Source of the DNA: Chloroflexota bacterium
GTDB lineage: Bacteria; Chloroflexota; Dehalococcoidia; Lucifugimonadales; UBA826
Length of the DNA stretch: 60,378 bases
Reading direction: 5' to 3'
Assembly: GCA_003228105.1 (NCBI GenBank)
Contig: QGNN01000006.1
Coordinates: 1 to 60,378 of the forward strand
Shown here: positions 1 through 60,378 of the stretch, piece after piece
How positions within the stretch are numbered: the first letter of the stretch is position 1
Layout: each line of letters opens with the position of its first letter
Made by a program: the position numbers and the translations under genes
Notes under the pieces: model-generated
What the model saw: only the letters and a program-made list of their open reading frames with translations
The model's database searches: none
Told to the model about the DNA's origin: nothing

Positions 1-5
1 AAATA

Positions 6-881
6 TCAGGAAATTAATTCTTTTAGAGTGTCTCCAATTGAACCGGGGCCTGGGATTATGGAAACTCCGGCAGCGGAGAGGGCCTTCAGTTTTTCCTCGG
101 CCTTTCCAGCTGACCCGGTGATGATAGCACCGGCGTGGCCCATTCGTTTTCCTTGAGGAGCACTTTGTCCGACTATTAAGGCGGCAATCGGTTTATTGAA
201 TTCGCTTTTAATGTATTCTGCAGCCTCTTGTTCTTTTGTGCCGCCAATCTCCCCTATCATAACCACGTTATCTGTATCAGGGTCGTCCTTAAATTTTTTT
301 AAGATATCCACGAAGGTCACTCCAGATACGGGATCTCCTCCAATTCCCACACATGTTGATTGGCCAATACCTAGTTGAGTCAACTGCCCGACTGCTTCAT
401 ATGTTAAGGTGCCACTTCTCGAGACAACACCAGTCCGACCGGGGAGGTGGATGTGGCCTGGCATGATTCCCATTTTGAAGTTTTCTCCGGGAGAGATAAT
501 TCCAGGGCAATTGGGTCCAATTAGGGTGACTTCCTTGTCTTTAAGGTACCTGACTACCTTTATGGTATCTTGGACCGGGATACCTTCAGTTATACAGGCG
601 ATTACTTCTATGCCAGCATCTATGGATTCGACAATCGCGTCTGCCGCGAATGCGGGCGGGACAAAAATTAAGGAGGCATTGGCAGAAGTTTCGCCTACCG
701 CCTGCTGTACTGTGTTATAGACAGGAACTGTCCCATTAAAGTTCTGCCCACCTTTTCCAGGAGTCACCCCTGCCACCAGATTTGCACCATACTCCGCTGA
801 TCTTTGCGCGTGATAACTACCTTCTTTTCCGGTAATCCCTTGTACTAGTAACCTGGTTGATTTACCTACGAGAATACTCAT
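6..881 (-). CDS. sucD: Succinyl-CoA ligase, alpha subunit
   Basis: Alpha subunit of succinyl-CoA synthetase, which interconverts succinyl-CoA and succinate with substrate-level nucleoside triphosphate formation in the TCA cycle (cytoplasm). The 291 residues match the family's usual length. The N-terminal Rossmann CoA-binding domain carries the [13 protein letters not shown] stretch, [12 protein letters not shown] lies mid-protein, and the phospho-accepting histidine is in [10 protein letters not shown] at about residue 249. The ATG at 879-881 gives the standard [10 protein letters not shown] start. It lies 50 bp downstream of sucC on the same strand, so the two are almost certainly co-transcribed. 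Intact. Confidence 0.97.
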
Positions 882-931
882 GTATTTGCTCCTATAAACT
901 GGCTTAAATGTGTATGTTAGTAGCGCATGAT

Positions 932-2089
932 TTATGCAAGTTTTTTAATTTCAGCTGCGGCTTCTTCTAAGGTCTCCACCAGAAGTACATTTAGACTGGA
1001 TTTAGAAAGGATTCTCCTTCCTTCATCTGAATTGGTTCCAAGCATTCTCACTACCATTGGTCTCACTTTATCGGGTTGTTGTTCAGCTGCTAATAAAAAT
1101 CCTTTCGCAGCTATGTCACAACGCAAGATCCCACCGAAGAGGTTAACGAGAACAGCCTTAACGCTTTGATCCGATAATACTAGGTTCAGGGCTTTGGCCA
1201 CTTTTTCCTCGTCTGCACCTCCGCCGATATCCAAAAAATTTGAAGGCGAAGCTCCAGCTGAACTGGTCACATCCATTGTAGCCATTGCAAGGCCGGCCCC
1301 ATTGACAATGCAGCCGACGGTTCCGTCTAATTTAACATAATTTATATCTGAAGAACGCGCTTCTACTTCTAGAGGATCCTCTTGAGAAATGTCTCTCATT
1401 TCCTCTATATCTTTATGCCTAAAGATCGCATCATCATCGATGTCCAATTTTGCATCTGCTGCCAGCACCTTCCCATCTTTTGTAATGACGAGAGGGTTTA
1501 TTTCTACCAAAGAGGCATCCGTTTCAATAAATGCTCGGTAAAGGTTTTGTACTAAGTTGGTAACCGGACGAATATGTTCTTGTCCTAGGTTTAACCCATA
1601 AGCTATTTTCCTGCCTTGAAATGGCTGGAGACCCAATACTGGATCAATGGGAATTTGGAGTATTTTTTCGGGGGAAGTTTCTGCTACCTCTTCTATGTTC
1701 ATGCCTCCAGCTTCGCTAGCAATGACAACTACCCCTTTTGAAGCCCCATCTATTACCATGCCCAAGTAGAGTTCGTTTTCTATCTCAAGACCCTCTTCTA
1801 TAAGCACACTGTTGACGGGTACACCTTCCGGCCCAGTCTGAAAAGTGACAAGGTTTGTTCCGATCATTTTTTCAGCTGCCTGTTCCGCTGCCCCAGGGGA
1901 TTCCACAATTTTAACGCCACCACCTTTTCCTCTCCCTCCTGCGTGTACCTGGGCTTTAACTACCACGGTACCGCCCATCTCAAATGCTGCTGTTGCAGCT
2001 TGGCTCCCTGTTCTGGCAAGCCGACTTTTTGGAGTGGGCACTCCGTATTTTCCAAGGATCTCTTTTGCCTGATATTCATGGAGTTTCAT
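932..2089 (-). CDS. sucC: Succinyl-CoA ligase, beta subunit
   Basis: Beta subunit of succinyl-CoA synthetase; it binds nucleotide and succinate and pairs with the adjacent sucD product. The 385 residues begin [20 protein letters not shown], the usual opening of the ATP-grasp domain, followed by the glycine-rich loop [13 protein letters not shown] and, near the C-terminus, [14 protein letters not shown] of the CoA-ligase domain. Nucleotide specificity (ADP or GDP) cannot be read safely from sequence alone. It is the first gene of the sucC-sucD pair, with tRNA-Ser just upstream. Confidence 0.97.
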
Positions 2090-2133
2090 TTTTGTTTTTC
2101 CTAATAAGATGCGCTATTTAAAAGTAACGAAAA

Positions 2134-2223
2134 TGGCGGAGGGTGTGGGATTCGAACCCACGATACCCGTTAGGATATGCCAGTTTTCAAGACTGGTGCA
2201 TTCGTCCACTCTGCCAACCCTCC
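2134..2223 (-). tRNA. tRNA-Ser (anticodon UGA)
   Basis: Read on the minus strand, a 90-nt class II tRNA starts GGAGGGTTGGCAGAG and ends with an encoded CCA. The acceptor arms GGAGGGT and ACCCTCC pair perfectly with discriminator G. The anticodon stem is CCAGT/ACTGG around a loop containing TGA, which reads UCA serine codons. The T-arm carries GGGTTCGAATCCC, and a long variable arm lies between the anticodon and T arms, as expected for tRNA-Ser. It sits just upstream of sucC on the same strand. Confidence 0.97.
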
Positions 2224-2323
2224 ATTTACAAAAATGACTTAGGTATTTTAGTGCCTAGCGGAAATTATCAGCAACTTGGCCGTGAGATTCAACCTAGGCA
2301 ATTTTTAAATAAAGGTATTTCTG

Positions 2324-3097
2324 TTACACCAATGGCCACGGTATGTTCACATTAGGATCCAGAATGGGCATGATAGGATTTTCAATAATTCGATCCAGCC
2401 TTGTGGCCAATGCCTTTATTTCTTCAACGCTGATTAGCAATCCTAGGGAATTATAGTCTTCATTTAAATAGGTTCTTAAATTTTCCATATCGGCTATGAG
2501 GCTTGGAGGTATTTCCTGACCACAATATTCCATCATCACGGTACGCATCTTGAATGCGGTGTGAAAAGTCAAACCGTGATCAATGGACCATATATTTTTA
2601 ACCTCGTCAAGTAAACAATGCCCAGCTTTCCTGTCTGCATTATTAACCAGTAGGTCGAATACTGCCAAAGGGAACAGGCTATCAGGGAAGTCATCTCTCA
2701 TATCGAAATATGTGATACGTGGGTCGCAATCCAGATAGAGTTGCATGGAACCCACACCATACGGACCATCTCTTATTATGGTCAGTGGGATCTTAGGCCA
2801 GCCTAATAGTTTACTAACTTCATATGCGGCTTGTTCTCTTTTGTACAAGGAGCCGGCGGGAAAATCCCGGAGTGGTTTTTCACCCTCTCTAGGCTTATAA
2901 ATAGCCCTCACACATTGATTTTCCCCAGCATTGACCCAAAGGAGAAAAGTATAATTGGAGCCCCAGGGCATAGTGTGACCACCGATGACCTCCCCTTTTG
3001 TCAAAGGTGCTAAAGCTTCGGTAGGTTCCAAATTTAATATTTCCGCCTCAGGCAGTGGAAAGTTTTCTCTTGGATCAATTGGATACTGAGTTGGCAT
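2324..3097 (-). CDS. SCO1664/TIGR03843-family protein (PI3/4-kinase-like fold)
   Basis: The 257-residue protein looks like the SCO1664 family, best known from Actinobacteria and distantly related to phosphoinositide-3/4-kinase-like phosphotransferases. Supporting motifs are ADRKAGH near residue 155 (catalytic-loop-like) and SIDHGLTFH near residue 170 (metal-binding-loop-like). An N-terminal strand-rich part contains RAIYKPREGEKPLRDFP, resembling a nucleotide-binding lobe. It lies 24 bp downstream of a DUF3090 gene, the partner with which this family usually occurs. Substrate and cellular role are not established, and the kinase-like reading is by motif only. Confidence 0.8.
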   Translation of the reverse strand: MPTQYPIDPRENFPLPEAEILNLEPTEALAPLTKGEVIGGHTMPWGSNYTFLLWVNAGENQCVRAIYKPREGEKPLRDFPAGSLYKREQAAYEVSKLLGWPKIPLTIIRDGPYGVGSMQLYLDCDPRITYFDMRDDFPDSLFPLAVFDLLVNNADRKAGHCLLDEVKNIWSIDHGLTFHTAFKMRTVMMEYCGQEIPPSLIADMENLRTYLNEDYNSLGLLISVEEIKALATRLDRIIENPIMPILDPNVNIPWPLV

Positions 3098-3121
3098 AGT
3101 TTTTAAATTTGAAAAACCAGA

Positions 3122-3640
3122 TTAGAGCTCTCCTGGATAAACTCTTGCATGGCCATTTCTTCGAACACAGTAATGACCATCAGGGTTGATAGGGTTTTCA
3201 CATAATGGACATAGTGCCCTTCCAGAAGCAACTATTTCCATTCCGGTCTTGGCAAAATTTTTAATTGTTTCTCGAGTTAACCATATCCTTATTGTAGGTT
3301 CTTCAGAATCATCTTCTGGATCGTGAGCATCAATTATGAACATATTTGTCTCGGGATTGTGCCCAAGGGCCAATCGGCCTGCTTTGAAATCCAAATTTGT
3401 TAAACCTGCAGCTTCCAGTTCCGTCGGCGGGTCTATGGCATCTTCTTTAGCTTTAAGGGTTTCCTTTGACAATTGGAGCATTGTGATCGATAGTTCCGCC
3501 AGCTGTTCTTTTTCCAACCAGATAGTTGCTGTACTGCTTGAACTGTCCACATTTATCCGAAAAGTTCTCGTGCCTGGTTCACCAAATGTTTCAGGTAAAA
3601 ATTTTGTTACTTGTGTGAACTCATTACTAGGTCCAACCAT
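3122..3640 (-). CDS. DUF3090 (TIGR03847) family protein
   Basis: A 172-residue protein matching the DUF3090 family. The N-terminal part contains GEPGTRTFRINVDSSSSTATIWLEKEQL, cited here only in part as RTFRINVD and IWLEKEQL. The C-terminus carries a zinc-ribbon-like CPLCENPINPDGHYC with the typical trailing RRNGH. Function is unknown. In Actinobacteria it is encoded next to SCO1664-like and phosphoglycerate-mutase-like genes near mycothiol genes. Here the SCO1664-like gene follows immediately on the same strand, so the pair is conserved, but no mshC or mutase gene is present nearby. Confidence 0.82.
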   Translation of the reverse strand: MVGPSNEFTQVTKFLPETFGEPGTRTFRINVDSSSSTATIWLEKEQLAELSITMLQLSKETLKAKEDAIDPPTELEAAGLTNLDFKAGRLALGHNPETNMFIIDAHDPEDDSEEPTIRIWLTRETIKNFAKTGMEIVASGRALCPLCENPINPDGHYCVRRNGHARVYPGEL

Positions 3641-3805
3641 GGGTACTCCGAAAAATGTGCCTTAGCTCATCGAATTGGAACATTAGATATAAATTACAGT
3701 CTAACGGGAATGGTAGGTCTTTTGTGAGGTTTGTAGCAACATTAAACTGTTGGTTACTGGACTTCTATACTAAACGAGAATGTCCTGTGTGTTACAATTC
3801 GCACC

Positions 3806-3834
3806 TGCGTTGCCGAATGGCACGCATTTTTATT
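3806..3834 (+). terminator. Terminator-like hairpin in the rpsU leader
   Basis: TGCGT-(T)-GCC pairs with GGC-ACGCA around a GAAT tetraloop with one bulged T, and TTTTTATTT follows directly. This is the form of a Rho-independent terminator on the plus strand. A weaker GTGTG/CGCAC hairpin lies just before it (3786-3804). A TATACT hexamer at about 3766-3771 could be the -10 box of a leader transcript. No plus-strand gene upstream needs a terminator here, so attenuation ahead of rpsU is the simplest reading, but it is inferred. Confidence 0.5.
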
Positions 3835-3865
3835 TGGCTGAAAATTAGAGACTAGGAGAAAAAGC

Positions 3866-4057
3866 TTGGCATACGTTACCCTTCGCGAAGGCGAGGAGGC
3901 TGAAGTACTACTCAAGAGATTCCAGACCCAGATGCAAAGATCGGGTATTCTAAGAGAGTTGAGGAACAGAAGATTTTTCCGTTCTAAAGGTGAACAGTCT
4001 CGGCTTGACATACAGCGAAGCATCCGCAGGCTTCGAAGGCGTCGAACTAGACGGTAA
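3866..4057 (+). CDS. rpsU: 30S ribosomal protein bS21
   Basis: A 63-residue, strongly basic protein with the bS21 opening TLREGEEAEVLLKRFQTQMQ followed by a central GILRELRNRRFF and an arginine-rich tail (RRLRRRRTRR). bS21 joins the small subunit near the anti-Shine-Dalgarno region. The start is TTG at 3866, chosen because AGGAG (3854-3858) lies 7 nt upstream and the family begins at this point. A terminator-like hairpin precedes the ribosome-binding site, suggesting leader control. Confidence 0.9.
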   Translation: MAYVTLREGEEAEVLLKRFQTQMQRSGILRELRNRRFFRSKGEQSRLDIQRSIRRLRRRRTRR

Positions 4058-4127
4058 TAATTTCCAGCTACGCATTCAACAATCGCTAAACAGGTTGATT
4101 GATTTTAACCTATGGTAGGTGCGTCAA

Positions 4128-5087
4128 ATGGGTATCCTCTACGTCGTTTCAGATACTGACAGAGCAGGCAAAACTTCTTTTTGTGCCTCATTAGCTAGCC
4201 TCCTAATGGATATGGGCCACAAGGTTTCTGTTTCCAAAGCCATTTTCTCAGAACAAGATAAAGAAGACCTAGATCGCTACTGTTCTGTATTAGGTTCAAA
4301 TTTCATTAAATTATCTGGGCAATCTTTTGATGTGTCAGCTGTTGGTGCAGAGATTAAGTCTGCGGCTAAGGAGGTTGATACTCTTTTGGTGGAAGCATCA
4401 AATACGTTGTCCAGAGATGAACATACTGACCTTGTTAAAAACATTGGGGCAAAAGTCATACATGTGACTAAATACGACGAGGCGATTGGGTCCATTCCAT
4501 TCGGCACCTCTTTTGGTCAGGATCTAATTGGGACGGTGCTAAATTTTTTGACTAGATACAAAACAACTGAAGCCTACGAAATAGTAATACCTAGGTTGGA
4601 AAAATCTGGAATACCCGTTTTGGGGTTGATACCTGAGAATAGGACTTTGTTAAGCCTAACTGTAAAACAGATTTGTGAGAGTCTGGAGGGCACATTTGTT
4701 GATGGCGAGGAATACGGGGAAGATTTGGTAGAAAGTTTCATGGTCGGTGGTTTTGGAATGGATCCAGGACAATACATATTCAGCCGGCAGGATAAGAAAG
4801 CTGTGGTGGTTCGAGGAGATAGGCCCGATGTCCAAATGTCTGCTTTAGACACCGACATGGAATGTTTCATAATGACTGGCGGTCTTGAGCCGATCGAGTA
4901 CGTTAAATATGAAGCTAATGAGGAAGAGGTTTCTATTATCATTGTTAACTCGGACACCCTTGAAACAATGGATAAAATAGGGACACTTCAAGAACACTCG
5001 GAATTTGATCACAAAGATAAATTAGCTAGGTTTAAGAATCTCATCTCTAGCAACATCGATGTTGAAGGATTGAAGTCAGTCCTTTAA
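4128..5087 (+). CDS. P-loop protein with DRTGG-type C-terminal domain
   Basis: About 319 residues from ATG 4128; an in-frame GTG at 4119 would add MRQ. The N-terminus is a BioD/dethiobiotin-synthetase-like P-loop domain, with DTDRAGKTSFCASLASLL as the Walker A region at residues 8-25 and switch-like DTLLVEASNT later. The C-terminal third (from about residue 210) resembles the DRTGG domain seen in phosphotransacetylase N-termini and CBS/DHH proteins, with DRPDVQMSALDTDMECFIMT in place of the eponymous motif. The family is usually annotated as phosphotransacetylase-like or DRTGG protein without a defined activity. It follows rpsU after 70 bp; no pta or ackA gene is adjacent. Confidence 0.65.
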   Translation: MGILYVVSDTDRAGKTSFCASLASLLMDMGHKVSVSKAIFSEQDKEDLDRYCSVLGSNFIKLSGQSFDVSAVGAEIKSAAKEVDTLLVEASNTLSRDEHTDLVKNIGAKVIHVTKYDEAIGSIPFGTSFGQDLIGTVLNFLTRYKTTEAYEIVIPRLEKSGIPVLGLIPENRTLLSLTVKQICESLEGTFVDGEEYGEDLVESFMVGGFGMDPGQYIFSRQDKKAVVVRGDRPDVQMSALDTDMECFIMTGGLEPIEYVKYEANEEEVSIIIVNSDTLETMDKIGTLQEHSEFDHKDKLARFKNLISSNIDVEGLKSVL

Positions 5088-5100
5088 ATTCTTGGTTGTC

Positions 5101-6813
5101 TTATAGCCCTTCAGCATGGGCTGCGTGGAAGGTGTCGACACCTCCTCTAAATTCACCCCCATTTTTGGTAATAGCCACAGGGCTCGCGAATTTTGCAAAC
5201 CCAGTTTGAGTGAATCCGTCACCGAGAACCCTAATACTGTGACCCTTAGCCTTTAAGCCGGCAACAGTATTTGGGTCGAGTTCTGGGCCCACATCAGTTG
5301 CTGGAGAGCTGCAATCCACTCTGGGAGCATCAATTGCGGTTTGGGGATTCATGTTGAAATCAACCATTTTTACTATTAACGATGTGACACAATTGGTTAT
5401 TCTTCTTCCGCCGGAGGCTCCAACAGCAATTTCCACGCCATCTTTTCCTAACACCAAAGCCGGGGTCATATTATTTAATGGGTATTTTCCTGAGGCTATA
5501 GAGTTAACCCTGTTTGGTGTAGGGTCATACCACATCATCCCGTTATTCATAACAATTCCAGTTCCTTTGGGAATTATTCCGGACCCAAACCCTGACATTA
5601 TCGTGTTGGTAATAGAAACAGCATTACCGTCACCGTCAATTACCGCCAGGTGAGTTGTTCCGTTGTCAGGGCGTGGCCTGCTACTCTCTAAGACGAATTT
5701 TGGTTCCCTACCTTCTTCAATCCATGGATTTCCCGGAAGGAAAGATTCGGGAACATGATTTCCTATTTCCTTCTGTCTTTTTTGGGTGTATTTATCGGAA
5801 ACTAAACCGTTCCATGGGACATCTGCGTATTCGGGGTCTGCCACATATTCAAACCTATCGGCGTATGCCATTCTGGCGGCACTGATGTACAGATGCAACA
5901 TGTCGACTGAGTTATGGCCTAAACTAGGAATATCAAACCCGTCTAGGATTTTTAAGGTCATAGCGCTGGTTATACCGGCGGAAGCATATCTTGGGACTCT
6001 CACGGTTTTGCCGTGATAATTAAATTCTAAGCCTTTGTCCCAATAGAATGGCTTGTACTGATCAAAATCTTCCATTGTTAGGAAGCCACCATTTTTTTGT
6101 ATATCTTCAACCAGAACTTCCGTTAGTTCCCCCCGATAAAAGGCATTAACTCCTCCTCTACCGATTGCCTCAAGGGCATTTGCTAAATTCGGCTGTTTTA
6201 AGACATGTGGACCGTCGATTCCACCATAGGGCAGCGACCCAGATGGCATAAATGTGTTGCCTAATTCTGGATATCGTAAAAGCATGCTTGAAAGACTTCC
6301 AAATTTATATAAGGTGAACCATTCGGGATGAAATCCATCACGGGCTATTTTGGTGGCTGGTGCCACAACTTCTGATAAAGGCAATTTTCCAAACCGAGAA
6401 TGAGCTTCGACTAAACCAGCAACACACCCAGGTACTGCAATCGATTTGTACCCGTGAATGTTTTCGTCATTTTTGACGCCCGCCCAACCAAAACTTCCCA
6501 CGGATGCTTCACCAGTTAGCTCGTACAAATCAGGTTTACCGGATAATGGTCCCTTCATAGGAAACCCGATGACACCACCTTCGTCACCAACCTGAAATGT
6601 CATATAGCCACCGCCACCGATACCACTTGATTCGGGTTCTACTACACCTACAGCCAGACAAGCAGCTACACCTGCATCGATAGCGTTGCCTCCCATTTTC
6701 AGCATATCCAACCCTGCTTGGGTGGATAATTGGTCTTTAGTTGCCACCATACTGTTAGTGGACACCGCTTCACTTTTAGTGAAGGTGGAGTTAGAAGCTA
6801 AGTCGGTAACCAT
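5101..6813 (-). CDS. ggt: Gamma-glutamyltransferase family protein
   Basis: The 570-residue Ntn-hydrolase of the gamma-glutamyltranspeptidase family acts on glutathione or other gamma-glutamyl compounds. The proenzyme self-cleaves before the nucleophilic threonine, here in NGTTHLAVIDGDGNAVSIT at about residue 386. The large-subunit signatures GNAIDAGVAACLAVGVVEPE and the small-subunit SGGRRIT are present. No signal peptide is visible at the N-terminus (MVTDLASNSTF), so a cytoplasmic location is likelier than the periplasmic one of the E. coli enzyme. Substrate may differ from glutathione: many such paralogues are only loosely characterised. Confidence 0.9.
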   Translation of the reverse strand: MVTDLASNSTFTKSEAVSTNSMVATKDQLSTQAGLDMLKMGGNAIDAGVAACLAVGVVEPESSGIGGGGYMTFQVGDEGGVIGFPMKGPLSGKPDLYELTGEASVGSFGWAGVKNDENIHGYKSIAVPGCVAGLVEAHSRFGKLPLSEVVAPATKIARDGFHPEWFTLYKFGSLSSMLLRYPELGNTFMPSGSLPYGGIDGPHVLKQPNLANALEAIGRGGVNAFYRGELTEVLVEDIQKNGGFLTMEDFDQYKPFYWDKGLEFNYHGKTVRVPRYASAGITSAMTLKILDGFDIPSLGHNSVDMLHLYISAARMAYADRFEYVADPEYADVPWNGLVSDKYTQKRQKEIGNHVPESFLPGNPWIEEGREPKFVLESSRPRPDNGTTHLAVIDGDGNAVSITNTIMSGFGSGIIPKGTGIVMNNGMMWYDPTPNRVNSIASGKYPLNNMTPALVLGKDGVEIAVGASGGRRITNCVTSLIVKMVDFNMNPQTAIDAPRVDCSSPATDVGPELDPNTVAGLKAKGHSIRVLGDGFTQTGFAKFASPVAITKNGGEFRGGVDTFHAAHAEGL

Positions 6814-6904
6814 CTATTCTCTCCTGCTATAGATTTATAATTATCTCCCGTAGCAGGCGTCATGATACATCAGAATTTGACTTCGAGGGTCGGGTCGGAA
6901 ATAT

Positions 6905-8173
6905 TTATCCTACTGAGTCTTCCTCCAAACGGTATTTCCAAACACCCTTGAAACAATATCTCGCTGCAATCAAACTAACAAAAATCAGGCTTGATCCAAT
7001 AAGGGTTGATAATTGGGGCCCCACCACATTTGCTATTGAACCAGCAAGTAGACTTCCGACTGGGATTAACCCCCAAGCCATCATATATATTCCGGTTACC
7101 CGACCTCTGTATTGATTCGGGAGAATCCCTTGAACAGTGGCTCCTGAAATAGAAAAATAAGACATCATAGAACCAGACAAAAGCATTATAAGTATCATAG
7201 CGACTGAGTAAACATTAGTTATCGCTAGTGTTGCCATTAAAGCACCGAGAAATCCGAGCAATACGAAAAGAATTTTTCCAGGTCGAGTAATTTTGGTAAA
7301 TGAGGCGAGCATTATCGATCCTATCAGTGATCCAAGTCCAGCAGCAGACAGAAGTAATCCCAATCCTTGTGGCCCAACTTCGAAAACTTCAGCAGCATAG
7401 ACTGGCATTAAACCGTGTACAAAAGGCATCACCATGGCGACCATAATTACCGTCATGCAAGTTAGGCCGATTATAGTTTTCTGGTTAATCACGTAATTTA
7501 TTCCAGACTTTAAATCTGCTAATAATTGCTCTGCAGATCTATCGGAATGATCAAAGGAAGAGTCTTTATCGAGTTGAATCATCATAATGGTGGCAGCAGC
7601 TGAAAACATGAGAATGCCTTCAACAATAAATAATGGAGCTGGACCGAAGATCGCAAGAGAAAATCCGCCTGCTGCGGGAATAATTAATCTCATCACACTG
7701 AAAGCCATAGAATTTAATGCAAAAGCATTTATTAGGCTTTTCTTGGGAACAATCACCGCAAGCAGTGACATTCTAGCTGGATCATTTATGACCCATGAAA
7801 TCCCCACAAGAAATACGAAAATGAATAAGTTCCAAATGTTGGCATATCCCATGGCAATAACAACTGTGTAGCCGACCATCAACACTGCTTGGTATGAATA
7901 AATAATGGAAAGGAGTATTTTTTTATCGAATTTATCGCTTATTAACCCCCCAAACGGAGCTCCCACTAAAATTGGCAGTGCATCAAGCCCAAGGGCCATA
8001 CTTGTCAGTAACGGGGACCCGGTTATTTCATATGCAAGCCATCCAACTACAACTTGTTGGAGCCAAAACCCGCTGCTGAAGATAGCTGTAGCAAGCCATA
8101 AAAACCTGTAATTACGTGAATGAAATGCATCAAAAGTGTGTAATTTTCTCTGAATACCCTTTGGGCTCGGCAT
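6905..8173 (-). CDS. MFS transporter (EntS/DHA3-like exporter)
   Basis: A 422-residue membrane protein with about 12 hydrophobic segments. The N-terminal signature FHSRNYRFLWLATAIFSSG and the loop GGLISDKFDKK (the MFS motif-A position) match the EntS/MFS_3 branch, whose members export siderophores or drugs. No substrate can be named. It is transcribed toward ggt with a 91-bp gap. A second transporter of the same branch is encoded at 52129-53358. Confidence 0.85.
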   Translation of the reverse strand: MPSPKGIQRKLHTFDAFHSRNYRFLWLATAIFSSGFWLQQVVVGWLAYEITGSPLLTSMALGLDALPILVGAPFGGLISDKFDKKILLSIIYSYQAVLMVGYTVVIAMGYANIWNLFIFVFLVGISWVINDPARMSLLAVIVPKKSLINAFALNSMAFSVMRLIIPAAGGFSLAIFGPAPLFIVEGILMFSAAATIMMIQLDKDSSFDHSDRSAEQLLADLKSGINYVINQKTIIGLTCMTVIMVAMVMPFVHGLMPVYAAEVFEVGPQGLGLLLSAAGLGSLIGSIMLASFTKITRPGKILFVLLGFLGALMATLAITNVYSVAMILIMLLSGSMMSYFSISGATVQGILPNQYRGRVTGIYMMAWGLIPVGSLLAGSIANVVGPQLSTLIGSSLIFVSLIAARYCFKGVWKYRLEEDSVG

Positions 8174-8178
8174 TTTTT

Positions 8179-8385
8179 TTAAAGCTTTTCCGCATGAGAA
8201 TCGGAGTTAAGGTCGAGATTACTTGGTGAAGTTACGTATTTAGGAGCGACATGGGTTGATGAAATTACTTCATCCCGCTCGCCTATGGTGGGCCCAGGTA
8301 TTAGTCCAGACTCGGTCTTATCCAATTGTATTGTCTTACACCTCGCCTCTATTGGAATTGATACAAATTGGGAGATCAAAATCAA
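8179..8385 (-). CDS. Small open frame of uncertain reality
   Basis: A 68-codon ATG frame ending 5 bp before the MFS gene start on the same strand. Its product is hydrophilic and unlike any family I recognise. A stretch reading LIPGPTIGERDEV is reminiscent of redox-protein N-termini, but that is not a secure match. It may be an upstream partner of the transporter, a relic, or chance. No convincing ribosome-binding site was seen. Confidence 0.2.
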   Translation of the reverse strand: MILISQFVSIPIEARCKTIQLDKTESGLIPGPTIGERDEVISSTHVAPKYVTSPSNLDLNSDSHAEKL

Positions 8386-8845
8386 TGTTATAGAAGTCTA
8401 AAATTTCATGAAATAAAAAACAAGTATTTTTGATCGCTTAATAAAATATTGAAAATACCATCAGAAACCTAAATGCCCCATAGTTTAGAGGCTCATATTA
8501 AATTTCAAGCTCTTAAATTATTTTCTAGTATGAAGATGGTTTTACCCTTAGAGTTAAATTCGGGGTAATTTAGTTGTGGTTGAGCCTCTTTAAACTAGGC
8601 CGAGCTAATTGACCTTGTATAAACATCGTCTCAACTATTCGATCCACGAGTCGGTTTAGTTAAACGAGGAGATAGAATCCCCTATGGACTATAAAGAATT
8701 TGTATCCTTGACCTTGTATGGCCTCGTCAAATTAATCTGGCCCACCTTTAGAATCAAAGTCGCTGGGTAGAATCAAAGGATGGATGCTTGGCCTACCAAT
8801 TTCAGTGAACACCTATTTTTGTTTTATAGCCAATACGATATATCT
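8386..8845. other. Unassigned intergenic region
   Basis: About 460 bp, AT-rich, with stops in all frames and no recognisable protein or RNA. GAGGCTCA near 8487 and TGAGCCTC near 8581 form a loose distant inverted repeat, and GACCTTGTAT occurs twice (about 8611 and 8709). No terminator or promoter can be assigned with confidence. It could be a strongly eroded gene. Confidence 0.4.
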
Positions 8846-9754
8846 TTATTTTAGAAGCTCTGTTTCACCTAGGTATTTTGGGTGATGGAATACAGTTCCA
8901 GGTCGCACAAGATTTACTCTGTCAATCACAGGCTTGAGGGATCTTGGGTTTGAATCATCCTTTGTTCTAGGTGGCATCCAGTCATCATGGTGGCCTAATA
9001 TGATTTCTTTGGGTTTTAACATGCTTGCCATTAGGCCAATATAGTCAGTAAGAGAACCTTGAATAGGCTCCCCGTCAATATTGGGGCGGCCTGCCATTGC
9101 TAAGATAGCAGCATCTGCCCTTAGATCAGATACCACCCCTGTCCAGCATCCAGAAGTATCTTGGAAAAAAATAGATCCCTGCGGAGTTTCGAATAAGAAA
9201 CAAAGTGCCCCACCTATGTCGCTAGAGCCCAGAGTCTCTTTCCTATGCTCTTCAATCTCTTTGATTAGATTTGGATCTGTTCCCCTAGGCAAGAGATCTG
9301 GTTTTCGGAGTCCCCATCGTTCATTTTCCGTGAGATTCAGGTGTCCCGTCTGGCTTTCATCGGTTTTAGGCCCAAATGTGTTTGGAATCCATATACAGGA
9401 ATGCAAGCTTGGGTAAACTCTGACGGTAACAGAATCGCTAAGCTGGTATCTTTCACCTCCCTGAGCTCTTCGAAGTTGTTCTCTAGGAACTCCTGCCTCG
9501 ATTAGTATTCGGACACTTTCATTAGAACCAATGACTTCTGCTCCTGTATTTTTGGCAATTACATCCGCCCCGCCGATATGATCGAAATGGCTATGTCCTA
9601 TGAAAATAAAGTCTGCCTTATTTATTTCGGCTGTTGAAATACCGACATTTGGAGCGGCCGAAACTCTATCAATATAGGTATCTAGGAAAATTGTTAGATC
9701 ATCTATAAGTAAACGAAAAGTAGCACATCCGAGCCAGTCTAATTTAATCGACAT
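8846..9754 (-). CDS. Metallo-beta-lactamase-fold hydrolase (UlaG-like)
   Basis: The 302-residue protein begins with WLGCATFRLLIDDLTIFLDT, typical of UlaG/lactonase-type members of the metallo-beta-lactamase superfamily. The metal-binding HxHxDH motif is HSHFDHIGG at about residues 54-62. Further likely ligands are the Asp in FFQDTSG and the His in ILGHHDDW. A cytoplasmic hydrolase is expected, as no signal peptide is seen. The substrate is unknown. The gene is divergent from the complex I operon, with 107 bp between them. Confidence 0.8.
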   Translation of the reverse strand: MSIKLDWLGCATFRLLIDDLTIFLDTYIDRVSAAPNVGISTAEINKADFIFIGHSHFDHIGGADVIAKNTGAEVIGSNESVRILIEAGVPREQLRRAQGGERYQLSDSVTVRVYPSLHSCIWIPNTFGPKTDESQTGHLNLTENERWGLRKPDLLPRGTDPNLIKEIEEHRKETLGSSDIGGALCFLFETPQGSIFFQDTSGCWTGVVSDLRADAAILAMAGRPNIDGEPIQGSLTDYIGLMASMLKPKEIILGHHDDWMPPRTKDDSNPRSLKPVIDRVNLVRPGTVFHHPKYLGETELLK

Positions 9755-9861
9755 ATTTTCTTACCTCAAATGAATAAAATTTACTAGGGGCACATATATA
9801 AATATGCTAAAATTGGTTCGTTTTATGCCCTTATTATTACAGAAATTTTTCGGGTGGTCTT

Positions 9862-10230
9862 GTGACTGAATCATATGTAACTAATTGGACAGCAGTATTG
9901 GTAGTCGCCTTAGTTGGAACTTTGGCTGTGCTATTGATGTTTTTATTATCTAGGGTGTTGGCCCCTAAACGGCATTCTGACATAAAAAATAGCCCATACG
10001 AGTGCGGTATACCCGCATCCCCACATCATTGGTCTCAAATCCAAATACGTTACTATGTTTTTGCGATATTGTTCGTGATATTCGATGTTGAAGCTGTTTT
10101 TCTATTTCCTTGGGCGCTAGTATTCTTGGACGCCCCCCCTGCGGTTTTTTATGAAATGATTATTTTTATTGGTATATTACTGTTTGGCTTAGCTTATGTT
10201 TGGAGGAAGGGGGTTTTGCAATGGAAATAG
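9862..10230 (+). CDS. nuoA: NADH-quinone oxidoreductase subunit A
   Basis: The 122-residue protein has three transmembrane helices and the conserved loop [12 protein letters not shown] between helices 1 and 2, diagnostic of NuoA, a membrane-arm subunit at the quinone site of complex I. The GTG start at 9862 follows a GGTGG stretch. First gene of an 11-gene operon running to 19889, tightly packed and all on the plus strand. Its stop overlaps the start of nuoB. Confidence 0.95.
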
Positions 10231-10844
10231 ACGAAAACACTAACATTCATATTCCGAAATATGATGGGTTTCTTCCCGCTGAAAAACCACTTGGGGATGG
10301 CTACAAAGCAGGTAAAGGAAACAACCCTGCGGATAGCGTTTTCAATAGGGTTCTGCCCAATGCATTGACCGCAAAATCCGACCAGTTATTTGCATTGGCA
10401 AGAAAATCATCGCTTTGGACTTTATCTTTTGGTTTAGCATGCTGTGCGATTGAAATGATAAGTGCCCATGCATCACATCATGATCTTGATAGATTTGGGG
10501 TGGTTACCTGGCCTTCCCCCCGTCAAGCGGATGTCATGATAGTTGCTGGTACTGTGGTAAAGAAAATGGCAGATCCCATAAAACTTTTATATGAACAAAT
10601 GCCCGACCCGAAATGGGTCATTGCTATGGGAAGTTGTGCAACCAATGGAGGCCCCTACTATAAATCATATTCAGTGGTGATGGGAGTAGATCATTTAATA
10701 CCAGTTGACGTTTACGTTCCAGGTTGTCCACCTAGACCTGAAGCACTCATTTATGGTGTTATGCAATTACAAGAAAAAATAAAAAATGATGCAAATCAAT
10801 CCTTCGAAAAAGAGTCACTAAATGCCAATGAGGGAGAGCAGTAA
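10221..10844 (+). CDS. nuoB: NADH-quinone oxidoreductase subunit B
   Basis: The 207-residue peripheral subunit carries cluster N2 next to the quinone site. The cluster cysteines are visible in [20 protein letters not shown] and [11 protein letters not shown] place the start at ATG 10221, behind the strong GGAGGAAGG at 10202-10210, rather than at TTG 10200; the ATG overlaps the nuoA stop by 10 bp, as expected for translational coupling. The C-terminal tail is acidic and asparagine-rich and overlaps the nuoC start. Confidence 0.95.
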
Positions 10845-11367
10845 TATATCTTCGAAGCGTGAAATTAAAGCTCCAGTAGTGCGGGAATATCTCGATCAAA
10901 GGGGAGAGAATCTCCACAAAATATTAAAAGAATCTATTTCTGATTTTCCAGGAGCAGAAATATCGGTTTCTATAGATATGGTCACAGTTAAAATTGATTC
11001 AGTGCAGCTGGTTAAAATTTGTGAATTCCTCAAATACACTGAAAAATTTGGGTTTGATTATTTGTCCTGTATCACTGTAGTAGATTATGAAGAAGATCAA
11101 GAAAGATTTGAGATGATTTATCATCTTATCTCTATCAGGCTACACCATAAAATGGCCATTAAAGTGTCATTACCGTCAAATGATCCGACAGTGCCTTCGG
11201 TACTGGGTGTTTGGAAATCAGCCGACTGGTTTGAAAGAGAAGCCCACGATTTATTTGGTATTGAATTTGAAGGTCGTGAAAATTTACCCCCATTGTTATT
11301 ATATGAGGGATTTGAGGGTTATCCAGGGAGAAAAAGTTACCCATTTCATGATTATGGTGAATGGTAA
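10828..11367 (+). CDS. nuoC: NADH-quinone oxidoreductase subunit C
   Basis: Roughly 179 residues of the 30-kDa peripheral subunit. The family signature is clear: [20 protein letters not shown] followed by [19 protein letters not shown]. The start is uncertain: ATG 10822 and ATG 10828 are both inside the end of nuoB, and neither has a strong ribosome-binding site. It is separate from nuoD, unlike the fused nuoCD of enterobacteria. Confidence 0.93.
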
Positions 11368-11385
11368 TAATCAGTAAGTTTAGTT

Positions 11386-12510
11386 ATGCAAGTACATCAA
11401 CAGGTTAGTGAATATTCTGATGCGATAGACTTAATGGTCAATATGGGTCCTCAGCACCCTAGTACCCATGGAGTCTTCAGGCTAGTTATATGGGTTGACG
11501 GTGAACGTATAGTGAAGGTGGAACCCCATATTGGTTACCTTCATCGTGGGTCAGAAAAGATATGTGAAAGCGAACAATATAGCCAGATTGTGACTCTTTT
11601 TGATCGCCTTGATTATGTCGGTAATTTAAACAACGAATTAGCTTTTTGCTTAGCCGTAGAGAAACTTACCGAAACTGTTGTTCCCGAGAGAGCTGAGTAC
11701 ATACGGGTAATTTTGTGTGAATTGAACCGGATAGCTAGCCACATGCTGTTCTACGGCGTTTATGGCTTAGATGCCGGAGCCACTACTCCTATGCTTTATG
11801 GTTTTCGTGAACGTGAGAGGGTACAAGAACTCTTTGAAAGCGTGACTGGAGCAAGGATGATGCATAACTACATCAGAATTGGTGGTGTAAAGGAAGATGT
11901 TCCTGATGATTTTGATGAAAATGTGCTGGTATTACTTGATCATCTCAAAAGAGGTATTGATGAATGTGACAGGCTTTTATCCCAAAATGAGATGTTCCTT
12001 GCTCGAACAAAAGGAGTAGGTATTATCACTGGAGAGGATGCCTTGGATTATGGTGTGACCGGGCCTGCTTTGAGAGCGTCCGGTGTTATAGAAGATGTAA
12101 GAGTCACAGACCCATATTCGATTTATAGCCGGTTTGATTTTGGTATACCAGTGGGGAGTAATGGTGATTGTTGGGATAGATATTATGTCCGCGTTGAAGA
12201 AATGAGAGAGTCAATTAAGATAGTAGAACAGGCCATATCCGATATTCCCAACGGCGATATTTCTGCCAAAGTTAGAAGGATAATTAGACCACCAGTTGGA
12301 GAGGTATTCGTTCGTACAGAATCTCCCAGAGGTGACCTAGGAGTTTTCCTGGTAAGTGACGGCTCAGATAAGCCCTACAGAGTTAAAGTAAGGCCACCAT
12401 CTTTTGCAAATCTACAAGCCCTTGAATATATGCTTAAGGATACCTATATTGCCGACGCTGTTTTAGTGCTGGGTTCGATTGACATTATAATGGGAGAGGT
12501 CGATCGATGA
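11386..12510 (+). CDS. nuoD: NADH-quinone oxidoreductase subunit D
   Basis: The 374-residue 49-kDa subunit forms the quinone-binding cavity with NuoB. Conserved stretches include NMGPQHPSTHGVFRLV, PHIGYLHRGSEKICE, and the C-terminal end SIDIIMGEVDR. Family members are related to [NiFe]-hydrogenase large subunits, but the metal-binding cysteines are absent here, as normal for NuoD. The stop overlaps the start of nuoH by 4 bp (ATGA). Confidence 0.96.
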   Translation: MQVHQQVSEYSDAIDLMVNMGPQHPSTHGVFRLVIWVDGERIVKVEPHIGYLHRGSEKICESEQYSQIVTLFDRLDYVGNLNNELAFCLAVEKLTETVVPERAEYIRVILCELNRIASHMLFYGVYGLDAGATTPMLYGFRERERVQELFESVTGARMMHNYIRIGGVKEDVPDDFDENVLVLLDHLKRGIDECDRLLSQNEMFLARTKGVGIITGEDALDYGVTGPALRASGVIEDVRVTDPYSIYSRFDFGIPVGSNGDCWDRYYVRVEEMRESIKIVEQAISDIPNGDISAKVRRIIRPPVGEVFVRTESPRGDLGVFLVSDGSDKPYRVKVRPPSFANLQALEYMLKDTYIADAVLVLGSIDIIMGEVDR

Positions 12511-13646
12511 ATATGCCTGAAATCGTTGGCTTGTTTTTTAAAGCATCTCTGCTACTTTTTTTTATTCTTATGGTAGTTCTTATTTTGACTTTGGCTGAAC
12601 GAAAGGCATTAGCACGGATTCAGCAAAGAAAAGGTCCTAACAGGGTGGGATTTAAAGGAATCCTTCAACCATTTGCTGACGCTTTAAAATTGCTCACTAA
12701 AGAAGATATCCTACCTGCATCCGCTAATAAGCAAATTTTTTGGATCGCGCCCCTCGCTGTGTTTCTTCCAGGGTTTTTGATTTGGGTGACAATTCCTTTG
12801 GCAAAGGAAGTTGTACTCGCAAACTTGGATATGGGGCTTTTTTACATAACTGCTATTTCGGTTTTGTCTGTCATGGGATTGCTAATGGCTGGATGGGGGT
12901 CGGCCAATAAGTGGGCAATGATAGGGGGCTTGAGAGCAGCCGGTCAGCTTATAAGCTATGAAATCCCATTCATAATGGCTATTTTGGCGATAGGAATTTT
13001 AGCCCAGTCGTTCAATCTGAAGGAAATAGTTGATGATCAGGCCAGATGGCCCTTTGCCATTAAACAACCGTTGGGGTTATTTATTTTTCTTACTGCAGGG
13101 TTAGCGGAATTAGGAAGGACCCCTTTTGATATTCATCATGCAGAATCTGAAGTAGTTGGGGGGCCATTTGTGGAATACAGCGGAGCCCATTGGTCAGTCT
13201 TTTATCTTGCCGAATATATGAACACGTTTACTATCGCCGTTCTAACGGTACTGTTATTTCTCGGCGGCTGGCAATCCCCTGTATTACCTTTCAGTGGGAT
13301 TGTTCAAACTGTGGCCTCACTCAGCTGGTTCTTAATAAAAACTGCCCTTGTGATCTGGGTTATATTTTGGATTCGTGGTACATATCCAAGAGTGAGAATT
13401 GATCAACTGATGTCGTTCGGATGGAAAATACTGGTTCCGGCATCCTTTATTAACATTTTTCTTACCGCATCGGTACTTTACTATGCTTTGCCACACTGGG
13501 TTATCACGGTGGTATCTCTTGGTTTCCTGGGTGTAACTTTTTATTTCATAAAGAAAGGATCTTTAGCTGGACATAAACAAAATACTGTGACGATTATTAA
13601 TAGTAGTGATATAAGAGCTCAGCTTTCCAATAGAGCTGAGGTATAG
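12507..13646 (+). CDS. nuoH: NADH-quinone oxidoreductase subunit H
   Basis: The 379-residue membrane subunit connects the peripheral and membrane arms. Conserved motifs are LTLAERKALARIQQRKGPNR near the N-terminus, AELGRTPFDIHHAESEVVGG, and RGTYPRVRIDQLMSFGWK near the C-terminus. About eight transmembrane helices are visible. A polar extension of about 30 residues follows the last helix, which is somewhat longer than in many bacteria. It abuts nuoI with no gap. Confidence 0.96.
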   Translation: MNMPEIVGLFFKASLLLFFILMVVLILTLAERKALARIQQRKGPNRVGFKGILQPFADALKLLTKEDILPASANKQIFWIAPLAVFLPGFLIWVTIPLAKEVVLANLDMGLFYITAISVLSVMGLLMAGWGSANKWAMIGGLRAAGQLISYEIPFIMAILAIGILAQSFNLKEIVDDQARWPFAIKQPLGLFIFLTAGLAELGRTPFDIHHAESEVVGGPFVEYSGAHWSVFYLAEYMNTFTIAVLTVLLFLGGWQSPVLPFSGIVQTVASLSWFLIKTALVIWVIFWIRGTYPRVRIDQLMSFGWKILVPASFINIFLTASVLYYALPHWVITVVSLGFLGVTFYFIKKGSLAGHKQNTVTIINSSDIRAQLSNRAEV

Positions 13647-14186
13647 ATGAAAATACAGAGCCCCGTCGTTGGTTTCATAAATGGCCTTATGGTTACTATA
13701 AGGTCCACTTTAAGGCGTCCAGTTACTGCTGAATATCCGGCGATTGAAAAACGTCTACCCCTTTCAAATAGATACATGGGGTTTCCGGCATTAACTTGGG
13801 ATTATGATGTAGAGGAACCATACTGCACCGGTTGTATGGTATGCGTTCGAGAATGCCCTACTCAGTGTATGTCGGCTCAAATGAAAGATAATCCTCAGCA
13901 TGAAAAAGGCCTGAGTAGGCGTCGTAAAATCATAGAGAGCTTCGAGATAAATCTAGGACGGTGTATTTTGTGTGGTATCTGTGTTGATGTGTGCAACTTT
14001 GATGCGATTGAAATGTCCCACGAGTATGAATTGAGCAAATATCAAAGAAACGCGAATAGAGTTAATTTGAATCAATTGTTGGACATGGGTGTTGTTTATC
14101 AAAATAAACTTCAATGGACTCCAAAGCAACCACAAAAAAATAGTGGAATACCGTTACCTCCAAAGCAATCAGAGGATTCCTCTTAA
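13647..14186 (+). CDS. nuoI: NADH-quinone oxidoreductase subunit I
   Basis: The 179-residue 8Fe ferredoxin-type subunit carries clusters N6a and N6b. The two motifs are CTGCMVCVRECP and CILCGICVDVC, each followed by the fourth cysteine or proline context of the family. In a complex lacking NuoEFG this subunit would be the outermost Fe-S entry point for electrons. Its stop overlaps the nuoJ start by one base. Confidence 0.95.
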   Translation: MKIQSPVVGFINGLMVTIRSTLRRPVTAEYPAIEKRLPLSNRYMGFPALTWDYDVEEPYCTGCMVCVRECPTQCMSAQMKDNPQHEKGLSRRRKIIESFEINLGRCILCGICVDVCNFDAIEMSHEYELSKYQRNANRVNLNQLLDMGVVYQNKLQWTPKQPQKNSGIPLPPKQSEDSS

Positions 14187-14677
14187 TGTCAGTAGTGTTT
14201 TTTGCGATAGCAGCCATTTTGGTTATTTCGGGTGGCATTGGAGTCGTGGCTGCACGAAACATTGTTTATGCTGCCCTATCCTTACTGGTTGCGATGGTAG
14301 GAACTGCTGGCGTATTTCTAATAGGGCTTGCCGAGTTTTTGGCATTAGTGCAGCTTCTGATATATGGAGGAGCTGTTGTAATCGTGATTCTATTCTCACT
14401 TATGCTAACTAAAATTCAAGATTTTGAATTCTTGACAGCAAACAAACAGTGGCCGATAGCACTGATAGTGGCCATATTCCTGCTAGGCTTATTGGGAATT
14501 TCCATTTTGGTCGAAGGTAGTGCAACCACCACAATGGGAAGTACCAATATATCTGAATTAGGTCTGAGTTTGTTTTCAGATTGGGCTATACCGTTTGAAC
14601 TTGCATCTTTAGTACTGCTAATTGCTCTTATAGGAGCAGTAGTGGTAGTTCGTAGGGATAATGGGGAAGATAAGTGA
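14186..14677 (+). CDS. nuoJ: NADH-quinone oxidoreductase subunit J
   Basis: The 163-residue protein has five predicted transmembrane helices and the NuoJ signature GLAEFLALVQLLIYGGAVVI around residues 45-65, which includes the conserved pi-bulge helix region. It is a membrane-arm subunit of complex I. It ends in TGA at 14675-14677, overlapping the nuoK start codon by one base. Confidence 0.95.
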   Translation: MSVVFFAIAAILVISGGIGVVAARNIVYAALSLLVAMVGTAGVFLIGLAEFLALVQLLIYGGAVVIVILFSLMLTKIQDFEFLTANKQWPIALIVAIFLLGLLGISILVEGSATTTMGSTNISELGLSLFSDWAIPFELASLVLLIALIGAVVVVRRDNGEDK

Positions 14678-14991
14678 TGGAATTAATTTATTTTCAGTTA
14701 TTAGCCGCGATTCTATTTTGCATAGGTATTTATGGAGTGTTGGCTCGGAGAAGCGCAGTTCTGATATTGATGTCAATCGAGCTGATGCTGAATGCAGTCA
14801 ACATTAATTTGATCGGCTATGCAGCCTTTTCAAGTTTTGGATCAGCCCACAGAAATTTAGGACAAGTCTTAGTAATATTTATCATCACCATAGCGGCGGC
14901 AGAACTAGCTTTGGCTATGGCTATTATTTTGAGGCTCTATAGGAATAAAAACAACGTTAATGTTGACGAATTGGATATCTTAAAGGGCTAG
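14677..14991 (+). CDS. nuoK: NADH-quinone oxidoreductase subunit K
   Basis: The 104-residue, three-helix membrane subunit is homologous to MrpC of Na+/H+ antiporters. The conserved LMSIELMLNAVNINLIGYA contains the membrane glutamate important for proton transfer, and a second glutamate lies in AAAELALAMAI. I prefer ATG 14677 (TGATG overlap with nuoJ) over GTG 14674. Confidence 0.95.
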   Translation: MELIYFQLLAAILFCIGIYGVLARRSAVLILMSIELMLNAVNINLIGYAAFSSFGSAHRNLGQVLVIFIITIAAAELALAMAIILRLYRNKNNVNVDELDILKG

Positions 14992-15001
14992 AATCTGAAT
15001 T

Positions 15002-16876
15002 ATGATTTTGAGTGCTGAATTTGCATGGATAATACCCGGGTTAGCAGTTATAGCTTTTTGCATAACTAGTTTGTTTGGCAAAAACCTTCCCTACAAAGGG
15101 ATCTTTTTGCCTATAGCAGCAGCGCTATTAGGGTTTATTTTTTTCTGTTTGATATTCGTTGATTTCATCTCTACAGGGTTTAATCCTACAAGTGTAAGCA
15201 TCGATTGGATTGTCATTGATAATTGGTCTATTACTTGGGGATTTGCTATCGATGAAATTTCAATACTTATGTTGGGGTTGGTGACGTTTATATCTTTGCT
15301 TGTCCAGATATATTCGGTGGGTTATATGTCAGGTGATTCTAGAATTTCATGGTATTTTGCCGTCCATGCCTTGTTTGCAGGCGCTATGTTGGCCTTGGTT
15401 CTAGCCGATAATTTACTTTTCCTATATTTTTGCTGGGAGTTGGTGGGACTGGGATCATATTTACTTATAGGGTTTTGGTTTGAGAAGAAAGCTGCATCAG
15501 AAGCGGCAAAGAAGGCTTTTATAACCACGAGGTTGGGAGATGTTGGCCTTCTAATTGGCATTATATTGTTATTTAAGGCTACGGGTACTTTTCATATACC
15601 GTCCATAATTCACGCAGCCCAAAACGGGGCTATACCAGAATCTACCTTGATGTGGTCTTCCCTTCTGCTGTTTCTAGGTGCAATGGGTAAATCGGCTCAA
15701 TTTCCTTTTCATGTTTGGTTGCCTGATGCCATGGAAGGACCAACTCCTGTCTCAGCCCTTATACATGCGGCTACTATGGTGGTTGCAGGGGTCTATTTGA
15801 TTGCTCGGATGCTGCCGTTCTTGGAGATAGTTCCAGGGTTTTTGACCCTTGTTGCTACGGTGGGGCTGTTTACTTTTTTGTTCGCAGGAATAATCGCTTT
15901 GGTAATGACAGACATAAAAAAAGTTTTGGCATACTCGACGATAAGCCACTTGGGGCTGATGGTTTTAACTTTAGGTGCCGGAGGACTGGCTGCTGCGATG
16001 TTTCATTTAGTAGTGCATGGCTTTTCTAAAGCTCTTCTGTTCTTGGGGGCAGGAAGTGTGATGCACGGGATGAACGGTGAGACTGATTGTTGGAAGATGG
16101 GAGGGTTGAGACGAAATATGTCTGTCACAGGAGTCACGTTTCTCGTTGGGTGTTTGTCCCTTGCAGGAATTGTCCCTCTGAGTGGATTTTTTAGTAAGGA
16201 TGAAATGCTGCTTTCAATACATGAGGGACTTGGGCCCATATTTCTTTTTATTACCCTCGCTGGCGTTTTTCTCAGTTCGCTTTACATGATTCGTTTATTT
16301 TGCGTAATTTTTATAGGGGAACCTCGAAGCGAAGGGGCGAAAAACTCCCATGAATCTCCTCGGGTAATGACTTATCCACTTGTAATATTGGCTGTTTTTG
16401 GAACAGTTTTGGGCGTATTGGCTCTCCCATTACCATTAGGAGATTTTGAAGGGTTGGGTAATTTCATCGATTCGAAGCATCATTTCCATCTTTCACCTTG
16501 GATAACTCCTCTTTCTCTTTTGATAGCTTTGTCTGGCCTGGTAATTGGTTATATGTGTTATGGGTATCACAAAATTTCACATCATCTGGTAGCTTTAAGG
16601 TTCGGCTATTTATATAAGTTGACCGTATCTAAATTCTATATAGATGAAATTTATCAATGGATAATAGATAAAATAGTGTTGTCAGCAGCCCGATTTATTT
16701 CCATATTCGACCGAGTTGTTGTTAACGACACGGGAGTTGATGGCATTGGAGTATCCGTATTGCTTTCTGCCTTTAAAGTGAGGCTAATTCAGACGGGTAA
16801 GTTGTACAATTACGCCGCTGCTATGGGAATAGGTATATTCTTCATGGCTGTTATGTGGATATTGGCCAGTAATTAA
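15002..16876 (+). CDS. nuoL: NADH-quinone oxidoreductase subunit L
   Basis: The 624-residue distal antiporter-like subunit. Conserved proton-channel segments are visible: FCWELVGLGSYLLIGFW, the lysine-bearing LLFLGAMGKSAQFPFHVWLP, and DAMEGPTPVSALIHAATMV. The C-terminal third contains the lateral amphipathic helix region and a last membrane segment, giving full family length. It ends one base into the nuoM start. Confidence 0.96.
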   Translation: MILSAEFAWIIPGLAVIAFCITSLFGKNLPYKGIFLPIAAALLGFIFFCLIFVDFISTGFNPTSVSIDWIVIDNWSITWGFAIDEISILMLGLVTFISLLVQIYSVGYMSGDSRISWYFAVHALFAGAMLALVLADNLLFLYFCWELVGLGSYLLIGFWFEKKAASEAAKKAFITTRLGDVGLLIGIILLFKATGTFHIPSIIHAAQNGAIPESTLMWSSLLLFLGAMGKSAQFPFHVWLPDAMEGPTPVSALIHAATMVVAGVYLIARMLPFLEIVPGFLTLVATVGLFTFLFAGIIALVMTDIKKVLAYSTISHLGLMVLTLGAGGLAAAMFHLVVHGFSKALLFLGAGSVMHGMNGETDCWKMGGLRRNMSVTGVTFLVGCLSLAGIVPLSGFFSKDEMLLSIHEGLGPIFLFITLAGVFLSSLYMIRLFCVIFIGEPRSEGAKNSHESPRVMTYPLVILAVFGTVLGVLALPLPLGDFEGLGNFIDSKHHFHLSPWITPLSLLIALSGLVIGYMCYGYHKISHHLVALRFGYLYKLTVSKFYIDEIYQWIIDKIVLSAARFISIFDRVVVNDTGVDGIGVSVLLSAFKVRLIQTGKLYNYAAAMGIGIFFMAVMWILASN

Positions 16877-18423
16877 TGGAATTCCTCAGTTTCTCCAACC
16901 CCGCAGGGTTAGTTGCTTTACCAATTTTAGGATGTTTCATCTTATTTTTCATTCCAGGCCATAGAGCTAATCTTGTCCGTTGGATTTCTACAACTATTGC
17001 TTTTCTAGTCTTGATTATATCTTTCTATTTCTTCTTATCATTCGATCATTCTGAAGGTGGCAGGCAATTTATTTATGAATATGAGTGGCTATCTTTAATA
17101 GGACCCTGGGAGGAATCTCAAAGAGCCATATCTATGTCGGTTGGGATAGATGGTATAGCCGCAACGATGGTGCTTTTAACGGGTATTGTTATGTTCACCG
17201 GTACTGTGGTTTCGTGGAATATCAATGTAAATAATAAAGATTTTTTCATCTTATATTTTCTGTTATTGTCAGGGGTTTTTGGCGTATTCATTACTTATGA
17301 TCTTTTCTTTTTCTTTTTCTTTTATGAATTGTCAGTTCTACCGATGTACCTGCTTATTGGTAAATGGGGAAGTAGCAGTAAGTTCTCTTCTTTTGAGAGG
17401 ACCAAAGAATACAGCGCCATGAAACTAACCTTAGTTCTTGTTGCGGGGAGTGTCTTAATATGGATTGCCATAATCGCCATGTTTGTACAGTCTGGGACAG
17501 GAAGCTTTCATATTGATGAAATCCAAAAAGTAATTCCTGACAAATTCTCCTCAGAATTCCAAAGTGCTTTTTTCTTGATGCTTATGATTGGGTTTGGAAT
17601 ACTGGCTGGGTTATGGCCCTTTCATACATGGTCACCAGATGGCCATGTGGCTGCGCCTACTGCAGTAAGTATGGTTCATGCCGGTGTCCTTATGAAATTG
17701 GGTGCTTTTGGCATAATTCGAGTTGGAATGACCCTTTTGCCAGAAGGGGCTCAGGTTTGGATGCCGTTATTGATAGGACTCGGGGCGGTCAATGTGATTT
17801 ATGGTGCTCTTTCGGCCATGGGTCAGACGGACCTGAAATATGTCATAGGCTATTCATCAGTTAGTCATATGGGTTATGTATTAATGGGACTGGGAACATT
17901 GAGCCTTGTGGGATTGAACGGAGCTGTGTTGCAAATGTTTTCCCATGGGGTTATGACTGCTCTGTTTTTTGCTGTGGCAGGAATGATTTACGAACGTACA
18001 CACACCAGGGATTCTTTAGTACTTAGCGGACTGGCACAGAAGATGGGAATAATAGCCGTCCTGTTCACTCTAGCGGGTTTAACTTCTCTTGGCCTACCAG
18101 GCCTTAGTGGATTTGCAGCAGAGCTATTAATATTTATTGGTATATTTCAAAGTTATGAGATTTGGGGCATCATTTTGGGATCCCTCGCAGTTATTGGAGC
18201 TGCGATTACAGCTGTATATATTTTGAGGTTGCTTTCCAAAGTGTTTTTTGGCTTAGCTGATGATACTTTGCCGGAATATTTGGATTCGACACCAAGGGAG
18301 AAATTTGCGGCAAGCATCTTAGTTATTTTTATTGTGTTAGTAGGTCTCTGGCCGTTTCCATTTGTGAAAATAATTGAAAGTGGTGTTGAGCCGATTCTTC
18401 TTCAAATTGTGGGGGCTGGATGA
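16876..18423 (+). CDS. nuoM: NADH-quinone oxidoreductase subunit M
   Basis: The 515-residue antiporter-like subunit. Characteristic segments are FFYELSVLPMYLLIGKWG, with the conserved membrane Glu, and WPFHTWSPDGHVAAPTAVSM followed by HAGVLMKLGAFGIIR. About 14 membrane segments are apparent. The stop codon overlaps nuoN by 4 bp. Confidence 0.96.
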   Translation: MEFLSFSNPAGLVALPILGCFILFFIPGHRANLVRWISTTIAFLVLIISFYFFLSFDHSEGGRQFIYEYEWLSLIGPWEESQRAISMSVGIDGIAATMVLLTGIVMFTGTVVSWNINVNNKDFFILYFLLLSGVFGVFITYDLFFFFFFYELSVLPMYLLIGKWGSSSKFSSFERTKEYSAMKLTLVLVAGSVLIWIAIIAMFVQSGTGSFHIDEIQKVIPDKFSSEFQSAFFLMLMIGFGILAGLWPFHTWSPDGHVAAPTAVSMVHAGVLMKLGAFGIIRVGMTLLPEGAQVWMPLLIGLGAVNVIYGALSAMGQTDLKYVIGYSSVSHMGYVLMGLGTLSLVGLNGAVLQMFSHGVMTALFFAVAGMIYERTHTRDSLVLSGLAQKMGIIAVLFTLAGLTSLGLPGLSGFAAELLIFIGIFQSYEIWGIILGSLAVIGAAITAVYILRLLSKVFFGLADDTLPEYLDSTPREKFAASILVIFIVLVGLWPFPFVKIIESGVEPILLQIVGAG

Positions 18424-19889
18424 ACTTTCACTTGATATATCCAGAGTTTCTTTTAATTGGGCTTGCGTTCCTTGTTCTGACGTTAGATTTTTTCTTATCG
18501 GAGAAAAAGAAATATTTGTTGAATTGGGTCTCCGCCTTCGGTATGGCTTTCATACTTGGAATAGCCTTGTTTATGAATCAGCAAGGTGACCTGTACCAAG
18601 GATTGTTGATCATCGATGGGTATGCGAGTTTTTTCAGGATATTTTTTCTAGCTATAGGAATAGTAGTGACACTTATATCACGAGATTATGTGGACTCTAA
18701 TGTTTCAAATCCCGGTGAATACTACGCTATTTTGATTTTCACTATTTTGGCATCAATATCGTTGGCTTCATCCGGTGAGTTACTAACAGCCTATGTCAGC
18801 CTAGAAATTTTAAGCTTCGGCCTATATGTGTTAGTCGCATATGACCGATATAACCCTGCTTCAAATGAAGCAGGGGTCAAATTTATCCTTTTAGGGGCTT
18901 TTTCCTCGGCTTTGATTCTATATGGCTTGAGCCAAACATACGGGTTGATAGGAACCACTAGATTTAATGAAATTGCCGTTTTACTTAACTCGATGGAAAA
19001 CATATCAATTGGAATGCTCATCGGGTTCGTTTTGATTCTGGCTGGAATAGCATTCAAACTGGCTATTGTACCGTTTCACATGTGGGCTCCTGATGCCTAT
19101 GAAGGGGCGCCTATGCCAATAACGGCTTGGTTGTCGGTATGTTCGAAAGTGGCGATTGTTGCTTTGGCTATTAGATTCTTCACCAACGGCATATTCCCTC
19201 TTGCTCCTGATTGGCAGCCTATCCTAATGATCTTGGCAGTTCTTACTATGATAGGCGGCAATTTATTAGCACTCGTTCAAAAAAACATGAAACGCCTACT
19301 AGCTTATTCCAGCATCGGACATGCCGGGTATCTACTTATGGGTTTGGCTGCATTGGTCGGGGTCAGCGATGATGGTACTGTAAGTAAGGATCTTACCCAT
19401 TTAGTTTCGAATGGATTGATTTTTCATATGGTTGCCTATGGGGCGACAAATTTTGCGATTTTTTTCTGCTTAATAATTGTTTATAACAGTACTGGTAGAG
19501 AGGATATTCAAGGTCTTTCAGGACTTGCTGCAAAGCAACCTTTAGTGGCTTTGGTGATGGTTTGTTCTTTGTTTTCTTTAGCAGGTATGCCTGTGTTTGC
19601 GGGTTTCACTAGTAAATTTTATCTGTTTAATGCCGTAGCATTGCAGGGATTTTTGCTGATGGTTGGGGTGGCGATAGTTGCGAGCCTAATCTCACTATAC
19701 TATTACCTTACCGTAGCCCGGTATTTGTATATTGAAAAAAATTCCAATGATTCGGTAATCTATGTTTCATTCAATAGTAAATTGATTCTTATAGCACTAT
19801 TAGGTTTTATGGTTTTAGCGGGAGTCTATCCCTCCCCTTTGATGGATTTGATTCAAACTGCCACCGATTCCATCTTAAAAATAGACTAA
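18420..19889 (+). CDS. nuoN: NADH-quinone oxidoreductase subunit N
   Basis: The 489-residue antiporter-like subunit and last gene of the operon. Diagnostic stretches include AYVSLEILSFGLYVLVAYDR, AFKLAIVPFHMWAPDAYEGA, and LLAYSSIGHAGYLLMGLAAL. The operon has nuoABCDHIJKLMN in canonical order with nuoE, nuoF and nuoG absent from the expected positions between D and H. No strong terminator follows the stop. Confidence 0.96.
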   Translation: MNFHLIYPEFLLIGLAFLVLTLDFFLSEKKKYLLNWVSAFGMAFILGIALFMNQQGDLYQGLLIIDGYASFFRIFFLAIGIVVTLISRDYVDSNVSNPGEYYAILIFTILASISLASSGELLTAYVSLEILSFGLYVLVAYDRYNPASNEAGVKFILLGAFSSALILYGLSQTYGLIGTTRFNEIAVLLNSMENISIGMLIGFVLILAGIAFKLAIVPFHMWAPDAYEGAPMPITAWLSVCSKVAIVALAIRFFTNGIFPLAPDWQPILMILAVLTMIGGNLLALVQKNMKRLLAYSSIGHAGYLLMGLAALVGVSDDGTVSKDLTHLVSNGLIFHMVAYGATNFAIFFCLIIVYNSTGREDIQGLSGLAAKQPLVALVMVCSLFSLAGMPVFAGFTSKFYLFNAVALQGFLLMVGVAIVASLISLYYYLTVARYLYIEKNSNDSVIYVSFNSKLILIALLGFMVLAGVYPSPLMDLIQTATDSILKID

Positions 19890-19946
19890 TCTCTCTGATA
19901 AACTGAACGGCGGACTTCTAATTACACCGAGAGAAAGGAGATGAAA

Positions 19947-20678
19947 TTGGCTCATTCAATAGATTGGCCTGAAGAATATAAAAGAGGGCTTGTTGTGGTA
20001 GCTCATGCTGATGATGCGGAATATGGTTGTTCAGGCACTGTGGCTCGATTAGTTGCTGAGGGTTGGGACATGGCCTATGTTTTGTGTACTGACGGGAGTA
20101 AAGGCACCAGTGATCCAGACATAACGGAAGGGCAATTATCTGAAATTAGAAGGGAAGAACAAGGTAATGCAGGAAAAATTTTAGGCTTATCGAATGTCGC
20201 CTTTTTGGGGCATCCTGATAGTTATTTACAGCCTACGCTAGATTTAAGGAAAGACGTAGCCAGAGAAATCCGCCGACAAAAACCTGATATAGTCATCTGC
20301 CAATACCCCATGAGAATATTAGATGGTGGTTTTGGCTCTGGTCATCCAGACCACATGACTGCGGGCGATGCCGCCCTTTCTGCTATATTTCCAGCTGCCA
20401 GAGATCATATGACTTTCCCCGAATTGATTGAAGAAGGATTTGAACCTCATAAAGTCGCAGAAGCGTGGATAATGGGACATCCCGAACCTGACCTTTGGGT
20501 TGATATAAGTGACCATATGGAAACTTCGATAAAAGCCCTAACGGCTCACGTGTCTCAGATGGGTGGTAAATCATATGATGAGGTATTGGAAAGGATGTTG
20601 GAGTGGCGTGGAGAAAGAGGTAAAGGTAAAGGAATGCCACAGGCAGACGCCTTTAAACGGATTTATTATAGAAGGTAA
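19947..20678 (+). CDS. PIG-L family N-acetyl-sugar deacetylase
   Basis: The protein of about 243 residues belongs to the PIG-L/LmbE zinc deacetylase family (GlcNAc-PI, mycothiol, bacillithiol and related substrates). The metal motif reads AHADDAEYGCSGT, where the family more often has AHPDD, and the second metal-binding motif is GSGHPDHMTAG. ATG 19941 directly abuts the AAGGAG ribosome-binding site, so TTG 19947, 6 nt behind it, is the likelier start, giving MAHSIDWPEEY. Substrate is unknown. A cupin gene follows after 23 bp, suggesting a small operon. Confidence 0.85.
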   Translation: MAHSIDWPEEYKRGLVVVAHADDAEYGCSGTVARLVAEGWDMAYVLCTDGSKGTSDPDITEGQLSEIRREEQGNAGKILGLSNVAFLGHPDSYLQPTLDLRKDVAREIRRQKPDIVICQYPMRILDGGFGSGHPDHMTAGDAALSAIFPAARDHMTFPELIEEGFEPHKVAEAWIMGHPEPDLWVDISDHMETSIKALTAHVSQMGGKSYDEVLERMLEWRGERGKGKGMPQADAFKRIYYRR

Positions 20679-20701
20679 AAACAAATAATAAAGGAATAAA
20701 A

Positions 20702-21013
20702 ATGAAACCTGTTATTAAAAATTACAGAGATCATTCGAACCCAATTTTAGGTAAGAGTGATGGAGTTCCTAATTATGTGATGCTCTATGTTCAGCATGCA
20801 CCAGGAGAATCTTCACCTTTTCATATCCATCCATGGGAACATCAGGCTTTTATCACTGAAGGGTCTGGGGTATTGTTTTTTGGTGGCGAGGAATATCCTA
20901 TAAAACAAGGGGATTGTGTTCATGTACCTGAGGATGTTGAGCATCAGTTTAGAAATACGGGGGATGTTCCGATGAATAGGGTTACCGTAAACCCAATAAA
21001 ATCAGAAGAGTAG
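20702..21013 (+). CDS. Small cupin-domain protein
   Basis: The 103-residue single-domain cupin carries metal-binding histidines in PFHIHPWEHQAFITEGSG (motif 1) and the motif 2 sequence GDCVHVPEDVEHQFRNTGD. Such proteins may be isomerases, dioxygenases or ligand sensors, so the activity is undetermined. It lies behind the PIG-L gene on the same strand and converges on a broken dapA-family gene. Confidence 0.85.
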   Translation: MKPVIKNYRDHSNPILGKSDGVPNYVMLYVQHAPGESSPFHIHPWEHQAFITEGSGVLFFGGEEYPIKQGDCVHVPEDVEHQFRNTGDVPMNRVTVNPIKSEE

Positions 21014-21015
21014 AT

Positions 21016-21883
21016 TTATTTTAGGCCGACCCTGTTAATTATTTGAAGGAGTTCATTAAAAGTATTTTCAGCAAGTTGACCCGCAGGGCGCCTAACAATC
21101 GGATGATTTATTAACCTCCGATGATGGATACCTGCTTTTCGAACGGCAAGACCAATTCCTTACTGTTGCTCAAATTGGATAAGGGGAAGATGATCATAGA
21201 ATAACTTTTCGGTAAGATCAGAAGCCCCAGGTTTATGATGGTTACAAATTTGTACCAATACTTTAGGGTACGCAAACCCAGTCATAGCTCATCTAGAAGA
21301 AATACTCCGCCAGGCCCGCCAAAAATCCCTAAACTGTCTAGAATTTTATTACGGATAGCACTTATTTTCGTTGGAGTTGGTGGGTCTTCGAGTTTAAGGT
21401 ATTTCACATTCGGGATTCCGTTCGCTACCTTGACTACAAAATCGACAGGCATTTCCACTTCCGATGTCTGCGGATAGTCTTGCATTACGATAGGGATAGG
21501 TATTTGTTCTGCTAGTTGGTAGTAATATCCGAATAAGACATCCAAGTTGGTCTTTGGCATAGAAGGTGTTAAACCATAACCGCCGTGGCCCACATTTGTT
21601 CAGCCTCTTTACTTCTTTCTATCATTGCTTTTGTTCCACTAGCTGAGGTTCCCAAAGTTATAGGTAGATTGTCAGCAGGATCTATTATTATTCCTGCGAT
21701 TTTCATTCGCTCTTTATCGGATAGGCGGGCAGTTTCACCCATCACTCCCAAACCAACGACTCCAATGCAGCCAGAGGATATTGCCTCAGCCGCTAAATTA
21801 GGTATTGATTCATAGTCGGCCTCTTCTTTTTGATCGAAGGGGGTCGCTAGCATTCAAGGCATTCCGTAGAAAGAGTCGGGCAT
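21016..21883 (-). pseudogene. Broken dihydrodipicolinate synthase-family (DapA-like) gene
   Basis: Read on the minus strand from ATG 21883 (AGGAG upstream), the frame begins MPDSFYGMP, meets an in-frame TGA, then continues MLATPFDQKEEADYESIPNL. It shifts frame near 21571-21573, where restoring one T to a TTT run joins ATAVMV to LTPSMPKTNLDV. The Schiff-base lysine segment VKYLKLEDPP survives. A further lesion after GGVFLLDEL shifts frame again into AMTGFAYPKVLVQI, and a TAA interrupts the last part before a terminal stop at 21016-21018. The total span, about 289 codons, matches a full-length DapA/N-acetylneuraminate-lyase-type aldolase. At least four lesions make it a true pseudogene. Confidence 0.88.
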
Positions 21884-21892
21884 ATCTTTCTC

Positions 21893-22921
21893 CTATTGGG
21901 AGTAAATTGCTCTTATACGATGATTCTCGCTGTCAGCTATGTAAGTTATTCCAGAGAGGTCCATTACTACACCATGAGGTCGGGCGAGTTCAGCCATGCT
22001 GGAAGAGCCACCATCTCCCCCTGACCCTAAGATTCCCCCAGCGATGGTGTCGATAATGTTGTTTTCTGTATAAATAATTCGGAGAGCGTGATTTTCTGTG
22101 TCCACTACCAATATATTTCCATCATTGTCACACCTTATGGCTTTGGGGCCATTGAGCAAGGCATATTTTGCATCTTCGCCGTCACCTGTGTAGCCTTTTT
22201 CTCCCGTTCCAGCGATAGTGCTGATGATTCCTTCTGGGTCTATTTTTCTGATTGTATTTCCTTCTCTTTCACAGATGTATATATTGCCAATTTTGTCAGT
22301 GCACACTGCCCTGGCACCAAATATGCCGGCTTTTACTGCTGGGCCCCCATCCCCTGTGTGTTCTTTCATTCTGGTCCCAGCTACGGTGGAAAGGGTCCCA
22401 GTATTGGTATCAAATTTCCGTATTCTTTGATCCTGGACATCGGCTATCAATAAGTGGCCATCGTTGTCTATGGCACAGTCATTAGGTTCTATCATTGCTG
22501 ATTTGGTTGCTGAAATACCATCCTCTCCCGAACCTGGTTTACCTGTACCGACGATAGTTCTTATTTCATTAGTAGACTTATCGATCACTCTTATAGATGG
22601 GTTGAATCTTTGGCATATGAAGACGTTTCCGGTTTTGTCTACTTGTATTGCATATATTTCATCTATTGTGGCGTGTTTGGCATCTTCTCCATCACCGGTG
22701 TGCCCCTGCGAACCGGTACCAGCAAAATTTTCGATGATTCCAGAATCTAAATTTAGGCGTCGCACCCTGAAATTAAAACAATCGGCGATATATAGATATT
22801 TTCCAGTTGGATCAATGTCTACATGGAATGGATTATCCATTGTGGCCTCTTTGGCAGGGCCTCCGTCACCACTATATCCCTTCTCACTGGTGCCAACTAT
22901 GCTTTTAATTACAGAGCGCAT
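21893..22921 (-). CDS. NHL-repeat six-bladed beta-propeller protein
   Basis: The 342-residue protein consists almost wholly of six repeats, each running roughly IAGTGxxGxxGDGxxA, then a calcium- or turn-like DxxGNxxIAD and NxxIRxI. This gives one repeat per propeller blade. No signal peptide, membrane segment or enzymatic domain is visible, so it is probably cytosolic or leaderless. NHL propellers serve as protein- or ligand-binding scaffolds and some are lyases; no activity is assigned. It lies directly upstream of the broken dapA-like gene on the same strand. Confidence 0.85.
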   Translation of the reverse strand: MRSVIKSIVGTSEKGYSGDGGPAKEATMDNPFHVDIDPTGKYLYIADCFNFRVRRLNLDSGIIENFAGTGSQGHTGDGEDAKHATIDEIYAIQVDKTGNVFICQRFNPSIRVIDKSTNEIRTIVGTGKPGSGEDGISATKSAMIEPNDCAIDNDGHLLIADVQDQRIRKFDTNTGTLSTVAGTRMKEHTGDGGPAVKAGIFGARAVCTDKIGNIYICEREGNTIRKIDPEGIISTIAGTGEKGYTGDGEDAKYALLNGPKAIRCDNDGNILVVDTENHALRIIYTENNIIDTIAGGILGSGGDGGSSSMAELARPHGVVMDLSGITYIADSENHRIRAIYSQ

Positions 22922-23025
22922 ATTTTATTCCTTGGATATTCGCTATTTTTTCACCCAAATCATTCTATATCACGGGTAAAATACTGTAGGAAGAATGTGC
23001 AAAAATTAATATAAGTAGTAAGTGT

Positions 23026-24537
23026 ATGAATAAAGTATTGTTTTTTTTGATAGGTTTATTGTCTTTCTTGTTATTCGCTTGTGGTTCCGATTCAGAAATT
23101 GATTCGTCTGTAATATTAGAAATTGAGACTACCCCCATCGTTGAGATGATATCTACGGCCAAACCTGCAATTACCCAATTATCCCCTATCACACCGATAG
23201 CTATCCAACCGATGACTACTCAAATGGTTGTACCAACAAAGGTGCCTCAAACAAAGGTGCTTCAAAAATCCATAACCCAAGATAATAAAATTAGTTCCGG
23301 GGAGCCGGATTCAAAATCAGTGCTTGAAATCATTTCCCGTCTGAAAGAGGAGCTAAACAACGGGTACTCACACCATTCAATTTTGAACATGAATATGGCT
23401 ATTTCATTTGACGATTACTTGGAAGATATGCCATTGCTAATGGAGGGAGATGTTCAAAATTCCCGTAATTTCAAAGGAGTCACTTCTTTTGAAGATAATA
23501 ATCAAATCAAAACGATCGAAATGATCGTCTTTGATCAGGATACCTTTGCCAAATATCCTGATACCAAATATTGGATCCAGTTTCCAGAAGGTCAAACCCC
23601 TGTAACCCCCATATCGATAATTGAATTGCTAAAAAACAATTTTGTTCAAGGGGAACTCACTGGTATTGAAAATTCTGGTGGTGTCTCTTCCCAACATATT
23701 AGCAGTGAACTTGAGTCAAAGATTTTTGGTGAGTTACTGCCGGTACTGGATGACTCCACAGGTATTTTGCAAGTGGATATGTGGGTTGAACCTGATAGCT
23801 TGCAAATAGGTAGATTATTAATTAATGGATTGGTTATAGGGGGGCCTAGAGTTAAAGGCCCTGACGGACAAGAGATAACGATTAAGGTTGATATTGAAAT
23901 GTCATCATGGGATTTTGGAAAACTGGTTGAGTTAGCTAAACCGGATTTACCAGCTTCTCCTGAACCGATGGTTTGGGATTTACCACCTGAAATGATGTTG
24001 GATTTGGACCAAGATTATTCTGCCATCATTAAAATATATGGGGGAGGGGAAATAAAGATTGATCTTTTGCAAGATGAAGCCCCAGTGACTGTCAACAATT
24101 TTATTTTTCTTTCCAATCAGGGCTATTATGACTGGGTCACCTTTCATAGAGTAATCCCTGATTTTATGGCCCAAGGGGGTGATCCTTCGGGTACAGGCCG
24201 TGGTGGTCCTGGGTACCACATAGATAATGAATTTCACCCTGATGCGAGACATAACTCTGCTGGGGTAGTTTCGATGGCAAATTCGGGGCTTCGGCCGGAT
24301 GGTCACGGTACCAGCGGAAGTCAATTTTTCATCACATATAGGGAGGCACCATTTTTGGATGGATTGAATCCAGATGGGACTATAAAGGACTGTAACAATG
24401 GCTCTTGCCATTCGGTGTTTGGAAGACTTCTAGAAGGCATGGAGGTTTTGGGAAGCATCATTCCTCGAGATCCTGAAACTACCAAGTTACCAGGCGATGT
24501 CATTGAGAGTATTGAAATTATTTCGACACCAAAATAA
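23026..24537 (+). CDS. Lipoprotein with LppX/LprG-like and cyclophilin domains
   Basis: The 503-residue protein has a lipoprotein signal peptide (hydrophobic residues 4-17, lipobox LFAC with Cys19), so it should be anchored outside the membrane. A Thr/Pro/Gln-rich linker runs to about residue 95. Residues of about 100-305 resemble the LppX_LprAFG lipid-carrier fold (GVTSFEDNNQIKTIEMIVFD, then ILQVDMWVEPDSLQIGRLLI). Residues of about 335-503 are a cyclophilin peptidyl-prolyl isomerase with TFHRVIPDFMAQGGDPSGTG and the catalytic FHR arginine. The lipid-carrier match is weaker than the cyclophilin one. The domain pairing is unusual. Confidence 0.82.
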   Translation: MNKVLFFLIGLLSFLLFACGSDSEIDSSVILEIETTPIVEMISTAKPAITQLSPITPIAIQPMTTQMVVPTKVPQTKVLQKSITQDNKISSGEPDSKSVLEIISRLKEELNNGYSHHSILNMNMAISFDDYLEDMPLLMEGDVQNSRNFKGVTSFEDNNQIKTIEMIVFDQDTFAKYPDTKYWIQFPEGQTPVTPISIIELLKNNFVQGELTGIENSGGVSSQHISSELESKIFGELLPVLDDSTGILQVDMWVEPDSLQIGRLLINGLVIGGPRVKGPDGQEITIKVDIEMSSWDFGKLVELAKPDLPASPEPMVWDLPPEMMLDLDQDYSAIIKIYGGGEIKIDLLQDEAPVTVNNFIFLSNQGYYDWVTFHRVIPDFMAQGGDPSGTGRGGPGYHIDNEFHPDARHNSAGVVSMANSGLRPDGHGTSGSQFFITYREAPFLDGLNPDGTIKDCNNGSCHSVFGRLLEGMEVLGSIIPRDPETTKLPGDVIESIEIISTPK

Positions 24538-24540
24538 TAC

Positions 24541-25140
24541 CTAACTGAGTTTCAGGAATTGTTCACCATAAGTAACCATTTCTGTAAAAGTTGACGTTTT
24601 TCTCACTGAATCAATTAAATTGATTGGTTCCATGATCTCTGTTGGGTGATTAAGATTAAGTCTCCAAAATCCAACGTCGTACCATTCTCCGTCTTTATAT
24701 CCTGCGTTAGTCATCAAATAATCTTTGGTAAACCCAAAATGTTCGTGAAGTGAAATACTGGGATCGTTTGGAAGGGCGATAACACCATAGGCCGAAGTGA
24801 AGCCTTGTAATTTCAGACATTCCAATAATGACGCATAGAGAGCTTTCCCTATTCCTAAACCGTGAGCTGCCTCTCTAACATATACTGTTGTTTCCACTAT
24901 CCAATCGTAAGCACTTCTGTCTCGGAATTTACTTCCATAGGAATAGCCCATTATTTCGTTTTCATGTTCACAAACGAGCCAAGTGTATGTTTCGGACACC
25001 TTTTTCATTCGTCCATACATTTCAGTTCCGTCAGGAGGATTCGTTTCAAAAGTTATCGGAGTATTTATTACATATGGATAATAAATGGCCGCCACCTGAC
25101 GAGCCTCCCTTTTGGGATCTGCTAGTCGGATGACGGCCAT
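24541..25140 (-). CDS. GNAT acetyltransferase, phosphinothricin-acetyltransferase-like
   Basis: The 199-residue acetyl-CoA-dependent N-acetyltransferase. The N-terminal AAIYYPYVINTPITFETNPP is typical of the Pat/MddA branch, which acetylates phosphinothricin, methionine sulfoximine or related amino acids. The acetyl-CoA pyrophosphate loop is visible as REAAHGLGIGKALYASLL. The actual substrate is unknown. It converges with the lipoprotein-cyclophilin gene, with only 3 bp between their stops. Confidence 0.85.
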   Translation of the reverse strand: MAVIRLADPKREARQVAAIYYPYVINTPITFETNPPDGTEMYGRMKKVSETYTWLVCEHENEIMGYSYGSKFRDRSAYDWIVETTVYVREAAHGLGIGKALYASLLECLKLQGFTSAYGVIALPNDPSISLHEHFGFTKDYLMTNAGYKDGEWYDVGFWRLNLNHPTEIMEPINLIDSVRKTSTFTEMVTYGEQFLKLS

Positions 25141-25167
25141 TTGTAAGTAGGTATCCCTATTATAGGT

Positions 25168-26097
25168 TTATTCCTTTGGCACTTGCGGAGGAGCAGGGTT
25201 AGCCATATCCATTCCTAGTGTTCCAGGGAACATCGCATCTATTTCTTCGACAGTCCATCTACCATTTTTTCTTAAGGTTCGTTCTTCAGTCGGGTTACTC
25301 ATTAAAGAGATTTGTCCCCCCTGACAATGGAAGACGTGACCATTCACATCCTTAGATTCATCTGAGGCCAGCCATGCTACCATAGGAGCAATATCTTCAG
25401 GGTCGCGGTTTAACTCCAGAGGAGTCACTGCAGCACTCGCCTGAATCCCGCTTGAAGCTCTGATATCTTTGGCAGATTGAGGCACTGTTTGGGTCATCCT
25501 AGAATTTGCTCCAGGGGATATGGCATTGACCGTAACACCATACCTGCCTAGGTCACGTGCGATAGCTCGGGTAAATCCTGCTATTCCATCCTTTGCAGCT
25601 CCGTAATTTGCTTGACCTGAATTACCGTACAAACCTGAAGTGGAAGAGAAATTAATTATTCTGCCACTTCGCTGTTGCCTGAACAGTATGGAAGCAGCTT
25701 TAGCTACAGTGAAGGTCCCTTTAAGATGAACCGCAATAACTGCGTCCCATTCTTCCTCTGTCATGTTGAACAGCATTCGATCTCTAAGAATTCCAGCCAC
25801 GGCCACAACTATGTCTAGTTTGCCGAAGTTGTCTAGAGCGGCTTTGATAATATTTTCGCCACCATCCATCTCGGAGACAGAATCGTAGTTGGCTGCAGCT
25901 TCACCTCCGGCTGCTTTAATTTCATTTACAACTTCGTCAGCTGGGGCGACAGAATCTCCGCTGCCATCTACGGCACCACCAAGGTCGTTCACAACTACCT
26001 TTGCGCCCTCTTCTGCGAGTAATAAGGCTATACCACGCCCTATACCGCGACCTGAACCAGTGACTACTGCTACTTTATCTTTAAGAAGGGTTCCCAT
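25168..26097 (-). CDS. SDR oxidoreductase (3-hydroxyacyl-CoA dehydrogenase-like)
   Basis: The 309-residue short-chain dehydrogenase has the nucleotide-binding TGSGRGIGRGIA, the NDLGGAVDGSGD segment characteristic of the MFE-2/HSD17B4-like branch, and the catalytic YGAAK with an upstream serine in FSSTSGLYG. A (3R)-hydroxyacyl-CoA or related alcohol substrate is likely but not proven. It lies 52 bp downstream of a closely related paralogue with the same domain order and C-terminal tail (NPAPPQVPKE against NPSPPQAPK), evidence of tandem duplication. Confidence 0.88.
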   Translation of the reverse strand: MGTLLKDKVAVVTGSGRGIGRGIALLLAEEGAKVVVNDLGGAVDGSGDSVAPADEVVNEIKAAGGEAAANYDSVSEMDGGENIIKAALDNFGKLDIVVAVAGILRDRMLFNMTEEEWDAVIAVHLKGTFTVAKAASILFRQQRSGRIINFSSTSGLYGNSGQANYGAAKDGIAGFTRAIARDLGRYGVTVNAISPGANSRMTQTVPQSAKDIRASSGIQASAAVTPLELNRDPEDIAPMVAWLASDESKDVNGHVFHCQGGQISLMSNPTEERTLRKNGRWTVEEIDAMFPGTLGMDMANPAPPQVPKE

Positions 26098-26149
26098 CTT
26101 TCTTACTCCTGACTTTTTTTACTCTTAAAACCTATCTAAACCATTAACA

Positions 26150-27070
26150 CTATTTGGGCGCTTGTGGTGGCGATGGGTTGACTAAGCCTTGTGTGAGATG
26201 CTGTGGAGCTAGTTCTCTAAGTTCCTCTACATTCCACCTTCCTTGTTTGAAAATGGTGCGAACTCGTCGTGGTAGGGAAAGCTTAGTGATTGCTCCTCCA
26301 TATACGAGGAAAGTCTGACCATTAATACTAGCTGCCTGATCAGAGGCCAAATATGCTACGAATGGTGCGATATCCTCCGCTTCCATCTGAGTTGTTGGTG
26401 GAGTGGCTTCCCTATCATCGGGCCGATCAGCCCTTAACTGTCTAGCCGAATCGGGGACAGACTGAGTCATTCTAGTGTTAGCTCTTGGAGAAATAGAATT
26501 TGCTGTTACTCCATATCGGCCTAGGTCTTTTGCGGCTACTTTGGTGAAACCTGCGATTCCGGATTTGGCAGCTGCATAGTTACCTTGTCCTGTATTTCCT
26601 ATAAGACCAGATTCTGATGCAAATGTTATTATTCGGCCACTTCTTTGCTGGCGATACAAGATTGAAGCATATTTGCAAACTGTGAAAGTGCCTTTTAAAT
26701 GAACCCGAATAACATCATCCCATTCTTGTTCTGTCATATTGAAAATCATTCTGTCTCTCAATATTCCAGCTACCGTTACTACGATGTCTAATTTGTCATA
26801 GTTGTCCAAAGCAGATTTAACGATAGCCTCGCCACCTTCCATCGTCGATATATCGGTGTAGTTTGGTGTGGCTTCTCCTCCTGCAGCTTTTATCTCTTCA
26901 ACGACTTGTTCTGCTGGGGTATTTGAACTGCCTTCTCCGTCTAATGCAGCACCGATATCATTTACAATGACTTTGGCTCCTTCCGAAGCCAATTGTTTTG
27001 CTACTCCTGCCCCTATTCCTCTACCTGATCCTGTGACTATTGCAACTTTACCGTCTAGGTAATTCGCCAT
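26150..27070 (-). CDS. SDR oxidoreductase, tandem paralogue
   Basis: A short-chain dehydrogenase of about 306 residues starting MANYLDGKVAIVTGSGRGIG; the ATG at 27068-27070 has AGGAGG 7-8 nt upstream and is preferred to a longer frame from 27133. NAD(P) binding TGSGRGIG, NDIGAALDGEGS and catalytic YAAAK match the neighbouring SDR at 25168-26097. The pair probably acts on related acyl-CoA or alcohol substrates, and the first gene carries the only strong ribosome-binding site seen in the pair. Confidence 0.88.
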   Translation of the reverse strand: MANYLDGKVAIVTGSGRGIGAGVAKQLASEGAKVIVNDIGAALDGEGSSNTPAEQVVEEIKAAGGEATPNYTDISTMEGGEAIVKSALDNYDKLDIVVTVAGILRDRMIFNMTEQEWDDVIRVHLKGTFTVCKYASILYRQQRSGRIITFASESGLIGNTGQGNYAAAKSGIAGFTKVAAKDLGRYGVTANSISPRANTRMTQSVPDSARQLRADRPDDREATPPTTQMEAEDIAPFVAYLASDQAASINGQTFLVYGGAITKLSLPRRVRTIFKQGRWNVEELRELAPQHLTQGLVNPSPPQAPK

Positions 27071-27233
27071 TTTTTTCCTCCTGAGATTCGTTCGCAACAC
27101 AAAATTAACCTTATCATTTGCGCGCAAGTCCATTGTGCCACAATTAGGCGGGTCTTGTCATAGATGGTCTAGTTTATTTATCCTGAACTAAAATGTTAGT
27201 AATTATTGCAAATGAAAATAGGCTGGTATCGCC

Positions 27234-27725
27234 GTGCATATTGTTTTATACAGGCCCGAAATCCCTTATAACACCGGCAACATAATCCGACTTTGTGCCA
27301 ATGTTGGCGCTGAATTACACTTGATCCATCCTTTGGGATTTGAACTTACAGAAGCCAAATTACGGCGGGCAGCTTTGGATTATTCTGATTTAGCAGTCGT
27401 GACGGAGCATGAAAATCTAGAAAATTACAAAAAAATATACCCTGATAGAATCTATTACGCTACATCATCTCGCTCCCGGAAATATTACAGCGAAATCGAA
27501 TTTGGAAATAAAGACACATACATATTTGGTCCAGAATCGTCAGGAATACCACCTGCGGTTTTGGATACAATTCCAAAAGAAAGACATCTGTTGATCCCTA
27601 TGAAACCAGGAAACAGGAGCCTGAATATTGCAAACGCGGTTTCCATAATAGTCTATGAGGCTTGGAGACAAAATAATTTTGAGCATGCCGGTCCTCCTAG
27701 AACAATATTCAAATCAGAAAATTAA
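27234..27725 (+). CDS. trmL: tRNA (cytidine/uridine(34)-2'-O)-methyltransferase
   Basis: The 163-residue SPOUT-class RNA methyltransferase modifies the wobble base of certain leucine tRNAs using S-adenosylmethionine. Family motifs include the N-terminal VLYRPEIPYNTGNIIRLCAN, the motif 2 segment FGPESSGIPP, and the knot-forming PMKPGNRSLNIANAVSIIVY. Length is standard for TrmL. The GTG start at 27234 gives the expected N-terminus. Confidence 0.93.
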   Translation: MHIVLYRPEIPYNTGNIIRLCANVGAELHLIHPLGFELTEAKLRRAALDYSDLAVVTEHENLENYKKIYPDRIYYATSSRSRKYYSEIEFGNKDTYIFGPESSGIPPAVLDTIPKERHLLIPMKPGNRSLNIANAVSIIVYEAWRQNNFEHAGPPRTIFKSEN

Positions 27726-27749
27726 AATACCAAAAAGAAGAGTAGATTT

Positions 27750-27884
27750 ATGGGACGCTCCAATTGGCATTATGAGCACCCTCCAGCTTGTACATGTGTT
27801 AAATGTGTTGAAAAAAGACAGGAAAGTGGTTCGGGTGGAATTTTCCAGATTATTAAAAGGTTAATATCCTTTAAAAAAAAATAG
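27750..27884 (+). CDS. 44-residue CxCxxC mini-protein
   Basis: A short ATG frame between trmL and the JAMM peptidase gene. The product starts MGRSNWHYEHPPACTCVKCV and continues with a Lys/Arg-rich tail ending LISFKKK. The HPPACTCVKC block looks like a small zinc or metal knuckle; similar HPPxCTCxxC segments occur in small proteins and protein tails of related bacteria, as far as I recall. A GAAGAG stretch precedes the ATG. Its TAG ends 8 bp before the peptidase start, so co-transcription is likely. Function is unknown. Confidence 0.6.
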   Translation: MGRSNWHYEHPPACTCVKCVEKRQESGSGGIFQIIKRLISFKKK

Positions 27885-27892
27885 GAGGGAAT

Positions 27893-28303
27893 TTGAAGCG
27901 GATACGGCAAAACCATATTGAAGAAATGATTAATCATGCAAAAAAACATGATCCTGATGAATGTTGTGGGATATTGGCAGGGACCGGTGAAGATATAACT
28001 CATTTATATCGGGTTAAAAACTCGACTCCAAGCCCATTTAGATATGTAATGGATCCGAAAGAACAACTAGAAGTTATGAAGAATGCTGACGATAACGGTC
28101 TTGAATTATTGTTCTTTTATCACTCGCATACCCATAGCCCAGCTTTTCCATCGGACACTGATATCAGGATGGCGGTCGAATCTGGTTGGGTTGATTTTGG
28201 ATATGCGTTGGTTTCGCTGGAAGAGAAAGATCGCCCGAAAGTTAAATTTTTTATCATTGATTCTGAAGGAACCGTTATTCCTGAAGATTGTGAAGTGGTC
28301 TAA
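27893..28303 (+). CDS. M67 family (JAMM/Mov34) metallopeptidase
   Basis: The 136-residue single-domain JAMM protein. The zinc site reads HSHTHSPAFPSDTD (HxH ... S ... D), with a likely catalytic glutamate in DECCGILAG near the N-terminus. Bacterial relatives such as Mec+ cut C-terminal ubiquitin-like sulfur carriers. No ThiS/MoaD-like carrier or ThiF gene is adjacent, so the substrate is open. The start is TTG 27893 behind a strong AGGAGGG. The frame is preceded by the 44-residue CxCxxC protein. Confidence 0.88.
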   Translation: MKRIRQNHIEEMINHAKKHDPDECCGILAGTGEDITHLYRVKNSTPSPFRYVMDPKEQLEVMKNADDNGLELLFFYHSHTHSPAFPSDTDIRMAVESGWVDFGYALVSLEEKDRPKVKFFIIDSEGTVIPEDCEVV

Positions 28304-28305
28304 TC

Positions 28306-28911
28306 TTATAGGTTGTGCTGACCTAACATCACCGGACCTTTGCTATAGGTGACAATGCCGTCTTCTATTGTCATTGACATTTTCTTTCCAGGGTTCGGAC
28401 TTCCAGGGGTTTCACCTAAGGGAAATATTTCTACCTTTGCCTTACCGGGATATATCTCGAGAGTTCCCACAGTTCCCAACCGCAATTCTTTATGTTGTGG
28501 GAATGTGATACTACCGGAATTGATTAGCAGCACCCCGTCTCTGTACTCCAGACGTTCTTGGTGAGTGTGTCCAGAAACCATGATCTGTACGGGCTCTGGA
28601 AACATTTTTTGAAGGTCCCGGATGGGCCGAAATTGCCCTTCTAAACTATGAATCATTCCGATTAACCACCCCTCTATTTCAAGAACTTGAACCTCCTTCA
28701 TTCGAGGATCAGGGATTGGGTCATTATTGCCTGTTGAACAAATCACAGGAGCGAACTGTTCGCACCAATCAAGAACCATTGGGGAAGTTAAATCTCCTCC
28801 ATGAAGAATTAAATCTACACTAGAAAGAAATTCTCCTGGAAGATCACCCAACCCATCCAAAGCCCTGACCATTCCGGGTAGATGGGTGTCTGTTATTAAT
28901 CCAATTAGCAT
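28306..28911 (-). CDS. Calcineurin-like phosphoesterase (YfcE/MJ0936 type)
   Basis: The 201-residue metallophosphoesterase has the dimetal motifs in order: DTHLPG (residues 7-12), LHGGDL, TGNNDP, and SGHTHQE, with an additional NSGSITFP typical of the YfcE/MJ0936 group. Such enzymes hydrolyse phosphodiesters, often with poorly defined natural substrates. It converges with the M67 peptidase gene (stops 2 bp apart). Confidence 0.88.
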   Translation of the reverse strand: MLIGLITDTHLPGMVRALDGLGDLPGEFLSSVDLILHGGDLTSPMVLDWCEQFAPVICSTGNNDPIPDPRMKEVQVLEIEGWLIGMIHSLEGQFRPIRDLQKMFPEPVQIMVSGHTHQERLEYRDGVLLINSGSITFPQHKELRLGTVGTLEIYPGKAKVEIFPLGETPGSPNPGKKMSMTIEDGIVTYSKGPVMLGQHNL

Positions 28912-28951
28912 CCGAAGAACTATAGTTTTGATTTACTGAGTTATCAATAGG

Positions 28952-29986
28952 TTACAAGGTGTTATATTTTTTAAGTTTATGGAACCACTTGTATCTAAAG
29001 GCAAATACAATTGTTAATAGTGCGTACTGACTCATTGAGAATATGATGGTAGGAAGCATGTCGAGATTTTGATTTGTGCTGATGAAAAGAGAGGAACTTG
29101 GTATCACTGAATCTTCCAACCCGACTATTAAATGTACCCATAAATTATTAGCAATATGGATACCAACGGCTAATTCTATTCCACCATCAATTAATGTTAT
29201 CAAACCCATAAACATACCAACCATAAAAACCGAAATGAGATATGTTCCGACACCGTATGACCATGGTTCAGGATTCATTAGGTGCAAGAAAGCGAAGAGC
29301 GATGAAGTAATAATCAAAATTAGTACACGTGACTTAAATAGCAGTGAAAACCCCTGTAATAGATATCCTCTAAAGAACGCTTCTTCCAAACTCGCCTGTA
29401 TTGGGACAAATATCAAGGCGATTAGAGTGATTAGCAATAAATCTGGGATATCATCTCGGAGTTTTAGCCCCGAGGAATCAGTTAAAAGCGTGGCTGTCAG
29501 GGGAATTACCGTGAACAAAAAAAAGATGCTCAGTGAGAACAAACTTCTTTTGTAATCGAATCGAATCCGTTCAGTCAACACCTTCAGAAGATTCTTCTTG
29601 TGTAAAACATTAAGGAAGAAATAAAAGCTTGCAGCGCCAATTACAAAGGTGGTGTGCATTAAGAGGAAATTAGGTGCTTTGGAAGCCCCTGTTATTACTA
29701 GTTCGTCAAGGCTGCAACTGTAACCAGCTACTGTTCCAATCTTCAGGATTCCACAAAATACGATTAAAGGAAGGGAGCCAACCACTTGCCAAACTAAGAT
29801 GAATATAATTGTGAAAACTATCCATATCCACCAGTTATTTTTGCCAATGGATGAGTTATCTAAAAAAGATTTTGCCTTGGGCTTTATACATTTACCACAA
29901 TTTTGGCAGTAGAAGACTATCGAAGAGGAAATCCAGTCTCCACAGTTCAGACATATTTTTGAAGTTTCTCGAATTGTTTCGCCCAT
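28952..29986 (-). CDS. CPBP intramembrane metalloprotease with N-terminal zinc ribbon
   Basis: From ATG 29984-29986 the protein is about 344 residues; a longer frame starts at 30064. The N-terminus carries CLNCGDW and CQNCGKC, a zinc-ribbon pair, followed by about eight membrane segments. The CPBP (Abi/Rce1-like) motifs are EEAFFRGYLLQG, FAFLHL and HIANNLWVHL. Members cleave membrane-bound or prenylated substrates, or process peptides. The substrate is unknown, and the zinc ribbon could mediate interaction. Confidence 0.82.
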   Translation of the reverse strand: MGETIRETSKICLNCGDWISSSIVFYCQNCGKCIKPKAKSFLDNSSIGKNNWWIWIVFTIIFILVWQVVGSLPLIVFCGILKIGTVAGYSCSLDELVITGASKAPNFLLMHTTFVIGAASFYFFLNVLHKKNLLKVLTERIRFDYKRSLFSLSIFFLFTVIPLTATLLTDSSGLKLRDDIPDLLLITLIALIFVPIQASLEEAFFRGYLLQGFSLLFKSRVLILIITSSLFAFLHLMNPEPWSYGVGTYLISVFMVGMFMGLITLIDGGIELAVGIHIANNLWVHLIVGLEDSVIPSSSLFISTNQNLDMLPTIIFSMSQYALLTIVFAFRYKWFHKLKKYNTL

Positions 29987-30117
29987 ATTATGAGGGTATC
30001 TGACAAATATATTTTGGACAATAAAACTTAATTTTTGATATGTCATTGACGGCTTAGGAGGCATGTGCTAACTTCAGTTTCATTACTAATACCACAAAAT
30101 TTTATGAGGAATAACTT

Positions 30118-31308
30118 ATGGCTCAGACGAGGGAAGCTGCAATTGTTGGAATACACGAATACCCATTAAGGGTGGCACCCGGCGTTAGCGCCTTGCAAAT
30201 TAAGGCCGCATCCGCATCGAAGGCATTAGAGGACGCTGGTATTTCATGGCAGGATGTAGACGCAGTTTATGACACTGGCTCCCACCAAAATATTGGAGGG
30301 CTTGGGATTTCGGAATATTTGGGCTTGAATCCAAGATTGATTGATAACACGAGCGTTGGTGGCACTTCATATGAATTTCAAGCTCATCATGCTGCTACTA
30401 TGATAGCTTCAGGCAAGGCTAATGTTGCCTTGTTAACATATGGGTCTACAGCTCATTCGGATCGCAGAGCAATAGGAACTGCGGGGGCAACTGGTCAAGG
30501 ATCTCCAACCCCATTTAATAACATGGAAGATCCATGGGGGATGACGTTGATATCTGGATATGGAATGGTGAAAGCGCGCCATATGCATCAATATGGAACC
30601 ACAAATGAGCAGTTCGCAGAGATTTCTGTGGCTACTAGATATCATGCCATGCGCAATCCTGAGGCTGTGAAAGCAATGACGGCTCTTGAGTTTGTAGGGG
30701 TTAACGAAATCACCACACAGGATGTTCTAGATTCAAGGATGATTGCTTGGCCGCTGCATCTTCTGGAGTGCTGCATGGTATCAGATGGTGGTGGAGCGGT
30801 TGTGATTGCTTCCAAAGAAGTTGCAAAGAATTGTAAAAAATCCCCAGTATGGATTATTGGCGGTGCCGAAGCTACGAAATATAGAGAAAATGGAGGAGAT
30901 ATCACTGTAAGTGCTGGTGCTCAATCCGGGCCCAGGGCCTTTGAAGACGCTGGAGTATCTCCAAACGAAATTGATGTTCTGATGGCATATGATTCATTTT
31001 CCATAACAGTAATGTGCCTGATTGAGGATTTAGGATTTTGCAAAAAAGGTGAAGGTGGAGATTATGTCAGCCAGGGCATACTGAAGTTTGATCAAAAAGG
31101 GGGCCCTGCTCTTAATACTGATGGAGGAGGTCTTTCCTCGAACCATCCGGGCGAAAGAGGTATTTTTCTTTTACTAGAAGCTACCAGACAAATGAGAGGG
31201 GAATCAACTTCCCAAGTGGATGGCGCCAAACTTGCTGTTGCGGTGGGGAATGGTGGTCAGTTGGGTGCCAGGCATGCAACGTCACCAACCATCCTCGCAG
31301 CAGATTAA
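30118..31308 (+). CDS. Thiolase-like protein, SCPx/lipid-transfer type
   Basis: The 396-residue thiolase-superfamily protein resembles the nonspecific lipid-transfer (SCPx/Ltp2) group. It retains DSRMIAWPLHLLECCMVSDG and the C-terminal GNGGQLGARHA. It lacks the usual paired catalytic cysteine context of biosynthetic thiolases, as is typical for Ltp2-type retro-aldolases. The downstream Zn-ribbon/OB-fold gene (20-bp gap) matches the Ltp2 plus DUF35 arrangement that cleaves acyl-CoA side chains. Substrate is unknown. A second such pair is at 58536-60152. Confidence 0.85.
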   Translation: MAQTREAAIVGIHEYPLRVAPGVSALQIKAASASKALEDAGISWQDVDAVYDTGSHQNIGGLGISEYLGLNPRLIDNTSVGGTSYEFQAHHAATMIASGKANVALLTYGSTAHSDRRAIGTAGATGQGSPTPFNNMEDPWGMTLISGYGMVKARHMHQYGTTNEQFAEISVATRYHAMRNPEAVKAMTALEFVGVNEITTQDVLDSRMIAWPLHLLECCMVSDGGGAVVIASKEVAKNCKKSPVWIIGGAEATKYRENGGDITVSAGAQSGPRAFEDAGVSPNEIDVLMAYDSFSITVMCLIEDLGFCKKGEGGDYVSQGILKFDQKGGPALNTDGGGLSSNHPGERGIFLLLEATRQMRGESTSQVDGAKLAVAVGNGGQLGARHATSPTILAAD

Positions 31309-31328
31309 TAAATTAGGAGAGTTATAAA

Positions 31329-31751
31329 ATGACTTTGAGACCTCAACCTAGATTTCCAGAACCTGATACTGAGCCATTTTGGGAAGCGACTAAAGAAAGA
31401 AACCTTGTTTACCAAACATGTGACAATCCGGATTGCACCGACAAATTGATTTTTTACCCTAGAGCCCACTGTAATAGCTGCGGTGGTTTAAAAACCACTT
31501 GGAATACCTCAAAAGGCGAAGGTGTTGTCTACACATACAGTGTTGTGATGCAGAGTAGGCATCCAGCTTTCAAAGATTTAGGCCCGTATGCTGTGGCTTA
31601 TGTAGATCTAGATGAAGGCTTTAGAATGATGACCAATGTCATAAATGTTGATAACCCAATTGATGATATCCAGATCGGTATGAAGGTTAAATTAGTTTGG
31701 CAGGAGCAAGGTGAAGGGGAGATTGCACTTCCAATGTTTGAACCTGCTTAA
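31329..31751 (+). CDS. Zn-ribbon/OB-fold (DUF35) partner protein
   Basis: The 140-residue protein has an N-terminal rubredoxin-like zinc ribbon (CDNPDCTDKLIFYPRAHCNSC) and an OB-fold part with GEGVVYTYSVVMQSRHPAF. DUF35 proteins pair with thiolase-like enzymes to form acyl-CoA-binding heteromers, as in steroid side-chain degradation. The tight linkage to the thiolase-like gene upstream supports the same role here. Confidence 0.88.
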   Translation: MTLRPQPRFPEPDTEPFWEATKERNLVYQTCDNPDCTDKLIFYPRAHCNSCGGLKTTWNTSKGEGVVYTYSVVMQSRHPAFKDLGPYAVAYVDLDEGFRMMTNVINVDNPIDDIQIGMKVKLVWQEQGEGEIALPMFEPA

Positions 31752-31841
31752 ATTTCAGATGCCTTTAAAAATATCTAATCAAAAATTCATATCGGCTTTT
31801 TTGAAGTATTAGTATAAGCGGATTGGAGAGATAGGGGATTC

Positions 31842-33251
31842 ATGCAGCATCACCCGGTGCCACTTCAAGCAACTCTGGATTCCTTACCTCCACTATGGCC
31901 TCAGGATTTGTTGCCGCAAATAAGATCAATTTTGGCTGGAACTCCATCCATGGTCTTTGTTTTGGATGATGATCCGACAGGAGCCCAAACTGTCGTCAAT
32001 GCCTCTTTTTTGACTGAATGGTCGCTTGATGTGCTGCTTTCTGAGTATCATCAACCTGAGAAGGTAACCTTTCTGCTGACCAATACTAGGGCAAAAACGG
32101 AAGCGGAGGCGGTGGAGATAAATACTAAACTCGGTAAAGAATTCGTCCAATTAAAAAATTATTTAAAGATACCCATCTCGATAATATCTAGGTCAGATTC
32201 CACTCTCCGTGGACACTTCCCTGCAGAATTGGACGCTTTGGCTGAGGGAATGGGTAACTCCCATGATGGGATTGTCTTCATCCCCTTTTTTATTCAAGGA
32301 GGACGTTACACGATTGACGATGTTCAATACGTTGCAGATGAAGGCATGTTGATACCAGTAGGACAAACACCCTTTGCCAGAGATTCTGTCTTTGGCTACC
32401 AATCATCAAACTTACGTGACTGGATAGAAGAAAAAACTCTTGGAAAAGTTCTGGCTAAAGATGTATTAAGCGTTTCGATAGACGATATCAGAATTGGTGG
32501 CCCAGAGGTGGTGGCAAAAAAACTGCAAGATATGCAATCTGACAATATATGCATAGTTAATGCAGCCGATATGAGAGATTTGGATGTGGTGGCTCTGGCA
32601 ATGTTGACTTTGCAAAATAATTACAAAAAAAATTATTTAATACGATCTTCTGCTTCGTTTGTTAGATCCTGGCTTGGGCAAGAGGAACGATCTATCCTCA
32701 CTAAAAAAGAAATGGGATACACGAGAGAAGGGGGGGCACTCATTCTCGTTGGTTCTCATGTGCCGGGAAGCACTTCTCAGCTAGAGAGCCTTCTAAATCT
32801 ACCGGATGTGTACGGTTTGGAGCTAGATGTACATAAAGTCCTGCAATATGACAAAGAGCAAATAATTTTGATAATTGAGCAAACCAACAAACTTTTGGCA
32901 GAATCCAAGGATATTGTCATTTATACGAGCCGAGAAGTCATAACTGGTTCGTCTCCTGATGAATACTTGAAAATAGGGACTACTATTACCGATGCCATAA
33001 CAGAAATCGTTTCTGGTATCACAATCACCCCAAGGTACCTTATATCTAAAGGGGGGATGACTTCCTCAAACATCATTGTTAATGGCTTGAAAATAAAAAG
33101 AGCAACTGTTCCTGGGCAAATTTTTTCTGGAGTTTTGGTATTGCAATTGGGCTTGGAATCCCAATATCCAGGATCTAAATTAATCCTTTGGCCTGGCAAT
33201 GTAGGCGGGCCTACAGCTATTTCAGATGTGGTCATGAGGATGAGGAATTAG
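31842..33251 (+). CDS. Four-carbon acid sugar kinase family protein (OtnK/DUF1537-like)
   Basis: The 469-residue protein has the N-terminal DDDPTGAQTVVNASFLTEW segment of the four-carbon acid sugar kinase family, which phosphorylates erythronate, threonate and related acids, plus SRSDSTLRGHFPAELDAL. The C-terminal nucleotide-binding domain shows KGGMTSSNI and WPGNVGGPTAISDVV. In known pathways the product goes to a dehydrogenase and a class II aldolase. A decayed class II aldolase gene begins 9 bp downstream, so the pathway may be broken here. Confidence 0.85.
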   Translation: MQHHPVPLQATLDSLPPLWPQDLLPQIRSILAGTPSMVFVLDDDPTGAQTVVNASFLTEWSLDVLLSEYHQPEKVTFLLTNTRAKTEAEAVEINTKLGKEFVQLKNYLKIPISIISRSDSTLRGHFPAELDALAEGMGNSHDGIVFIPFFIQGGRYTIDDVQYVADEGMLIPVGQTPFARDSVFGYQSSNLRDWIEEKTLGKVLAKDVLSVSIDDIRIGGPEVVAKKLQDMQSDNICIVNAADMRDLDVVALAMLTLQNNYKKNYLIRSSASFVRSWLGQEERSILTKKEMGYTREGGALILVGSHVPGSTSQLESLLNLPDVYGLELDVHKVLQYDKEQIILIIEQTNKLLAESKDIVIYTSREVITGSSPDEYLKIGTTITDAITEIVSGITITPRYLISKGGMTSSNIIVNGLKIKRATVPGQIFSGVLVLQLGLESQYPGSKLILWPGNVGGPTAISDVVMRMRN

Positions 33252-33259
33252 AATATCAA

Positions 33260-33972
33260 ATGTTTGCACCTTTTTTCGGTATTTTAAAATGGGCCGATTC
33301 ATAAAATGTCGCCACCGGAGCCCTTAATGGTTACAATTTTGAGGGAGTAAAAGCTGTTATAGAAGGTGCCGAAGGAAAAGGGACCCAATAATTATTCAGA
33401 TGCATCCAGCATCGCTTCAACGGGGAAGTAAGCCTCTAATTGCTATGCCATTGGAAGCAGCCAACTTATCCACGGTGCCAGTTTCTATTCACCTTGATCA
33501 TGTGGATAGTTTGGAAGTTGTTAACGAGGGTATAGATCTCGGTCTTTAGTCTTTCATGCCTGACGGATCAATATATAACTATCGGGCAAACGTGGGATCT
33601 ACCCAATTGCGTGCTCAAACAATTAAGAATAATAAAGGCTTTGTCGAAGGAGAATTAGGCCGATTTTCAGGTTCGGAGGATGATATAACTATCGAAGATC
33701 ACAAGGCACTTTTGACAGATCCGTTGCAAGTGGTCGATTTTGTGTCCAGCACTACGATTGATGCCCTTGCGACCTGTGTTGGTAATGTGCACGGGGAATA
33801 CCTCTCAGAACCCAAATTGGATTTTCAACTTTTGTATAGAATACGTGAAGCTACCGAGATACCCCTTGTAACACATGGTGCTTCAGGCCTATCAAATGAA
33901 ATGATTTCAGAATGTATACATGCCGGAATACCAAAATTTAATGTTAATATTGAGTTAAGTCAGGCATTCTTT
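33260..33972 (+). pseudogene. Decayed class II (fructose-bisphosphate-type) aldolase
   Basis: From ATG 33260 the frame reads MFAPFFGILKWADS, hits TAA at 33302-33304 where a tyrosine codon is expected, and continues NVATGALNGYNFEGVKAVIEG. Adding one C to the CCC at 33384-33386 restores the join to PIIIQMHPASL. A TAG lies at 33547-33549 between DLGL and SFMPDGS. The remainder is recognisable (VEGELGRFSGSEDDI, NVHGEYL, THGASGL, KFNVNIELSQAF). It then ends at a junction with a GMC-oxidoreductase remnant on the opposite strand. Three lesions plus a truncated end make this a relic. Confidence 0.88.
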
Positions 33973-34328
33973 AAAACTCCACCTGTCATTGCCCCATTCA
34001 ACCCATCTTTCAAAATCCTCTGGTAGCGGGCGTAGAAAAACTTGGCCATTTATGGCACTGGTGCTTCCTGTTACTTTTCCGCGAGAAACAGGCATGTTTG
34101 CTGATAGTGTGGAAGCTCTACCTGTAAATTGCCAATCGTGAATTCCGTCGATAACTATGTCTGGCCCAGTTCCCCATCCATATTTCAAATCAAAAGGTAA
34201 GGTTTCGCAATCTGGATAATCTGGACCAGCTTCCAATAAAAGAACTGAACAATTTGGGTTCTCTGATAAACGAGATGCCAGAATGGCCCGGCGGAGCCTG
34301 CGCCTATAACAATTTTGTCGTATTTCAA
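33962..34328 (-). pseudogene. 5' remnant of a GMC (choline-dehydrogenase-like) oxidoreductase
   Basis: On the minus strand a TTG at 34328 begins KYDKIVIGAGSAG, the FAD-binding start of GMC oxidoreductases. Restoring one G in the run at 34287-34289 carries it into AILASRLSENPNCSVLLLEA and then GPDYPDCETLPFDLKYGWGT. It continues through VSRGKVTGSTSAINGQVFLR, where the family usually has RGKxLGGSSxxNG, to WGNDRWSFKECL, where homology ends. Only about 120 of more than 500 residues remain; the rest of the gene is missing. Confidence 0.85.
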
Positions 34329-34338
34329 TTTGATCGCC

Positions 34339-34752
34339 TCATCGATTATAAAAAGAAGAAGCTATCGCAAAAAGACCTGACGGAATATAAAACGTTCCAA
34401 CGGATGAAATACTTAGGAGGATAAAAACTACAAAAATAACTGACATGGCCCATGAGTAGGATTTCCATCTAAGAATCAAGGTTTTGGGGTCGTTGCTGGC
34501 AGCCTTGGCCATTATTGAAGAAAAAATGCATACCCCAGATAAAACCCAAGGTAATATTATGACGAAAAGGCCTTGTGGGCCCAACGCTTCAAATATAGTT
34601 TTATTAGTCTGGAATTGTTGGGTGAAATTGCCAGAATCTGTTATTTGCTCGAATTCGCTGATTACTGGAAAAAAGAGCAATAATAGGCCCGCTAACATGG
34701 CTGTAATGTGTGAAAGCCCGGCGAGGATTGTTGATTTATGTAGTAGGGTCAT
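34339..34752 (-). CDS. Small four-helix membrane protein of unknown function
   Basis: The 137-residue protein has four hydrophobic segments (about residues 8-30, 60-82, 98-118, 120-134). The loop FEQITDSGNFTQQFQTNKTIFE faces one side. No family was recognised. It overlaps the sirtuin gene end by 17 bp on the same strand, so it is probably translated from the same transcript. Confidence 0.6.
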   Translation of the reverse strand: MTLLHKSTILAGLSHITAMLAGLLLLFFPVISEFEQITDSGNFTQQFQTNKTIFEALGPQGLFVIILPWVLSGVCIFSSIMAKAASNDPKTLILRWKSYSWAMSVIFVVFILLSISSVGTFYIPSGLFAIASSFYNR

Positions 34753-35560
34753 TGCCAGTAATTCCCTTTATTTCAGCTACTAATTTTGGTAAAGAATCTT
34801 CTGTGGGACCTTTTATAGACTCGGTAGCCACTTCAGATATTGGAGTCTCCTCAGGGTTAATTTCTATTATCTTTCCACCGGATGATAAAACTTCCCTTGG
34901 GAAACCAGCGGCTGGGTACACTGTTGCTGAAGTCCCGATGACCAAAATACAGTCGGACAATCTAGTTTCAGCGACACAAGTATTTAAGGTCGAAAGTGGT
35001 ATGGGTTCACCAAACATCACAGTATCTGGCTTCACGATGCCAAAACATGTATTACATTTGGGAGGTAGGTTTTGTTGCCAACCCAATGTTATTTGATCAA
35101 ACTCATCTCGATGCCATTTCATATCACAACTGATACACCGTAATTTGGTTCTATTCCCGTGTATTTCAGTTAAATGATTGGACCCCGCAATGTAATGTAA
35201 GTTGTCTATATTTTGAGTAATTTGGTGTTTTAAAACACCAATCTTTTCAAGATCTACCATCGCTAAATGCCCCGGGTTTGGTTTTGCTTTTTCAATGGCC
35301 TCTCGAAATTTTGTTCTTTCAGGATCTATTTGGGCATTTAGGTTTTGATTCCACCATTTTTTAGGATCGGCAAGAAATTTTTCGTACCTGTTGTTGGATG
35401 GTTCACCTAATTTTGTCCATAATCCGGCAGTATCTCTAAAGGTTGGTATTCCACTTCCAACCGATAATCCGGCGCCAATCAAGGCTATAGGATACTGAGA
35501 TTGAACTATTATTTTGGCAGCAGCTGATATTGGGTTTTGTTTTTTAACTGCCATTGTCAT
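34736..35560 (-). CDS. Sir2-family NAD-dependent protein deacylase
   Basis: The 274-residue sirtuin. NAD-binding motifs are GAGLSVGSGIPTFRD and TQNIDNLHYIAGSN, and the catalytic histidine is in EIHGNRTKLRC. The zinc site is CISC ... CNTC, followed by the KPDTVMFGEPIP strand. The substrates are probably acylated lysines, possibly on acyl-CoA synthetases. Deacetylase, desuccinylase or lipoamidase activity cannot be distinguished from sequence alone. It is followed by a small membrane-protein gene, and an adjacent recF lies upstream. Confidence 0.9.
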   Translation of the reverse strand: MTMAVKKQNPISAAAKIIVQSQYPIALIGAGLSVGSGIPTFRDTAGLWTKLGEPSNNRYEKFLADPKKWWNQNLNAQIDPERTKFREAIEKAKPNPGHLAMVDLEKIGVLKHQITQNIDNLHYIAGSNHLTEIHGNRTKLRCISCDMKWHRDEFDQITLGWQQNLPPKCNTCFGIVKPDTVMFGEPIPLSTLNTCVAETRLSDCILVIGTSATVYPAAGFPREVLSSGGKIIEINPEETPISEVATESIKGPTEDSLPKLVAEIKGITGNDPTT

Positions 35561-35566
35561 TTAATT

Positions 35567-36738
35567 CTAAATTGTTTTTACGGAACCGTTTATCACTTCC
35601 AACCTATTGGAGCTGTTTGTAAATGAGTCTGGAATGTTGCTTGGCTCAGCAGTAGTTATAATGACTTGATCGTGGTTCTTCAAGTGCTCTACCAACTGTT
35701 CTCTGCGAGTTTGATCTAATTCGGACATTACATCGTCTAGCAATAACACAGGTTTTGTACTTCTATGGGTATATAAAAATTCCGATTCAGCCATTTTTAA
35801 AGCTAAAATAGCCGTTCTTGACTGACCCCTAGAGGCGTATTTCGAGGCTTCCATATTATCGACTTCAAAAATCAAATCGTCTCTATGGGGACCAATGCTT
35901 GTAGACCCTTGGGCTATATCTCTTCTTCTTGACTGTTCTAGACTCTTCATGAAATTTTCTAAATCTATGTTTTCAGAGAAATCATATGTCCTCGCATAAC
36001 GAATGTTCATTTTTTCATAGCTACCGCCCAGCAGTTTATGAAAAGGAAGAGATGTACCTTCTAAGATTTCCACGGCTTCTTGTCGTTTTCTTGTGAGGAT
36101 TACGGCATTTTTTGCTAATTGTTGATCCCAAAACGTTAGTTCATTTGCGGAAGAGGAACCGTCCCGTATTGATCTCAAAAGATGGTTTCTCTGGGTATTG
36201 CTTTTTGATATTGTTGTATTGATAGAAGATATTCCTTGTCGACTTGAGAAAGTAGTATGTCAAGGTATCTACGTCTGACCGAAGGGCTGCCATATATCAG
36301 GTCTAGATCACCTACGCTAAATAAAACCGCGTTAACGATGCCTACCAGCTCGGATGACTTTTTGGGAGAACCGTTGATTCGTATAAATTTTTGTGCAACA
36401 AATCCATGAATATTCTGGGATGATTGGCACCTATAATGAATCTCTAAGTTTTCTGATCCCTGGGTGTGTTCAGCAACACATCCAATTTTAGAGTAGCTCA
36501 ATTCTTGTTGTTTGAGTTGCTGAACAGAGAATTTGTTGATTAATTCTCTATCGGTCGTTACTTTTGGTGACTTGGCAATGGCCATCATATAGATTGCCTC
36601 TAGCAGATTGCTTTTGCCATGTCCATTTGCTCCTTGAATTACTGTCGTACCGAGAGGTAGCGCCAGTTCCAAATTGTCGTAATTTCGAAAATTAAGAAGA
36701 CTTAAATGGGAGATGCGTATGAGAATTCTCCAAAGCAA
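35567..36738 (-). pseudogene. recF: recF with a single-base frameshift
   Basis: RecF, an SMC-like ATPase of the RecFOR gap-repair pathway. The first part (36738-36175) carries Walker A GANGHGKSNLLEAIY and RRYLDILLSQVDKEYL. Frame is lost after QKAIP at the GGG of 36193-36195 (CCC on the coding strand). One extra C would give IPQRNHLLRSIRDG and continue uninterrupted to the stop at 35567, including LLLDDVMSELDQTRREQL. Both halves are otherwise well conserved and no other lesion is seen, so this may be a sequencing error or a very recent mutation. The start (TTG 36738) is uncertain. Confidence 0.85.
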
Positions 36739-36850
36739 GTGCAGTGTGTCGTAATCAACCGTTATTGAAAGGATTTTAGCATGTTAGTTATATTATGTGA
36801 GCTATATAGTAATTCTGAAAAATCTACGAATTGTTAGGAGATTAGTACTG

Positions 36851-37780
36851 ATGAAATCGGTAGTTGCTTTAGCTGGTGGGGTTGGAGGAGCTAAATTGGC
36901 TCTTGGGTTTTCTTATATTTTAGGTTCTGAGGAGCTGACTGTTGTAGTCAATACTGCGGATGATGACCGTTTCTATGGATTACATGTTTCCCCTGATCTT
37001 GATACTGTGATGTATACCTTAGCAGGAGTATCCAATGCTGAAATGGGTTGGGGCCTTGCAAGTGAATCTTTTCGAACTTTAGAAAGATTGAAGGAATACG
37101 GTGTTGATGCTTGGTTTAACTTGGGCGATTTAGATCTTGCTACCCACCTATATCGCACAAAAATGTTAGATGAAGGAAAAACATTGTCAGAGGTATGTCA
37201 ACAATTGGCGAAATCTTTGGGTCTCGAGCATAAAATATTACCAGCCACCGACAGCTCCATAAAAACAATGTTGGAAACTCATGATGGGATCATGAGTTTC
37301 CAAGAGTATTTTGTGAAAAATCGGTGTGAACCTATTGTTAAATCAATAGATTTTGAGGGATCCTCAAATTGTACAGTTACTCCTGAGGTAAGACAGGCTA
37401 TCCTAGACATGGATCTACTGGTGTTCTGTCCCTCAAACCCTTTCGTTAGCCTTGCTCCAATCCTATCAGTGCCAGGAATGAAGGAAATGATCAAGTCGTT
37501 CTCGGGGAAATCAATTGGTATTAGCCCCATTGTGGAAGGGGAAGCGATCAAGGGCCCTGCTGCAAAGATGCTTAAGGAACTTGGGCACGACGTGTCCTCA
37601 GTGGGAGTCGCTCGTCAATACGTTGGGCTCTGCGACACATTCATTATAGATGAAAAAGATATGGCTCTTAAGGAAGAGATAGAATCTTTGGGAATGGATG
37701 TCTTTGTAACTCAGACTATTATGGAAACAGATCAAGACAAAAAACAATTGGCTGAATACATACTAGAGATAAGCGCGTAA
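36851..37780 (+). CDS. cofD: 2-phospho-L-lactate transferase
   Basis: CofD/FbiA transfers the phospholactate-type moiety from an activated intermediate onto Fo in coenzyme F420 biosynthesis. The 309-residue protein begins at ATG 36851 as MKSVVALAGGVGGAKLALGF, preceded by TAGGAG. Motifs include VNTADDDRFYGLHVSPDLD and GDLDLATHLYRT. The family start fits this ATG better than a longer frame from 36797. It lies head to head with recF and just before cofC. Confidence 0.92.
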   Translation: MKSVVALAGGVGGAKLALGFSYILGSEELTVVVNTADDDRFYGLHVSPDLDTVMYTLAGVSNAEMGWGLASESFRTLERLKEYGVDAWFNLGDLDLATHLYRTKMLDEGKTLSEVCQQLAKSLGLEHKILPATDSSIKTMLETHDGIMSFQEYFVKNRCEPIVKSIDFEGSSNCTVTPEVRQAILDMDLLVFCPSNPFVSLAPILSVPGMKEMIKSFSGKSIGISPIVEGEAIKGPAAKMLKELGHDVSSVGVARQYVGLCDTFIIDEKDMALKEEIESLGMDVFVTQTIMETDQDKKQLAEYILEISA

Positions 37781-37784
37781 ATAA

Positions 37785-38405
37785 GTGGATCAATTTTCTG
37801 TACTTATACCGATGAAAATTCCTAGTGAAGGTAAATCTAGGCTGGCTGATGTTTTAGATGGACCAGGTAGGAAGGCACTAATAATATCCTTATTGGAAAG
37901 AGTTCTAGAAGCCTCTATGAATTCATCTAGCGGTGATGTTTATGTAATTGGTGGCGGCTTTGAAGTGTCCGATATTTGTAGACAGAATGGTGCCAATTGG
38001 TTGGCTTCAGATTCGGGGGATTTAAATCTCGATGTTTCGGCGGGCATTGCTGAGATTACCCAAGTAGGTAATGGGACGATATATTTGCCGGGAGACCTTC
38101 CATTTGTTACCTCAGAAAATATTGACTTAGTAATTAATCGCTCAGAGAATGGCGATTTGGCAGTGTTGGTTGCATCTGAGTCTGATGGTGGTACCAACTG
38201 TGTGCTTTTTCCATATCAAACTAAACTGATTCCTTTGCTGGGTTCAGACAGTTATAGAAAACATTGCGAATACGCTGTAACCCACGGGATTCTTTTTGAA
38301 TCGCTTCGGCCAGCAGGATTACTTATAGACCTTGATACGGCAGAGGATTTAAAAAAATGCCAACGCAGAGAAAAGGGATTCTTAGCGAATGTTGGAATTA
38401 ATTGA
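37785..38405 (+). CDS. cofC: 2-phospho-L-lactate (or PEP) guanylyltransferase
   Basis: The 206-residue nucleotidyltransferase begins MDQFSVLIPMKIPSEGKSRL at GTG 37785; the family's N-terminal K/R-rich loop is intact. It activates 2-phospholactate, or phosphoenolpyruvate in many bacteria, with GTP to feed CofD. IYLPGDLPFVT holds the metal-binding aspartate. Only 4 bp separate it from cofD, so the two are co-transcribed. No cofE/fbiB or cofG/H gene is seen in the window. Confidence 0.88.
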   Translation: MDQFSVLIPMKIPSEGKSRLADVLDGPGRKALIISLLERVLEASMNSSSGDVYVIGGGFEVSDICRQNGANWLASDSGDLNLDVSAGIAEITQVGNGTIYLPGDLPFVTSENIDLVINRSENGDLAVLVASESDGGTNCVLFPYQTKLIPLLGSDSYRKHCEYAVTHGILFESLRPAGLLIDLDTAEDLKKCQRREKGFLANVGIN

Positions 38406-38432
38406 AAATATTTGTTTAAAGTGGGTTTGAGT

Positions 38433-39380
38433 ATGACTAAATTAGGTGTGTTGCTTCCTACAAGAGGATTGTTGATGACGGAGGTTCCTGCTACCAATAT
38501 AGATGAGATAGTTGATATGGCGGAAGCTGTAGAGGATTCTGGTATTGATTCAGTTTGGGTGGGGGATAGTTTAACTGCAAAACCGAGATTGGAGCCTTTC
38601 GCGGCTTTATCGGCTATAGCTGCCAGGACAAAAAATATACGACTGGGAACAGCTGTGTTACTTTCTTCTTTAAGGCATCCCGTTCAGCTTGCTCATGTAG
38701 CGACTACTTTGGATTTGATATCAGAGGGCAGGCTTGTATTGGGCATGGGAGTTGGCGGAGCCTTTAATGATGCTCAAAGACAAGAGTGGAATAACGTAGG
38801 AGTGGACCCTCGAAAGAGAGCTGGCAGATTTGAAGAGTCTCTCAAAATTTTTAAGCCGCTCACTAAGGGAGAGACCGTCACATTTTCTGGGAAACATTTT
38901 GACGTAAAAGATATTTCAATTAAACCAGTTTCCCCTCAAAACAACGGAGTACCAGTTTTGGTTGCAGCCCATGGACGCTCCAAATTGGAAAGACAGTATG
39001 AACGGGTTCTCCTTGGTGATGGGATAATATCGATCTCAGATTTTCCAGATGAATATGAGATGGCTCTAAAAAAAGTGTCCCAGTATTGTGATGAAAAAGG
39101 TACTTCGTTTAAAAATTTGGAAAAAAGCTTTTATATGACAGTGAATATCGGTGATAGAAAAGAAAAATTGACCGAGGAAGCAGATCGGTTTCTAAAATTA
39201 TATTATGGGGTGAATATATGGCAAGAAAGATGGGGCCCTTGGGGAACCGCTGAAGAGGTTTTGACCAGAATAAAAAGTTATGAGAATGTCGGCGCTGAAA
39301 CAATAATTGTAAGGTTTGCTTCATTTGACCAGGCTAGGCAGCTTGATCTCTTTTTGAATGAGGTCGTAGCGTACGTGTAA
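38433..39380 (+). CDS. Luciferase-like (LLM-class) flavin/F420 oxidoreductase
   Basis: The protein of about 315 residues starts MTKLGVLLPTRG at ATG 38433; TTG 38412 would extend it. The TIM-barrel family motifs GIDSVWVGDSLTAKPRLEPF, IRLGTAVLLSSLRHPVQLAH, and EGRLVLGMGVGGAFND place it with bacterial luciferase-like monooxygenases and F420-dependent reductases. Its position right behind cofD and cofC supports F420 as cofactor. Substrate unknown. Confidence 0.85.
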   Translation: MTKLGVLLPTRGLLMTEVPATNIDEIVDMAEAVEDSGIDSVWVGDSLTAKPRLEPFAALSAIAARTKNIRLGTAVLLSSLRHPVQLAHVATTLDLISEGRLVLGMGVGGAFNDAQRQEWNNVGVDPRKRAGRFEESLKIFKPLTKGETVTFSGKHFDVKDISIKPVSPQNNGVPVLVAAHGRSKLERQYERVLLGDGIISISDFPDEYEMALKKVSQYCDEKGTSFKNLEKSFYMTVNIGDRKEKLTEEADRFLKLYYGVNIWQERWGPWGTAEEVLTRIKSYENVGAETIIVRFASFDQARQLDLFLNEVVAYV

Positions 39381-39401
39381 GGGCTACGATTGATTAAGGG
39401 T

Positions 39402-41441
<2,040 letters not shown>

Positions 41442-41543
41442 TCATAGTAACTTGCTGGAAAAAAGTGCTCAAGGGTGCATACAGAGACATCAGCCCCGTT
41501 TCTTCTGCTAGACTGCGAAATTATCAGAAGATATACTCATTAA

Positions 41544-41573
41544 GGAGATAGAATTATCTCTTCTTTTATTTTT
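41544..41573 (+). terminator. Terminator-like hairpin upstream of the cysteine synthase gene
   Basis: GGAGATA at 41544-41550 pairs with TATCTCT at 41555-41561 around GAAT, followed by TCTTTTATTTTT. This has the form of an intrinsic terminator on the plus strand, 27 nt before the cysteine synthase start, while the upstream gene ligA is on the other strand. A small GTTACT/AGTAAC hairpin lies near 41430-41446. Leader attenuation is possible; a known riboswitch class was not recognised. Confidence 0.35.
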
Positions 41574-41599
41574 GTTAAAACTAGAGGCCGATTAAGCAC

Positions 41600-42520
41600 T
41601 TGCCGTACGCTCAAGATATTCAAGATATTGTGAATCAATATCCCGCTCTACAGGCTATCGGGAATACCCCATTAGTTAAACTGGACCTTCCCTGGGATAT
41701 AGGTAATTCGTGTATCCACGCCAAGTTTGAACAATTAAATCCGGGCGGGTCGATTAAAGATAGACCAGTATTAAGAATGCTAGCAGAAGCCGTAATTTCA
41801 GGAAAACTGAAGCAAGGTAAAACTATCCTTGATGCAACGTCGGGCAATGCAGGGATAGCATATGCGATGGTTGGAGCGATTTTGGGATTTCCAGTTGAGT
41901 TGGTGATGCCAGAAAATGCCAGTGAAGAAAGGAAAAAAAGATTACTGGCCCATGGGGCCAATCTTATATTTACTGATGCACAGCTAGGATACGATGAAGC
42001 CTTATATGAGGTTAAAAGAAGGTACGATCAAAACCCCGATAAATATTTCTACTGTGATCAATATAGTAACAGCAGCAATCCATTAGCCCATTACGAAACT
42101 ACGGCTGTAGAACTTCTGGAACAGGCACCCTTTGTTACCCATTTTGTTGGTGGGGTCGGTACTGGAGGAACCATTAGCGGCATTGGTCGAAGGTTGAAAG
42201 AAACAAATCCGTCAATAGAGGTGATTTGTATAGACTTTGAAGAATGGCCTGGAGTAGAGGGGCTAAAACCTTTAAGCGAAGGGCATATCATTCCTGAGAC
42301 CTTTGATAGTTCAGTGGTGGATCGTATGATTGGCGTGGATGTTGTTGAAGGATTTGAAATATCCCATGAATTGGCAAAGAGGGGAATTTTCGTAGGCCAG
42401 TCATCGGGGGCTTATTTGCTTGGTGCCAAACAGGTGGCTGAGGAAATCGGATCCGGCCATGTGGTGACAATTTTCAATGATATCGGTGAACGGTATTTTT
42501 CAACTTCCATGTGGGGCTAA
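41600..42520 (+). CDS. PLP-dependent cysteine synthase family protein
   Basis: The 306-residue fold-type II PLP enzyme. The Schiff-base lysine lies in GGSIKDRPV, the phosphate loop is GGVGTGGTISG, and TSGNAGI with GERYFSTSMW complete the CysK/CysM pattern. It likely condenses O-acetylserine, O-phosphoserine or homocysteine-type substrates with sulfide or a sulfur donor. CysK, CysM and cystathionine synthase cannot be separated here. The start is TTG 41600 (MPYAQDIQDIVNQYP). Confidence 0.9.
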   Translation: MPYAQDIQDIVNQYPALQAIGNTPLVKLDLPWDIGNSCIHAKFEQLNPGGSIKDRPVLRMLAEAVISGKLKQGKTILDATSGNAGIAYAMVGAILGFPVELVMPENASEERKKRLLAHGANLIFTDAQLGYDEALYEVKRRYDQNPDKYFYCDQYSNSSNPLAHYETTAVELLEQAPFVTHFVGGVGTGGTISGIGRRLKETNPSIEVICIDFEEWPGVEGLKPLSEGHIIPETFDSSVVDRMIGVDVVEGFEISHELAKRGIFVGQSSGAYLLGAKQVAEEIGSGHVVTIFNDIGERYFSTSMWG

Positions 42521-42582
42521 ATTAAACCCCTTCTACCGGATCAAATCATTTAACCGGATGTTTTCTCTGATTCATATGTGGG

Positions 42583-43488
42583 TTACAGTCTAGACAGATA
42601 TTGTCCCGAAATGTCGATTCCAACCAAGCCGCTATAGGCGTCGAGTAGTCTCGAAGTTAAAGGGCCTGGCATTACAGAATCCCCAATGTTAGATCCGTTA
42701 ATCGACGATACGGGGCATATGCAAAAGCTAGTTGAGGTAACGAAGGCTTCATCGGTCGTGTAGGCATCGTATAAATCGATATCTGCTTCTCTGGTTTCAA
42801 TTCCGAGTTCTTGTGCAAGTTCAATAGTGGTAGATCTGCTGATACCTGCTAGGACAAACTGTTCCCGAGGGGTCACCACCACGCCATCTTTCACTATAAA
42901 AAAGTTGCTCCCTGGTCCCTCACAAAGATTTCCATTCATGTCTAAGAGGATGGGCCATCCATCTGGGTTTTTGTCTTTCACTTCAAATTCTGCTTGAACA
43001 AGATTAGCGTAATTTTGTATTTTGGCTCTTGGGCTTAAAACTTCTGGAGATGTTCTTCGCACAGACAGAACAACTACGGGCATACCGTCCCTATAATACT
43101 TTGCGCGTGCTTTAAAGGGGAGCGGGACAGTCTCTACTATTACTGTTGGAGTTTCTCCATCTGGACCAGATACTCCCCTGGAAACTCTTTGTGTGACCCA
43201 ATAATCGTCGTCGTCGTCAATAAGGGGAAGATTAGTTTCAAGAACCTCCATAGTTATCTGAGCCATTTCAGTGCGAGGCATTTCGGGATCGAGCCGAGCA
43301 TACTTAAGAGAGTTATAAAGCCGATTGAGGTGTTATTCTAGTTTGAAGATTCGATGTTTGAATGTACGAGTGGTATCAAATACAGCATATCCTTGTAGAA
43401 ATCCTCGATCATGAATTGAGATGGAAGCGAGACTTTCTTGTATTATTCTACCGTTTACATAAGCTACTCTGTCCGATCCTATAATCAA
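42583..43488 (-). pseudogene. Class IV aminotransferase interrupted by a nonsense codon
   Basis: From TTG 43488 on the minus strand: MIIGSDRVAYVNGRIIQ, then SLASISIHDRGFLQGYAVFD, then RTFKHRIFKLE, an in-frame TAA at 43335-43333, and HLNRLYNSLKYARLDP continuing into an open frame from ATG 43281 to the stop at 42583. Frame is otherwise preserved, as are the PLP lysine region SPRAKIQNYAN and EGPGSNFF. It belongs with branched-chain or D-amino-acid aminotransferases. Starting at 43281 alone would drop about 70 N-terminal residues, so a single nonsense mutation is the best reading. Confidence 0.82.
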
Positions 43489-43578
43489 TCTTCTGTCGCG
43501 AATACACCCATTTATTTCGATATCGTCATCAGGCCATAGGTAATATTGGCTGCTCCAGTTTTTCCAAACATCACAGGT

Positions 43579-45899
<2,321 letters not shown>

Positions 45900-45934
45900 C
45901 CTGCTGTTTTTGAAAATAGCAGGTCTTATTTTTT
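45900..45934 (+). terminator. Strong intrinsic-terminator hairpin
   Basis: CCTGCT pairs with AGCAGG (45900-45905 with 45918-45923), extended by a G-U pair and three T-A pairs around a TTGA loop, then TCTTATTTTTT follows. A ten-pair stem plus a T-tract is a convincing Rho-independent terminator on the plus strand. No annotated plus-strand gene lies upstream, and the P1 peptidase ATG starts 12 nt further on, so it may end an unannotated small RNA or control the peptidase leader. Confidence 0.65.
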
Positions 45935-45945
45935 GGTACGTAAAT

Positions 45946-46914
45946 ATGAACAATAGTATTACAGACATTACTGGTATCAGGGTAGGACATTGGACTAACC
46001 TGGAGGCGATAACAGGGTGCACAGCTATATTATGCCCAACAGGTTCTTTGGGTGGGGTATCAGTTCGAGGGGGGTCACCTGGTACCAGAGAGACTGATGT
46101 GTTGAGCCCATCCAATCGCGTAGATGAGATTCATGCAGTTATGCTTTCAGGAGGTAGTGCCTACGGTTTAGCGGCAGCTGATGGTGCGATGCGCTACTTG
46201 GAGAGAAAAGGAATTGGAGTAAAAGTAGGTGGTAGTGTAGTACCTATCGTTCCGTCAGCAATTTTGTTCGATTTAGGAATAGGTAAGGGCGGAGTGCGTC
46301 CGGATTTAGAAAGCGGATATCACGCCTGTGAATTTGCTTCCTCAGATCCTGTAGAACAAGGGTGTATCGGAGCCGGGACGGGTGCAACTGTGGGGAAGAC
46401 CCAGGGGCCACAAAGATCCGTGAAAGGTGGGCTGGGCTCAGCGAGTATTGATTTGGGTGATGGTTTATTGGTAGGCGCATTGGTTGTCGTAAATGCGATA
46501 GGTAGTGTACACAATCCGGAAAACGGGTCATTAGTCGCAGGGCCGAGAATTAACAAATCCATGTCTAGTTCAATGGACGACTTAATATCTGGCAATTCTT
46601 TCAAGTTGCCAGATATTAATGGAAATACCACCATTGGAGTTGTAGCAACTAATGCAAAGCTGACCAAAGCTCAGGCTGCACGGATAGCTGCCAGTTCGCA
46701 TGATGGTTTAGCCTTGGCTATTAGGCCATCTCATCTAATTGGTGACGGGGACACTATGTTCTCAATATCTACGGGAGAGCAAGGTGGCATTGACGGCTAT
46801 GGTGATATGAATCGCATTATCGCGGGAGCTATCCATACCGTGTCATTAGCAATACTGAATGCTATTAATTTTGCTGAGACTATGGGTGGAATTCCCTCGG
46901 TTAAAGATTTGTAA
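45946..46914 (+). CDS. P1 family peptidase (DmpA/NylC-like Ntn hydrolase)
   Basis: The protein of about 322 residues starts MNNSITDITGIRVGHWTNLE. The family self-cleaves before an N-terminal nucleophile; the candidate site is NTTIGVVATNAKLTK near the middle of the C-terminal half. Also present are GCTAILCPTGSLGGVSVRGG, GGSAYGLAAADG and GDTMFSIS. Relatives include D-aminopeptidase DmpA, beta-peptidases and nylon-oligomer hydrolase NylC, so the exact peptide or amide substrate is unknown. The longer frame from 45910 would start inside the terminator hairpin and is not preferred. Confidence 0.88.
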   Translation: MNNSITDITGIRVGHWTNLEAITGCTAILCPTGSLGGVSVRGGSPGTRETDVLSPSNRVDEIHAVMLSGGSAYGLAAADGAMRYLERKGIGVKVGGSVVPIVPSAILFDLGIGKGGVRPDLESGYHACEFASSDPVEQGCIGAGTGATVGKTQGPQRSVKGGLGSASIDLGDGLLVGALVVVNAIGSVHNPENGSLVAGPRINKSMSSSMDDLISGNSFKLPDINGNTTIGVVATNAKLTKAQAARIAASSHDGLALAIRPSHLIGDGDTMFSISTGEQGGIDGYGDMNRIIAGAIHTVSLAILNAINFAETMGGIPSVKDL

Positions 46915-46951
46915 ATTGGGAATTTTTCCTATTTAAATAAGGATATAACTA

Positions 46952-47788
46952 ATGACTTTCCGAAAATCAATCATAGACATACAGAAAATCAAAAGTAGTG
47001 GAAAAAAGATATCTATGATTACAGCGTATGACTATTCATCAGGATATTTGGCTGAAAAAGCGGGTGTGGACATAATTTTGATTGGAGATAGCATGGGACA
47101 AGTAGTATTTGGTTATGACACCACGTTGCCAGTTTCAATGGAAGATATAATTCGACATACTCAAATGGTGGTTAGGGGTACTGAAAATACACATATCGTG
47201 AGCGATTTGCCCTTTATGAGTTATCAGGTGAATGTGGATCAGGCCGTCTTAAATGCGGGTCGATTGGTCAAAGAAGGTGGGTGCCAATCAGTTAAGTTAG
47301 AGGGTGGAGCAAGCATGGGAGCCCAGGTAAAGGCGATTGTAAATGCGGGGATACCAGTTATGGGCCATTTGGGTTTGACGCCCCAATCGGTTAATCAGCT
47401 TGGAGGATACAGGGTTCAATCTCGATCAAAGAGTCAAATTCGGAAGATTTTCAACGATATTGTTGAGTTGGAAAAAGCGGGTGCATTTGCTGTGATTCTT
47501 GAATTAGTACCAAGAGAGGTTGCAAGTGCTCTGACGCAAAAAGTACAAATTCCAGTAATAGGCATAGGGGCTGGTCCTGATTGTGACGGTCAGGTACAAG
47601 TGTTTCATGATCTGTTGGGGTTATACAAGGATTTTACCCCCAAGCATTCCCGAATATATGCAAATATCGGTGATCAAATCACTAAGTCGTTAGGCTCGTA
47701 TGTTGCGGATGTAATTTCAGGAGATTTTCCAGATGATGAAGAAAGTTTCCATATCGAGCCCGGCGTTCTGTCAGATGTGTTTGAGTAG
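46952..47788 (+). CDS. panB: 3-methyl-2-oxobutanoate hydroxymethyltransferase
   Basis: PanB adds a hydroxymethyl group from methylene-THF to ketoisovalerate, the first step of pantothenate synthesis. The 278-residue TIM-barrel protein has the family signatures ITAYDYSSGYLAEKAGVDII, GDSMGQVVFGYDTTLPVS, and GHLGLTPQSVNQLGGYRVQ, the latter two containing Mg and substrate ligands. It is followed within 10 bp by panC. Confidence 0.96.
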   Translation: MTFRKSIIDIQKIKSSGKKISMITAYDYSSGYLAEKAGVDIILIGDSMGQVVFGYDTTLPVSMEDIIRHTQMVVRGTENTHIVSDLPFMSYQVNVDQAVLNAGRLVKEGGCQSVKLEGGASMGAQVKAIVNAGIPVMGHLGLTPQSVNQLGGYRVQSRSKSQIRKIFNDIVELEKAGAFAVILELVPREVASALTQKVQIPVIGIGAGPDCDGQVQVFHDLLGLYKDFTPKHSRIYANIGDQITKSLGSYVADVISGDFPDDEESFHIEPGVLSDVFE

Positions 47789-47798
47789 CTGGGAGCAA

Positions 47799-48638
47799 AT
47801 GGAAATTTTCAGAGACGTGGCCGAATTGAGAGAAGGGATAGATAGGAGTAAATTCTCATTAGGATTGGTACCAACTATGGGATTCTTACATCACGGTCAT
47901 TTGTCTCTAATTCGAACCTCAAAAGAACAAAATAAAAAAACTGTAGTTTCAATATTTGTTAACCCAACTCAATTTAACAATTCTGAAGATTTGGATACCT
48001 ATCCACGTGACTTGGAGTCAGATATTGCCTTGCTTGTTGAAGAAGGTGTCGACTTTTTGTTTTTACCTAACACGATTCAAATTTATCCGGAAGGATTTGA
48101 AACTGAAATAAATACCGGTTCAGTAGGGGAACGTTTGGAAGGAGTGCATAGGCCGGGGCATTTTAACGGTGTTTCAACAGTAGTATGTAAATTGCTTAAT
48201 ATGTGTGCCCCGGAGAAAGTTTATTTCGGTCAAAAGGACGCACAGCAGTGTTCTGTTGTGATGAATATGGTTAGGGATCTAAATATAGATGTGGAAGTAG
48301 TAGTATGTCCCACAGTTAGAGATTCTGATGGGTTAGCTTTGAGTAGTCGTAATATTCATCTGTCAGAAAAAGAAAGAGAATCTGCTTTATTAATAAATCG
48401 GGCTCTATATCATGCCTTAAATGAATGGGATAAAGGTCAATCCGACGCAGCAGTTTTAAAAAACACAGTTGAACAAAAAATATTGTCAAATTCTTTAAAC
48501 AAGCTTGAATACATTAGCCTTGCTAATGAAATGGATTTTATTGAACAGGCTCAAGCTATGCCTGGTTCAATAATTTCAGTGGCTGTTGTGGTGGGTAAGA
48601 CGCGTCTCATAGATAACGTAGTTTTAAAATGGAGATAA
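47799..48638 (+). CDS. panC: Pantothenate synthetase
   Basis: PanC condenses pantoate and beta-alanine using ATP. The 279-residue protein carries the nucleotidyltransferase motif PTMGFLHHGHLSLI, HRPGHFNGVSTVVCKLLN, and FGQKDAQQ. DSDGLALSSRN binds ATP phosphates. ATG 47799, behind GGGAG, is preferred over a frame from 47733 that overlaps panB. It forms a panB-panC-surE cluster; panD is not visible here. Confidence 0.95.
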   Translation: MEIFRDVAELREGIDRSKFSLGLVPTMGFLHHGHLSLIRTSKEQNKKTVVSIFVNPTQFNNSEDLDTYPRDLESDIALLVEEGVDFLFLPNTIQIYPEGFETEINTGSVGERLEGVHRPGHFNGVSTVVCKLLNMCAPEKVYFGQKDAQQCSVVMNMVRDLNIDVEVVVCPTVRDSDGLALSSRNIHLSEKERESALLINRALYHALNEWDKGQSDAAVLKNTVEQKILSNSLNKLEYISLANEMDFIEQAQAMPGSIISVAVVVGKTRLIDNVVLKWR

Positions 48639-48712
48639 ATTTTACTGAAAGATCGTCCTTATAATTGTCGGTATATCAGAAAATTAATGTGTTATTCAAA
48701 GGTTGGATATTA

Positions 48713-49507
48713 ATGCGGATATTGTTAACAAATGATGATGGAATCCATTCTCCTGGCCTATGGGCTATAGCTAAATCCTTGGAGGAAATAGCCGATTTGA
48801 CAGTGGTTGTTCCCGACAGAGACCAGAGTGGCAAAGGGGCTTCCATGACTTTGTTACGTCCTTTAACGGTTGAGAAAGTTGATACCCCTAAAAACATGAA
48901 ATGCCCTACATACACAGTAGATGGTACTCCAGGGGATTGTGTCATCATGGCGTGTGAATATTTGTGTACAGAACCCATAGATTTGATAGTTTCCGGCATT
49001 AACCAAGGTGCAAATATGGGGTTAGATGTTTTTAATTCCGGCACTTTTGGTGCAGCACTACACGGATACTTTAGGGGAATCAATTCTATTGCCTTATCTG
49101 TTTTCTACAGGCAGGATGTTATATATTCTCCTGCTGCCATAGTGGGAGCTGAGATTGCCAAGATAGTGCACAGTCAAAACGTCGATTCGACAGTTTTGTT
49201 AAACGTTAACCTCCCTGCCTGTGATTTAAAAGATATTAAAGGGGTAGATCTGACGGAGCTGGGACCAAAGGCATATTTAGAAAATGTGGAAACGGTTGGA
49301 AGTGGTAGAAGAACATTTCACTGGTTACGTCACAATAAATCAATGGAAGTCACATACCAAGAAGGAACTGACGTTTGGTCCATTAACCATGACAGGGCGT
49401 CAATCACAATCGTAGACCCCTATCTCACAACCGGTAATAATACTGAATTAGGTAATTTGGTGTTGATGGGCTCTATTAATCGTCTGGGAGTGGGACCATC
49501 AAACTAG
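48713..49507 (+). CDS. surE: 5'-nucleotidase / survival protein SurE
   Basis: SurE is a metal-dependent nucleoside monophosphatase with possible exopolyphosphatase activity. The 264-residue protein starts MRILLTNDDGIHSPGLWAI at ATG 48713, with the metal-binding DD pair, and has VSGINQGANMGLDVFNSGT and VDGTPGDCVIMA. The longer frame from 48665 lacks family support. It follows panC on the same strand. Confidence 0.93.
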   Translation: MRILLTNDDGIHSPGLWAIAKSLEEIADLTVVVPDRDQSGKGASMTLLRPLTVEKVDTPKNMKCPTYTVDGTPGDCVIMACEYLCTEPIDLIVSGINQGANMGLDVFNSGTFGAALHGYFRGINSIALSVFYRQDVIYSPAAIVGAEIAKIVHSQNVDSTVLLNVNLPACDLKDIKGVDLTELGPKAYLENVETVGSGRRTFHWLRHNKSMEVTYQEGTDVWSINHDRASITIVDPYLTTGNNTELGNLVLMGSINRLGVGPSN

Positions 49508-49642
49508 GTATTTTGAGGACCGTACCCCGGAACAGTATGTTTGATTAGAAATTCTTCGTGTAAATTCAGTCCTAAACCTGGTTCATCTGGGAAATACAAA
49601 TTTCCCTCTCGGATATCAAGAAGCATGTCCTTAATGAGTACC
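49504..49642 (-). pseudogene. 3' remnant of an enolase-superfamily (mandelate racemase/MLE) gene
   Basis: The minus strand retains about 45 codons: KDMLLDIREGNLYFPDEPGL then GLNLHEEFLIKHTVPGYGPQ and a stop. The FPDEPGLGLNL block is the classic C-terminal signature of mandelate-racemase/muconate-lactonizing enzymes. The rest of the gene is absent: at about 49625-49645 the sequence changes into a plus-strand transporter remnant. It overlaps the surE stop by about 4 bp. Confidence 0.75.
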
Positions 49643-49885
49643 CCTAATACAGTTATTTGGGCTAACTATTTTGGAAGAGCATATCTAGGAAGTATTAGAG
49701 GATTTGCATTTACAATTATGGGGGCTTTTTCGGCTATGGGTGCTTTGCCGTTTGGATTCATATACGACAGGACAGGATCATATAATGATGCGGTTTTTGT
49801 ATTATTGATTCTGCCTGTAATAGCTGGGATAGCTTACATGCTGGCTTTGGAACCCAAGGCTAAACCCAACGCAAACCGTTATTAA
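49625..49885 (+). pseudogene. 3' remnant of an MFS transporter gene
   Basis: The plus strand encodes NTVIWANYFGRAYLGSIRGF followed by AFTIMGAFSAMGALPFGFIYD and a final membrane segment, then a polar tail ending AKPNANRY. The FGRxxLGSIRG motif and the following two helices match the C-terminal end of MFS carriers. About 85 of 400 residues remain with no start of its own. It abuts the enolase-superfamily remnant; the upstream part (from 49541) translates, on this strand, as nonsense over that remnant. Confidence 0.75.
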
Positions 49886-50652
49886 AAATGCGTTGTAAGT
49901 TGCCTCAACAAAGTAAAGGCTTTATTAAAATTGTCTTCAAATAGCTTTTTATTCCATTCCCAATCCGTTTTTTCTGTGAGGTCATGGGTGTCGGATACTA
50001 CGAATAAACCAACAGATGGAATTGTCAGGTATTTGCAGAGAGCAAAGACAGCAGACATTTCCATGTCGACCCCAAGTATCCCGTCTTTTCTCCAGGTGAG
50101 TTCTGTTTCAATCGTTTGTCTATATGGGGCATCGGTACTTACTGTTTTGCCTGCACGATATGGGAGATTATATTTTCCAAGATGTCTGGTAAGACTTTGT
50201 AACATATCGTAGTTTGGCGAGGCAGCTGTATTTGGAGGAAGATAGTGAAAAGATGTTCCCTCCTCCCTTTCACACATTGTTGGTAAAATTAAATCCCCTA
50301 CATTCAAAGAACTATCCACAGCACCGCAAAGGCCTAGTGCAAAAACGCGTTTGACTCCCTTTGAAACTGCTGTTTGGATCGCGCTTACTCCGATTGGAGC
50401 GCTTATGGTGCCTTCTATGGCCACCAGATCCCTGTTACTGTTACTTCTATATATGTTTGATTCCCCGCCAAAGAATTGGAGTAGAGCTGAGTCTTGATAA
50501 AGCACATTAGGCTTAACGAAATTTTTCAAAAGGTTTTGAGAGAATACTACCAACAGATTCGGGGGTAAACTCAAAGCTGTTTTATCTTGTAGTTCAGGCC
50601 TTATTACACACGGTGATTTATCCTCTGGATTAAACCATTTTTCCCTACTCAT
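49882..50652 (-). CDS. Nucleoside phosphorylase (uridine phosphorylase-like)
   Basis: The 256-residue protein of the PNP/UDP phosphorylase family. Motifs are ALGLCGAVDSSLNVGDLILP for the phosphate/ribose site and GVDMEMSAVFALCKYLTIPS for the ribose-binding EMS. Such enzymes cleave nucleosides with phosphate for salvage. Base preference is unclear because the family includes uridine, adenosine and methylthioadenosine enzymes. It overlaps the MFS remnant by 4 bp on the other strand. Confidence 0.85.
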   Translation of the reverse strand: MSREKWFNPEDKSPCVIRPELQDKTALSLPPNLLVVFSQNLLKNFVKPNVLYQDSALLQFFGGESNIYRSNSNRDLVAIEGTISAPIGVSAIQTAVSKGVKRVFALGLCGAVDSSLNVGDLILPTMCEREEGTSFHYLPPNTAASPNYDMLQSLTRHLGKYNLPYRAGKTVSTDAPYRQTIETELTWRKDGILGVDMEMSAVFALCKYLTIPSVGLFVVSDTHDLTEKTDWEWNKKLFEDNFNKAFTLLRQLTTHF

Positions 50653-50658
50653 GTAAAA

Positions 50659-51591
50659 TTAAATTTCATTTAAGGCCCAGGATTTTACTAGATGATGAGC
50701 AATCGCTATTTTCATGGGTACCTTTAATACTTCGCTGTTATTTTCAAGGGCTGAGATGACCTCTCTTCTCTCAAACCATTTAACATCAGTCATTTCATCC
50801 TTGTCCATATTGATATCAGTAGTAACCGCCTCTGCGTGGCAACCTATCATTAAAGAATAAGGTAACGGCCAAGGTTGAGATGAATGGTATCTAACATTCT
50901 TGACCTCTATTCCTGCTTCTTCCATCACTTCTCGAGCCACGGCTTCTTCAATTGATTCACCTTGATCAACGAATCCTGCTAGTGCTGAATAAGTGTTAGT
51001 TCTTTGAAGTCTTCCTCTGGATTGCCCTAATAAACACTTATCCCCATCATGTACCACGACTATTATGACCGGATCGGTTCTTGGAAAATGATCAGTGCCG
51101 CATCCGGTACAATTCCGTACTTGGCCAGCTCTCTTCATTTGGGTTTTTGATCCGCAAGCCGAACAGAACTTGTACCGTTGGTGCCAGTAGACTTGTATTC
51201 TTGCCTGAGCGGCGATTCCTGCTTCCTTCGGGTCTAGAAATTCACCACATGATCTAACATCAATGAATCTCAGGGAAGGGCTTAAATTCCGGATTACTGC
51301 ATCTGAAAAACGATCAATTGATACCTCTATTGCAAAGTGATATACATCGTCCGATATCCCTAGAAAAATAGGTTCTGATTCGTACCCGAAATCATCCAAC
51401 TGAACACGTGAGAGCCAAAACAGATTGGATTCAGGACCTGTATTAACCAGTAAATTGAGTTCTCTTAATGGCAAAAAACGACTTTTCGGGTCCACCATCA
51501 TATTGGTTATTTCAGATTCATTTCTTCTCTCTTTTTCTCCCCTATTTAGAGGGTTTCTTGCAAATACGTGTCCGTATCCCTGTAAAGTCAT
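50659..51591 (-). CDS. nudC: NAD(+) diphosphatase / NADH pyrophosphatase
   Basis: The 310-residue Nudix protein with an N-terminal domain, a zinc ribbon (CSACGSKTQMKR ... CTGCGTDHFPRTDP) and the Nudix box GFVDQGESIEEAVAREVMEE. The diagnostic NudC motif after the box is SQPWPLPYSLM (usually SQPWPFPxSxM). It hydrolyses NAD(H) to NMN(H) and AMP and may decap NAD-capped RNA. Only 6 bp from the nucleoside phosphorylase gene, so the two may be one nucleotide-salvage transcript. Confidence 0.94.
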   Translation of the reverse strand: MTLQGYGHVFARNPLNRGEKERRNESEITNMMVDPKSRFLPLRELNLLVNTGPESNLFWLSRVQLDDFGYESEPIFLGISDDVYHFAIEVSIDRFSDAVIRNLSPSLRFIDVRSCGEFLDPKEAGIAAQARIQVYWHQRYKFCSACGSKTQMKRAGQVRNCTGCGTDHFPRTDPVIIVVVHDGDKCLLGQSRGRLQRTNTYSALAGFVDQGESIEEAVAREVMEEAGIEVKNVRYHSSQPWPLPYSLMIGCHAEAVTTDINMDKDEMTDVKWFERREVISALENNSEVLKVPMKIAIAHHLVKSWALNEI

Positions 51592-51787
51592 AAAAATCTC
51601 CTAAATCGGATATTATGGTATTAGAACACATTCATGGTGTGAAGGTGGATTTGTTTTTTTGTTAGGGACTTTCTTAAGTTTTTAATGCTGTCGTCTAAGG
51701 CATAATTATTTTGATTGACTCTCTTCGTGGCATGAGCACAAAATAGAGTCACAATAACCAAATCCAAGAATATAAGGAGACTAACCA

Positions 51788-52114
51788 ATGGTATATGAAA
51801 CCCGAATTTATGAGGCACACCCCGGTAAGTTGCCAGCCCTCAACGATAGGTTTCGTAACCATACTATGAGGATTTTTGAAAAACATGGAATAGAAAATAT
51901 AGGATATTGGACCTCGGAGGTTGGTGAATTTAGCGATAGGTTAACTTACATAATTGCTTTTAAAGATCAAGGGCATAGAGAGAAAGCTTGGAATGCCTTT
52001 AGGGATGATCCTGAGTGGAACAAGGTAAGAACCGAATCAGAATTGGAGGGGCCAATAGTGAAAAGAGTATTTAATAATTTGCTGACACCGACCGACTATT
52101 CCCCTTTGCAATAG
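51788..52114 (+). CDS. NIPSNAP family protein
   Basis: The 108-residue dimeric alpha-beta barrel protein opens MVYETRIYEAHPGKLPALND and has FEKHGIENIGYWTSEVGE, matching the NIPSNAP family. Members are of uncertain function, often in catabolic contexts, sometimes as monooxygenase-like or accessory proteins. An AAGGAG lies before the ATG. It is followed within 14 bp by an MFS transporter gene on the same strand. Confidence 0.88.
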   Translation: MVYETRIYEAHPGKLPALNDRFRNHTMRIFEKHGIENIGYWTSEVGEFSDRLTYIIAFKDQGHREKAWNAFRDDPEWNKVRTESELEGPIVKRVFNNLLTPTDYSPLQ

Positions 52115-52128
52115 CTTGTGAATCGATA

Positions 52129-53358
52129 TTGACCTCTTCTAAAAAAGCGAATTTTCAACAGTGGTGGGGATCCTTCACGTTTAAGGATTTCCGGTTTTTG
52201 TGGGTATCTACCTTCTTTCAATCAGTCGGGTTTGGAATGGACAGCGTGGCCTTGGGGTGGATTGTTTTCGAGAAAACAGATTCTGCATTTATGGTTGGAT
52301 TATTAGCTGCCCTTCGAATGTGTCCATTGTTTTTGTTGGGTATATTCTCTGGACTTATAGCCGACAAGGTCGAAAGGCGAATCTTCCTCCGTATCTTTAC
52401 CGTACTCGCCGGAAGCCTCATGTCCTTGCTCGGAGTTATAATAATTGGCGGCTACGGCCACGTTTGGGTAATTATGTTGTTAGCCACCTTTATGGGTGCT
52501 GCCTTTGCATTTATCCTCACTTTGAGACAAGCATATACTTTTGACATTGTTGGACCAGCTCTTTCTTTGAACGGATTATCCATGCTTCAAATAGCTTCTC
52601 AAACGGGAGGTGTTTTTGGGTCTTTGATTTCAGGCATTTTGATATCTACACTGGGACCGGGATTGCAATTTATTGTTATAGGGTTAATGTATCTAATTTC
52701 CTTTTTAATTTTGTTTGAGACGACTGAATCTGGCCAATCTGCATCTACAAGAAAAGAGAGTTTCAGTGCTAATTTAAAAGGATATATCAGCTTAATTCAG
52801 CAGTATCCCGTGTTACTTATCCTTATGTGCTTGGCTTCAATTACCGAAATATTTGGTTTCACACATATGAGCCTAATTCCAGTTTTTGCGAAGGAAATTT
52901 TATCGGTTGGGCCTATTGGGTTGGGAGTGTTGACAGCTCTACGTCAGGTTGGAGGATTCTTGGGTCTTTTTGCGTTGGCTTTGTTAGGAGATTACAATAA
53001 AAAAGGACAGCTGATGTTTTACATCGCTGTTTTTTTTGGTGTAGGCCAAATCTTTTTGTCATTTTCAGATAACTTGTATCTGTTTGCAATTTTTTTATTG
53101 TTTGTTAATGCCTGCGCTATGTCTGTGGATACTTTGTATAAAACCTTGATGCAACAAAATGTTCCCAATGAGCACCGAGGGAGGGCAATGGGATCTTGGG
53201 TCCTAAGTATTGGAACTGCTCCTGTTGGGCATTTAAGCATTGGTGGAATTGCCGGAGCTTTTGGAGCACCAATGGCTGTTCTATTTAACGGGATAATGCT
53301 TACTTTGGCGAGTGTTTCAACCTTTATTTGCCTGCCGAAAATCAGGAAATTGCCTTAA
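52129..53358 (+). CDS. MFS transporter (EntS/DHA3-like exporter)
   Basis: The 409-residue transporter has about 12 membrane segments. FKDFRFLWVSTFFQSVGFGM and GLIADKVERRIF are typical of the EntS branch, and the C-terminal half retains MQQNVPNEHRGRAMGSW. The start is TTG 52129. It is related in type to the transporter at 6905-8173. Substrate not inferable; the NIPSNAP gene immediately upstream may be functionally linked. Confidence 0.85.
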   Translation: MTSSKKANFQQWWGSFTFKDFRFLWVSTFFQSVGFGMDSVALGWIVFEKTDSAFMVGLLAALRMCPLFLLGIFSGLIADKVERRIFLRIFTVLAGSLMSLLGVIIIGGYGHVWVIMLLATFMGAAFAFILTLRQAYTFDIVGPALSLNGLSMLQIASQTGGVFGSLISGILISTLGPGLQFIVIGLMYLISFLILFETTESGQSASTRKESFSANLKGYISLIQQYPVLLILMCLASITEIFGFTHMSLIPVFAKEILSVGPIGLGVLTALRQVGGFLGLFALALLGDYNKKGQLMFYIAVFFGVGQIFLSFSDNLYLFAIFLLFVNACAMSVDTLYKTLMQQNVPNEHRGRAMGSWVLSIGTAPVGHLSIGGIAGAFGAPMAVLFNGIMLTLASVSTFICLPKIRKLP

Positions 53359-53377
53359 AGTTCCTGATAAATCACAC

Positions 53378-54670
53378 CTATATCATTAAGGAAGTAGGGG
53401 TTTGCAAAAGGCGTTTCACTTCTATTAGAAATTGAGCCCCTTCGGCGCCGTCGACGATTCTATGATCAGCTGAAATGGTAGCTGTCATAACCTGTCCGAC
53501 AACTATCTCTCCGTCAATAACTATTGGTTTCTCTGATACGGTGCCTACGGCCAGTACAGCGCTTTGAGGCGGATGTATTATTGCAACGAAACTGCTGACA
53601 TCAAACATTCCTAGGTTACTAATGGCGAATGTGCCGCCAGTGTATTCCTGGGGGCTCAGGGTGCCGCTTGACGATCTTTCAGCCAAGTCTTTGACCATCT
53701 GGGATATTTGTCGCAGTGATTTTTCGCCACAGTCTAAAATAGCTGGGACTATCAATCCTTCGGCATCTGCGATGGCTACGGCTATGTTAATTTTGTCGTT
53801 GTACTGAATTCCATCATCTTGATAGTAAGCGTTGAATTTGGGATATTTTTGTAAAGCTTGAATACACGCTTTCACAATTAAGTCATTCACTGTCAATCTA
53901 ACGCCATCATCTTTTAGTTGGTCATTAATTTGTCTTCGAAGAGACATAGCGTTGGTCATATTTATTTCTGCTGAAACATAAAAATGAGGTTTTTCAGTTT
54001 TGCTTTTAACGGTCACTCTTGCTATTTGTTGACGCATTTTACTTATCGGTTGCTTTTCCCCTGGCATGAATGGCACAGGCACTGGTTCTACATTCGCTGT
54101 GACTGTTGCCTTGGGTATTGTTGTCTCCAATGAAACAGGGGGAGTTGATTGTGGAGAAAGGTCTGGTTTGTATTTTTCGACATCTTTTTTTATGATTCTG
54201 CCACCTGGTCCTGAACCAGGTACATTAGCGAGGGTTATGCTACGTTCCTTGGCTATGCGACGTGCAATAGGGGTAGCTAGTATTCGGCCTGTGGATGGTG
54301 GTCCACTAATGACCTCTGTGGTTTCATGGAACTGCTCCGGCTCATCGGCTGGGTCAGAATCTTCCGTTTCAGAATCACTGGTGGTCGTTGTTTGTTCAAT
54401 CATGGTATCTGAGACATCGCCCACTTCCTCACCCGCATTGCCAATAACAGCTATGGTCTGGCCCACAGGTACTATGGTTCCTTCTGGTGTTACTATCTTA
54501 AGAAGAACCCCTTCTGAATCTGATTCAAATTCAACGACTGCCTTATCAGTTTCTATTTCGGCGACGGCTTCGTTCCGGTTTACCTTTGAACCCTCTTCTT
54601 TTAACCAACGAACCACTGTGCCTTCCAGCATGTCATATCCCATTTGGGGCATTTTTAATTCAGTGGACAT
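53378..54670 (-). CDS. pdhC: Dihydrolipoamide acyltransferase, E2 of 2-oxoacid dehydrogenase
   Basis: The 430-residue E2 core has an N-terminal lipoyl domain with the lipoylated lysine in EIETDKAVVEFES (about residue 43), an acidic and Pro/Thr-rich linker, an E3-binding domain (ATPIARRIAKERSITLANVP), and the catalytic domain ending in ADHRIVDGAEGAQFL, where the His acts as base. It belongs to a pyruvate or branched-chain 2-oxoacid dehydrogenase complex together with the upstream E1 genes. A single lipoyl domain is present. Confidence 0.92.
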   Translation of the reverse strand: MSTELKMPQMGYDMLEGTVVRWLKEEGSKVNRNEAVAEIETDKAVVEFESDSEGVLLKIVTPEGTIVPVGQTIAVIGNAGEEVGDVSDTMIEQTTTTSDSETEDSDPADEPEQFHETTEVISGPPSTGRILATPIARRIAKERSITLANVPGSGPGGRIIKKDVEKYKPDLSPQSTPPVSLETTIPKATVTANVEPVPVPFMPGEKQPISKMRQQIARVTVKSKTEKPHFYVSAEINMTNAMSLRRQINDQLKDDGVRLTVNDLIVKACIQALQKYPKFNAYYQDDGIQYNDKINIAVAIADAEGLIVPAILDCGEKSLRQISQMVKDLAERSSSGTLSPQEYTGGTFAISNLGMFDVSSFVAIIHPPQSAVLAVGTVSEKPIVIDGEIVVGQVMTATISADHRIVDGAEGAQFLIEVKRLLQTPTSLMI

Positions 54671-54686
54671 ATCTGACTCATCTCCA

Positions 54687-55664
54687 TTAAAGACCGAAGT
54701 TATATTTAACTGATTCTACTATCCAATTTGAACTTGGGATCATAAGTTGTTCTATATTTCTAGCGTAGGGCGCTGGCACATCTGGTCCGTTTATTCTTAT
54801 GATAGGACCATCAAGGTAATCAAATGCCGCCTCTTGTATATCGCTGGCGATTGTTCCCGAAAAACCACCTGTTTTCCAAGTTTCTTCTACAATGGCAACC
54901 CTATTGGTTTTTTTAACCGATTCAATAACTGTATCCAAATCTAACGGAGAAAGGCACCTTAAATCTATCACTTCCGAGGAAATGTTATCTTCCTCCAGTT
55001 TTGCAGCTGCTTCTTCGGCCACACGAACCATCCCTGAATATGCAACCAGGGTCACATCAGTGCCTGGTTTTGCTATCCTTGCCTTTCCTAAAGGCACCTC
55101 ATAATACTCCTCGGGAACCTCGCCCTTCACCCTATATAAAAGTGCATGCTCTGCAAAAATTATAGGGTTATTGTCCTTTCTGCAAGACCTGAACATGCCT
55201 AAGGCGTCGTACGGTGTAGCTGGTACAACAACCCTAAGGCCAGGTACCGAAGCATACCAATTCTCAAAACTTTGCGAATGGGTTGCTGCCAGTTGAGCTC
55301 CGCCTCCAGTAACCGTCCGTATAATAAGTGGTACTTGCAATTGGCCATTAGACATATAACTTAGTTTTGCCGCGTGGTTTATTATTTGATCCATCGCAAC
55401 CAGGGTAAAATTTATTGTCATCACTTCAACTATTGGTCGCATGCCAATCATTGCTGAACCAATTCCAGCGCCGACAAATACCGATTCAGATATAGGCGTA
55501 TCCCTAACCCTCTCTTCTCCATATTTTTCCAAGAAACCCTTGGTGACCGCGTAAGCTCCCCCATATGCACCGATATCTTCACCCATAAGGAACGATCTGT
55601 CGTCCTCATCAAGAGCTTCTCTCAAAGCTTTCGCCATAGCATCTCTCAATAGCATTTCTGCCAT
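54687..55664 (-). CDS. pdhB: 2-oxoacid dehydrogenase E1, beta subunit
   Basis: The 325-residue E1 beta subunit of the alpha2-beta2 thiamine-diphosphate enzyme. Characteristic segments are FLMGEDIGAYGGAYAVTKGF, RVRDTPISESVFVGAGIGSA, and LRCLSPLDLDTVIESVKKTN. It oxidatively decarboxylates pyruvate or a branched-chain keto acid and passes the acyl group to E2. It starts 2 bp after the stop of E1 alpha. Confidence 0.94.
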   Translation of the reverse strand: MAEMLLRDAMAKALREALDEDDRSFLMGEDIGAYGGAYAVTKGFLEKYGEERVRDTPISESVFVGAGIGSAMIGMRPIVEVMTINFTLVAMDQIINHAAKLSYMSNGQLQVPLIIRTVTGGGAQLAATHSQSFENWYASVPGLRVVVPATPYDALGMFRSCRKDNNPIIFAEHALLYRVKGEVPEEYYEVPLGKARIAKPGTDVTLVAYSGMVRVAEEAAAKLEEDNISSEVIDLRCLSPLDLDTVIESVKKTNRVAIVEETWKTGGFSGTIASDIQEAAFDYLDGPIIRINGPDVPAPYARNIEQLMIPSSNWIVESVKYNFGL

Positions 55665-55666
55665 TT

Positions 55667-56698
55667 TTAATTCCCCTCCGGTTCCGCATAAATGTGGGTA
55701 TAGAGGTCTTCAGCAGTAGGCTCTGGGCTTTGTTCGGCAAATTCCCTTGCCTCTTGAACCAGGATATCTATTTGCTCTGCAATAAGTGCGATATCGTTGC
55801 CGTCTACTTTGCCTGTCTCTATGCAAACATCTCTGAACTTGTCGATTGGATCACGTGTCCTGTTTTCTTGAACTTCCTCATTATCTCTGTAATTTGATGG
55901 ATCTGCCATGGAATGTCCATGGAACCGATAGGCCATAGATTCGATAAACACTGGGCCTTGCCCTTCTCGGACTTTTGCGACGCCTTCATTGACAGTTTCT
56001 CTCACTGCCATCACGTCCATACCGTCTATTTGAACGGCTGGGATCTTATACGGCTCAGCGGCCCCATATATACTGGAACCACCGGCTCGAGAACGATTCA
56101 CATCTGTACCCATGCCATAAAGATTATTTTCCAGCATGAACACCACTGGCAGTTTCCATAATGAGGCTATGTTCATAGCTTCATGGAATTCACCTTCACT
56201 CACAGCTCCATCTCCAAAAAAACACATTACTACACTATCTAAGTGTTTTAACTTCAGTCCAAGTGCTATCCCGATTGCTAACGGAAGTTGGCCTCCGACG
56301 ATTGCATGACCGCCCATAAAATGTTTTTCAATGTCAAACAGGTGCATGGAACCTCCCTTGCCACCACTGCACCCGGTAGATTTTCCACATAACTCGGCCA
56401 TGGCGGCTTTTGGGTCAATGCCCCTAGCTAAAGCGTGGCCGTGGTCCCGGTAATGGCTTATGACGTAGTCGTCTTCCCGCAGGGGTGGTATAGCTCCTAC
56501 CGCTATCGCCTCCTCACCGATATATGTATGTAAGAAGCCTCTTACAAGACCCTTTCTATACAAACGTTCGGCTTCTTCTTCAAAACGTCTTATCAAAAGC
56601 ATCTGGCTGAAAATATCCAACGCTGCTTGTTTTTCCATGTTTTCTAAATTTGAGGCAGTGGTCACTTTTTGCTCTTCTTTAAATGTGGATTGCTTCAC
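55667..56698 (-). CDS. pdhA: 2-oxoacid dehydrogenase E1, alpha subunit
   Basis: The E1 alpha subunit, up to 343 residues, contains the thiamine-diphosphate motif GDGAVSEGEFHEAMNIASLW and the phosphorylation-loop-like YRFHGHSMADPSNYRD. The start is not settled. GTG 56698 overlaps the end of lpdA by 20 bp, GTG 56665 has a GAAGAG 6 nt ahead and is the better-supported alternative, and ATG 56638 is shorter still. Substrate is more likely pyruvate, but a branched-chain keto acid is possible. Confidence 0.92.
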   Translation of the reverse strand: MKQSTFKEEQKVTTASNLENMEKQAALDIFSQMLLIRRFEEEAERLYRKGLVRGFLHTYIGEEAIAVGAIPPLREDDYVISHYRDHGHALARGIDPKAAMAELCGKSTGCSGGKGGSMHLFDIEKHFMGGHAIVGGQLPLAIGIALGLKLKHLDSVVMCFFGDGAVSEGEFHEAMNIASLWKLPVVFMLENNLYGMGTDVNRSRAGGSSIYGAAEPYKIPAVQIDGMDVMAVRETVNEGVAKVREGQGPVFIESMAYRFHGHSMADPSNYRDNEEVQENRTRDPIDKFRDVCIETGKVDGNDIALIAEQIDILVQEAREFAEQSPEPTAEDLYTHIYAEPEGN

Positions 56699-58060
56699 CG
56701 TTTGAGTCTAAAGCTGCTTCTTTTAAAGTCTCAGATATTGTTGGATGAGGGTGAACTAACCATCCAAGCTCTGTGGTTGTTCCTTCCAATAATTTTGTCA
56801 TTGATAATTCAGCAAGAAGTTCTGTCACCTCCGGCCCTATCATATGTGCCCCGAGTATCTCTCCGATTTCGGGGTCTATGACTAGTTTAATAATTCCTTC
56901 TGTACGCCCGAGTGCAATCGCTTTGCCACTAGCAGAAAAGGGGAATCTTCCTATTTTGGTCTCAATGCCATGTTCTTTAGCTTGTGCTTCGGTCATTCCA
57001 AAACTGGCGACTTGCGGTTCACAATATATAGCTCTCGGCATTAATTGATAGTTAACTGGGGCGGGATTTAATCCCGCTATGTATTCAACGGCAGTCACAG
57101 CTTGAGCAGAGGCCACGTGAGCCAAGAGCATTTTTCCAGTCACATCTCCAATTGCGTAAACACCTGAGACATTTGTTTCCATATTTTCACCAACTGTTAT
57201 GAAACCTTTATTGGTGGTTATTCCTGCCCTCTCTAAACCTATTCCGTCTGTGTTGGGTTGTACCCCCACGGCAACTAGTACTTTGTCAGAAGTGATTAAA
57301 TGTTCTTCTTCGTTTGTTACTAATGTGACCAAAGCTATTCCAGTTGAAGCCTCTATTGATTTTACGGTTACCCCAACTTTTATATCTATTTCTCTTTCTG
57401 CGAAGGATTTTCTTAGTAGATCACTAATCTCTGAGTCTTCGTTAGGTATAATTCTATCCATCATTTCCACTAGGGTTACTTTCGCACCGTAGCTTCTATA
57501 TATGTGTGCGAACTCTACCCCTGTGGCACCGGCACCTATTATTGTAATATGATCAGGAATTTCTGACATGTTTAGCGCATCGCGGCTACTGATTACTACC
57601 TGATGGTCAATAGGCATAGAATCAATATCTTTTTGCCTGGCCCCGGTTGCGATTATTATGTTTTCGGAGGTAAATTTTAAACTATTTTCCATGATTTCTA
57701 TTTCATGGGGTCCGGCTAACTTTCCGGTTCCTTCAATAAGTTCAACCTGGTTTTACTTAATAAATATTGGACACCGGAGGTCAACTTATCGACAACCTCT
57801 CGACTACGCGAGATAGCCTTAGAAAAATCGTATGTTAGGTTTTCGAATGTAATTCCAAATTCTTCAGCGTTGTTAACCAAGTTAAGCACTTCGGCGTTTC
57901 TGAGGAGCGACTTGCTTGGTATACATCCCCAATTAAGACAAACTCCGCCGACGGAATCTTTTTCTACAATTGCTGTTTTTAAGCCAAGCTGAGCTGCTCT
58001 TATAGCAGCCACATATCCCCCTGGACCTGCGCCCAAAACAACTACGTCATAATCAGCCAT
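56679..58060 (-). pseudogene. lpdA: Dihydrolipoamide dehydrogenase with a single-base frameshift
   Basis: E3 of the complex, reoxidising lipoamide with NAD+. The N-terminal part starts MADYDVVVLGAGPGGYVAAI, with the redox-active disulfide in GGVCLNWGCIPSK. Frame is lost at the T-tract 57751-57754 (AAAA on the coding strand): one added A turns LLSKTRLNLLKEPES into LLSKNQVELIEGTGK and joins LAGPHEIEIMENSLKF. The second part has GVQPNTDGIGLERAG and the C-terminal active-site base HPHPTISE. No other lesion is present, so error or recent mutation are both possible. Gene order is lpdA-pdhA-pdhB-pdhC. Confidence 0.88.
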
Positions 58061-58068
58061 ATAGATCA

Positions 58069-58102
58069 CCTTTCAGAACAGAGCCTTTCAGAACAGAGCC
58101 TT
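58069..58102. repeat. 15-bp tandem repeat before lpdA
   Basis: CCTTTCAGAACAGAG occurs twice in direct succession (58069-58083 and 58084-58098), with a third partial copy CCTT. It lies immediately upstream of the lpdA start and its ribosome-binding site, so it may affect the leader of the pdh operon or reflect slippage. A GCTGACTGGT direct repeat (about 58184-58203) lies further upstream. Confidence 0.85.
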
Positions 58103-58218
58103 AAGGATTCCGGACATCTAATTATAGTCATGAAATGCTTAAAAATGCTGCCCTAAATAATTGAACGATCATTATACACCATAAGCTGACTGGTGGCTGA
58201 CTGGTAGGAGTAATCTTG

Positions 58219-58266
58219 TTTATTCACCGCCCAAACATATTTTCTTATGTTTGGGCGGTGAATAAA
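58219..58266. repeat. Perfect 21-bp inverted repeat
   Basis: Arms of 21 bp (58219-58239 and 58246-58266) are fully complementary around a TTTTCT loop; the GC-rich core is CACCGCCCAAACAT. Neither side has a strong T-tract (AAGAAATTA follows on plus), so it is not a typical intrinsic terminator, though it may separate the pdh operon from the tRNA genes. Only one copy was noticed in this window. Confidence 0.9.
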
Positions 58267-58338
58267 GAAATTACTTTCAATTAAATTCCTTGACACTGAT
58301 AAATCTCGGCAATAGGATGTATTCTCGGCTTGGTATAG

Positions 58339-58411
<73 letters not shown>

Positions 58412-58450
58412 CGCCCTAAGGCATAGATCTGTATTGATTCGGCTTGACTA

Positions 58451-58525
58451 GCGGAAGTGGCTCAGTGGTAGAGCATCTCCTTGCCAAGGAGAAGGTCGCG
58501 GGTTCGAATCCCGTCTTCCGCTCCA
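58451..58525 (+). tRNA. tRNA-Gly (anticodon GCC)
   Basis: A 75-nt cloverleaf: acceptor GCGGAAG/CTTCCGC, anticodon arm TCTCC-TTGCCAA-GGAGA with GCC, T-arm GCGGGTTCGAATCCCGT, discriminator T and encoded CCA. It reads GGC/GGU glycine codons. The pair of tRNA genes is closely spaced and probably co-transcribed. Confidence 0.97.
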
Positions 58526-58535
58526 AATTTAACTT

Positions 58536-58952
58536 TCAGCACTTTTGGAATTTAACTAGGGTGTAATCCTCAGTTATGTCATCAAAAACCACTGAAACTG
58601 GCATGTTTATGTACACTTCTTCCGGTTCGCACCCTGATATACTCGAAGGGATTTTAGGGCCCTCATCCAGTTGAACTATGGCATAAATATGACCGTTCGC
58701 CGATTGAAAGGACGGATGAACCGCCTGCCTGACATGGGTGTAAGTGTACACGTGTCCCCTACCAGACATTTTCTTCCAGTCGAGATCCTTGGAAAAGCAA
58801 TTTGGACAAACTTCTCGAGGGTAGAAAAAAATGTTTGAACATGAATTGCAGTATGGAATAATCAATTCTCCGCGCTTAGCAGCTTCCCAAAAAGGCTTAG
58901 TCAAGTCGGCATTGGATGGTATGGGTACTGGTTTATCGTATGCTGAAGTCAT
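58536..58952 (-). CDS. Zn-ribbon/OB-fold (DUF35) protein
   Basis: The 138-residue protein has a zinc ribbon CNSCSNIFFYPREVCPNC and the OB-fold segment GRGHVYTYTHVRQAVHPSFQ, matching DUF35 proteins that partner thiolase-like enzymes. It is encoded downstream of the thiolase-like gene at 59040-60152, the reverse-strand counterpart of the 30.1-31.8 kb pair. The stop of the tRNA-Gly gene lies 10 bp away, converging. Confidence 0.88.
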   Translation of the reverse strand: MTSAYDKPVPIPSNADLTKPFWEAAKRGELIIPYCNSCSNIFFYPREVCPNCFSKDLDWKKMSGRGHVYTYTHVRQAVHPSFQSANGHIYAIVQLDEGPKIPSSISGCEPEEVYINMPVSVVFDDITEDYTLVKFQKC

Positions 58953-59039
58953 TTTAAAACCTCGATAATTGTTTTTAATGGCCTAGAGTGTGTTCTCGGA
59001 CCCGAGAACTAGCGAGCACATCTCGCTCGCTGTGCCTCC

Positions 59040-60152
59040 TCAACCATTCACCAGACATAAGTCACTTTTCTCTACTTGTCTTGACCCAGCCTTGCCCATT
59101 ATTTGTCGCGCACCTTCTATCACATGCCTGAATCCACCTGCCAATCCTGGCTGACCACCAGAAAGCTGACCACCGTCCGTGTTTATAGGAAATGTACCTT
59201 TATATGTTGTATCAGTTTCTTCGTAAAAGGGGCCTATTTCTCCCTTCTCTACAAGACCGGCATCTTCAATACACATAGCTGCTAATATGGTGTAGCAGTC
59301 ATAGAATTCTGCGAATTCTATGTCGCTTGGGTTGTACCCAGCCATTTCCAAGGCCCTTCTTACGGAGTCAACTGCTGGGGTTTCTGTAAATTTGTCTCGT
59401 TGCCATATATTGGCTTCACCTTGCTTTAATCCTACGCCAAGTACATACGCAGGTTTGTTTTTCATATTTTTGGCTCGTTCAGGAGTAGTAATTATCAGTG
59501 CGGCAGCACCGTCACACGGCATGACAGACTCCAATAACTTTAGAGGCTCATTGATATATCTTGAATTTAAAACATCTTCGGCGCTTATGGGTTGTCCATT
59601 GAAAACAGCATTCTCATTCTCTAAGGCATTGAATCTTTGGTCTGCTGCCATTTTGGCTAATTGCTCTTCTGTTGTGCCATATTCATGGATGTGCCTTCGA
59701 TACATTAGACCGTAACCAGTATTAGCTCCGGGGGCCATGCCATGAGGTTCTTCCCACTCAGACCTCACGCTGGGGACAGAAGCTCCACGGCCGGCCGGCC
59801 GTCCTGCCCTCTCAGCATCCTGCCGAGAATTACCCATCACTACCAGAACGGTGTTACAAATTCCACTACTGACTGCAGAGGTGGCTACCATTGTAGCTGT
59901 TGCTCCGCTGGCTCCCTGCATTGAGACTCCGGTTGCAAAATTAGGTTTAATGTCCATGTATTCCGCTATGGCGGGTGGGAGTGCCACACCGTCTGTAACA
60001 AGACCGTCTATATCATTTTTGGTGATGCCTGCATCTGCTATTGCCAAACCAGCAGCCTCAGCACATAGCCCGTACATGCTTCGCCCCTCATAAATACGGC
60101 GAGTCGGAACTTCCCCAATGCCAACTATGGCTCCTCTTCCTCTCAAGGTCAT
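59040..60152 (-). CDS. Thiolase-like protein, C-terminus cut by an in-frame TGA
   Basis: A 370-residue SCPx/Ltp2-like thiolase-superfamily protein starting MTLRGRGAIVGIGEVPTRRI; ATG at 60150-60152. Family segments include SVMPCDGAAALIIT and EFYDCYTILAAMCIEDAG, then NTDGGQLSGGQPG. It ends ...SDLCLVNG followed by TGA (59040-59042), but the same frame continues GGTASEMCSLVLGSENTL to a TAG at 58983-58985. This is the expected GNGG-type C-terminal motif, so the TGA probably replaced a sense codon and removes about 19 residues. Paired with the DUF35 gene. Confidence 0.82.
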   Translation of the reverse strand: MTLRGRGAIVGIGEVPTRRIYEGRSMYGLCAEAAGLAIADAGITKNDIDGLVTDGVALPPAIAEYMDIKPNFATGVSMQGASGATATMVATSAVSSGICNTVLVVMGNSRQDAERAGRPAGRGASVPSVRSEWEEPHGMAPGANTGYGLMYRRHIHEYGTTEEQLAKMAADQRFNALENENAVFNGQPISAEDVLNSRYINEPLKLLESVMPCDGAAALIITTPERAKNMKNKPAYVLGVGLKQGEANIWQRDKFTETPAVDSVRRALEMAGYNPSDIEFAEFYDCYTILAAMCIEDAGLVEKGEIGPFYEETDTTYKGTFPINTDGGQLSGGQPGLAGGFRHVIEGARQIMGKAGSRQVEKSDLCLVNG

Positions 60153-60181
60153 GTATCTTCCTCCTAAATTTTAATCATCCC

Positions 60182-60378
60182 CTAAATCGGAAATAACAGC
60201 ATAATTCCCCAAACTGCAAACCCTATGCCTGTGATTCGAGACACCCAATCTCCTTTGGGTGCTACTTTCTCAACAAGGACCAAAGCAGTCAGTACTGCAA
60301 TCCAAAGCAGGTTCATTGCACCTCAAACGAATGATAGTGTCATTAGCAACCAACAGCAACCAACAGCAACCAACAGCA
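60182..60378 (-). pseudogene. 3' end of a DUF2182 metal-binding membrane protein
   Basis: The minus strand reads CCWLLMTLSFV, in-frame TGA at 60323-60325, then GAMNLLWIAVLTALVLVEKV and APKGDWVSRITGIGFAVWGI to a stop at 60182-60184. This is the C-terminal part of DUF2182, predicted membrane proteins with a conserved GCCW...GxMNLxW...EK signature. The gene runs off the window and the TGA suggests it is not intact. Its 5' side enters a 10-bp tandem repeat at the window edge. Confidence 0.65.
60347..60378. repeat. 10-bp tandem repeat at the window edge
   Basis: CAACCAACAG is repeated three times (60347-60376) and a fourth copy begins at the last bases. The repeat lies within, or replaces, the CCW-encoding part of the DUF2182 gene. 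Because it coincides with the end of the sequence, it may be an assembly-end artefact; otherwise it is a slippage-prone microsatellite. Confidence 0.85.

Follow-up and report, generated by a model that had tools for sequence, protein, structure and literature searches.

The window, by which we mean the whole 60,378-nucleotide stretch of DNA analysed, carries a gene for a predicted lipoprotein that joins an LppX/LprG-type domain to a cyclophilin-type PPIase domain in a single polypeptide. This pairing had been proposed in a preliminary description of the same DNA and is borne out by the gene itself, which forms one open reading frame (ORF) with a signal sequence ending at Cys19 and matches both Pfam families. 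The host is a marine bacterium of the SAR202 type within the Dehalococcoidia. Across its order, profile matches indicate that the LppX-like part is combined with several other exported proteins, and comparison of close relatives reveals that the cyclophilin half has moved between lineages.

Architecture of the LppX-cyclophilin protein

Table 1. Positions in the window of the LppX-cyclophilin gene, its parts and the associated recombination tract.
Feature	Position	Strand	Details	Basis
Whole gene, predicted lipoprotein with LppX/LprG-like domain and cyclophilin	23026..24537	+	503 aa, ATG start	ORF list, Pfam, relatives
Predicted signal peptide	23026..23082	+	Lipobox-type L-F-A-C, Cys19 codon 23080-23082	Direct sequence reading
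Linker	23083..23307	+	75 residues (20-94), rich in Ile, Thr, Ser and Pro	Composition
LppX/LprG/LprF-type domain	23308..23961	+	Residues 95-312	Pfam, profile search, model comparison
Cyclophilin-type PPIase domain	24013..24534 (Pfam core 24040-24462)	+	Residues 330-503	Pfam, motifs, alignment with solved cyclophilins
Cys456-to-Cys461 stretch	24391..24408	+	Loop insert directly before the active-site-type His462	Alignment rows
Recombination tract (approximate)	23900..24450		Window and near relatives differ in ancestry	DNA identity comparison

The N terminus of the 503-residue protein reads as a lipoprotein signal, with Phe, which is not the commonest letter, at lipobox position -2. The signal sequences of relatives, as read from their letters, mostly end in Cys too. 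Family searches of the window's genome returned one strong match to Lgt and likewise one to LspA, so lipoprotein processing is to be expected, and we infer that the protein would be anchored through a lipidated Cys19. Signal and linker together (residues 1-94) evolve fast, with pairwise identities of 22-90% within the genus. In an NCBIfam scan of the protein, a selenolipoprotein model matched this region weakly and far under its cut-off, and the cyclophilin models stayed under theirs; PADLOC found no system.

In the whole chain, PF07161 (LppX_LprAFG) matched residues 122-266 with an E value of 6.5e-5 and 23.3 bits, against a cut-off of 24. Residues 95-312 alone scored 26.4 bits (E = 7.6e-6), and the gene scored 25.4 bits in a search of the whole genome, both above the cut-off. 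Among the domains of 17 relatives, 12 matched PF07161 (best E = 9.5e-14) and 5 gave no match at a limit of E = 1, and the family was found in none of 14 control genomes. One member of the domain alignment weakly matched DUF2092 (E = 0.055). Searching all PDB sequences with a profile of 17 domains retrieved three chains at E ≤ 10, two of LprG (0.0036 and 0.023) and one of LprF (0.26); the single domain sequence retrieved no PDB match at the same limit. The domain's C-terminal F-G-x-x-V ... P end is kept in relatives and aligns with LprG and LprF too.

AlphaFold was run with eight alignment rows, once on the domain and once on residues 90-503. The domain model was modest to weak (mean pLDDT 57.4, pTM 0.60), with model residues 36-94 (residues 130-188 of the protein) poor; the longer model was poor overall (pLDDT 44.4), and its cyclophilin half and domain placement were unusable. 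For both models, the nine best Foldseek matches in the PDB were all LprG, LprF or LppX, with TM-scores of the domain model to these solved relatives being low (0.33-0.45, r.m.s.d. 8-12 Å). VIA-align of the weak domain model returned LprG (Z 10.1, 161 residues, 4.1 Å), LppX (Z 9.8, 154 residues, 4.2 Å) and LprF (Z 9.3, 160 residues, 4.5 Å), followed by Z 6.8 for an ApoB barrel and RseB and about 6 for LolA types; the tool notes that a Z under 8 may reflect merely a common arrangement. Fold prediction, which the preliminary description had proposed for residues 95-310 and which we ran on 95-312, thus places LprG, LppX and LprF above all else (Z 9.3-10.1 against 6.8 for the next), on weak models. 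The predicted LppX/LprG-type fold of residues 95-312 stands, with Pfam, sequence profile and weak model in agreement.

The C-terminal half matched the cyclophilin family PF00160 over residues 339-479 (E = 4.5e-37, 128.2 bits against a cut-off of 21.7) and aligns with solved PPIL1-type cyclophilins. The canonical active-site motifs FHRVIPDFMAQGGD, GSQFFI and a His before SVFG are kept, in agreement with the patterns FHRxI..FxxQGGD (Arg included), GSQFFI and a His preceding xVFG, and the domain is predicted to be active as a PPIase. Within these motifs we assigned what we take to be the catalytic residues, for example the Arg of FHRxI..FxxQGGD. The alignment column that we take to be the usual Trp position of cyclophilins holds Phe here and is variable among relatives.

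A loop with two Cys residues (Cys456 and Cys461 here), possibly joined by a disulphide, occurs in 33 of the order's 42 cyclophilin rows when masked letters are allowed, comprising 19/25 fused, 9/9 unfused lipoprotein-type and 5/8 other rows. The six fused rows without this loop are fusions from family f6, and none of the 12 cyclophilin rows from the rest of the class has it. Among the unfused cyclophilin rows collected from the order, 9 of 17 match a lipobox-like pattern, so anchored cyclophilins are not uncommon in this order. The preliminary description had called a surface-anchored cyclophilin uncommon in itself; the same rows contradict this for the order and rule out an unusually rare anchored cyclophilin.

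Conservation, exchange and reuse of the two domains

Of the 16 genomes examined from the window's family (its own and 15 others), 14 encode the two domains in a single ORF, among them a front-cut ORF of 305 aa in G001. In G009, the orthologue (L017) is laid out in the same way and carries a single in-frame TGA in its cyclophilin part, which may be a sequencing error or decay, and G002 holds fragments only, on two contigs. The gene is also full length, with the same neighbours, at six loci in metagenome-assembled genome records of the SAR202 cluster, Dehalococcoidia or Chloroflexi, at least some of which are the same assemblies as the family genomes and add no extra evidence. The neighbouring genes of the window resemble, by eye, those for Nuo subunits, SDR, GNAT, NHL and the like. 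Those named by eye as NHL, GNAT, two SDRs, TrmL-type and JAMM-type keep their order in seven loci, as far as each locus reaches. The one-ORF layout in these 14 genomes and the conserved neighbours mean that the pairing is not due to chance; they also rule out an artefact of ORF calling or fusion. Relatives, to whose architectures the preliminary description had pointed as a check, thus share the pairing. At one locus of a related genus (L039), about 3.4 kb of other sequence (about 2402-5794) separates the LppX-cyclophilin gene from the NHL gene.

Most neighbouring genes encode products that are better conserved than this protein, whose identity to G007 is 86% against 88-100% for the neighbours, and to G006 63% against 65-97%. 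Its LppX-like domain is 95% identical between the window and G007, and the low identity of the whole protein to G007 arises because the cyclophilin half was exchanged. At the DNA level, identity between the window and G007 is 94-99% as far as about 23,800, falls to 75-85% from about 23,920 to 24,520, and returns to 90-98% downstream. G007, G005 and G003 have the reverse pattern when compared with G004, with 43-81% identity before and 87-97% over most of the cyclophilin part, and 70-86% from about 24,720 on. These reversed patterns delimit a tract of ~500-800 bases, with homologous stretches in L034, L035, L036 and L038, that carries the cyclophilin half and was exchanged between species lineages within the genus, in one direction or the other. 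The left end of the tract lies near the domain junction, and the right end lies at about 24450-24500 in G007, near the gene end, and at about 24700 in G005 and G003, inside the next gene. One event is no proof that recombination is favoured at the domain junction.

The nearest relatives of the window's cyclophilin half in a tree of 54 cyclophilin domains are unfused cyclophilins from the same order. On this tree, the fused label needs 8 changes when every row is included, 7 when L017 is left out and 6 when L128 is dropped as well. Both of these rows carry a doubtful unfused label, L017 because its in-frame TGA splits a fused gene, and L128 because this cyclophilin ORF stands directly behind an LppX-like ORF and falls in a fusion clade. 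Well-supported branches force at least 5 changes with both rows included, a bound that could drop if they are left out. The fused and unfused cyclophilins of G030 are sisters (support 99/89). Given the 6-8 label changes, the fusion has probably been made or lost repeatedly; changes may be gains or losses, tree sampling is selective and L067 is a long branch, and we claim no number of gains.

In the order, at least 101 of the 197 genomes searched had matches to the domain profile; many of the matches listed fall in ORFs of about 240-350 aa, which leave no room for a large partner. At the level of the class, at least 38 of 197 genomes gave a PF07161 match, a figure that is a lower bound because G000 was counted as 0 and yet yielded two matches in a dedicated, looser search. 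Cyclophilin fusions make up 27 of 56 distinct ORFs, a set whose long members were chosen by hand and that therefore gives no prevalence.

Outside the window's family, two profiles applied to chosen long ORFs located an LppX-like domain together with a cyclophilin in families f9 (L029, L030), f16 (L088) and f23 (L089), and in f32 (L022) with Kelch repeats behind. Family f6 has the pair with about 230 unexplained residues in between (L090, L114, L116, L117, L119, L127), and the fetched stretch of L115, also from f6, ends within the cyclophilin. In G020 (f6), the cyclophilin (L128) has an ORF of its own, which follows immediately on an LppX-like ORF of 598 aa. Profile comparison returned no match to the LppX profile in the 226-residue stretch between the LppX and cyclophilin parts of L116 (f6), nor in the 403 residues ahead of the LppX match in L089.

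The LppX-like module also stands ahead of DUF3105 (L113 and L129 by Pfam; L130-L132 and L136 by eye), Kelch repeats (L118, L134, L138), Peripla_BP_6 (L133) and OpuAC/LRR/PPC (L139); in several such ORFs, the LppX-like part was found by our own profile, with Pfam giving nothing or a match below its cut-off. L141 is also among the ORFs that join an LppX-like domain to DUF3105-, substrate-binding-, Kelch-, LRR/OpuAC- or PPC-like parts. The window's genome itself has two further LppX-like ORFs: L041 on contig 7, short and of lipoprotein type, and L140 on contig 43, whose PPC match stays below the cut-off. Judged by these matches, the LppX-like module is a widely reused part that is joined to several exported proteins in this order, and its place ahead of unrelated domains implies no cyclophilin-specific lipid pathway.

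Long cyclophilin ORFs from other parts of the class (L073-L081) were considered as further fusion candidates and rejected, since L077 and L078 are double cyclophilins and the other seven have no match to the LppX profile. L077 and L078 (class family f59; 472 and 481 aa) each have two cyclophilin domains, the first without the usual motifs, and adjoin a third cyclophilin ORF.

Proposed function and alternatives

With confidence slightly above even, we read the protein as a membrane-tethered extracytoplasmic foldase that carries a reusable hydrophobic-ligand module; its lipidation, PPIase activity, ligand and domain coupling are all predicted. After Sec export, Lgt and LspA would lipidate Cys19, and a flexible linker would keep the LppX/LprG-fold domain near the membrane surface. 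There, this domain would hold a lipid or other hydrophobic group, and the cyclophilin behind it would isomerise prolines of exported proteins. The LppX-fold domain would then be a reusable membrane-proximal module, which this lineage combines with different extracytoplasmic domains. This reading draws on the matches to both domain families, the LppX-type fold of the weak models, the cyclophilin motifs, the Lgt and LspA matches, the conservation of gene and neighbours in the family, and the reuse of the module. Against it count the weakness of the models, the fast divergence of the N-terminal domain and the neighbouring genes, which give no functional hint.

More broadly, and rather doubtfully, the lipid-binding module with the LppX/LprG fold could be a general membrane-proximal adaptor of SAR202-type Chloroflexota, combined time and again with exported enzymes, propellers and binding proteins, with the foldase here responding to or working on lipid-bearing surface clients in a cell without an outer membrane. 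If so, the LppX fold would have a role outside lipid export.

Three alternatives to a tethered foldase with a ligand module were weighed. The LppX-fold domain might bind the hydrophobic stretches or acyl groups of clients, as in RseB or LolA, giving a two-part chaperone by analogy with foldases that pair a PPIase with a client-binding domain. Its partner here is a folding enzyme, the fused label changes 6-8 times on the cyclophilin tree, and RseB and LolA types rank among the structures that follow the LprG, LppX and LprF group (Z 6.8 and about 6; Foldseek ranks 10-13), all of which would fit. However, likeness at Z under 8 may mean just a common arrangement, as VIA-align itself notes, and the module also precedes domains with no known folding role, which leaves the two-part chaperone an unlikely reading.

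The N-terminal domain diverges fast, the copies in the family's other genera being 22-36% identical to that of the window, so that a spacer is as compatible with its evolution as a specific binder. A passive spacer or stalk, lifting different domains off the membrane and holding no ligand, would agree with this low conservation, with the many partner domains and with the end of the recombination tract near the domain junction. It would not account for the retention of family-typical features, for example a C-terminal F-G-x-x-V ... P end with counterparts in LprG and LprF, or for the many matches in the order, among the matches listed, in ORFs of ~240-350 aa that are too short for a large partner; we hold it to be improbable.

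The preliminary description saw in the pairing a sign of extracytoplasmic envelope biogenesis in a lineage with an unusual envelope. As an envelope lipid carrier, the LppX-like domain would ferry a lipid or glycolipid outward and the cyclophilin would assist a pathway partner, a reading that draws on the fold shared with LprG and LppX and on PDB entries of LprG whose titles include PIM-bound and triacylglyceride-bound forms, but to which we give little credence: no match to Omp85, the one family searched, was found in the window's genome (88.7% complete), no envelope genes were recognised by eye near the gene, the domain is joined to many unrelated partners, and lipidation would tether the protein and limit its range to that of the linker. 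PMC13319060 describes Chloroflexota as considered monoderm, with diderm-like envelope layers in some members. An envelope-biogenesis role is possible and is not supported by these observations, and the same holds for an unusual, outer-membrane-like envelope.

Comparison with known systems

Mycobacterial lipid shuttles are the main setting in which the LppX/LprG fold is known. To our knowledge, the host here is a member of the Chloroflexota without a mycolic envelope, unlike the mycobacterial hosts of LprG, LppX and LprF. With these lipoproteins (PF07161), the window's domain shares the predicted fold over nearly its whole length (Z 9.3-10.1 on a weak model), at 11-14% identity to the solved structures, and it differs from them in being fused to a catalytic domain and standing behind a long linker. 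LolA and RseB have a similar overall arrangement at Z values clearly lower than those of LprG and LppX, and are absent from the PDB sequence matches of the 17-domain profile.

On the cyclophilin side, Lactococcus PpiA and streptococcal SlrA are surface cyclophilins, as predicted here, from Gram-positive bacteria, and recombinant PpiA shows PPIase and chaperone activity in vitro, according to PMC3307742. The source texts, as far as they were accessible, mention no LppX-like domain for PpiA or SlrA; SAR202-type cyclophilins differ in having the two-Cys loop. Closer at hand, the unfused cyclophilins of the same order are the nearest relatives in the tree, most of them with the two-Cys loop and all without the LppX-like domain.

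The literature found under LppX_LprAFG was mycobacterial, and our search of open-licence literature returned no description of an LppX-cyclophilin fusion or of wide reuse of the module in this order. Both domain families were already known. That marine Chloroflexota have the LppX fold at the front of many exported proteins suggests a role wider than the export of lipids to a mycolic envelope, and these bacteria offer a non-pathogen system in which to ask what the LppX/LprG pocket is for.
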